Positions 1-38,305 of a stretch of 38,305 nucleotides of DNA are shown in pieces. Below the pieces are notes generated by a model. It searched no databases. It was not told the DNA's origin and saw nothing but the letters and a program-made list of their open reading frames with translations. Position 1 is the first letter of the stretch, and each line of letters begins with the position of its first letter. The stretch comes from an uncultured Pelagibacteraceae bacterium. Its GTDB lineage: Bacteria > Pseudomonadota > Alphaproteobacteria > Pelagibacterales > Pelagibacteraceae. The stretch covers positions 1 through 38,305 of the forward strand of contig CABZHM010000012.1 of NCBI GenBank assembly GCA_902525625.1. Direction: 5' to 3'. Both the position numbers and the translations under genes were made by a program.

Positions 1-1
1 G

Positions 2-478
2 ATAGAAAATGGATTTTATTATGATTTTGCAAGAAAGGATCCATTTACTGATGAAGATCTTAAAAAAATTGAAAAAAGGATGTCAGAAATAATAGACAAA
101 GACGTAAAAACAAAAAGAGAAGTTTGGGATAGAGAAAAAGCAATTAAACATTTCAAAAAGATTGGCGAAAAATATAAGGCAGAAATCATCGAAAGCATTC
201 CCGAAAGTGAGGAACTTTCAATTTACCATCACGGCGATAATTGGCATGATTTATGTAGAGGGCCACATTTGTTATCATCTGGTAAAATTGGTAAAGCCTT
301 TAAACTTACTAAAGTATCAGGGGCATATTGGCGTGGTGACTCTAATAATGAAATGCTTCAAAGAATTTATGGAACTGGTTGGGCAACTAAAAAAGACTTA
401 GATGATTATTTAAGAAGAATTGAAGAAGCTGAGAAAAGAGATCATACTGTCAACTTCTTTTTTACCACAAATAAGTAG
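2..478 (+). CDS. thrS: Threonyl-tRNA synthetase, N-terminal (editing) fragment, 5' end outside window
   Basis: This is the amino-terminal half of ThrRS, which charges tRNA-Thr and clears mis-charged Ser-tRNA. The frame is open from base 2, so the ATG at 80 is internal and the true start lies before the window. It carries the editing/SAD core, including the CRGPH motif that supplies the editing-site Cys and His, followed by [10 protein letters not shown] and the helix ending EAEKRDH that normally leads into the catalytic domain. After that His (443-445) the protein diverges into ten unrelated residues and stops at TAG 476-478. In the family this point reads roughly RDH-RK-LG/IG. The divergent tail is an inverted copy of bases 1516-1555. 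The HHxxxH part of the editing site would lie upstream of the window. The identity is certain; whether the break is biological is not. Confidence 0.9.
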
Positions 479-484
479 AATTGG
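445..484. repeat. 40-nt inverted copy of 1516-1555 inserted in thrS
   Basis: Read base by base, the reverse complement of 445-484 is identical to 1516-1555 over all 40 positions; it mismatches at 444/1556 and at 485/1515. The downstream copy lies in conserved anticodon-binding-domain sequence ([13 protein letters not shown]) and is therefore the source. The copy here replaces the roughly two codons expected between the His and Leu-Gly of the linker. The outer bases (T445; TTGG 481-484) are shared with native sequence and look like junction microhomology. The net gain of about 29 nt shifts the frame and introduces stops. Confidence 0.95.
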
Positions 485-1653
485 GTAAAGAAATGGATTT
501 ATTTCATTTTAGAGAAGAAAGTCCTGGCTCTGTTTTTTGGCATGAAAAGGGTTGGGCACTTTTTCAAAAACTTATTAATTATTTAAGAGTTAAACAAGAT
601 AAAGCAGGATACAAAGAAGTAAATACACCAGAGGTATTAGACAGATTACTTTGGGAAAAATCTGGTCACTGGGAAAAATATGGGGAAAATATGTATACAT
701 CGCAAACACCTGACGAAAAAGTTTTTGCTATCAAACCTATGAATTGCCCAGGTCATATTCAAGTTTTTAATCAAGGTCTCAAGAGTTACAGAGATTTACC
801 ACTAAGAATTACAGAATTTGGAAAAGTTCATAGATATGAACCTTCGGGTGCACTACATGGTCTTTTAAGAGTGAGAGCTTTTACTCAAGATGATGCGCAT
901 ATTTTCTGCTCGGAGGATCAAATTACAAGCGAATGTTTAAACGTAACAAATTTAATTTTAGATATTTATAAAGATTTAGGATTTGAAAACGTTATTTTGA
1001 AATACGCAGACAGACCTGAGATAAAAATTGGCGAAGATCATGTTTGGGATAAAGCAGAGGCCTCTTTATTGGAAGCAGTAAAAGCTACCAAACTTGAATA
1101 TAGCATAAATAAAGGGGAAGGTGCTTTCTATGGACCTAAAATTGAATTTGTTTTAAGAGACGCAATAGGTAGAGATTGGCAATGTGGGACAGTACAAGTT
1201 GATTTAAATTTACCAGGGAGATTAGATGCTTCCTATGTGGATAAGGATGGAACAAAAAAAGTACCAGTCATGCTACATAGAGCAATGTTTGGTTCACTTG
1301 AGAGATTTATTGGAATATTAATTGAAAATTATGCAGGCAAATTCCCATTTTGGATTTCTCCTTTACAAACTGTTGTAATACCTATCTCTGAAGACTTTGA
1401 GGACTATGCAAAAGAAGTGACTAAAAAAATAAAAGATGCAGGTATAAGTTCAATTGTTGACTTAAAAAAACATAATCTAAATTATAAAATTAGAGAACAT
1501 TCTTTAGCAAAAATACCAATTCTACTTATTTGTGGTAAAAAAGAAGTTGACAGTAAGAGTGTAACCATTAGAAGATTGGACTCTAATAAACAAGAAAATA
1601 TGAAACTAGATTTATTTTTAAAAAGTTTTTCTGCACTAAACAAAGTATCTTAA
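481..1653 (+). CDS. thrS: Threonyl-tRNA synthetase, catalytic and anticodon-binding fragment
   Basis: This is the carboxy-terminal 390 residues of ThrRS, which activates threonine and transfers it to tRNA-Thr. It holds a complete class II core. MNCPGH supplies the zinc Cys. Motif 2 follows as RYEPSGALHGLLRVR, then DDAHIF with a zinc His, and a motif 3 region MLHRAMFGSLERF with the third zinc His. The HGTP anticodon-binding domain begins near residue 295. The frame is -1 relative to the preceding fragment and opens just after TAG 476-478. The possible starts are TTG 481 or ATG 493 (residue 5, within GKEMDLF). No convincing Shine-Dalgarno precedes either; GGTAAAGAA before 493 is the best purine run. 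If independently translated, this would be an editing-less ThrRS. The stop is followed in the same frame by two codons and the infC GTG. Confidence 0.9.
   Translation: MGKEMDLFHFREESPGSVFWHEKGWALFQKLINYLRVKQDKAGYKEVNTPEVLDRLLWEKSGHWEKYGENMYTSQTPDEKVFAIKPMNCPGHIQVFNQGLKSYRDLPLRITEFGKVHRYEPSGALHGLLRVRAFTQDDAHIFCSEDQITSECLNVTNLILDIYKDLGFENVILKYADRPEIKIGEDHVWDKAEASLLEAVKATKLEYSINKGEGAFYGPKIEFVLRDAIGRDWQCGTVQVDLNLPGRLDASYVDKDGTKKVPVMLHRAMFGSLERFIGILIENYAGKFPFWISPLQTVVIPISEDFEDYAKEVTKKIKDAGISSIVDLKKHNLNYKIREHSLAKIPILLICGKKEVDSKSVTIRRLDSNKQENMKLDLFLKSFSALNKVS
1516..1555. repeat. Source arm of the 40-nt inverted repeat in thrS
   Basis: This is the native coding sequence for [13 protein letters not shown] in the ThrRS anticodon-binding domain and is perfectly complementary to 445-484. 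The two arms are separated by 1031 nt. It is judged the original because it encodes conserved family sequence in frame, whereas the other copy breaks the gene. Confidence 0.95.
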
Positions 1654-1659
1654 AATTTA

Positions 1660-2205
1660 GTGGCAGACAGTAAACAAAATTATTTCCAAAAAAGAATTAA
1701 AGATCGTGGCCCGAGATCTAATAATAGAATTTCATCACCCGAAGTTCAGGTTATTGCAAATGATGGAAATAATTTAGGAATTTTGAGTACAAATGAGGCA
1801 ATTACAATTGCTAAGAGAGAGGGATTAGATCTCATAGAAATATCTCCTAATGCTAATCCACCCGTCTGTAAAATTATGGATATGGGAAAGTTCAAATATG
1901 ATGCTCAAAAAAAAGCAAACCTTGCAAAGAAAAAGCAAAAAATAGTCTCATTAAAAGAAATAAAGATGCGACCTGTTACGGAAACCCATGATTATGAATT
2001 CAAAGTAAAAAATGCAAAAAAATTTATTGCTAAAGGTGATAAAGTAAAATTTACAATAAGATTTAAAGGTCGCGAACTTCAACACTCTCACCTTGGGAAC
2101 GAGCTTATGGCTAAAATTAAAGAGGATATGAAAGATATTGGCAAAATAGAATTACATCCAAAGTTTGATGGTAAACAAATGATTATGGTAATCCAGCCTT
2201 TATAA
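1660..2205 (+). CDS. infC: Translation initiation factor IF-3
   Basis: IF-3 binds the 30S subunit, prevents premature 50S joining and checks initiator tRNA and start codon. The 181-residue protein has the usual two-domain layout. The N-terminal domain includes RISSPEVQVI and GLDLIEISPNANPPVCKIMD (about residues 22-75). A lysine-rich linker follows, then the C-terminal 30S-binding domain with KEIKMRP and KVKFTIRFKGRELQH. The GTG at 1660 is the first possible start after the in-frame thrS stop TAA, leaving a 6-base gap. A non-ATG start suits the family, since infC in enterobacteria uses a rare start for autoregulation. It heads the infC-rpmI-rplT order conserved across bacteria, probably co-transcribed with thrS. 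Confidence 0.97.
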   Translation: MADSKQNYFQKRIKDRGPRSNNRISSPEVQVIANDGNNLGILSTNEAITIAKREGLDLIEISPNANPPVCKIMDMGKFKYDAQKKANLAKKKQKIVSLKEIKMRPVTETHDYEFKVKNAKKFIAKGDKVKFTIRFKGRELQHSHLGNELMAKIKEDMKDIGKIELHPKFDGKQMIMVIQPL

Positions 2206-2215
2206 GCCTTAATAT

Positions 2216-2249
2216 AGGTTGTAAATTTATTTCTTTGTATGTATAACCT
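2216..2249 (+). promoter_or_regulatory. Possible leader hairpin upstream of rpmI
   Basis: The only sizeable gap inside the infC-rpmI-rplT run (53 nt) contains AGGTTGTA (2216-2223) and TATAACCT (2242-2249). As RNA these can pair over 8 bp with one G-U and an 18-nt loop, ending 9 nt before the rpmI ATG. In other bacteria L20 represses this operon through RNA structure in this area. Whether this stem does so is inference. Confidence 0.3.
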
Positions 2250-2258
2250 CGCTCAATT

Positions 2259-2465
2259 ATGCCAAAATTAAAAACCAAAAGCTCAGCAAAAAAAAGATTT
2301 AAGATATCAGCTAGGGGAAAAGTTATCATGGCCCAGGCTGGCAAAAGGCATGGAATGATTAAAAGAACTAATTCACAAATAAGAAAATTAAGAGGCACTA
2401 CCACAATGTCAAAACAAGATGGAAAAATTGTTAAGTCGTACATGCCCTATAGTTTAAGAGGTTAA
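2259..2465 (+). CDS. rpmI: 50S ribosomal protein L35
   Basis: L35 is a small rRNA-binding protein of the large subunit. The 68-residue sequence starts [15 protein letters not shown], the family signature, and continues with [17 protein letters not shown], ending SYMPYSLRG. Length and basic composition are normal. The gene sits one base before rplT (stop 2463-2465, ATG 2467), so the two are surely co-translated. The ATG has no clear Shine-Dalgarno. Confidence 0.97.
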
Positions 2466-2466
2466 A

Positions 2467-2823
2467 ATGGCTAGAGTAAAAAGAGGTGTTACAAGTAGAG
2501 CAAAACATAAAAAAGTTTTAAAGGCTGTTAAAGGTCAGTGGGGTCGAAGAAAAAATACTATTAGAGTTGCAAAACAAGCCATGGAAAAGGCAATGCAATA
2601 TGCTTATAGAGATAGAAGAAATAAAAAAAGAGATTTTAAATCTTTATGGATTCAAAGAATTAATGCGGGTGTAAGAGCTGAAGGATTAACTTATTCCAAA
2701 TTTATTAATGGCCTAAATAAATGTGGAATTAAAATTGATAGAAAAATACTTGCTGAGATAGCTTATGATAGTCCAGAAGCCTTCAAAACTATTGTCCAAA
2801 AAGCACAATCTGCACTAAATTAA
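2467..2823 (+). CDS. rplT: 50S ribosomal protein L20
   Basis: L20 is an early-assembly 23S rRNA binding protein and, in studied bacteria, the repressor of its own operon. The 118 residues begin [19 protein letters not shown] and contain [17 protein letters not shown] and [20 protein letters not shown], all strongly conserved. Length is typical. It is followed by 43 nt before pheS containing a weak TCTTCA/TGAAGA inverted pair (2824-2829 and 2847-2852). That pair has no T-run and is not a convincing terminator, so read-through into pheST is likely. Confidence 0.97.
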
Positions 2824-2866
2824 TCTTCACTATTGTTTTATTTCACTGAAGAAATAATCTGTAAAA

Positions 2867-3934
2867 ATGTCAGATCTTAAAAAAATAAAAGATGAATTTC
2901 TTTTGAAACTGAAAAGTAAATTAAACTTGTCAGAAGTAAATCAAATGAAATCTGATTTATTTGGCAAGAATGGATTAGTTTCATCCCAATTTAAAAAGAT
3001 AGGAACCATTGCAGAAACTGAGAGAAAAAAATTTGCTTCAGAACTGAATGTTATTAAGGATGAATTACAAAATTTAATTAATTTGAAAATAAAGGAAATT
3101 GAAAACGAGGAAATTAAAGAAAAGTTACAAAAAGAAAAAATTGATATTACTTTGCCTGAGAGACCATTTGTAAGAGGTAAAATTCACCCTGTGTCACAAA
3201 CAATAGATGAAATATCCTCGATTTTTTCTGAAATTGGTTTTAGCGTTGAAGAAGGTCCAGATGTTGAGAGTGAATATAATAATTTTACTGCACTTAACAC
3301 GCCGGAAAATCATCCAGCTAGAGATATGCATGACACATTTTATCTTGATGAAAAAAAAGAAAGATTATTACGCACTCATACTTCTCCAGTTCAAATTAGA
3401 ACAATGTTAAAAGATAAACCACCGTTTAAAATAATAGCTCCTGGCAGAACATATAGGTCGGATAGCGATCAAACACATGCACCTATGTTTCATCAGGTTG
3501 AAGGTCTTCATATAGACAAGAATATAAATATGGGACATTTAAAAGGATGTCTAAATTATTTTATTAAGGAATTTTTTGAATTGGATAAAATTAAAATGAG
3601 ATTTAGACCAAGTCATTTTCCTTTCACAGAGCCATCTGCTGAAGTTGATATAGGATACGAGATGAAGGATGGTAAAATAGTAATTGGTGAAGGTCATCAA
3701 TGGCTAGAGATTTTGGGGTGTGGGATGGTACATCCAAATGTTTTGAGAAATGTTAAAGTAGATCCAATAAAGTTTCAAGGATATGCATTTGGGATGGGTA
3801 TTGATAGGTTGGCTATGTTAAAGTATGGGATTAATGATTTAAGAGCTTTTTTCGATTGTGACTATAGATGGTTAAATCATTTTGGATTTGATCCTTTAGA
3901 TGTACCAACAAATTATAGAGGTTTGAGTAGATGA
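2867..3934 (+). CDS. pheS: Phenylalanyl-tRNA synthetase alpha subunit
   Basis: This is the catalytic subunit of the alpha2-beta2 PheRS. The 355 residues comprise an N-terminal coiled-coil arm (about 1-90, Lys/Glu-rich, contacts tRNA) and the class II catalytic domain. Visible family motifs are [12 protein letters not shown], the motif 2 region [21 protein letters not shown], the substrate-pocket region [16 protein letters not shown], and motif 3 as [17 protein letters not shown]. Its TGA overlaps the pheT start as ATGA, so the two subunits are translationally coupled, which helps give equal amounts. Confidence 0.97.
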
Positions 3935-6336
3935 AAATCACATTTGACTGGCTTGAAGATCATTTAAAGACAAATTTTAAAGAAAAAAATCTTTTAGAGC
4001 AACTTACCAATGTTGGATTGGAGGTAGAAAGAGTGCAAAATCTTTCCTTAGATAAAGAGCTTTTTAAAGTAGCTAAAATTATTAAAACAATAAAGCACCC
4101 AAATGCGGATCGGCTAAAAGTTTGTGATGTTAATGTCGGAGAAAAAGAATTAAAAAAAGTTGTATGTGGGGCTGCTAATGCAGTTGAGGGATTAATTACA
4201 GTATATGCCCCTCCAGGATCAATTATCCCAAAAACTAAAACAAAACTAGTTGTAGCTAAAATAAGAGGAGTAACTTCTCATGGAATGCTTTGTTCAGAGT
4301 CTGAATTAAATTTATCTGACAAGAGTGATGTTATAATTGAATTACCATCAGGATACAAAAAAATTATTGGTAAGAGTTATTTTTCAAAATCAAAATCTAA
4401 TTTGATTGATTTATCTATAACACCTAATAGACCAGATTGTCTTGGTATAAGAGGAATTGCAAGAGATCTGGCTGCTTCAGGCTTTGGAAAATTAATTGTT
4501 TTTAAGGAAAAAAAAATTAAATCAAATATTAGACAACCTTTAAAAGTAAAAATAAAAAAGGAAAAAAAACAGGGATGTAGCATATTTGGTAGTTGCCTTA
4601 TTACTGACGTAAAGAATACTGAAAGTCCTAAATGGCTTAAAAACAAATTAATTTCAATAGGCCAAAAACCAATTTCTGCAATAGTCGATATTACAAATTA
4701 TGTAATGTTTGATATTAATCGTCCGTTACATGCATATGATGCTGATAAAATAGAAAAAGGTATTATTGTTCGAAATTCAAAATTAGGAGAGGAATTTACC
4801 GCTTTAGATAACAAGAATTATAAGCTGGAAGATGGAATGTGTGTAATCAGCGACCATAAAGGTATTTTAGGACTGGGTGGAATTATTGGTGGAACAAGAT
4901 CAGGAACAGAATTAGATACAAAGAATATATTATTAGAGTCGGCTTATTTTAAACCTGGATCGATAAGGACTACTTCAAAAAAATTGAATCTTGACACTGA
5001 TGCAAAGTTTAGATTTGAAAGAGGCATTGATCCATTATCAATAGAGAATGGCTTAAATAAAGCTGCAATATTGATCAAAGAAATTTGTGGTGGTAAAATT
5101 AGTAAAATCGACATTCAAAAAATTGAAACTCATAAAACAAAAATAGTCAAATTTGATATCAATTTATTTGAGAAAATAGTGGGTTTTAAAATTTCTACTA
5201 AAGAAATTTTTAAAATTTTAGAAAATCTTGGTTTCAAATTTAAAAAGAAAAAAAATTTTTTTGAATTAGCTGTTCCATCATGGAGACCTGATATCACACA
5301 AGAAGTAGATATTGTTGAAGAATTGGTCAGAATAAGTGGTTACGATAAAATAAGGATTATAGATCCAATTAAAGAAAGAAAGAAATCTACTTTAAATAAA
5401 TCCCAAAAATTATTTCATTTTTTACAAAGATCAGTTGCATCAAAAGGTTATCTAGAAGCAATAACTTGGTCATTTACAGACTCAAATTACAATGATTATT
5501 TCAGAGGAACTAAGAAAGAAATTAAAATTGTAAATCCAATAAGTACTGAATTAGATGTTTTGAGAAATTCAATATTCTCAAACTTGATAATATATATGAA
5601 TAAAAATCTTGATAGAGGTTTTAAAGATTTATCAATTTATGAAATTGGCCCAATTTTTACTGGTTCTAAGCCAGGTGAACAAAACACAGTGGTATGTGGT
5701 TTGTCATCAGGAAAAAAATCAAGATTATCTTGGATTGAAAAAGAGAGAAATGTTGATGTCTTTGATGTTAAAAAAGATGTAGTCCAAACTTTAATTGAAG
5801 CAGGGCATAAATCAGAGGAATTTTTTATAGACAGCAAAACTCCAAATTATTATCATCCTGGTAAATCTGGTAGATTATTTTTAAAAAAAGGAGCAGAGTT
5901 AGTAGCAGCCTATTTTGGAGAAATTCATCCAAGCATAACTAAAAAAATTGATATGAAGACAGAATCTTTAGTAGGTTTTGAAATTTTTTTAGACAATTTA
6001 AAAATACCAAAAAAAACCTTAAATTATCATAAAAATAAATTTAATTTTTCAGATTACCAAAAATCTGAGAGAGATTTTGCATTCATCGTAAATAAAGACA
6101 TTAATGCGCAAGATTTAATTAATGCTATTGAAAGCGCAGACCAGAATTTGATCAGTAATATTAAAGTTTTTGACGTTTATGAGGGTGATAATATTCCTGA
6201 GAGTCAGAAATCGATAGCAATAAATGTTACTATCCAATCTACAGAGAAAACATTAAATGATAATGATTTAGAAAATATAAATAAATTAATTATTGAAACA
6301 GTAGAAAATAAAACTGGCGCGAAGATACGTTCTTAA
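3931..6336 (+). CDS. pheT: Phenylalanyl-tRNA synthetase beta subunit
   Basis: This is the tRNA-binding and editing subunit of PheRS, 801 residues, of full bacterial length. Domains in order are: an N-terminal EMAP-II-like tRNA-binding fold (about 40-150; [29 protein letters not shown]); the B3/B4 editing domain (about 215-390; [36 protein letters not shown]); the B5 domain (about 405-475); a catalytic-like core; and a C-terminal ferredoxin-like anticodon-binding domain (about 705-800; [24 protein letters not shown] at the end). It overlaps pheS by 4 nt and is followed by lepA after 5 nt. Confidence 0.97.
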
Positions 6337-6341
6337 TAAAA

Positions 6342-8150
6342 ATGACCACTATTGATAATATAAGAAATTTTGCAATAATTGCTCATATAGACCACGGCAA
6401 ATCCACAATAGCAGACAGAATAATTCACAGATGTGGAGGATTAACTGAAAGAGAAATGAAAGCTCAAGTATTAGACTCAATGGAAATTGAGCGAGAAAGA
6501 GGGATTACCATCAAAGCTCAAACAGTAAAACTCAATTACAAATCTAAAAATGGTAAAGAATATATTTTGAATATAATAGATACACCTGGTCATGTAGATT
6601 TTAGTTATGAGGTAAGTAGATCTCTCTATGCATGTGAAGGTTCTATACTTATTGTTGATAGTACACAGGGTGTAGAAGCGCAAACATTAGCAAATGTCTA
6701 TCAAGCTATGGATATAAATCATGAGATTATACCTGTTCTTAATAAGATCGATTTACCAGCATCAGATTTAGATAGAACAAAAAAACAAATTGAAGATGTG
6801 ATTGGTATTGAAACTGAAAATGCCATCCCATGTTCAGGAAAAACAGGTGAGGGTATAGACGACATATTGGAACAAATAGTCAATCAACTACCTGGACCAA
6901 AGGGTAATTTAAACCAAGATTTAAAATGTCTGCTAGTAGATAGTTGGTATGACACTTATCTTGGAGTCGTAATTTTAGTTAGAGTTATTAATGGAAAAAT
7001 TATTAAAAATATGAAAATTAAAATGCTTTCAACCAATCAAGATTATATTGTAGAAAAAGTTGGATTATTTACTCCAAAACCAAAAGATATTAGTGAGCTA
7101 AACTCTGGAGAGATAGGATTTATAACTACTGGCATAAAAATATTATCAGAGACTAAAGTTGGAGACACAATTTGTGACGCTTCAAAACCAAAAGTTGAAG
7201 CTTTGCCAGGTTTTAAACCAAGTAAACCGGTAGTTTTTTGTGGTTTATTTCCAGTGGACAGTTCTGAATATCAAAAACTTAAAGATGGATTGGCAAAATT
7301 ACAACTGAACGATGCAAGTTTTTCTTATGAAGCAGAGTCATCTTCGGCTTTAGGTTTAGGATTTAGATGTGGATTTCTAGGATTACTGCATCTTGAAATT
7401 ATATCTGAGAGATTAGAGAGAGAATTTGATGTGAATTTATTAACAACAACACCAGGTGTTGTCTATAAAGTTAAAATGAATAACGGAGAAATTAAGGATT
7501 TACAAAATCCGTCAAGTTTGCCTGATCCAACACTCATTCAATCAATCGAAGAACCATGGATAAAAGCTACAATTATAACACCAGACAATTATTTAGGACC
7601 TATAATTAAATTGTGTCAGGACAAGAGAGGAGTTCAAACAAATTTAAGTTATTCCGGAAATAGAGCAGTTATTTCTTACGAACTTCCACTAAATGAAGTC
7701 GTTTTTGATTTTAATGATAGAATTAAATCAATGACAAGCGGATATGCAAGTTTTGATTATGAGATAATAGGTCATAGAGATGGCGAATTAGTAAAACTTG
7801 GTATTTTAGTAAATAGTGAGCCCGTTGATGCTTTAGCCATGATGATACACAAAGACTTTGCACAAAAGACAGGCAGAGAAGTTTGTGAAAAATTGAAAGA
7901 TTTGATACCTAGACATAATTTTATGATACCTGTGCAAGCTGCGATTGGTGGAAAAATAATTGCAAGGGAGACAATTAAAGGTTTCAAAAAAGATGTATTA
8001 ACCAAAATTCACGGTGGTGGTGCTACAGATAGAAAAAGAAAGTTGCTTGAAAAACAAAAAAAAGGGAAAGCGAGATCTAAACAATTTGGTCGAGTAGAAA
8101 TACCCCAAGAAGCATTTATTGGAGTTTTAAAAATTAACAAAGAAAAATGA
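6342..8150 (+). CDS. lepA: Elongation factor 4 (LepA GTPase)
   Basis: LepA is a ribosome-associated translational GTPase that helps stalled or initiating ribosomes. The 602-residue protein has the EF-G-like order G, II, III, V plus the LepA-specific C-terminal domain. Nucleotide motifs are AHIDHGKST (residues 14-22), DTPGHVDF (near 80) and NKIDLP (near 133). The C-terminal domain shows [21 protein letters not shown] and [20 protein letters not shown], diagnostic for LepA rather than EF-G. It closes the translation block and is the left border of the glycan island. Confidence 0.97.
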
Positions 8151-8154
8151 ATAA

Positions 8155-8172
8155 TAAATACTTGGGTATTTA
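8155..8172 (+). terminator. Short AT-rich hairpin between lepA and the island
   Basis: TAAATAC (8155-8161) pairs with GTATTTA (8166-8172) around a 4-base loop, 4 nt after the lepA stop and 3 nt before the methyltransferase ATG. A perfect 7-bp stem is visible. It could end the translation operon or sit in the 5' leader of the next gene. There is no T-run, so its terminator role is weak. Confidence 0.3.
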
Positions 8173-8175
8173 AAA

Positions 8176-8883
8176 ATGGGCATAAGATCTGTAATTAAAA
8201 AAAATTTTGTTTTTAACTGGATTTATAAAATTCAAAAAATTTACAGAAATAAAAAACCTAATTTTCATTATGGAGAATTTGCTGAGGATATTTTCATAAA
8301 TCGTGTATTTAAAAACTTAAGCTCTGGTTTTTATATTGATATAGGAGCTTATCATCCTTTTAAAGGTTCCTTGACCTTTTTACTTTTTCAAAAGGGATGG
8401 AGAGGATTGAATATTGATTTAAGTAAAGATTCTATCGAATTATTTAAAATTGCAAGACCGAATGATCTCAATGTAAATTGTGCAATAACAAACTTTAGTG
8501 GCGAAACAATTTATTATCAAAATTCTGAAATAAACCAACAAAATTCACTGATAAAAAGAAATAATCATCAAAAAAAAATTAAAATTAATGCTTTTACACT
8601 TAATGATCTTCTAAAAAAGAGAAACGTTACTCAATGTGATTATCTAAATATAGATACTGAAGGAAACGAAATTGATATTTTACAAAGTATTAAATTCGAT
8701 GTTATTAAACCGCAATTGGTTTCAGTTGAAGATAATAGTTTTGATTTAAATAGTGAAAATAAAAAAAAAATAATAAATTTAATGAATGAAAAAAATTATC
8801 AAATGATTAATATAATTGGAGTTACAATGTTTTTTACGAAAAGTAGTAGTGTTAATAAGTTTTTTGATCTTATTAATATATAA
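8176..8883 (+). CDS. FkbM-family SAM-dependent methyltransferase
   Basis: This is a predicted O-methyltransferase of the FkbM family, which usually methylates sugar or polyketide hydroxyls and is common in surface-glycan loci. The 235 residues show the family's SAM-binding motif YIDIGAYHP (about 55-63), an acidic residue after the next strand (GLNIDLSKDS), and the characteristic DYLNIDTEGNEIDIL segment (about 156-170). It follows lepA on the plus strand and converges on the deoxysugar operon: its TAA (8881-8883) directly abuts the stop of the Gfo/Idh gene with no spacer. By context it probably decorates the same glycan. Substrate and exact position of methylation cannot be read from sequence. 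Confidence 0.85.
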   Translation: MGIRSVIKKNFVFNWIYKIQKIYRNKKPNFHYGEFAEDIFINRVFKNLSSGFYIDIGAYHPFKGSLTFLLFQKGWRGLNIDLSKDSIELFKIARPNDLNVNCAITNFSGETIYYQNSEINQQNSLIKRNNHQKKIKINAFTLNDLLKKRNVTQCDYLNIDTEGNEIDILQSIKFDVIKPQLVSVEDNSFDLNSENKKKIINLMNEKNYQMINIIGVTMFFTKSSSVNKFFDLINI

Positions 8884-9822
8884 TTATATTCTGATTTTTT
8901 TAAGGATCTCAATTGTTTTTAATATTGAAAAACTAAGATTTAAATTATCCTTATAATAATTTAAATCCGATTTAAGCATGTCGTTAAATGCTAAATTAAT
9001 TTGATTGGCTTTTTTTATCTTTAAAATTTTGTTTTTGGTACGTAAAAATTTTATTTCTGCATTTTGAATTATTTTTTTTGAAAAAATAAATTTAACTTCC
9101 ATTTTACCATTTGTGCCTATGATTGTAATATAGTTCTTATATAATGACTTAAAACCCCATGCTAATTTAAAAAGAACTTTATTTTCGTTTTCAGCAGTTA
9201 AATCTCCTCTAATATCTAATCTATTTTCTTTTATAATTTTTTTTTTTAAAATATTTATTTTTTTTGAGTTAAATAAAGTAAACATTATTGATATAGGGTA
9301 AAATCCAACATCGTTTATCGCACCGCCTCCCATTTTCTCTGAAAAGCGGAAATTATTTTTTTCTTTTAGTGGTATTTTAAATTCCGATTCTACTTTTTTA
9401 ATATTACCAATAAGTTTTTTTTTTAAAATTGTCTTTAATCTTAAAAATACCGGATGATGTTTATATTGTATTATTTCAAAAAATCTGACTTTATTTATTT
9501 TTGAAATTTTTACTAATTGTCTTAATTGGGAAGTTTCTAAACAAATTGGTTTTTCACATATAACATTGATTTTGTTTTGTAATGCAAATTTGATATTTTT
9601 GAAATGATCAGAGTTTCTTGAGGAAATATAAACAAAATCAATATCTTTTTTTGATTTTAACTCATCTTTATTTTTTAACCATTTAACATTTCTAAAATCT
9701 TTATTTTTGTTAATTTTTCTAGTTAAAATATATTTTATCTTAATATTTTTGTTATCTTTAATACTTGGAAAAACTTTATTTTGAAAATGATTACTAAAAG
9801 ACCATATTGCAAGTTTGTACAT
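8884..9822 (-). CDS. Gfo/Idh/MocA-family oxidoreductase, candidate NDP-sugar 3-ketoreductase
   Basis: This 312-residue member of the Gfo/Idh/MocA family has an N-terminal NAD(P) fold and a C-terminal substrate domain. It shows the family's CEKPI motif with its Lys (K91), and GGGAINDVGFYPI at the start of the catalytic domain. Relatives such as UrdT, LanT and SpnN reduce the 3-keto group straight after a 2,3-dehydratase in dideoxysugar pathways. The 2,3-dehydratase gene lies directly upstream, coupled by TAATG (stop 9824-9822, start 9822), so the same role is inferred. Oddity: the N-terminal glycine motif (usually G-x-G-x-x) reads AIWSFSNHF, with no glycine. The nucleotide site has therefore changed or the enzyme has degenerated. 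It is the last gene of the minus-strand island operon. Confidence 0.8.
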   Translation of the reverse strand: MYKLAIWSFSNHFQNKVFPSIKDNKNIKIKYILTRKINKNKDFRNVKWLKNKDELKSKKDIDFVYISSRNSDHFKNIKFALQNKINVICEKPICLETSQLRQLVKISKINKVRFFEIIQYKHHPVFLRLKTILKKKLIGNIKKVESEFKIPLKEKNNFRFSEKMGGGAINDVGFYPISIMFTLFNSKKINILKKKIIKENRLDIRGDLTAENENKVLFKLAWGFKSLYKNYITIIGTNGKMEVKFIFSKKIIQNAEIKFLRTKNKILKIKKANQINLAFNDMLKSDLNYYKDNLNLSFSILKTIEILKKIRI

Positions 9823-10529
9823 TATATAAAAGAAACCAAAGTTCTTAAATGAGGATTTACAATTGCATTTTCTAAAATTAATTCTTTAATTTGGTTCAAA
9901 GTAATCCATTTAAAATCAGATCCAATTTTGACCTTACTTTTTCCAATGTGTTCAACTAGAATTCCAAGATTTCTCTTGTTTTTAAGTCTTCCTCCTTCTT
10001 CAGACACCCACTGTTTAAAGATGACTTTGCAATTATTTTTTTTTGGATATTTAAAATATTTTAAATATTTTACCTCTCTACCTCCATGAGATCTCTCGAT
10101 GTTACTAAACGTAGCTTGAACCGTAGGGCTTAATTGAATAAATTTATAATTACCAGGTTCAAATTTTGCATTAACTAGATAGTGCGGTGATTTGTTTATA
10201 TCTTTTTTCAAAAGGCCTAATATTCCACCATCATAGCCGGGTTCTGTGAACATTGGTTGATCCCAACCTTTATTTACTTCTCTTTTAAAACTTTTAATCA
10301 CTCTTACTCCCTCTACTCTATAAAAGGAGCCAGTAGTGTGGGTCATTTGTCCTTTAGCATTTATTTTCCAATTATTACATTTATTAAGAGGTATGGTTTT
10401 GATTTTTATTTTAGATTTTTTTATTATATTACTATACCAGTTCTTGATATCTTTAATCGAATTAAGAGATTTATAGTTACCAGATAATTCATTTCTTAGT
10501 TTAAGTATTTCGTTTTTTTTAGTTTTCAT
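9822..10529 (-). CDS. NDP-hexose 2,3-dehydratase, single-repeat form
   Basis: This enzyme family removes the 2-hydroxyl from NDP-4-keto-6-deoxyglucose to start 2,6-dideoxysugar synthesis (TylX3, EvaA, SpnO). Conserved blocks are visible: MTHTTGSFYRVEGVRV, WDQPMFTEPGYDGGILG, NAKFEPGNYKFIQLSPTVQATFSN, SEEGGRLKNKRN, WITLNQIKELILENAIVNPHLRT. Characterised members are about 450-480 residues with two homologous halves. This one is 235 residues and has one half only, with intact genes on both sides, so it is a naturally short form that probably works as a homodimer. Its start overlaps the methyltransferase stop (ATGA, 10526-10529). Confidence 0.88.
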   Translation of the reverse strand: MKTKKNEILKLRNELSGNYKSLNSIKDIKNWYSNIIKKSKIKIKTIPLNKCNNWKINAKGQMTHTTGSFYRVEGVRVIKSFKREVNKGWDQPMFTEPGYDGGILGLLKKDINKSPHYLVNAKFEPGNYKFIQLSPTVQATFSNIERSHGGREVKYLKYFKYPKKNNCKVIFKQWVSEEGGRLKNKRNLGILVEHIGKSKVKIGSDFKWITLNQIKELILENAIVNPHLRTLVSFI

Positions 10530-11707
10530 AAAATTTTTGGGGATGGAACATGAGTAATAAATCTACCACCTCTATCGATGAATTTTTTTTCCTTTTTAAA
10601 TATTTCATCTTTAAAATTCCATGCCCCTAAAAAGGCATAGTCCACATTACTTGGTATACCGTTATATCTTTTTATAGGGATGTGAGTACCAGGGGTAAAT
10701 TTACCAGCTTTTGTTGGGGTAGTATCTAAAAAATATTTTATAAATTTTTTATCTATCTTACAAAAATTTAGGACTGTGCTCGATTTGTAGGTAGCACCAT
10801 ATCCTATTATGTTTTTTTTTTCTTTTTTTATTTTTTGAAAAATTTTTATCAGATTTTTTCTTGATCTCAAAACTTTCTTGGCAAAAATTCGATAAGTTTG
10901 TAAATTATTTATTCCAAAATTTTTTTCTTTTAATAAATGTTTATTTACATTATTTGAAATTTTAATTGTTTTGTTATTAATTTTTTTAAAATACACTCTG
11001 TTTGAGCCACCATGAGTTTTAAGTTCTTCAATATTAAATACCTCTAAACCACTTTGTTTAGTAATATTTTTTAGTGCAGTTATTGAAAATACATAAGCAT
11101 GTTCATCATAAAATTGATCATAAGATAATTTTTGAAGAGACTTTAATAAAGAGGGATCCTCAAGAATGAAAATTCCATTGGAATTAAGTGAATTTTCTAT
11201 AGCTTTAAAAGTCTCATTTAAATTATGAATATGGCTAATTGTGTTAGCGGAATAGATTATATCAAATTTCCCATGTCTACTTAAAATTCTATTAGATAAG
11301 TGAAATGTCCAAAATTTGTCATAAGTTTTAATTTTCATTTTTGAGGTTAGATCTGCCAAATTTTTACAAGGCTCAACCCCTATATTATTTATGTTTGAAA
11401 AATATTTTATAAAGACACCATCATTACTACCAATTTCTAAAATTGATTTAGGTTTAAACTTTTTTTTTATTTTATTAGCTAAATTTCTATATGCTTTTTG
11501 CATTGTTATGGATGCTGATGCTCTGTGAGCATATTTATCATTAAACATTTTTTTTGGGGGTACAAAATTATCTAAAGAGACTAATTTAGTTTCTTTATGA
11601 TAAATCAGTTTTAGATTATAAAAAAATTCATTTTTTGGTTTATTGGTTTTCAAAAAATTGTTTGTTATTGGATGTTTTCCTAAGTTTAAAAAACTAATTT
11701 TTTTCAT
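10526..11707 (-). CDS. NDP-sugar C-methyltransferase (TylC3/TcaB9-like)
   Basis: This is a three-part sugar C-methyltransferase of 393 residues. It has an N-terminal domain (1-80), a SAM-binding domain with SILEIGSNDG (about 88-97) and DIIYSANTISHI, and a C-terminal domain with YDEHAYVFS, THGGSNRVYF, GYGATYKSSTVLNF and the ending GRFITHVPSP. This architecture belongs to enzymes that add methyl to C-3 of NDP-4-keto-(2,)6-deoxysugars (mycarose, tetronitrose; Coxiella virenose is linked to a homologue). Normally the N-terminal domain holds a CxxC...CxxC zinc site. Here LIYHKETKLVSL replaces the second pair, and the protein begins past the first, so the zinc ligands are missing. The start is fixed by ATGA overlap with the rmlD-like gene (11704-11707). 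Confidence 0.88.
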   Translation of the reverse strand: MKKISFLNLGKHPITNNFLKTNKPKNEFFYNLKLIYHKETKLVSLDNFVPPKKMFNDKYAHRASASITMQKAYRNLANKIKKKFKPKSILEIGSNDGVFIKYFSNINNIGVEPCKNLADLTSKMKIKTYDKFWTFHLSNRILSRHGKFDIIYSANTISHIHNLNETFKAIENSLNSNGIFILEDPSLLKSLQKLSYDQFYDEHAYVFSITALKNITKQSGLEVFNIEELKTHGGSNRVYFKKINNKTIKISNNVNKHLLKEKNFGINNLQTYRIFAKKVLRSRKNLIKIFQKIKKEKKNIIGYGATYKSSTVLNFCKIDKKFIKYFLDTTPTKAGKFTPGTHIPIKRYNGIPSNVDYAFLGAWNFKDEIFKKEKKFIDRGGRFITHVPSPKIL

Positions 11708-12414
11708 ATATTAATAATCTTCTTGAGCTTATTTGTATTCATACTCGTGTTAATTCCAATCAAATTCTTAGATTTGTTACTTATCTTAATTTTTTTTACA
11801 TTTGCATTTAGTTCTTTTGCAAAGTTGTAAGCACTTTGAATTTTCCCCCCAATATTTATTATTCCTTTTTTGTTTAGAAGTTTTAAAGTTAATCTTGCTG
11901 CGTCAGTTTTTTTCATAAAGCAGGATAGATAATCACTAAAAGCCGATTTGTGTGGAAAATTATCATCGTTCATACAAACTCTCAGGATCAACGAATTTTT
12001 ATAAATATGGCATGCACATTCACCTCCAAGTTTGGACCAACCATATTCGTTAAAGGGCATTAAATAATTTTTTTCTGTATAGTTCCCTTGTTTTCCTGGG
12101 TAAACAAAATTAGTTGAAATGTAAATAAGTTTAATTTTTTTTTTAATACATGCCAGGGTAACATTAGCAGTTCCCACTATATTGGTTAAAATACTTTTTT
12201 CTAATTTCTTTTTATGGTCAATCATAGGTGTTGAAAATGCAGCTGCATGAATAAAATAATCTACCTTTTTTTTCTTGATAAAATTAGTTATCGAGGACAA
12301 ACTATTTATATTCATCTCATTCTTATCAGGAGCAATGATTTTGTACTTTGAATTAACTTTTTTGATTGCTTGAGCAAATTTTCCTTGACCTCCTGAAATT
12401 AGAATTGTTTTCAC
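11704..12414 (-). CDS. RmlD-like short-chain reductase, NDP-4-ketosugar reductase
   Basis: This NAD(P)-dependent extended SDR of the dTDP-4-dehydrorhamnose reductase family probably reduces the 4-keto group in the last sugar-nucleotide step. Seen: the nucleotide motif ILISGGQGKFAQAI at the N terminus, IHAAAFSTPM, the Ser of STNFVYPG, and YGWSK as the catalytic Tyr-xxx-Lys. At 236 residues it is shorter than typical RmlD (about 290). A longer frame opens at 12477, but GTG 12414 is preferred. It places the first beta strand of the Rossmann fold at the terminus and overlaps the rmlC-like TGA as GTGA, matching the 4-nt overlaps elsewhere in this operon. Confidence 0.82.
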   Translation of the reverse strand: MKTILISGGQGKFAQAIKKVNSKYKIIAPDKNEMNINSLSSITNFIKKKKVDYFIHAAAFSTPMIDHKKKLEKSILTNIVGTANVTLACIKKKIKLIYISTNFVYPGKQGNYTEKNYLMPFNEYGWSKLGGECACHIYKNSLILRVCMNDDNFPHKSAFSDYLSCFMKKTDAARLTLKLLNKKGIINIGGKIQSAYNFAKELNANVKKIKISNKSKNLIGINTSMNTNKLKKIINI

Positions 12415-12887
12415 GATAATATATATTCTTTTAAATTTTTGTCTTTCTTGGATAAATTTGGTCTTCTTATATTCCATTTGATTTTAAATTTTTTATCATT
12501 CCAAATAAATCCACTACTATTTTTAATTGAGTATTTTTTATTTAATAGATAAAGAACTGTATTTGATTTACCTAAGCACGAATAGCCATGTGCAAATCCT
12601 TTTGGTATAAAAAGGACATCATTTTTTTTTAAATTGTGGTAAAAAATTTTCCCAAAATCTTTACCTTTGTTTAAATTTACTGTGACATCGAAAATTTTAC
12701 CGTCAATTATATAAACCAACTTTTCTTCATCCATATTTTTATTAAAATGCATACCTCTTAGAACATTTTTTCTTGAATTTGTTAGGATACTGTAAGAAAA
12801 TTTTGAAACTATTAATTTTGAAGTTATCTCTATTAGATATCCACGCGTATCTTTAAACAACTTACTTTTATATTTAATCGGAAGCAT
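12411..12887 (-). CDS. RmlC-like dTDP-4-keto-6-deoxyhexose epimerase
   Basis: This is a cupin-fold epimerase of the dTDP-sugar 3,5-epimerase family, 158 residues. It has the N-terminal FKDTRGYLIEI, the RGMHF motif with the catalytic base candidate His47, GKIFDVTVNLNKG, FIPKGFAHGYSCLG, and the FIWND...IKWNI end that marks the family. It is about 20 residues shorter than RmlC. In dideoxysugar pathways this family also works as a 5- or 3-epimerase (TylK, EvaD types), so the stereochemistry cannot be called. Its presence means the final sugar is probably L-configured or otherwise epimerised. It lies 5 nt after the rmlA-like gene. Confidence 0.85.
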   Translation of the reverse strand: MLPIKYKSKLFKDTRGYLIEITSKLIVSKFSYSILTNSRKNVLRGMHFNKNMDEEKLVYIIDGKIFDVTVNLNKGKDFGKIFYHNLKKNDVLFIPKGFAHGYSCLGKSNTVLYLLNKKYSIKNSSGFIWNDKKFKIKWNIRRPNLSKKDKNLKEYILS

Positions 12888-12892
12888 CTATT

Positions 12893-13759
12893 TCAAATTA
12901 AATTTTTTAAATACTGAGAATATTTACTGTTTCTGTTAAATCTAATTCTATTCAAAATATTTTTTTTGGTTATCCATTTGTTATTTAAAGCAATTTCCTC
13001 TAAACAGCCAATCTTAAAGCTTTGTCGACTTTCAATATTTTGAATAAAATTGTTAGCACTATGTAGATCATGAAAATTACCCACATCCATCCAAGCTGAT
13101 CCTCGACCAAGCTTGACAACACTTAACCTTCTTTTTTTTTTATAAAAATTTATTAAATCAACAATTTCTATTTCACCTCTTTTTGAAGGTTTGAGTTTTT
13201 TTGCATATTCAGAAACGTTTTTGTCGAAAACATAAAGTCCGGTAATAATCAAATTTGAATTAGTTTTTTTTGGTTTTTCAACAATACGTTTTACTCTATT
13301 TTTTCTGTCAAATTCTACCACTCCATATGCTGAGGTATTATTACTTGGATAAAGGTATATATTACAACCAAGAGTTTTTTTAAAAGAGTTTCTTATAATA
13401 GGTGATAGCATATTTCCATAAAAAAAATTATCACCAAGTATCATTGCCACAGATTCATTATGAATAAATTTTTGAGATAAAATAAATGCATCTGGAAGAC
13501 CTCTTGGCTCAGATTGCACAATATATTTTATCTTAATACCCAAATCTTTTTCATCACCTAACGATTTCTTAAAATTGACCTCTTGTCTCTCGTTAATTAT
13601 GAAAATAAATTCTTTAATTCCAGAAAGCATCATTAAAGACAACGGATAATAAAACATTGGTTTATCGAATAAAGGAATTAATTGTTTATTCATCGACTTG
13701 GTTACAGGAAACATTCTTGAACCTGTGCCTCCACATAATATTATTGCTTTTTTAATCAA
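12893..13759 (-). CDS. rmlA: Glucose-1-phosphate thymidylyltransferase
   Basis: RmlA joins glucose-1-phosphate and dTTP to make dTDP-glucose, the entry step for deoxysugars. The 288 residues carry the nucleotide motif GGTGSRMFPVTKSMNKQLIP (about 10-29), KPMFYYPLSLMMLSGI, ILGDNFFYG with the metal-binding Asp, YGVVEFDRKNRVKRIVEKP, TGLYVFD and AWMDVGNFHDLHSAN. Length is normal. Its ATG overlaps the rmlB stop by 8 nt. In the cluster it supplies dTDP-glucose to the dehydratase next to it. Confidence 0.95.
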   Translation of the reverse strand: MIKKAIILCGGTGSRMFPVTKSMNKQLIPLFDKPMFYYPLSLMMLSGIKEFIFIINERQEVNFKKSLGDEKDLGIKIKYIVQSEPRGLPDAFILSQKFIHNESVAMILGDNFFYGNMLSPIIRNSFKKTLGCNIYLYPSNNTSAYGVVEFDRKNRVKRIVEKPKKTNSNLIITGLYVFDKNVSEYAKKLKPSKRGEIEIVDLINFYKKKRRLSVVKLGRGSAWMDVGNFHDLHSANNFIQNIESRQSFKIGCLEEIALNNKWITKKNILNRIRFNRNSKYSQYLKNLI

Positions 13760-14777
13760 TTAAACCGAGCCTTTTGTAGTTATAGGTTTTGTGAGTACTT
13801 TTTAACCAATTTTTGTTATTTAGATACCAATTAATTGTATCTTCTAACCCAACTTTTAAACTTTTTTGTATTTTATAATTGATTATTTTTTTAAAGAAAT
13901 TTGTATTAAGTGCATATCTTTCGTCATGGCCAGGTCTGTCTCTTACAGTTCTTAAAAATTTTTTTTTACTCAGCTCTGTCAATCCTTTTGACTTCATTAT
14001 TTTAAAAATGATAGTTGCAATTTTTATATTAGAAACTCGTAAACTTGAACCAATATTGATCTTTTTAAAATTTTTCTTAGACATTATTGTTTTTAAAATG
14101 GCCTCACAACTATCTTTTACATGTATCCATTCTCTAATATTTTTACCTTTACCATAAATAGGCGCTGGTTTATTTTTTAGGTAATGTAAAATTAAAGTTG
14201 GTATAAACTTTTCCGGATATTGATAGGGTCCATAATTGTTCGAAAGATTAATAATTTTAATATTTGTTTTATAGGTTCTGTTAAATGATGACGCGATAAG
14301 ATCTACGCTACCCTTTGAGGCAGAATAAGGTGATGAAGGATCATAAGGATCAGTTTCCTTTGAATATCCTTTAATGAGGGATCCATATACTTCATCAGTA
14401 GAAATATGAAAAAATTTTATTTTCTTGATTTTTAAATAATGAGAGTAGGCAAAAAAAAGATTTATCGAAAGATTTATATTATTTTTGATAAAATTGAGAG
14501 GATCATTTATTGATCTATCAACATGACTTTCGGCCGCAAAATTTATTATCAAATCAGGTCTAAATTTTTTAATAGTATCCAAAATTTTTTTATAGTTCTT
14601 AAGATCATCTTTGATGAAAAAATATTTATTTGGATATTTAATTATTTTGAACCTTTCAGGGGTGGAAATTTCAGACAATTTATCGATGTTTAATATTTTG
14701 TAATTTTTGGATGAAACTAAATTTACAAAGTTTGTACCAATAAACCCCGAACCACCTGTAATTAAAATTTTTCTCAT
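13752..14777 (-). CDS. rmlB: dTDP-glucose 4,6-dehydratase
   Basis: RmlB converts dTDP-glucose to dTDP-4-keto-6-deoxyglucose. It is an extended SDR with the N-terminal NAD motif ILITGGSGFIGTNF, NFAAESHVDRSI, the catalytic STDEVYGS (Asp-Glu pair) and YSASK (Tyr-Lys), then NNYGPYQYPEKFIP and GKGKNIREWIHV, all typical of RmlB. The frame is open further upstream to 14804, but ATG 14777 is chosen. It begins MRKILITGG as the family does and overlaps the glycosyltransferase TGA as ATGA (14774-14777). That gives 341 residues. Confidence 0.95.
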   Translation of the reverse strand: MRKILITGGSGFIGTNFVNLVSSKNYKILNIDKLSEISTPERFKIIKYPNKYFFIKDDLKNYKKILDTIKKFRPDLIINFAAESHVDRSINDPLNFIKNNINLSINLFFAYSHYLKIKKIKFFHISTDEVYGSLIKGYSKETDPYDPSSPYSASKGSVDLIASSFNRTYKTNIKIINLSNNYGPYQYPEKFIPTLILHYLKNKPAPIYGKGKNIREWIHVKDSCEAILKTIMSKKNFKKINIGSSLRVSNIKIATIIFKIMKSKGLTELSKKKFLRTVRDRPGHDERYALNTNFFKKIINYKIQKSLKVGLEDTINWYLNNKNWLKSTHKTYNYKRLGLID

Positions 14778-15583
14778 TTTCGATCTATCTTTGGCCGATA
14801 CCAAGGTTCTTTTAATATATATGAATTATATAATCCACTAATTCTAGCTAAATATATTTCTTTTTGTGTAGAATTTTTTGAGTAAATTATTAGTCTTATT
14901 AATGATCGTATTAAATAAGGTAAAGTTGATATAAAAGAGTAAATGTAACCGTAATATTTTTTTTTGTAGTAAAATTTAGACCACATAAGATGCCAATTCC
15001 TATTTACTTCAACAGGATGATTAAATCTTTTATCATGGGATCCTAGTTTGTTAGAATATTTGATAGGTACTTGGTAAATATTAATTTTTTCCTTTAAAGC
15101 TCTTCTTAAAAAATCTGCATCTTCATAGTATAAAAAAAATTTTTCATCAAAGCCTGATAGTTTAAGAAATATTTTTTTTTCTATAAAAAAACACAACATG
15201 CCTCTAGTTTCTTTAATTTTTTCAACATTGGCTGGACAATTATTCTCGTCTGAAAGTATAAAAACACTAGATTTATCATTAAATTTTTCATTAAGACTCT
15301 CAAGTTTTTTTATAGAGTTTTTTTCTACAAAATTATCAGGACTACAAAAAAGAATATTTTTAGTTTTTGTTAATTTTGCACCAAGATTTGCGGCCTGTCC
15401 AAAACCATAATTTTTATTTAAAATTATCTCAACGTTCTTATATTTTTTTTCTATTTTATTCTTTAATGAGAGATTTTGTGAATTTTCTATTACTATAATT
15501 TTTGTATTTTCATCATAAGATTTTATGTTGGGTTCAATTAGATGTTCACTTTCATACGAAACTATAATTACTGTGGTGTTCAT
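14774..15583 (-). CDS. GT2-family glycosyltransferase (WbbL/rhamnosyltransferase-like)
   Basis: This is a family 2 inverting glycosyltransferase, 269 residues, cytoplasmic. It shows the GT-A start TVIIVSYESEHLI, NKNYGFGQAANLGAKL, and FFLYYEDADFLRRA, the WbbL-type signature with the probable catalytic Asp. The usual N-P-D metal motif is present as CSPDN. It is the first gene of the island operon and presumably transfers the deoxysugar made by the following seven genes to a lipid-linked or LPS acceptor. WbbL relatives move dTDP-L-rhamnose, a close chemical relative of the predicted product. Its promoter must lie in the 60 nt before tRNA-Ser. No signal peptide; one hydrophobic stretch near residue 220 may be a membrane contact. 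Confidence 0.88.
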   Translation of the reverse strand: MNTTVIIVSYESEHLIEPNIKSYDENTKIIVIENSQNLSLKNKIEKKYKNVEIILNKNYGFGQAANLGAKLTKTKNILFCSPDNFVEKNSIKKLESLNEKFNDKSSVFILSDENNCPANVEKIKETRGMLCFFIEKKIFLKLSGFDEKFFLYYEDADFLRRALKEKINIYQVPIKYSNKLGSHDKRFNHPVEVNRNWHLMWSKFYYKKKYYGYIYSFISTLPYLIRSLIRLIIYSKNSTQKEIYLARISGLYNSYILKEPWYRPKIDRK

Positions 15584-15605
15584 TGAATAATTAATATATT
15601 AAATT

Positions 15606-15633
15606 TTGTTTACAATCGCTATTGGATTATACT
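15606..15633 (+). promoter_or_regulatory. Probable tRNA-Ser promoter
   Basis: TTGTTT (15606-15611) and TATACT (15628-15633) are separated by 16 bp, and the -10 ends 10 nt before the mature tRNA 5' end. The -10 lies inside an inverted pair ATTGGA (15621-15626) / TCCAAT (15633-15638). On the opposite strand the same bases read TATAAT (15626-15631), facing the island operon. Confidence 0.5.
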
Positions 15634-15643
15634 CCAATCAGTA

Positions 15644-15733
15644 GGAGAGGTGGCCGAGGGGTTTAAGGCGCACGCTTGGAAAGCGTGTATAGGGTTTACT
15701 CTATCGCGGGTTCGAATCCCGCCCTCTCCGCCA
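15644..15733 (+). tRNA. tRNA-Ser (anticodon GGA)
   Basis: This is a type II tRNA of 90 nt including encoded CCA. The acceptor GGAGAGG (15644-15650) pairs with CCTCTCC (15723-15729). The anticodon stem CACGC/GCGTG encloses TTGGAAA, giving anticodon GGA, which reads UCC and UCU. A long variable arm follows, then the T arm GCGGG-TTCGAAT-CCCGC, discriminator G and CCA (15731-15733). It is transcribed toward gyrB and away from the island. Confidence 0.97.
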
Positions 15734-15816
15734 TAAAAAATCAAAAAAAGAAGGGCAATTTTTTTAGAAATTATAGCTAATCGTTTAATTATAAATAAAC
15801 AAATTTTAAAAAAAAA

Positions 15817-15825
15817 TGTTATAAT
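15817..15825 (+). promoter_or_regulatory. Extended -10 promoter of gyrB
   Basis: TGTTATAAT contains a perfect TATAAT (15820-15825) preceded by TGn, placing transcription start near 15832, about 17 nt before the gyrB ATG. No good -35 lies 17 bp upstream, which fits an extended -10 promoter. The rest of the 115-nt gap after tRNA-Ser is AT-rich. It has an A7/T7 pair around GAAGGGCAA (about 15746-15768) that might help end the tRNA transcript. Confidence 0.5.
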
Positions 15826-15845
15826 TACATTTTCCAAAAATATAA

Positions 15846-17903
<2,058 letters not shown>

Positions 17904-17905
17904 AT

Positions 17906-19186
17906 ATGGGGTTCTTCGAAATTTCGAAATACCACACACTAAAAAAATCTACATATATCAACTTAAGATGGATAGGTATAATTGGACAATTAATCTCAGT
18001 TTATCTAGTGTATTTTTTTTTTAATTTTAATTTTGATTTTCTTTTTTCTAATATAATAATTATTTTTGGCATAATTAGTAATTTATATCTAGTTTTTCTT
18101 CACAAGGAAACTCAACTATCAGATAGATCAGCTTTATTATTTTTGTTGATAGATATTATGCAGTTAGGTGTTTTAATTTACTTAACTGGTGGAATAAAAA
18201 ATCCATTTGTAATATTCTTGATCATCCCTAGTGTTTTTGCGTCAACAAACCTTGGTATAAGAACTAATCTATTACTTGTATTATTAACCTCTTTAGTCAT
18301 AGCTTTTCTTACATTTTATTCAAAAGATCTGCCTGCGCCTTTAAATTTACATTATCATATAAGTAATTATATTTATTACTCTGTACCTATTGCCTTAATA
18401 TTAGCATTAATTTTTTTTAATTATTTCGCTATAATTTTTGGAACAGAGTCTCGTTTAAGAAAAGAGGCTTTGAATAAAATGGAGGAAATTATGGCAAAGG
18501 AACATGAGATGTTGTCTTTAGGTGGACAAGCCGCAGCAGCTGCTCATTCATTAGGCACTCCACTATCTACTATTAAAATAATTACCCAAGAGTTAACCAA
18601 ACAATTAAAAAACCAAAAAGATGTGATTCAAGATATTGAGTTATTGTCAAGCCAAGTTGAGAGATGCAACCAAATTTTGAGAAGACTATCATTAAATCCT
18701 GATATTGAAGATAATTTTATTGATGATGATTTAACCATGAGAGATTTATTAAAAGAGATTATCACATCTTTTAAAGAAACAAGTGATAACGAATTCAATT
18801 TTAATTTTGAACAAGATGCAACCCCAAAAAGAATTACAAAATCAATAGAAATTGTTTATGGTCTGAGAAATTTTATCGGTAATGCAAATAAATTTTGTAA
18901 AAGTAAAATTTTTATAAATTTAAAATCAAATAATGAGAATACCACTATTACAATTGAAGATGATGGTGACGGTTATCCTAATGACATAATTTCAAAAATT
19001 GGTGAACCTTACTTAAAGTCAATCGCTTTTTCTAAAAAAGAAAAGCTTGGCTTAGGGTTGGGAATTTTTATTGGAAAAACATTGTTAGAAAAAAACTTTG
19101 CATCAGTAGAATGTTGGAATTCTAAAACCAGAACTGGTGCAGAAGTCACTATAAAATGGAGAAATAAAGATCTATTTAATATTTAA
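17906..19186 (+). CDS. regB: RegB/PrrB-type redox-sensing histidine kinase
   Basis: This is a membrane sensor kinase of the RegB family, which adjusts respiratory and energy genes to redox state. The 426 residues begin with six predicted membrane helices (about 20-180) holding the RegB quinone motif GGIKNPF (95-101). The dimerisation domain follows with [10 protein letters not shown] (phosphorylated His214) and the conserved redox Cys (Cys254, in [11 protein letters not shown]). The ATPase domain has NFIGNANKF (N box), EDDGDGYP and GLGLGIFI. These three RegB-specific marks make the call firm. It starts 2 nt after gyrB. The usual partner regulator regA is not in this window; the 3' end overlaps cobT tail to tail by 4 nt. 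Confidence 0.9.
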
Positions 19187-20985
19187 TTAAACTTTTTTTT
19201 ATCAAACAAATAACTTAATTGTGATACCATTACGTCACCCAACTCATTAACATCGGTTATTTTAATAGCACGATTATAATATCGAGATACATCGTGACCA
19301 ATACCAATCGCTAAAATTTCAATATCAGATTTATCTTCTATAAATTTTACAACTTTTTTCAGATGTTTTTCTAAGAAGTCTCCAGAGTTTACCGAAAGAG
19401 TTGAGTCATCAACAGGGGCTCCATCAGAAATGACCATCAAAATTTTTCTTTCTTCTCTTCTTTTTTTTAATCTACTGAATGCCCATGATATTGCCTCACC
19501 ATCAATATTTTCTTTTAGTAAGCCTTCTTTTAACATTAATCCTAAATTATTTTTCGCCTGTCTCCAATGAGCATCGGCACTTTTATAAATAATGTGTCTT
19601 AAATCATTAAGTCTTCCTGGTAACTTTATTTTTCCATTTTTATTCCAAAACTCTCTACTTTGACCTCCCTTCCAATTTTTTGTTGTAAACCCTAAAATTT
19701 CAACTTTTACAGAGCAACGCTCTAAGGTTCTTGATAAAATATCAGCACATATAGCTGCTATTGTTATTGGTCGACCTCTCATGGACCCCGAATTATCAAT
19801 TAACAAAGTTACAATAGTATCCTTAAAATCTAAATTTTTCTCTTTTTTAAAAGATAATGAATTAAATGGATCCATTATAACTCTAGTCAATTTAGAGCTG
19901 TCTAATAAACCTTCTTCTAAATCAAAATTCCATGAACGATTTTGTTTTGCCAATAATTGTCTTTGTAATTTATTAGCAAGTTTAGTTACAATATCATGAA
20001 ATCCTATTAATTGTTGATCAAGAGTTTTTCTAAGTTTGCTAGCGTCATCTAAATTTTCTAAATTCTCAGCTTTGATTATTTCATCAAATTGATTTGTATA
20101 AATTTTATAATCAATGTTTAAATCTTTAAAACTATTTTTTATAATTATCTGGTTGTCATTATTTTGATCACTATCAGTTTCAAAAATTTCCTCATCCAAT
20201 TTATATTCAGATATATCGTACTCTGAATCTAAACTTGTTTCGGTTTTATCATCTTTATTTTGATCTTTGCTATCTTCATCCGTTGAGTCCTGATTTTCAT
20301 CTGAAGGATTATTTTGTACATCTTGATGATTTTCTTCATTAATTTCAGCTTCTTCTGCCTGAAAAATATCCATTTGTTCTAATAGTTCTGAGAATTTGTA
20401 AGAATAATTTTCTTGATGGTTTAAATTATTCTTTAAAAAATCAATATGTTCTTTAATGGTCTTATCAAAATCTCTTTCCCAAAAATCTAATATTTGTGAT
20501 GTAATATCATTAAGCTTTATACCATGAAATTTTTTAAGCATATATAATTCAAAAGCTTCAGATATATTGACGTCATCTTTAAATTTTGGTTTCTCAGTTT
20601 TTTTTGAGGATATGATTTGATTATAATTATCTTCTAAATTTTTTTTTATTCCTTTTAGCATTTTTGCCCCCAAACATTCATATCGGATTTTCTCAGCAAT
20701 TGAGTAAAGAGATTTACAAGAGGAGTTTGATGGCAAGTTTTTTTTATAGATATTTTCATTTGAGAACCTCCTCTTTAACGCTATAGAATCTGAGGTGGCT
20801 CTTGCTTTAAGAAAGTCCTTTTTTGTGACAAGATTATCTAAATCAATAAAATCAAATTTTTTAGTTGTTTTTTCATCTATAATTTTAATATTTTTTTTAA
20901 AATCCTGAGAAATGACTTTAACGGTGGATATAAGTGCTTGCTTTACCTTATTTTTAATATTTGTATCGTTACGATTTTTTGTCAT
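19183..20985 (-). CDS. cobT: CobT-like cobaltochelatase subunit (VWA/MIDAS)
   Basis: CobT pairs with the AAA+ protein CobS in a chelatase-type remodelling complex; in B12 producers CobNST inserts cobalt. The 600 residues have an N-terminal helical domain, a very acidic Asp/Glu/Asn/Gln-rich middle (about 215-275), and a C-terminal von Willebrand A domain. The VWA domain has the metal-site motif [10 protein letters not shown] (DxSxS), TTKNWKGG and [11 protein letters not shown]. Length and architecture fit CobT. It starts on the last base of the cobS stop (TAATG at 20985). No cobN or other corrin gene is visible here, so its target in this organism is open. Confidence 0.92.
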
Positions 20986-21959
20986 TAAATTTGAATATTC
21001 GCAAGAGATTCTGGTAGCTCATCTCCAAAACATCTTTGATAATATTCAGCAATAATATTCTTTTCTAAATCATCACACTTGTTCAAAAAGGTTACCCTAA
21101 ATGCGTAACCAGTATCTTTAAATATTTCAGAATTTTCTGCCCAATGTAAGACTGTTCGAGGACTCATAACTGTTGATATATCACCTGACATAAATCCCTT
21201 TCTTGTTAATGAAGCCACCTTGATCATGTTTGAGATTTTTTCTCTACCCTTAGAGTTGTTGAAATTTTTGTTTTTAGCTATGATAATCTCCATCTCTTTT
21301 TCAAGACTTAGATAATTCAATGTAGTAACTATGTTCCATCTATCCATCTGACCTTGGTTAATTTGTTGAGTGCCATGATAAAGACCACTCGTGTCACCAA
21401 GACCTATAGTATTCGAAGTAGCGAATAGTCTAAAGTAACTATTTTGCTTTATCACTTTATTTTTATCCAGAAGTGTGAAATTTCCCTCTGCTTCAAGAAC
21501 TCTTTGAATGACAAACATTACATCTGGTCTACCAGCGTCATACTCATCGAAAACTAGTGCTACAGGATTTTGAATAGACCATGGAAGTATTCCTTCTTTA
21601 AATTCTGTAATCTGTTTACCGTCCTTTAAAATGATTGCATCCTTTCCTATTAAATCAATTCTGCTTATGTGACTGTCTAAGTTTACTCTAATGCATGGCC
21701 AATTTAATCTTGCAGCAATTTGTTCTATATGAGTAGATTTACCTGTACCGTGATAACCTTGGACTAAAACTCTTTTATTAAATGCAAACCCAGATATTAT
21801 AGCTAAAGTAGTATCTCTATCAAATTTATAGTTTTTGTCTATTTCAGGAACATAATCGTTTTTTTCAGAAAAAGCATCAACTTCCATTTGCGAGTCTATT
21901 CCAAAAGTTTGTTTAATTGAAACTTTTATATCTGGTTGTAATGTTAAGTTAGGTATCAA
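20985..21959 (-). CDS. cobS: CobS-like AAA+ ATPase (cobaltochelatase subunit)
   Basis: This is an AAA+ ATPase of the MoxR/CobS type, 324 residues. Walker A is GYHGTGKST (about 69-77), Walker B is [14 protein letters not shown] (about 133-146), and the sensor 1 Asn lies in [12 protein letters not shown]; a putative arginine finger is in MDRW. The N-terminal segment (1-45) and the [14 protein letters not shown] block are as in alphaproteobacterial CobS. It overlaps the upstream J-domain gene by 11 nt and cobT by 1 nt, so the three should be made together. Confidence 0.93.
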
Positions 21960-22476
21960 TTTTTTCTTTATAAGTGTTTTTTAATTGAGTATAAGCTAAT
22001 GTAATTAATTTTAGTTTTTCCTCATATTTTTTGTTGCCTAAATTCATATCAGGGTGAAATTTTTTGACAAGCACTTTGAATTTCTCTTGGATTTCTGCCC
22101 ATTTCATTCCTACGGTTAATCCTAATATTTCAAAAGCCTTTATGTCTTTATGATCAAATTTAAATTGACGCATGTAATCATAATCATTTTTAATATTTCT
22201 ATTCTCATTATCATCTTTTAAGGTGTTATTCCACAGCACTTTGAAAAAATTATCTGAGGAACTAAAACTTTGTGTAGGTTTATGCCACGTCATGTCAGAT
22301 TTTAAAAAGTTAATTACTTGACTGTCACTCATACCTGAAAAATAATTCCAATTTTTGTTAAATTCCTTAATATGTTTTAAACACAACATTCTGAATTTTT
22401 TGCTGTTATCTTTTTCTATAGGTGCTTTAAATTCACCCACTTCCTTACAATTATTCCAGTCACAAATATTTTTCAT
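21949..22476 (-). CDS. C-terminal J-domain protein
   Basis: This is a co-chaperone-like protein of 175 residues with a J domain at its C terminus. AFEILGLTVGMKWAEIQEKFKVL is followed by KFHPDMN with the HPD triad (about 141-143) needed to stimulate DnaK. The N-terminal part holds CDWNNCKEVGEFKAP and LCLKHIKEFNKNWNYF, a Cys/His arrangement (C-x4-C ... C-x2-H) that could bind metal. The ATG at 22476 is preferred over the longer frame from 22515, because the longer start would run into bolA and adds only unconserved residues. The order bolA / J-protein / cobS / cobT recurs in alphaproteobacteria. A chaperone role for CobST assembly is inference. Confidence 0.85.
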   Translation of the reverse strand: MKNICDWNNCKEVGEFKAPIEKDNSKKFRMLCLKHIKEFNKNWNYFSGMSDSQVINFLKSDMTWHKPTQSFSSSDNFFKVLWNNTLKDDNENRNIKNDYDYMRQFKFDHKDIKAFEILGLTVGMKWAEIQEKFKVLVKKFHPDMNLGNKKYEEKLKLITLAYTQLKNTYKEKIDT

Positions 22477-22490
22477 GATATAATTAATAT
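22477..22490. promoter_or_regulatory. 14-nt divergent start region, J-protein / bolA
   Basis: Only 14 bases separate the two start codons. On + a perfect TATAAT (22479-22484) ends 6 nt before the bolA ATG, and the complementary strand is similarly AT-rich (ATATTAATTATAT). A -10 at this distance would start transcription at or near the first base of the ATG, giving a leaderless bolA mRNA. Promoter assignment rests on sequence only. Confidence 0.4.
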
Positions 22491-22751
22491 ATGAATATAA
22501 ACGAATTAATTGCAATCGTAAAAAAAAAATTAAAGAATAAAATTGTAATACAAAATATTGAAATTGAGGACAAGTCTTTTTTACATATTGGGCACAAAGG
22601 TAATGATGAAAAAAAGTTTCATTTACGAATTTTAATATCCTCTAATGAGCTTTCTAAGATGAACAGAATTGAGAGTAATAAAAAAATATATAAAATTTTA
22701 AATAAAGAATTAAAAAGTAATATACATTCTCTTCAAATTTTAATTAGTTAA
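22491..22751 (+). CDS. bolA: BolA-family protein
   Basis: This is an 86-residue BolA-like protein. The family partners with monothiol glutaredoxins in iron-sulfur handling and stress responses. It shows the KH-like fold pattern: helix ELIAIVKKKLK, DKSFLHIGHKG (the His-containing loop), HLRILISSNELSKMNRIESNKKIYKIL (the FxGxxxxxRHxxIY region in divergent form), and the final HSLQILI. The RHR motif is changed to RIESNKKIY. It faces the J-protein across 14 nt and overlaps the aroB 3' end by 8 nt. Confidence 0.85.
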   Translation: MNINELIAIVKKKLKNKIVIQNIEIEDKSFLHIGHKGNDEKKFHLRILISSNELSKMNRIESNKKIYKILNKELKSNIHSLQILIS

Positions 22752-23850
22752 ATAATTCGCTTCTAAAAAATGACTCTATTTTGTTTTTATTAAAACTTTT
22801 ATTAATTACTGGTGTTCCAATCTTTTTTAATAAAATCAAATTAATTTTGTTTGTTGTATTTTTTTTATCGTTAACCATAAATGATAAAATTTTATTTGTA
22901 TCTTTTAATGAAAAAAATTTTTTTATATTATTCGGTAATTTATTATTCATTACATGATTTAAAATAATATCATAATCTTTCGAAGATAAAATTTTATTTA
23001 ATTTACAGAATTTTAGTGCACTAGACATACCCAAAATTATTGCCTCACCATGGTTTAGCCTTTTAGAAAAACCTAAACTGGCCTCATAAGCGTGACCAAA
23101 AGTGTGACCAAAATTTAGAACTTTTCTAATATTTTTTTCTTTTTCGTCTTTTTCAACTATTCTTTTTTTAATTTTACAACTTTCAAAAATTGCTTTTGCA
23201 ATAAATGGTTTTCGACAGGCTAAGATTTTTTTAAAATTCTTGTTAAGAAATTTAAAAAAGTTTTTATTAGATATTAATGAATGTTTTAGAATTTCACCAT
23301 ATCCGCATATAATCTCTCTTTTTGGAAGAGTACTTAAAAATTCAATGTCGCTTATCACTAATTGTGGTTGATAAAAGCTACCAATTAGATTTTTTCCATG
23401 TTTCGAATTAACTCCTGTTTTGCCACCTATTGAAGAGTCTACTTGTGCTAAAAGTGTAGTTGGTATGTTTATAAATTTTAACCCTCTTTTAAAAATACTT
23501 GCAGCGTAACCGCTTATATCACCCGTTATACCTCCGCCAACACTTATTAGACAATCTTCTCTTGAAAAATTATTTTTTAACAAAATTTCTAAAATTTTAT
23601 TTGTAGTGTCTTGATTTTTGTTTTTTTCATTTGCACTAAGGTAATGAAAAAACAATTTTTTCTTCTTTAGCTTCTTTTTAATTTCGTAAATTTTTTTTGT
23701 TGGAGCATTTTTATCTATAACTAATAAACATCTCCTAAATTCAATCGATTGGTTTTCTATAATCTCACCTAAATTCGATATAAGTTTAGAACCAATAAAT
23801 ATCCAATATTTAGAATGATTTGTTTTTACTAATAATTTTGTTGTTTTCAT
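22744..23850 (-). CDS. aroB: 3-dehydroquinate synthase
   Basis: AroB catalyses the second step of the shikimate pathway, DAHP to 3-dehydroquinate, NAD- and zinc-dependent. The 368 residues include ENQSIEFRRCLLVIDKNAP, the NAD-binding GGGITGDISGYAAS, FINIPTTLLAQVDSSIGGKTGVN, ICGYGEILKHSLI, and the metal-ligand region LNFGHTFGHAYEA with RLNHGEAIILGM. All catalytic blocks are present. Its first 41 nt overlap the end of aroK in another frame, an unusually long same-strand overlap. The 3' end overlaps bolA tail to tail. Confidence 0.96.
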   Translation of the reverse strand: MKTTKLLVKTNHSKYWIFIGSKLISNLGEIIENQSIEFRRCLLVIDKNAPTKKIYEIKKKLKKKKLFFHYLSANEKNKNQDTTNKILEILLKNNFSREDCLISVGGGITGDISGYAASIFKRGLKFINIPTTLLAQVDSSIGGKTGVNSKHGKNLIGSFYQPQLVISDIEFLSTLPKREIICGYGEILKHSLISNKNFFKFLNKNFKKILACRKPFIAKAIFESCKIKKRIVEKDEKEKNIRKVLNFGHTFGHAYEASLGFSKRLNHGEAIILGMSSALKFCKLNKILSSKDYDIILNHVMNNKLPNNIKKFFSLKDTNKILSFMVNDKKNTTNKINLILLKKIGTPVINKSFNKNKIESFFRSELFN

Positions 23851-24349
23851 ATATATCTATAATTTTATTTACTATCTCATTTTTCGATAATTGTTCACAA
23901 TTAATTTTATATTTTGAATTGGAATAGACTTTAGATCTCTTCTTTATCAAATCTAGCAATTCACTAGTACTAGACTTAATTGCAATAGGTCTTTTAGTAT
24001 TATTTTGAATTCTTTTTACTAAAGTTTTTGAGTTCCAGTTCAGCCAAAAAGAAAAGTGATTTTTTTTAATTTCCTCTCTAATTTTTTTATTCATATAAGC
24101 ACCACCACCTAGTGAAATAACAGTTTCTTTTTTTTTAAGGACTCTAAGTGTAATTTTTTCTTCAAATTCTCTAAAAAACTTTTCCCCCCTTTTTTTAAAA
24201 ATATCTGAAATACTCATCTCTAATTCTTTTTCAATGATTTGATCGATATCATAAAATTGTAAATTTAATTTTTTTGATATTAATAGTCCAATAATTGATT
24301 TACCTGATCCCATCATACCTAAAAAAACAATATTTTCTTTTGATTCCAT
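23810..24349 (-). CDS. aroK: Shikimate kinase
   Basis: AroK phosphorylates shikimate at the 3-hydroxyl. The 179-residue P-loop kinase has GMMGSGKSIIG (Walker A), FYDIDQIIEKE with the substrate Asp, FFREFEEKITL with the shikimate-binding Arg, SLGGGAYMN (glycine motif) and the lid Arg in NNTKRPI. The frame extends to 24412, but ATG 24349 starts MESKENIVFLGMMGSGKS, close to the family norm. The C-terminal tail overlaps aroB by 41 nt. The 57 nt to the divergent small membrane gene must hold both promoters; no strong -35/-10 pair could be singled out. Confidence 0.95.
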   Translation of the reverse strand: MESKENIVFLGMMGSGKSIIGLLISKKLNLQFYDIDQIIEKELEMSISDIFKKRGEKFFREFEEKITLRVLKKKETVISLGGGAYMNKKIREEIKKNHFSFWLNWNSKTLVKRIQNNTKRPIAIKSSTSELLDLIKKRSKVYSNSKYKINCEQLSKNEIVNKIIDIYENNKIISKNKSF

Positions 24350-24406
24350 AAGTTTCTTTATTGAAAAAACACAAATATGTCTTAATTTGAAATTACTTAA
24401 ATTTAT

Positions 24407-24586
24407 ATGCAATTTTATAAAAAAACAAGTTCAAGACAAAGTTTAATCGGAATACTTATCAAATTAACTTTAATTCTTCTATTTATTCTTGGGATTGTTT
24501 TATTTTTGGATAGGGTTGATTTTCCCACTCCAAAAAAAGATATAAAAAAAATTATTCCAAATGAAAACTTTAAAATTATTAAGTAA
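24407..24586 (+). CDS. 59-residue single-pass membrane miniprotein
   Basis: This small frame starts at ATG 24407 and stops at TAA 24584-24586. It has a basic N terminus (YKKTSSRQ), one hydrophobic helix at about residues 13-34 (LIGILIKLTLILLFILGIVLF), then DRVDFPTPKKDIKKIIPN, an extracytoplasmic-looking tail. Its last 26 nt overlap the start of the large exported protein in another frame, so the two are probably co-translated. The charge pattern (basic inside) fits an N-in, C-out anchor. No family is recognised. The clean divergent placement to aroK and the overlap support it as real. Confidence 0.65.
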   Translation: MQFYKKTSSRQSLIGILIKLTLILLFILGIVLFLDRVDFPTPKKDIKKIIPNENFKIIK

Positions 24587-26324
24587 GAAATTTTTAATAT
24601 ATATTTGTTTATTATCTATATCTTTTAGTTCACATGCTACGGATGAACCAATAGACATTTGGAAATCAAGTGAAGAAAAAAATAATGAAAGTTTAGAATT
24701 AGATCCCCCATTAAATGACAATAATAATTTAACTAACGAGGTTAGTATTTTCAAAATAGAAAAAAGTAACGGAATAGTGGATATAATCGAAGATACCTCT
24801 TTAAATTCTAAAAAAATAAAAATTACAGGATTATATGATCCTCAAGATTACGATTTAGACTTAGATATGTGGATGAACTCAAATGGAGATCAATTAAAAA
24901 ATTTGTTTGGCAGAATAGCAAAATTAAATCTTTCTGAAGATGCATCAGAAATAATGAATATTTCTATTTTAACAAATGCCAATCAACCTAAAAATAATAT
25001 CACCGAAAAAGAATTTTTAAAATTTAAATCTGATTGGTTAATTAAAAATTCAAATTTAGATTTAATCGAGGAATATTTAACAAAAAACCAAATTCTAAAT
25101 GATAACCCAAAACTAGCAAAATTCTTGATTGATCAACATTTATCAAATGCAAAAGTAGAAAAAGCGTGCAGAATATTTACAAAAAACTCAAAACCAATCA
25201 CTGATGAATACCTTTCTAAATTTAACATTTATTGTTTAATTATCTCAGATAAAAATGAAGAAGCACAATTAATTTTAGATTTAAAAAAGGAATCAGGATT
25301 TGATAATAAATATTTTGAAAAAAAAATAAATTATTTATTAGGATATATATCAAAAGTTGATGAGACAATATCTGAAAAATCGATATTAGATTTTCATTTA
25401 GCCCATAAAACAAACCCAAAATTTAAATTCGAGCCGGGAGAGAAAACAAACAAGATTATTTGGAAATACCTATCATCATCAGACTTGTTAACTTCTTTGA
25501 AGGAAATAGAAACCACTCAGCTAGATAAGATTTCAAATATAGAGAAAGCAGTACATAATAAAAATTACTCTGAAAAAGAGTTATTCGAAATTTATAAGAG
25601 ATTTCAATTCAATATAAATCAACTTTTAAATGTAAAAGAAATTTATAAATCTCTATCTAATATTGAAGCTCGGGCTTTGATTTATCAAAGGATTTTACTT
25701 GAGTCTGAAATGATAGAAAAATTGAAACTTATAAAAATTTTAAAAACATCTTTTAAAAAGGATAATTTAAATAATGCTTTCGACATTCAACTAAAAAAAT
25801 TTCTCAAAGAAATGGATCCATTAGAAATACCTGATAATTTAACTAGTTTTTATTATACAAACATTCAAATTAATAAAAATTACTCAGATAAAATCAAATA
25901 TAACAATGACATTATGCATCAATCCAAATTAATTAATTATTTTAATGGAGATTATGCAAAATCAAAAATTGAAAAAGATGTCGATAATTTTTTAAGGAAA
26001 ATACGAAAAAATAAAAAATATTCGTTCTCAAAAAAAGATATAATTTTTCTTGAGTCATTAAAATCTGATGGAATTAAAATCTCAAACAAATTTGACGATT
26101 TGTATGCGATAAATGAATCTGAAATGCCTACAGATATACAAATTATGATTAACAACAACGAGATAGGCGCTACATTGTTGAGAATTGTTGAGGTTATCGG
26201 TCCAGATAGACTTGAAAGAATGGATGAAGATACAATTTATTTTATTATAAGTGCTTTAAATCAATTAAATATAGATTTTGTAAGAAATAAGATATTACTT
26301 AAAGTTCTTCCTTTAAAAGTTTAA
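24561..26324 (+). CDS. Large exported protein of unknown function
   Basis: This is a 587-residue secreted protein. The signal peptide (about 1-26) is KKFLIYICLLSISFSSHA, with a signal peptidase I site after SHA. The mature part is mostly helical, rich in Lys, Asn, Asp, Leu and Ile, with no recognisable enzyme motif; the N-terminal region to about residue 65 is acidic and looks disordered. The ending, MNNNEIGATLLRIVEVIG through LRMLPL-like sequence (FVRNKILLKVLPLKV), resembles the tail of uncharacterised alphaproteobacterial periplasmic proteins encoded near aroK. That likeness is from memory, not a search. It follows the membrane miniprotein with overlap and precedes def by 23 nt. Repeated short helices suggest a scaffold; the function is unknown. 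Confidence 0.8.
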   Translation: MKTLKLLSKKFLIYICLLSISFSSHATDEPIDIWKSSEEKNNESLELDPPLNDNNNLTNEVSIFKIEKSNGIVDIIEDTSLNSKKIKITGLYDPQDYDLDLDMWMNSNGDQLKNLFGRIAKLNLSEDASEIMNISILTNANQPKNNITEKEFLKFKSDWLIKNSNLDLIEEYLTKNQILNDNPKLAKFLIDQHLSNAKVEKACRIFTKNSKPITDEYLSKFNIYCLIISDKNEEAQLILDLKKESGFDNKYFEKKINYLLGYISKVDETISEKSILDFHLAHKTNPKFKFEPGEKTNKIIWKYLSSSDLLTSLKEIETTQLDKISNIEKAVHNKNYSEKELFEIYKRFQFNINQLLNVKEIYKSLSNIEARALIYQRILLESEMIEKLKLIKILKTSFKKDNLNNAFDIQLKKFLKEMDPLEIPDNLTSFYYTNIQINKNYSDKIKYNNDIMHQSKLINYFNGDYAKSKIEKDVDNFLRKIRKNKKYSFSKKDIIFLESLKSDGIKISNKFDDLYAINESEMPTDIQIMINNNEIGATLLRIVEVIGPDRLERMDEDTIYFIISALNQLNIDFVRNKILLKVLPLKV

Positions 26325-26347
26325 AAATTAGTTTAATTATTCTGCGT

Positions 26348-26872
26348 ATGAGTGCTAAAGAAATAATTACAGTGCCAAATGAAATTTTAAAAAAGATTTC
26401 TGATCCTGTTGAAAAAATTGGTATTAATGAAAAAAAATTGATAAATGACTTATTCGAAACTATGTACGTTTCAAACGGAATTGGTCTTGCTGCTGTACAA
26501 ATAGGTATTCTTAAAAGAATTTTAGTTGTTGATGTTTCAACTAAAGATGAAAAGAATCAACCAATAGTATTAATCAATCCAGTAATTAAGAATTTAAGTG
26601 ATGATACATCAGTTTATGAGGAGGGATGTCTCTCGATACCTGAAACATTTATTGAAATTGAGAGACCAAAAATATGTGAAGTTGAGTATATCGATGCAAA
26701 AGGCTCAAAAAAAAATCTTAAATGTGAAGGACTTTTATCAACTTGTATTCAACATGAGATTAATCATTTAGATGGAAAATTGATAATTGATCATTTATCA
26801 AAATTAAAAAAAGATTTTATTATTAAAAAAATCTCAAAAATTAAAAAAAAACCAGATAGAATATTAGTTTAA
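26348..26872 (+). CDS. def: Peptide deformylase
   Basis: This metalloenzyme removes the formyl group from nascent proteins. The 174 residues have all three motifs: GIGLAAVQIG (motif 1), EGCLSIP with the metal Cys (motif 2), and HEINH (136-140), with both metal His and the catalytic Glu (motif 3). A lysine-rich C-terminal tail follows. It is followed after 2 nt by fmt, the enzyme that adds the formyl group to initiator tRNA, a classic functional pair. Confidence 0.97.
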   Translation: MSAKEIITVPNEILKKISDPVEKIGINEKKLINDLFETMYVSNGIGLAAVQIGILKRILVVDVSTKDEKNQPIVLINPVIKNLSDDTSVYEEGCLSIPETFIEIERPKICEVEYIDAKGSKKNLKCEGLLSTCIQHEINHLDGKLIIDHLSKLKKDFIIKKISKIKKKPDRILV

Positions 26873-26874
26873 AG

Positions 26875-27807
26875 ATGGCGAATAAGATTATCTTTATGGG
26901 TACTCCATTATTTTGTGTTCCTATTCTTAAATCTCTACATCAAAATGGTTATAATATTACGACGACATATACTCAACCACCACAAAAATCTCACAGAGGG
27001 CAAAAAATAAATAAAAGTCCAATACAAAATATCTCGGAAACTTTAAATATAGAATGTAGAACACCGAAGACTTTTAAAAATAATTACGAAGAGTATAAAT
27101 TTTTAAAAAAGTTAGATGCCGATCTTGCAATAGTTTGCGCTTACGGTCAAATCATTCCAAAAAATTTTTTAAACTTAACTAAAAAAGGTTTTGTTAATAT
27201 ACATGCTTCAATTCTTCCCTACTGGCGAGGAGCAGCGCCAATTCAAAGATCAATTATGAACTTAGACTCTGAGACAGGAATAAGTATCATGAAGATAAAT
27301 GAGGAATTAGATAGTGGACCAGTAAGCAATATATATAAAATTAAGATAGGTCAAAACCAAAATGCTGAAGAAATTTCTGAAATACTTTCTGTTTTGGCTG
27401 CAGAAAAAATTTTAGGGAATGTAGATGATATACTTACAAATAAAGCCAAATTTATTGACCAAGATCATTCAAAAGCAAGTTATGCAAAAAAAATTCGTAA
27501 AGATGAATCTCAAATTGATTGGAGTGATGATGCCTCTAAAATTATCGCCAAAATCAATGGTTTATTTCTGTCCCCAGGTGCTTTTTTTAGTTTTAATGAT
27601 GAAAGATACAAAATTTTGAAAGCTGTAGTTGGAAATGGTGCAGGTCAAGTTGGAGAAGTAATTTCAAATAAGTTAGAAATAGCATGTAAGAATAATCATT
27701 CTATTAAAATTCTTGAAATTCAGAGAGAAGGAAAAAGACCACAAAAAATTAGTGAATTTATGCTGGGCTCTAAAATCAAAAAAGGCACAAATTTATTATA
27801 TGTTTAG
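26875..27807 (+). CDS. fmt: Methionyl-tRNA formyltransferase
   Basis: Fmt formylates Met-tRNA-fMet using 10-formyl-THF. The 310 residues begin KIIFMGTPLFCVPIL, contain VCAYGQIIPKNFL and the catalytic/folate-binding NIHASILPYWRGAAPIQRSI (Asn and His), GISIMKINEELDSGP with the catalytic Asp, and a C-terminal OB-like tRNA-binding domain from about residue 205. Length is normal. Its end overlaps the truA start by 8 nt. Confidence 0.97.
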   Translation: MANKIIFMGTPLFCVPILKSLHQNGYNITTTYTQPPQKSHRGQKINKSPIQNISETLNIECRTPKTFKNNYEEYKFLKKLDADLAIVCAYGQIIPKNFLNLTKKGFVNIHASILPYWRGAAPIQRSIMNLDSETGISIMKINEELDSGPVSNIYKIKIGQNQNAEEISEILSVLAAEKILGNVDDILTNKAKFIDQDHSKASYAKKIRKDESQIDWSDDASKIIAKINGLFLSPGAFFSFNDERYKILKAVVGNGAGQVGEVISNKLEIACKNNHSIKILEIQREGKRPQKISEFMLGSKIKKGTNLLYV

Positions 27808-28540
27808 ATATCAGATCTTAATTGAATACGTGGGTACCAATTTTAGGGGATGGCAAATTCAAAAAAAAGGAAAAACAGTTCAGGGAATATTGCAGGACGA
27901 AATTTCGAAATTATTAAAAGAAAAAGTTACAATATTTGGAGCTGGACGATTAGATGTTGGCGTTCATGCAAAGGAACAATCAGCTCATTTTGATTGTAGA
28001 AATAAGATTATTAAATTTGATAAATTTTTAAAATCAATAAATCATTTTTTGAATAAAGATGGAGTAGCAATACTTAAGATTAAAAAAAGAAGTAATAATT
28101 TTCATGCTAGATTTTCAGCTAAAATGAGAGTTTATAATTACGTGATAATAAATCGGGTCAGCGGACCAGTTTTGGATGAAAATAGGGGTTGGCATATTAT
28201 GAAAAATCTTGATTTAAAATTAATGAGAAAAAGTGCAAAAAAATTAATAGGAACTATGGATTTTAGTACTTTTAGAAAATCTAGTTGTAGAGCTAAAAGT
28301 CCGATAAAGACTATTAAAGTCGTAAAAATCAAATACAAAAAAAATAAGATAGAAATAGAATTTAGGTCAAAATCTTTTTTACAACAGCAGGTACGGTCAA
28401 TGGTTGGTTGTTTAAAATATGTTGGGGAAAAAAAATGGACATTAAAAAAATTTGTTAATGTTATAAATTCTAAAAAAAGATCACTATGTGCCCCACCTGC
28501 ACCATCACAAGGCCTCTATTTAACTAGAGTTATTTATTAA
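27800..28540 (+). CDS. truA: tRNA pseudouridine(38-40) synthase
   Basis: TruA makes pseudouridine at positions 38-40 of tRNA anticodon arms. The 246 residues begin FRYQILIEYVGTNFRGWQIQ and carry GAGRLDVGVHAKEQSAHFD, which holds the catalytic Asp. The usual Thr before it is Leu here. Later come NFHARFSAKMRVYNYVI and QQQVRSMVG. The frame is open back to 27713, but ATG 27800 is preferred: it gives the family N terminus and a short ATG-in-stop overlap with fmt. The 3' end overlaps the SET-domain gene tail to tail by 21 nt. Confidence 0.95.
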   Translation: MFRYQILIEYVGTNFRGWQIQKKGKTVQGILQDEISKLLKEKVTIFGAGRLDVGVHAKEQSAHFDCRNKIIKFDKFLKSINHFLNKDGVAILKIKKRSNNFHARFSAKMRVYNYVIINRVSGPVLDENRGWHIMKNLDLKLMRKSAKKLIGTMDFSTFRKSSCRAKSPIKTIKVVKIKYKKNKIEIEFRSKSFLQQQVRSMVGCLKYVGEKKWTLKKFVNVINSKKRSLCAPPAPSQGLYLTRVIY

Positions 28541-29014
28541 TTTTTTTTTATTACTCATCGCAAATTTACGATGAATTCTCCATCGACTTTCCTCACGAAT
28601 TATAAAGCCACAACAATTATTTGATTTACATTTACAAGGAAATTGTTTGTAATCTTCTTTATCAAAACTAAAACCATAATCACAAGTTATCTCTTCACCT
28701 TTCTTAATATCTTTATCAGCTGTAATCCAAATTTTTAAACCCTTTCCATCATAACGAGCGTTTGGATCGCAACTATGATTAACTAATCCAGCAATATTAA
28801 ATGAGAAGTCACCATCCAAAGTATATTTTCTATTCAAAGTAAAAAGGTAAATAGGTTTTTTATTGTCATATTTGTCTGACTCTTCTACCTCTTTATTTGT
28901 AATTATTTTTCCTAAGTAATTAATAATTTTTGTACCTTCTGTGATATCTTTGGTAGCATAGAGTCCACGACCTTTGTTATCAATTTTAGATTTTTTTATT
29001 TTGTATAATTTCAT
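28520..29014 (-). CDS. SET-domain protein (putative lysine methyltransferase)
   Basis: This is a compact SET-domain protein of 164 residues. SET enzymes move methyl from SAM to protein lysines. Visible are GRGLYATKDITEGTKII (SET-I start), LVNHSCDPNARY (the SAM-binding NHS motif), KKGEEITCDYGFSF with the catalytic Tyr region, and a post-SET Cys cluster in FPCKCKSNNCCGFI that would bind zinc. The catalytic residues are intact, so activity is plausible; the substrate is unknown. It is the last gene of the rpmH-to-dap operon, 30 nt after the HDAC-like gene, so methylation and deacetylation enzymes sit together. Confidence 0.88.
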   Translation of the reverse strand: MKLYKIKKSKIDNKGRGLYATKDITEGTKIINYLGKIITNKEVEESDKYDNKKPIYLFTLNRKYTLDGDFSFNIAGLVNHSCDPNARYDGKGLKIWITADKDIKKGEEITCDYGFSFDKEDYKQFPCKCKSNNCCGFIIREESRWRIHRKFAMSNKKKLINNSS

Positions 29015-29044
29015 GAATGTGATTTATAATGGAAGAGGTATTTA

Positions 29045-29968
29045 TCAATTAAATTCAACTAATGCATTAACATGCTCATTAGCACTTTCTGCTAAAGCAT
29101 TTAAATCATATCCACCCTCGAGTATAGAGACAACTTTACCTGCGGTAAACTTATTGGTAGCTGTTAATGTTCTTTTAGTAATCTCATAAAAATCTTTTGA
29201 ATTTAGTTGAAATTGAGCTAATGGATCATCTTTATGTGCATCAAAACCTGCTGAAAATAAAAGAAAATCTGGTTTATATTGAACTAATCTTTCTAACACC
29301 CTGTCAAATGCATTAAAGTACTCTTCTGAGTTTGTGCCAGCAGGCAAAGGGATATTTAATGAATTATTAAAATCTCCTTTATCTTTATCTGTTCCACCTC
29401 CAGGATAAAAAGGATATTGGTGCGTAGAAATATATAATGAATTTTTATTATTACGCATAACATCATAATTTCCGTTACCCCAGTGTACATCGAAATCTAT
29501 ACAGGCAATTCTTTTGTATTTATATTTAGCAACTAGATAGTTTGTTGCTACTCCTGCGTTTGATATACAACAAAATCCCATGGCTTTATTTTTTTCAGCA
29601 TGGTGCCCAGGTGGTCTAGCTAAACAGAATGCATTTTTAAATTGATTGCTCTCTATTCCATCTATTGCTCTTATTGTTGAACCTGCAGCATCAAAAACTG
29701 CTTTTTTACTTTCGGGTGATACAACTGTGTCGCCATCTAGAAACTTAAAGCCTTTTTGAGGAAAAGAATTTTTTAAATAATTTATATAGTCCTTTGAATG
29801 TGTCATAGACAAAATATCTTCAGGAACATTATCTGGCTTATCCCAGATTAAGTCTTTTCTTTTTTTTAATTTTTCTTTTATAACAATTACTCTTTTGGGC
29901 TGCTCAGGATGACCATCGCCAGTGTTATGTTTTTCATAAGAGACAGAATTTATGATCGCTGTTTTCAT
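29045..29968 (-). CDS. Histone deacetylase-family amidohydrolase (AcuC/HDAC-like)
   Basis: This is a zinc-dependent deacetylase of the arginase/HDAC fold, 307 residues. Relatives remove acetyl groups from protein lysines, polyamines or small amides. All active-site elements are present: LARPPGHHAEKNKAMGFC (the His pair), IDFDVHWGNG (zinc Asp and His), LFSAGFDAHKDDP (zinc Asp) and LEGGYDL (the transition-state Tyr). The start overlaps the dapE stop by 4 nt, consistent with the operon. The dap context could hint at an N-acyl substrate, and the SET neighbour at a protein substrate; neither can be decided here. Confidence 0.9.
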   Translation of the reverse strand: MKTAIINSVSYEKHNTGDGHPEQPKRVIVIKEKLKKRKDLIWDKPDNVPEDILSMTHSKDYINYLKNSFPQKGFKFLDGDTVVSPESKKAVFDAAGSTIRAIDGIESNQFKNAFCLARPPGHHAEKNKAMGFCCISNAGVATNYLVAKYKYKRIACIDFDVHWGNGNYDVMRNNKNSLYISTHQYPFYPGGGTDKDKGDFNNSLNIPLPAGTNSEEYFNAFDRVLERLVQYKPDFLLFSAGFDAHKDDPLAQFQLNSKDFYEITKRTLTATNKFTAGKVVSILEGGYDLNALAESANEHVNALVEFN

Positions 29969-31122
29969 TTAAAATAATTTATTAAAATATTTTCATAAAT
30001 TTTCTTAAGATTTTTTAAATCTTTTAAAGATACAGCTTCATCTACTTTATGCATCGTTTTTCCCACTAAACCGAATTCCAGACCAGTTGATATTTTTCTG
30101 ATAAATCTTAAATCTGAAGTTCCGCCTGAAGTAGATAACTTTGGTCTAATTTTTGTAACTTTTTTTACAATATTTTGTATCATATGTGTTGTTTCATTTG
30201 ACTTTGTTAGAAATGCTTCACCCGAAACTTTGTAATCAATTTTGAACTTTGACTTATTTTTTTTGTTAATTTTAATTAGAAACTTATTTAGTTTTCGTTT
30301 TAAAGATTTTGAGGAATGCTTATTATTAAACCTTATATTAAATGTTGCTTCGGCTGTTGCAGGTATAACATTATCAGCACTATTATCTATATATATTTTT
30401 GTCACCTCCAAGTTTGTAGGTTGGAAGTTTTTTGACCCTCTATCAAATTTAATATCTTTTAATTCTTTTAAAATTTTTACAATTATAGTTGAGGGATTAT
30501 TAGCTCTTTGCGGATATGCAACATGGCCCTGCAATCCAAATATAGTTAACCTACCAGTTAAACTCCCCCTACGTCCGATTTTTATCATCTCACCTAATTT
30601 GTTTGGATTTGTTGGCTCACCAACAAGACAAAAGTTAATTTTCTCTTTTCTTTTTTTTAAGTAATCTACAACCTTTTTGGTACCATTTACTGCATCACCT
30701 TCTTCATCACCTGTAATAAGTAAACTTATTGATCCGTTGAATTTTCTATTCTTAGATAAAAAAGTGCTTACAGCAGATACAAAAGCTGCAACTGAGCTTT
30801 TCATATCATTTGCACCTCGTCCAATTAAATGACCTTTTTTGATAGATGGTTTAAATGGATTTACTGTCCAATTCTTAATGTTTCCTGGATGTACAACATC
30901 AACATGTCCGGCAAACATAAAATTTGGCTTCTTAGATCCTAATCTTGCATACAAGTTTTTCACAGGTTGAAATCCTTTTTCCTTGAATTCCAATATTTTT
31001 GTTTTGAAACCAATTTTTTTTAATTTTTTTTCTAAAAATTTTATTACTCCAGCGTCAATTGGAGTGATGGAAGGAAATCTGATTAGCTCTTTAGCTAATT
31101 TTAACTCGTTTAAATTTTTCAT
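29965..31122 (-). CDS. dapE: Succinyl-diaminopimelate desuccinylase
   Basis: DapE hydrolyses N-succinyl-LL-DAP to LL-DAP for lysine and peptidoglycan. It is an M20 metallopeptidase of 385 residues. Metal ligands sit in FAGHVDVVHPG, GRGANDMKSS (bridging Asp), TGDEEGDAVNG (Glu pair) and GEPTNP. The ending region has STSGGTSDLRFI and GLVGKTMHKVDE with the last metal His. The dimerisation domain lies at about 180-295. It begins 2 nt after dapD, which acts two steps earlier in the same pathway. Confidence 0.96.
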   Translation of the reverse strand: MKNLNELKLAKELIRFPSITPIDAGVIKFLEKKLKKIGFKTKILEFKEKGFQPVKNLYARLGSKKPNFMFAGHVDVVHPGNIKNWTVNPFKPSIKKGHLIGRGANDMKSSVAAFVSAVSTFLSKNRKFNGSISLLITGDEEGDAVNGTKKVVDYLKKRKEKINFCLVGEPTNPNKLGEMIKIGRRGSLTGRLTIFGLQGHVAYPQRANNPSTIIVKILKELKDIKFDRGSKNFQPTNLEVTKIYIDNSADNVIPATAEATFNIRFNNKHSSKSLKRKLNKFLIKINKKNKSKFKIDYKVSGEAFLTKSNETTHMIQNIVKKVTKIRPKLSTSGGTSDLRFIRKISTGLEFGLVGKTMHKVDEAVSLKDLKNLKKIYENILINYFK

Positions 31123-31124
31123 TC

Positions 31125-31952
31125 TTAGTCTCTTAAGAGGTCGTTAATAGAAGTTTTAGATCTTGTTTTTTCATCAACTTGTTTAATTATTACTGCACAA
31201 TATAAGGAGGGTGAAGAAGAATTATTTTTATCAGGCAACGAGCCCGGAACTACAACTGAATAAGGTGGTATTTTACCATAAGTAATTTCTCCAGTTTTTC
31301 GATCAACTATTTTAGTTGATTGACCAATATACATGCCCATACTTAAAACTGAACCTTCTCCAACAATTACGCCTTCAACTACCTCGGACATTGCTCCAAG
31401 AAATACATTATCCTCTATAATTGTTGGTAAAGCTTGCGCGGGCTCTAAAACTCCACCAACGCCCGAACCTGCGGATATATGGCAATTCTTACCTATTTGA
31501 CAACAGCTACCAGCTCTTGCAAAAGTGTCTATCATTGTTCCTTCGTCAATATATGCTCCAATGTTGACGTAACATGGCATTAGAACAGCATTTTTTCCAA
31601 CAAATGAACCTCTTCTTACTGGTGAGTTCGGAACCATTCTAAAACCTGCTTTTTCATGATCAGCTTTGGTCCATCCTGCAGTTTTACCTTTTAATAAATG
31701 CGATTTATCAAACCAACTACTATAAGGACCATTCAAATTTTCCATAGGATAAATTCTAAAACTTAGCATTATAGCTTTCTTTAGGTGTTGATGAGTTACC
31801 CATTCTCCATTTATTTTCTCAGCAACTCTTGATTTACCACTATCTAAATCAGCAATAACTTGGTTAATAGCATCTTTTAAATTTTGATCAGAATTTTGGT
31901 TTACCTGATCTTTATTCTTCCAAGTATCATTGATTATTTTTTCTAAAGACAT
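31125..31952 (-). CDS. dapD: Tetrahydrodipicolinate N-succinyltransferase
   Basis: DapD succinylates tetrahydrodipicolinate in the succinylase branch of DAP/lysine synthesis. The 275 residues have an N-terminal helical domain, then a left-handed beta-helix built from hexapeptide repeats (about 105-215; [52 protein letters not shown]). The cap follows with [15 protein letters not shown]. Length and motifs fit DapD and not DapH. It lies between the HAD phosphatase (2-nt gap) and dapE (2-nt gap). Confidence 0.96.
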
Positions 31953-31954
31953 AA

Positions 31955-32644
31955 TTAATTACTTTTTAATAGCCTTATTTCTTTTAGAAATAAAGACAGA
32001 TTTTCGATTTTGTGTGAAATAAAATCTTTGTCTGCATCCATTTTTCCAAAATGCTCATCATTAATTAACCAAACAGTTGTACAACCTCGTTCGTGACCTA
32101 TACTTAAATTTTTAGCTATATCTTCAATGTAAATAGTCTCTTTAGGATTTATACCAAATTTTTTAACCATCAAGTCGAAGGTTTCTGCCTCCGGCTTAGG
32201 TACATAACCAGCATCTTTAATATCAAAAACCTTATCTCTTCCAAATAAATCATAAATACCCAGATGAGTTAAAATATTAGCAGCATGTTCGGCACTACCA
32301 TTGGTGAAGATAAATTTTTCCATGTCTAATTGTTTAAGCTCATTTCTCATAATTTTATCTTCTTTCATAAACGATAAATCAATTTCATGAACGTAGGATA
32401 AAAATTCATCTGGTGATATCCCATTATGGACCATTAATCCTCGTAATGATGTATTGTACTTATAGAAATAATTTGTTTGTAATTCTTTAGCTTTATCTTC
32501 ATCAATTTTAAGTTTTTCAGATATAAATTGTGTCATTCTCTTTGAGACTTGACCAAATACGCGCTCTAAAGAATAGTTGTTGTGCTTTCCATAACAAACA
32601 CCATCAAGATCAAGTAGCAGATATTTTTTTTCTTTAAAGTTCAT
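31955..32644 (-). CDS. HAD-family phosphatase (pyrimidine 5'-nucleotidase-like)
   Basis: This is a HAD hydrolase of 229 residues resembling the SDT1/pyrimidine 5'-nucleotidase group. Motif I is [11 protein letters not shown] (nucleophile and acid Asp), motif [11 protein letters not shown], motif III Lys in [10 protein letters not shown], and motif [14 protein letters not shown]. The helical cap lies at about 20-110. Start ATG 32644 is chosen over the open frame to 32695 because it overlaps the argB TGA as ATGA and puts motif I at the usual distance from the N terminus. The substrate is uncertain. Its place between argB and dapD suggests co-expression more than pathway membership. Confidence 0.85.
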
Positions 32645-33489
32645 TTTCTTATTAATGTACCTGATCCCTTGTCTGAAAAAATTTCCCACAAACAAGAGTG
32701 TTGTTTTGTCCCATTAATTATACCTGCTGCTGTAACTCCATTATTAACAGCCTCTAGACAAGCATTTATTTTAGGTATCATTCCTCCAGTAATTGTCTCA
32801 TCTTTTATCATTTCTAAAATCTCAGATGAAGATATCTCATCTATAAGTTTCTTTTTTTTATTTAAAACACCATCAACATTTGTCATCAATAATAATCTTC
32901 TTGACCTGACAGATTTGGCTATAGCCATTGCAGCAGTATCACCATTGATATTGTGTGTTTGATTATTTTTATCTAAGCCTAATGGAGAAATAATTGGTAC
33001 TCTATTTTGCTTAATATTGTCTAATAAAATATTGTTATTAATTTCATTTGGTAGACCGACAAAACCAAGCTCTTTTGATATTGGTACTACCTCAATAATA
33101 TTATCTTTTTTAGTATGAATTGAGAATGCCTTTATATCTTTTTTCTCTAAAGAGTTAACAATATCATTATTAAAATCTATTAAAACTGACTCAACAACAT
33201 TTATAATTTTTTCATCAGTTACTCTTAGTCCTCTTATAAATTTCGATTGAATGTTAGATTTATCTAATTCTCTTTTTATTCTTGGACCTCCTCCATGAAC
33301 AACAATAACCGAGAGTCCTAATTTATTCAAAATACTTAAGTCAGTAATAAAATTATCGAAAATACCTCTATCAATTAAAACGTTCCCTCCGTATTTAATA
33401 ACTATTAATTCATTTTTATATTTTTCAATGTATTTATTAACTTCATTAATTGGAGGCCCGTTTTCAGGAAGTATTTTTTTTAAGTCCAT
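32641..33489 (-). CDS. argB: Acetylglutamate kinase
   Basis: ArgB phosphorylates N-acetylglutamate in arginine synthesis. The 282-residue amino acid kinase shows LIVIKYGGNVL (N-terminal Lys), VIVVHGGGPRIKREL, the substrate-binding FIRGLRVTDE, ISPLGLD, NINGDTAAMAIA, LLLMTNVDGVLNKKK and TGGMIPKINACLEAVNNGV, plus AGIINGTKQHS near the end. These are all in family order. The N-terminal arm of about 25 residues resembles arginine-regulated hexameric ArgB forms. It lies 22 nt after yidC. Confidence 0.96.
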   Translation of the reverse strand: MDLKKILPENGPPINEVNKYIEKYKNELIVIKYGGNVLIDRGIFDNFITDLSILNKLGLSVIVVHGGGPRIKRELDKSNIQSKFIRGLRVTDEKIINVVESVLIDFNNDIVNSLEKKDIKAFSIHTKKDNIIEVVPISKELGFVGLPNEINNNILLDNIKQNRVPIISPLGLDKNNQTHNINGDTAAMAIAKSVRSRRLLLMTNVDGVLNKKKKLIDEISSSEILEMIKDETITGGMIPKINACLEAVNNGVTAAGIINGTKQHSCLWEIFSDKGSGTLIRK

Positions 33490-33511
33490 TGATTAATTTT
33501 AAATTAAAAAT

Positions 33512-35191
33512 TTAGGTTGTCGTTTTTACAGTTGTTCTTCTCATAATAAATACTTGCTGAGCCATTGTTAAAATATTATTCACTGTCCAGTAAATAACTA
33601 AACCACTTGGGAAGGGTGCAAGTATTACAGTTAAGAAAAGTGGAAAGAAAGCAAAAATTTTAGCCTGCATTGGATCAGTAGGTGCAGGATTTAATTTTTG
33701 TTGTACCCACATTGAAACTCCCATCGCTACTGGCCAAGCCCCAATAACCAAAAAACTTGGAACATCATAAGGCAGAAAACCAAACAAATTGAAAATGCTA
33801 GTTGGGTCACGCTCACTTAAGTCGGCGATCCATCCATAAAATGGCATTTGTCTCATTTCAATAGTTACAAACAAAACCTTATATAAAGCGAAGAATACCG
33901 GAATCTGCACGAGTATCGGTAAACAACCTGACATAGGGTTTACTTTTTCTTTTTTATATAAAGCCATCATTTCTTGTTGAAGTTTCATTTTATCATTTTT
34001 ATGTAACTCTTTTAAACGAACCATTTCTGGTTGAAGCACTTTCATTTTTGCCATGCTTTTAAATGAAAAGTTGGCCAATGGGAAAAAAACCAAACGAATA
34101 CAAATAGTGATAGCTATAATCGCTAAACCATAGTTTCCAAGTAGTTTAAAAAAATAATCAATTCCGTAAAATAAAGGCTTAGTTATGAAGTATAAAAAAC
34201 CCCAATCAATTACTAAATCAAATTTATCAATATTCAACGACTGAGCATAGCCATCAATTACATCTACTCTTTTTGCAGCAACAATAATTTGTAATTCCTC
34301 CTCGATAGAGCTTTTTTCATTTAATGCCAAAGGGTCTGTTGAAATAAAATTCGCTCTAAATTTATTTTTATAGTCAAATGTTGTTTTAAACTCTTTGTTT
34401 TTTGGTGGTATTAAAGAAGTAATCCAATATTTATCACTTATTCCTAGCCACCCTCTAGTCGCAACTTTAGTAAATTTTTTTTCCTGAATGTCATCATAAT
34501 CCTCTTCTATTAGCTCCCCGTCCAAAGTTGCAATTAGACCTTCATGAAGAATCAGAAAATCAATAATTTCTGGAATTTCATTTCTTATTATTTGTCCGTA
34601 CGAATAAAAGTCATATTTATTACTACTCTCGTTTATTACCTTTTGTTTAATTGTAAAAAGATATTCATCATCTAATGATATTATTTTTTCAAACTTTAAA
34701 CCCTGATTGTTGGTCCACGAAAGTTTAATTGGAGAATTTTCTGTAAGTTTGTTATCACCCTCTATTGACCAAATTGTATCTGAATTAGGGACATCAATAT
34801 TTTTATCAGAAGTAACAAACCCACTTTCTATAAGATATCCCTCTTTTATATTTCTTGGTCCTAATAAATTTACTCTCTGTTCACTATTAAGGGTTACTTT
34901 ATAATTTTTAAAAGTTAAATCATCTATTGATGCACCTTTTAATGATATTGAACCTATAATGTTATTATTTTCAAACTGAATTCTCTCACTTTGTTTTAAT
35001 GCTTCTTCTCGCGAAATTGTAATTTGAGTTTCCTTCTGTTCTAAACTTGGTGCATCACCACTTTGTTCAACTTTTTCTTTTTCAATTAAATTTTGTTGTA
35101 TATTTTTTTGTTCTGGTACAAAAAATAAAGAATATAGAACTATTACCGCAGAGGATAACGCTATTGCAGCTATGACATTTTTTGAGTCCAT
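33512..35191 (-). CDS. yidC: Membrane protein insertase YidC
   Basis: YidC inserts and folds inner-membrane proteins with or without Sec. The 559-residue Gram-negative form has an N-terminal anchor (about 5-25), a periplasmic beta-sandwich domain (about 55-330), and a five-helix insertase core from about 350. The core includes WGFLYFITKPLFYGIDYFF, IRLVFFPLANFSFKSMAKM with the cytosolic hydrophilic-groove Arg, ALYKKEKVNPMSGCLPILVQ, and YWTVNNILTMAQQ. The ATG shares a base with the yidD stop (35191). This belongs to the conserved rpmH-rnpA-yidD-yidC run. Confidence 0.96.
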   Translation of the reverse strand: MDSKNVIAAIALSSAVIVLYSLFFVPEQKNIQQNLIEKEKVEQSGDAPSLEQKETQITISREEALKQSERIQFENNNIIGSISLKGASIDDLTFKNYKVTLNSEQRVNLLGPRNIKEGYLIESGFVTSDKNIDVPNSDTIWSIEGDNKLTENSPIKLSWTNNQGLKFEKIISLDDEYLFTIKQKVINESSNKYDFYSYGQIIRNEIPEIIDFLILHEGLIATLDGELIEEDYDDIQEKKFTKVATRGWLGISDKYWITSLIPPKNKEFKTTFDYKNKFRANFISTDPLALNEKSSIEEELQIIVAAKRVDVIDGYAQSLNIDKFDLVIDWGFLYFITKPLFYGIDYFFKLLGNYGLAIIAITICIRLVFFPLANFSFKSMAKMKVLQPEMVRLKELHKNDKMKLQQEMMALYKKEKVNPMSGCLPILVQIPVFFALYKVLFVTIEMRQMPFYGWIADLSERDPTSIFNLFGFLPYDVPSFLVIGAWPVAMGVSMWVQQKLNPAPTDPMQAKIFAFFPLFLTVILAPFPSGLVIYWTVNNILTMAQQVFIMRRTTVKTTT

Positions 35192-35430
35192 TATTTTTTA
35201 ACTTTCATTTCTTTTTTTACAGGATCAAATCCACCTTCTTTAAAAGGGTGGCATGAAAGAATTCTTTTCAAAATTAAATATCCACCCTTTAAAAAACCAA
35301 AAGTTTTTAATGCTTCAATGCTATAATCAGAACAAGATGGAAAGTATCTACACGAGTTACCAAGCAATGGACTTACTAAATATTTATAACCTTGAATTAA
35401 TTTTATTAATATAATTGTAAAAATGCTCAT
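35191..35430 (-). CDS. yidD: Membrane protein insertion efficiency factor YidD
   Basis: This small membrane-associated protein assists YidC-dependent insertion. The 79 residues show the full family signature: an amphipathic N-terminal helix, IQGYKYLVSPLLGNSCRYFPSCSDYSIEAL, GGYLILKRILSCHPFKEGGFDPV. The three Cys are conserved. It overlaps rnpA and yidC by one base on each side (TAATG arrangement), so all are coupled. Confidence 0.96.
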   Translation of the reverse strand: MSIFTIILIKLIQGYKYLVSPLLGNSCRYFPSCSDYSIEALKTFGFLKGGYLILKRILSCHPFKEGGFDPVKKEMKVKK

Positions 35431-35771
35431 TATTTAATTTTTTCAAAATCTTGAAATAAGGTTTCTTTTATAATTTTAAATTCATTATTTAGCATAGTTG
35501 ACTTAGCAATAACAAGATATGAATAATCATATTTTAAAGATATTTTTTTGACAGCGTCATTCATAATATTTTTAAGCATTCTCCTTATTTTGTTTCTCTT
35601 TACAGCACTTCCAATTTTTTTCTTTGTTACAAATGAGATATTTAATTTTTTATTATCTTTTTTAATTAAGTGACCAAAAAAGATAGTGACAAATTTATTA
35701 GATATTTTTTTCTCTTTTAGTAATGATCTGAATTCTTCATTTTTTGAAAGAGCAACTATTTTGCTTCTCAT
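35430..35771 (-). CDS. rnpA: Ribonuclease P protein component
   Basis: RnpA is the protein subunit that helps RNase P RNA mature tRNA 5' ends. The 113-residue basic protein has FVTIFFGHL, NISFVTKKKIGSAVKRNKIRRMLKNIM (the RNR motif on the RNA-binding helix) and SYLVIAKSTM. It begins 4 nt after rpmH, as usual. The RNase P RNA gene is not in this window. Confidence 0.95.
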   Translation of the reverse strand: MRSKIVALSKNEEFRSLLKEKKISNKFVTIFFGHLIKKDNKKLNISFVTKKKIGSAVKRNKIRRMLKNIMNDAVKKISLKYDYSYLVIAKSTMLNNEFKIIKETLFQDFEKIK

Positions 35772-35775
35772 TGAC

Positions 35776-35916
35776 TTAAATAGAAACCGTCAAAGACTTT
35801 CTTCCTCTAGCTCTTCGTCTTGCTAAAAGCTTCCTTCCACCTTTAGTTTTCATCTTTGATCTAAACCCATGTTTCCTTGCTCTTTTTATATTTGATGGTT
35901 GATATGTTCGCTTCAT
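35776..35916 (-). CDS. rpmH: 50S ribosomal protein L34
   Basis: This is a 46-residue ribosomal protein read on the minus strand from ATG 35916 to TAA 35776-35778. It begins [20 protein letters not shown] and has [25 protein letters not shown], the full L34 signature. It is the first gene of the minus-strand run that continues into rnpA after 4 nt. Confidence 0.97.
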
Positions 35917-35947
35917 ATTAAGTGATTTGTTTTAATTATTTTGGCCC

Positions 35948-35976
35948 TTTATAATAATTAAATATATAAATAGCAA
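35948..35976 (-). promoter_or_regulatory. Probable rpmH operon promoter
   Basis: On the minus strand TTGCTA (35976-35971) and TATAAA (35953-35948) are separated by exactly 17 bp. The -10 lies about 30 nt before the rpmH ATG. This is the best sigma-70-like pair in the 90-nt gap. The gap also has to serve the divergent TVP38-like gene, for which only AT-rich sequence without a clear -35 is seen. Confidence 0.55.
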
Positions 35977-36006
35977 ATATAAGATTTATATATAACATTA
36001 AATTTA

Positions 36007-36729
36007 ATGGAAAAAGGCAAAAGAATTAAATTATTAATTGGATCACTCTATCTATTTGCGGTTAGTCTATTTTTATATTTCTTTTTTTCTAAATTTAGTT
36101 TTCAAGAAATTTCTTCTTATGACTTTTTGAGAGATAATAGGACGTACTTTATTGAATTAAAGAACTCTAAATTATTTTTTACTTTAATATCTTTTTTTAT
36201 AATCATTATATTATGGGTGTTCCCTTTTTTAGGTTTTGGGGGACCAGTTGCTCTCGTTGGTGGTTTTATTTTTGGAAAATGGATAGGAACAGTAGTTGTG
36301 GTTTTAGGATTAAGTGTTGGGTCAATTTTTTTATATTCCTTTGGTAATTATTTTCTAAAAGATTTTATACGAGAAAAGTTTTTAAACAAGTTTAAAAATC
36401 TAGAATATAAATTTAAAAAATCAGAATTTCTTTATTTATTAATTTATCGTATGGTCGGTGGAATTCCATGGCAAATACAATGTCTTTTGCCAATTCTTTT
36501 TGATGTGAAAATTAGGAATTATTTTTTTGCAACATTATTAGGAATCATACCGAGTGTTTTTTTAATAGTCTCAATAGGTAGCGGATTTGAAAAAATTATT
36601 GATCAAAATGTAGAAGTTCCAGGTGTAACAGATATTATCTTTTCAAAAGATATTTATATTCCTCTCATCGCTTTCTTTGGACTTATTCTGTTAACAATCA
36701 TTAGTAGAAATTTCTTTTTTAGTGATTAA
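36007..36729 (+). CDS. TVP38/TMEM64 (VTT/DedA-superfamily) membrane protein
   Basis: This is a 240-residue inner-membrane protein with about five or six hydrophobic segments. The VTT domain is recognisable from FPFLGFGGPVALVGGFIFGKWIGTVVVVLG (re-entrant helix, Gly-rich), the central FLYLLIYRMVGGIPWQIQCLLPILF, and the following RNYFFATLLGIIPS. Superfamily members act in lipid (polyprenyl or phospholipid) translocation or scrambling; which substrate applies here is not known. It stands alone on + between the divergent rpmH operon and the tail of tRNA-Thr, and its stop is directly followed by the tRNA CCA end. Confidence 0.85.
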   Translation: MEKGKRIKLLIGSLYLFAVSLFLYFFFSKFSFQEISSYDFLRDNRTYFIELKNSKLFFTLISFFIIIILWVFPFLGFGGPVALVGGFIFGKWIGTVVVVLGLSVGSIFLYSFGNYFLKDFIREKFLNKFKNLEYKFKKSEFLYLLIYRMVGGIPWQIQCLLPILFDVKIRNYFFATLLGIIPSVFLIVSIGSGFEKIIDQNVEVPGVTDIIFSKDIYIPLIAFFGLILLTIISRNFFFSD

Positions 36730-36803
36730 TGGTGCTCCCATCAAGAATCGAACTTGAAATTTATCCTTACCATGGACACGTTATACCATTTAACTATAGG
36801 AGC
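36730..36803 (-). tRNA. tRNA-Thr (anticodon GGT)
   Basis: Read on the minus strand, the acceptor GCTCCTA pairs with TGGGAGC (one G-U). The D arm is GTTA-AATGGTA-TAAC. The anticodon stem TGTCC/GGATA encloses ATGGTAA, giving GGT, which reads ACC and ACU. The T arm is TCAAG-TTCGATT-CTTGA, followed by discriminator A and encoded CCA. It is 74 nt in total. The CCA end touches the stop of the plus-strand VTT gene. This is the only threonine tRNA seen in the window, which also carries the broken thrS. Confidence 0.95.
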
Positions 36804-36853
36804 GTTAAAACTAAATATATTTATGTAGATAATAGAGCATTTTTTTCAAATTA

Positions 36854-36880
36854 TTGCCTTAATTTTTGGATTAATATGAT
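36854..36880 (+). promoter_or_regulatory. Possible promoter for the small basic genes / dcd / murA
   Basis: TATGAT (36875-36880) lies 24 nt before the ATG at 36904. Upstream, TTGCCT (36854-36859) gives a 15-bp spacer, or TTATTG (36851-36856) gives 18 bp. A good Shine-Dalgarno GAGG (36893-36896) follows, 7 nt before the start. The 100-nt gap holds nothing else obvious. Confidence 0.4.
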
Positions 36881-36903
36881 TTATATCTTACTGAGGAAAT
36901 TTT

Positions 36904-37104
36904 ATGGGTATACATTACGACTATAAATCTACAAAAAGTGCCAAGTTAATGGAAAAGCAAGCTAAAAGAGAGAAAAAACTCGCCGAAAAAAAAGCAAAAA
37001 GATTAGCTAAGGAAGGTCCTAAAAAAGAGGGTGGCAAAGCTAAGGTTCTAGATGCATCAAAGCCAATAACTTTAGATTTCCTTACAAATCCAAATAAAGA
37101 ATGA
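36904..37104 (+). CDS. 66-residue lysine-rich protein, unknown function
   Basis: This is a small, highly basic protein: MGIHYDYKSTKSAKLMEKQAKREK, then a Lys/Ala-rich helix to about residue 45, and a tail ASKPITLDFLTNP. The centre should form a charged amphipathic helix or coiled coil. One of the clearest Shine-Dalgarno sequences in the window (GAGG, 7 nt spacing) supports the start and suggests good translation. Its TGA overlaps the next small frame as ATGA. No family is recognised. Nucleic-acid or ribosome binding is a guess from charge alone. Confidence 0.75.
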   Translation: MGIHYDYKSTKSAKLMEKQAKREKKLAEKKAKRLAKEGPKKEGGKAKVLDASKPITLDFLTNPNKE

Positions 37105-37202
37105 TTACTAAAAATAGGAATGAGCGCTTAAGCAAAGCGCTAAGGAAAAATTTAAAAAAAAGAAAAATTTTTCAAAAAAAAAATAAGAATAAAACAAAAT
37201 AA
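37101..37202 (+). CDS. 33-residue basic miniprotein, unknown function
   Basis: A short frame runs from ATG 37101 to TAA 37200-37202 and fills the whole gap between the lysine-rich gene and dcd. It overlaps the first as ATGA and the second as TAATG. The sequence [19 protein letters not shown] is almost all helix-forming and basic. The pattern R-L-x-x-A-L-R-x-N-L-x-x-R-K resembles short uncharacterised basic proteins annotated near murA in other alphaproteobacteria; this is a memory-based comparison. Double coupling makes it likely to be translated. Confidence 0.6.
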
Positions 37203-37762
37203 TGTCGATAAAGCCAGATACTTGGATTAAAAAAATGTGTAATGATCATAATATGATTGAGCCATTTTTAGATCATCAAGTATCTGACGGAAAAATATCT
37301 TATGGACTAAGTAGCATGGGGTATGATGTTAGAATATCTGATGAATATAGGATATTCACAAATGTAAATAGCTCTCTAGTTGATCCAAAAAACTTTTCTG
37401 ATGAAAACTTTATAGAGAGAAAAGGACCATATTGTATTATTCCACCAAATTCATTTGTTTTGGCGAAAACTATTGAATATTTCAGAATACCCAAAGATGT
37501 GCTCTGCATTTGTGTTGGTAAAAGCACATACGCCCGAACTGGAATCATATGTAATGTTACACCAATTGAAAATGAGTTTGAGGGCAATATTGTTATTGAG
37601 TTAAGTAATACAACTCCTAACCCTGCAAAAATTTATTCAAATGAGGGTATAGCTCAATTTTTATTTTTTAAATCTGATACACAACCTGAAACAACATATA
37701 AATCAAAAAATGGTAAATATCAGGGACAAACCACTATACAGGTTGCTAAAATAAAAAAGTAA
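37202..37762 (+). CDS. dcd: dCTP deaminase
   Basis: Dcd deaminates dCTP to dUTP for dTTP synthesis. The 186-residue trimeric dUTPase-fold protein has [29 protein letters not shown], the active-site [25 protein letters not shown] with Ser, Arg and the catalytic Glu, then [24 protein letters not shown] and GKYQGQ near the end. Motifs fit mono-functional Dcd of proteobacteria. It starts on the last base of the miniprotein stop. Confidence 0.96.
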
Positions 37763-37765
37763 TTT

Positions 37766-38305
37766 ATGGATAAATTTCTGATTGAAGGCCCTTGTAAAGT
37801 GAGGGGTAAAGTCTCAATATCAGGGTCAAAAAATGCATCTATACCGATTCTTGCAGCAACCCTACTATTTGATAAGCCGGTAATTATTAAAAATTTACCA
37901 CTAGTAAGAGATATAAAGACTATGCTTAATTTACTAAAATCTCTTGGATCAAAAATAATTTTGTCTAAAGACAAAAAAACCGTAAAAATTATTAATAGAA
38001 AAAAGATGAAAACTTTTGCAAGTTATTCACTTGTGAAAACGATGAGAGGATCAATTTTAGTTTTAGGTCCATTAATTTCAAAATTTCGTAAATCTAAAAC
38101 TTCTTTACCTGGAGGTTGTTTAATAGGTGCTAGACCTGTAAATTATCATCTTTCAGCATTAAAAAAACTTGGTATGGATTATAAAATTAAAGATGGCTAC
38201 ATTTTCGCTAAAACCAACGGAAGACTTAAAGGAAATATTATAAAGTTTCCCAAAATAAGTGTTGGTGCTACAGAAAATTCAATTATTGCAGCATGTTTAG
38301 CTAAA
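37766..38305 (+). CDS. murA: UDP-N-acetylglucosamine 1-carboxyvinyltransferase (3' end outside window)
   Basis: MurA transfers enolpyruvate from PEP to UDP-GlcNAc, the first committed peptidoglycan step. The 180 residues present show the N-terminal GKVSISGSKNASIPILAATLL with the conserved Lys and Asn, LVKTMRGSILVLGPL, and LPGGCLIGARPVNYHL with the catalytic Cys (Cys118), then GATENSIIAACL. About 240 further residues lie beyond the window. It starts 3 nt after dcd. Confidence 0.95.
   Translation, partial: MDKFLIEGPCKVRGKVSISGSKNASIPILAATLLFDKPVIIKNLPLVRDIKTMLNLLKSLGSKIILSKDKKTVKIINRKKMKTFASYSLVKTMRGSILVLGPLISKFRKSKTSLPGGCLIGARPVNYHLSALKKLGMDYKIKDGYIFAKTNGRLKGNIIKFPKISVGATENSIIAACLAK

Follow-up and report, generated by a model that had tools for sequence, protein, structure and literature searches.

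The most familiar SET-domain methyltransferases are those of chromatin and those among secreted effectors. Stand-alone prokaryotic members have also been described and include, in the portions of PMC3980110 that were accessible, NUE of Chlamydia, RomA/LegAS4 of Legionella, BaSET, and the archaeal Go1-SET, a non-effector that acts on the chromosomal protein MC1-alpha. SET-domain proteins are encoded by viruses as well, such as ORF62 of Stenotrophomonas phage Ps15 (PMC9025141, available in part). A SET-domain gene is on record among the flexible phosphate-island genes of HIMB59 (PMC10734472), and besides this partly available paper, no published account of a SAR11 or pelagiphage SET gene was found in the partial literature covered. 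An HDAC-family gene cluster is likewise on record for SAR11, present in “all except IMCC9063” according to an extract of PMC3686209. Class-II-type bacterial HDACs, examples of which are 5ji5 of B. phymatum, the lysine deacylase 5zmp, and HdaH of K. pneumoniae, correspond to cluster 1 in the accessible part of PMC11532494. Both the SET and the HDAC families themselves are, in other words, already known.

Here, we analyzed a 38,305-nt stretch of DNA (the window) from an uncultured Pelagibacteraceae bacterium, in which a SET-domain gene directly follows an HDAC-family gene at the end of a run of yidC, arg, and dap genes. The relevant features are as follows:

27713–28540, plus strand: truA, convergent with SET, start uncertain
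28520–29014, minus strand: SET-domain protein lysine methyltransferase, 164 aa, PF00856, with a post-SET Cys cluster and a basic C-terminal tail
29015–29044, minus strand: HDAC-SET intergenic spacer, 30 nt
29045–29968, minus strand: class-II-type HDAC-family deacetylase, 307 aa, PF00850, HW-type allele (DVHWGNGNY)
29965–31122, minus strand: dapE, overlapping the HDAC start by 4 nt
31125–31952, minus strand: dapD
31955–32650, minus strand: pyrimidine 5'-nucleotidase-like HAD gene, start taken at 32650
32641–33489, minus strand: argB
33512–35191, minus strand: yidC

Read along the minus strand, the order is yidC, argB, the pyrimidine 5'-nucleotidase gene, dapD, dapE, HDAC, and SET, each gene being −10 to +30 nt from the next; the 3' ends of truA and SET overlap by 21 nt. 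Upstream of yidC lie yidD and an RNase P protein-like ORF (named by eye; no NCBIfam match). An initial annotation, made from the sequence alone, had reported the two enzymes as closing a dap, arg, and yidC run, with 30 nt between them, and we could confirm the coordinates, the spacing, both families, and the yidC-argB-dapD-dapE context. HDAC and SET are probably co-transcribed in the window genome, as judged from the shared strand and the 30-nt gap. This genome measures ~1.06 Mb (assembly 86% complete) and carries a second, unlinked HDAC paralogue (C10:44270-45016, 26% identical), and no further SET match was found in the 86% complete assembly. In our preferred reading, to which we assign a probability of roughly 0.7, the neighbors modify lysines independently of each other, the SET gene is a mobile cargo of one gene located at the HDAC/truA junction, and the adjacency is inherited synteny.

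The SET protein matches PF00856 far beyond chance (E 2.7e-24, 86 bits against a curated cut-off of 22.4), and among solved structures it is closest to the SET domains of KMT2D (4z4p, E 1.9e-21) and KMT2C. Catalytic roles in this family belong to the NHxC motif and a tyrosine, and the corresponding N79-H80-x-C82 (NHSC) and Y113, as well as the post-SET cysteines C127, C129, and C134, are invariant in 40/40 rows of an alignment selected out of 61 references. The NHxC motif and Tyr113 are also invariant in 24/24 rows that include 4 phage copies. The gene is under strong purifying selection, with a median dN/dS of 0.064 (NG86, 48 pairs), for which, as for HDAC below, only equal-length pairs of the window and named relatives with dS above 0.2 were considered. 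An AlphaFold2 model reached a pLDDT of 47 and was used for no search. From these features, SET is predicted to be a stand-alone SAM-dependent methyltransferase that would move methyl groups onto one or more lysines of some cellular protein, most likely an abundant protein of the core machinery. By family it would thereby resemble NUE, RomA/LegAS4, BaSET, and Go1-SET as a small prokaryotic SET-domain lysine methyltransferase. Unlike these, it is nearest to KMT2-type SET and post-SET domains, has homologues in phage contigs, and occurs in a SAR11-type bacterium, where it is matched in 26/27 genomes of the window's genus.

Enzymes of the HDAC family attack acetyl-lysine with a Zn-activated water. 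The deacetylase of the window matches PF00850 with an E-value of 1.1e-79 (268 bits against 27.9), and its double active-site histidine H122-H123, its Zn ligands D160, H162, and D243, and its EGGY tyrosine Y287, which align with HDAC6, are invariant in 27/27 rows selected out of 37. The predicted model (pLDDT 87.5) has an HDAC fold with 5ji5 as the best PDB match (TM 0.92), and by fold and sequence it is matched best by a Burkholderia HDAC-superfamily protein, a lysine deacylase, and HDAC6. With the class-II-type bacterial HDACs it has in common the fold, the catalytic residues, and the RPPGHH and EGGY motifs, and the gatekeeper L250 (PLA motif), also invariant in 27/27 rows, is a leucine as in HDAC6 CD2; the window protein differs at the Zn-binding His, where it has HW instead of HH. 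Its median dN/dS of 0.059 (NG86, 62 pairs) again points to strong purifying selection. The statements of the initial annotation that both active sites are intact and that both proteins belong to lysine-modifying families are thus borne out by the invariant residues and the two Pfam matches. HDAC would then be a Zn-dependent deacetylase with HDAC6-like residues that hydrolyzes acetyl-lysine on proteins. No sirtuin match was obtained in 18/18 SAR11/HIMB59-type genomes with a search whose control was found in 10/14, so that the HDAC family is the only one found of the two deacetylase classes searched.

The steady neighbor of HDAC is dapE rather than SET. Among 20 HDAC-centered loci chosen from ten genera, the gene lay within the dap cluster in 18 and immediately after dapE in 13, making dapE its usual neighbor across Pelagibacteraceae, and the two exceptions are HDACs of genus g4 that are 41–42% identical and lie at another place. 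HDAC adjoins xseB in 11/13 sister-family loci (xseB confirmed for one) and in 10/12 loci with an HDAC ORF from the wider alphaproteobacteria (labels by eye), where three of the 15 HDAC-centered loci (L116, L119, and L123) had no resolvable HDAC ORF owing to the choice between overlapping ORFs. A position by xseB is common in the class, whereas Pelagibacteraceae, including the window, has HDAC by dapE. The enzyme is widespread in SAR11, with dapE as a long-standing neighbor.

The long placement by dapE within a lysine/arginine gene run also speaks for an alternative, namely that HDAC is a small-molecule deacylase whose substrate is an acetylpolyamine or else an acyl-amino-acid with a link to the dap and arg pathways, which we regard as unlikely while ranking it first among the rival explanations. 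The residue following the Zn-binding His shows an unusual allele diversity: of 80 loci with a SET at least 80% identical to that of the window, 62 have HW and 12 have HH, whereas the other 6 have an HDAC of neither type, a fragmented one, or none. An alphaproteobacterial sub-cluster that might include the window HDAC is mainly annotated as ApaH in the accessible part of PMC11532494. However, the polyamine deacetylase signature, either the PEG motif with the Glu gatekeeper of HDAC10 or the PIS motif of cluster 4 ApaH as given in the same partial source, is absent from HDAC, which has PLA, and a Glu-to-Leu swap in HDAC10 increased its lysine deacetylation (PMC11532494, in part). The Leu gatekeeper hence argues against a polyamine specialist, at the level of sequence. 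With 307 aa, HDAC is shorter than the 9gkz chain (353 aa), and this length difference, as the basis of the comparison, suggests that the L1/L2 dimer loops of polyamine deacetylases may be missing. Further points against a small-molecule substrate are that the best matches are a lysine deacylase, HDAC6, and the Burkholderia protein, the substrate of the last being untested, and that dapD/dapE already supply the succinyl route.

Besides SET, the cargo found at the HDAC/truA junction in relatives comprises glycosyltransferases, a TPR protein, and an acetoacetate-CoA ligase. The ligase is convergent with HDAC in four loci of genera g7, g9, and g12 (family tested for L061), and its C-terminus carries a P-x-TKSGK motif in each of them. 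This provides a lead to a second alternative: HDAC could, in the manner of AcuC, have AMP-forming acyl-CoA ligases as its one main protein class, deacetylating their conserved lysine and so tuning carbon use, with SET being unrelated. AMP-binding ligase matches do occur in the window genome, and AcuC and a cluster-4 enzyme act on acetylated AcsA according to the available text of PMC11532494. Nevertheless, the ligase lies on the opposite strand and outside the operon, is not at the HDAC site in the window-genus loci read, and HDAC is by sequence class-II-type and does not resemble AcuC, which renders this explanation improbable. An identification of HDAC as AcuC itself is not favored either, the best matches being class II and 5ji5.

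The initial annotation had further raised the possibility of a small protein-lysine modification module, perhaps with basic ribosomal or nucleoid proteins as targets. In the form considered here, HDAC would remove acetyl groups from an abundant basic protein and thereby free these lysines for methylation by SET, with the operon fixing the dose. The initial annotation had named two cases that would refute such a module. The first, adjacency in this genome only, does not hold; as to the second, a small metabolite as substrate of the deacetylase, the Leu gatekeeper speaks against a polyamine specialist. Of 147 Pelagibacteraceae genomes sampled, 72 had a SET match and at least 131 a match to the HDAC family, and SET lay within 200 nt of HDAC in 31 of the 72 SET-bearing genomes, which rules out that the pair is adjacent only in the window genome. 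The count covers all 72 SET rows and 45 dap-type HDAC rows of SET-bearing genomes; one piece of the HDAC of G105, which is split in two, was entered, and fragmented assemblies may hide genes, as G046 and G011 have SET and no HDAC among the matches listed. By genus, the pair was adjacent in 25/26 genomes of the window's genus (g1), 4/27 of g4, and 1/1 each of g10 and g14, and in none of g3 (0/5), g6 (0/4), g9 (0/7), and g11 (0/1). The proposed check on conservation therefore came out mixed: the pair is kept in the window's genus, but family-wide, fewer than half of the SET-bearing genomes have it.

The spacing was read from 80 close named SAR11 loci of a named genome collection, retained out of 400 relatives and each with a SET at least 80% identical to that of the window (up to 96%), all of them titled Pelagibacteraceae, Pelagibacterales, or Candidatus Pelagibacter. 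HDAC had an ORF on 79 of these, and the spacer measured 29–34 nt in 78, the lone exception being L200 with 886 nt. A functional pair would also give such a near-constant arrangement within the window's genus. Together with the purifying selection on both genes and the HDAC family being the sole deacetylase class found of the two searched, the adjacency in the window's genus and the narrow gap are what can be brought forward in favor of a module.

Beyond the family, SET occurs in 51/58 genomes of the order sample, and no HDAC was found near SET in 20 sister-family loci, for each of which 9–12.5 kb were fetched. In the class sample of 241 genomes, compared at cut-offs of E 1e-8 for SET and E 1e-40 for HDAC, SET was matched in 14, several of the matches being weak (down to E 9.9e-9). 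None of 11 SET-bearing class genomes outside Pelagibacteraceae had SET adjacent to HDAC (positions by eye), although 9 of the 11 have a listed HDAC. As a test of whether the pair stays together across lineages, the three surveys thus fail the module, and we rejected it as the best explanation.

Within Pelagibacteraceae, each gene also occurs where the other does not. No dap-type HDAC match was present, among the matches listed, in 23 of the 27 SET-bearing g4 genomes; SET directly follows dapE in 13 of these 23 (gene order read for 13), and their HDACs with 40–43% identity are located on other contigs or, in G120, more than 200 kb away. Conversely, a dapE-adjacent HDAC is found in several genera in which no SET was found. 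In the genus-mate G051, HDAC with dapE and SET with truA are ~0.28 Mb apart, and G093 has HDAC and no SET match. The alleles also differ in their relationships, as the window and G069 are 79% identical in HDAC, 51% in dapE, and 65% in SET, while the window and G017 are 62%, 77%, and 77% identical in the same genes. To judge from these identities and from the HW and HH types of HDAC found at loci with closely similar SETs, HDAC and SET alleles have recombined independently of each other. A quick HDAC tree with long branches was used solely for one split, its rooting on the distant paralogue not being trusted; it separates 35 dap-site rows from 30 other rows (SH-aLRT 99), the latter comprising the sister family, the wider alphaproteobacteria, HIMB59-like genomes, and the two g4 HDACs located elsewhere. 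Both genes are retained, though not as a unit.

The surroundings of SET change from lineage to lineage. In g9 it adjoins a gcrA-like gene, in g3 and in 2/3 g6 loci it is clustered with sulfur-oxidation-like genes, and in the sister family its neighbors are surface-glycan-like genes, most of these names having been given by eye. In G201 and G390, which we take to be HIMB59-like genomes, a SET that is 47–48% identical to that of the window lies by pst/pho-like genes. Like the SET gene of the HIMB59 island, the window SET is a cargo gene that varies in presence between genomes; the former is located at the pst/pho island and the latter beside HDAC/dapE. The SET cargo would thus sit at the HDAC/truA junction in the window's genus and elsewhere in other SAR11 lineages. 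The label of mobile cargo is based on these differing gene contexts and on where the SETs of two phage types fall in the tree; much of the pattern could also stem from relocation inside SAR11.

When IMG/VR was searched with the SET alignment, 11 contigs of two phage types were recovered. The L227/L249 contig encodes DNA polymerase-, primase-, helicase-, DnaB-, and head-protease-type genes, the best match of the L227 primase being 35% identical. The remaining ten SET phage contigs are mutually 88–100% alike over long blocks; of these, L254 was annotated at length and L235 in part, and the others were assigned to the type by a DNA match to L254. L254 and L235 carry helicase, DNA polymerase-type, primase-like, carbamoyltransferase, and DnaB genes, with SET just past DnaB. 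For their DnaB and helicase proteins, the nearest counterparts, at 52–54%, belong to large phages, among them PA5oct and Phosso. The two types are related (DnaB ~69% identical) and have SET at different genome positions. In the SET tree, the base of which is poorly resolved, five rows of the ten-contig type form a group with SETs from g3, two in number (99/97), whereas L227 is nested in g1 (96/93), its inner fork having a support of 85/75. These placements indicate that the SET gene has been exchanged between SAR11-type bacteria and phages at least twice, in one direction or the other.

No HDAC was found in the fetched pieces of the SET phage contigs. The window SET had 0 matches in 50,697 INPHARED records of named phages at E 1e-3. 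HDAC matches occur in 11 named-phage records at 22–30% identity and at 11 viral loci in IMG/VR at 28–38%. Ps15 and the SET phage contigs both encode a SET protein, a likeness taken from the partly available description of Ps15 and not from a direct comparison. As phage SET genes as such were already known, what is new here is a SET gene shared with phages that moves without HDAC. Tentatively, SAR11 and its phages, the hosts of which are inferred from the SET tree, might have a common SET auxiliary gene whose methylation of host or virion proteins aids infection, with the SAR11 copy being strongly selected; we consider this possible, if doubtful.

Since retention, relocation, and loss of the one gene in relatives do not go along with those of the other, HDAC and SET are best regarded as neighbors and not as a working pair. 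The module of the initial annotation is the least probable of the explanations considered and is not supported, because most SET-bearing g4 genomes have no dap-type HDAC match, several genera have HDAC without SET, the genes are separated in G051 and SET is unmatched in G093, their alleles recombine separately, phage SET genes have no HDAC nearby in the fetched pieces, and neither the sister-family loci nor the class sample shows the two genes adjacent again.

Operon adjacency, accordingly, need not mean a module, and under the reading as two independent enzymes, the HDAC-SET pair is a case of inherited synteny. SET-bearing and SET-lacking SAR11, together with host and phage copies of the gene, offer a natural comparison for finding the target of the methyltransferase. 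If the tentative proposal of a common auxiliary gene is true, a highly abundant ocean bacterium has a eukaryote-like layer of SET protein methylation that is used by host and virus. A conserved, strongly constrained, phage-travelling SET in streamlined SAR11 would show SET lysine methylation working inside ordinary bacteria.

The SET-domain methyltransferase gene (SET), which in the window lies 30 nt from the class-II-type deacetylase gene (HDAC), is interrupted by one or two in-frame stops in its matches in nine genomes of three genera:

g1 (the window's genus): G069, G101, G109, G131
g4: G058, G084, G135, G141
g3: G119

In G069 the open reading frame still spans 153 aa (L103), so the stop there lies close to the 3' end. 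Some lineages may thus carry a truncated or degenerating SET.

In two genomes taken as HIMB59-like (G201 and G390) and in G310, metallophosphoesterase/LpxH-like and glycosyltransferase-like genes adjoin SET and pst-type genes lie close to it (L127, L128, L129), the names being assigned by eye or from PMC10734472; this may hint at a phosphate-linked role for SET in these genomes. Among SET-bearing phage contigs (L227/L249 and L228-L237/L250-L259), a Nol-like carbamoyltransferase adjoins DnaB in both types (L249, L254), and an aminotransferase is also encoded in the second type (L235/L254), the two enzymes possibly serving base or glycan modification. The window itself carries what is probably a surface-polysaccharide island:

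8884-15583, minus strand: run of sugar/glycan-type ORFs (epimerase-, nucleotidyltransferase- and methyltransferase-like), recognized by eye

In genera g7, g9, and g12, HDAC faces a convergent acetoacetate-CoA ligase with a C-terminal P-x-TKSGK motif (L060, L061, L064, L066; family tested in L061). The window's genome also encodes a second paralogue, adjoined by MsrB-like and dehydrogenase-like ORFs (neighbours named by eye):

G000, contig C10, 44270-45016 (L003): second HDAC paralogue, 26% identical, DVHQGNGNS

Across SAR11 HDACs beside dapE, the position following the Zn-binding His is variable (HDAC residues about 158-169; window, L066, L095, L103, L147-L226). Window-type proteins carry W (DVHWGNGNY), and H is commonest among the remainder, with these further residues:

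Q, F or R: L176, L200/L202 and L066

Alleles only 57-66% identical to the window's HDAC interchange at this single locus, adjoining SETs at least 80% identical, a pattern suggesting that HDAC substrate use has diversified.
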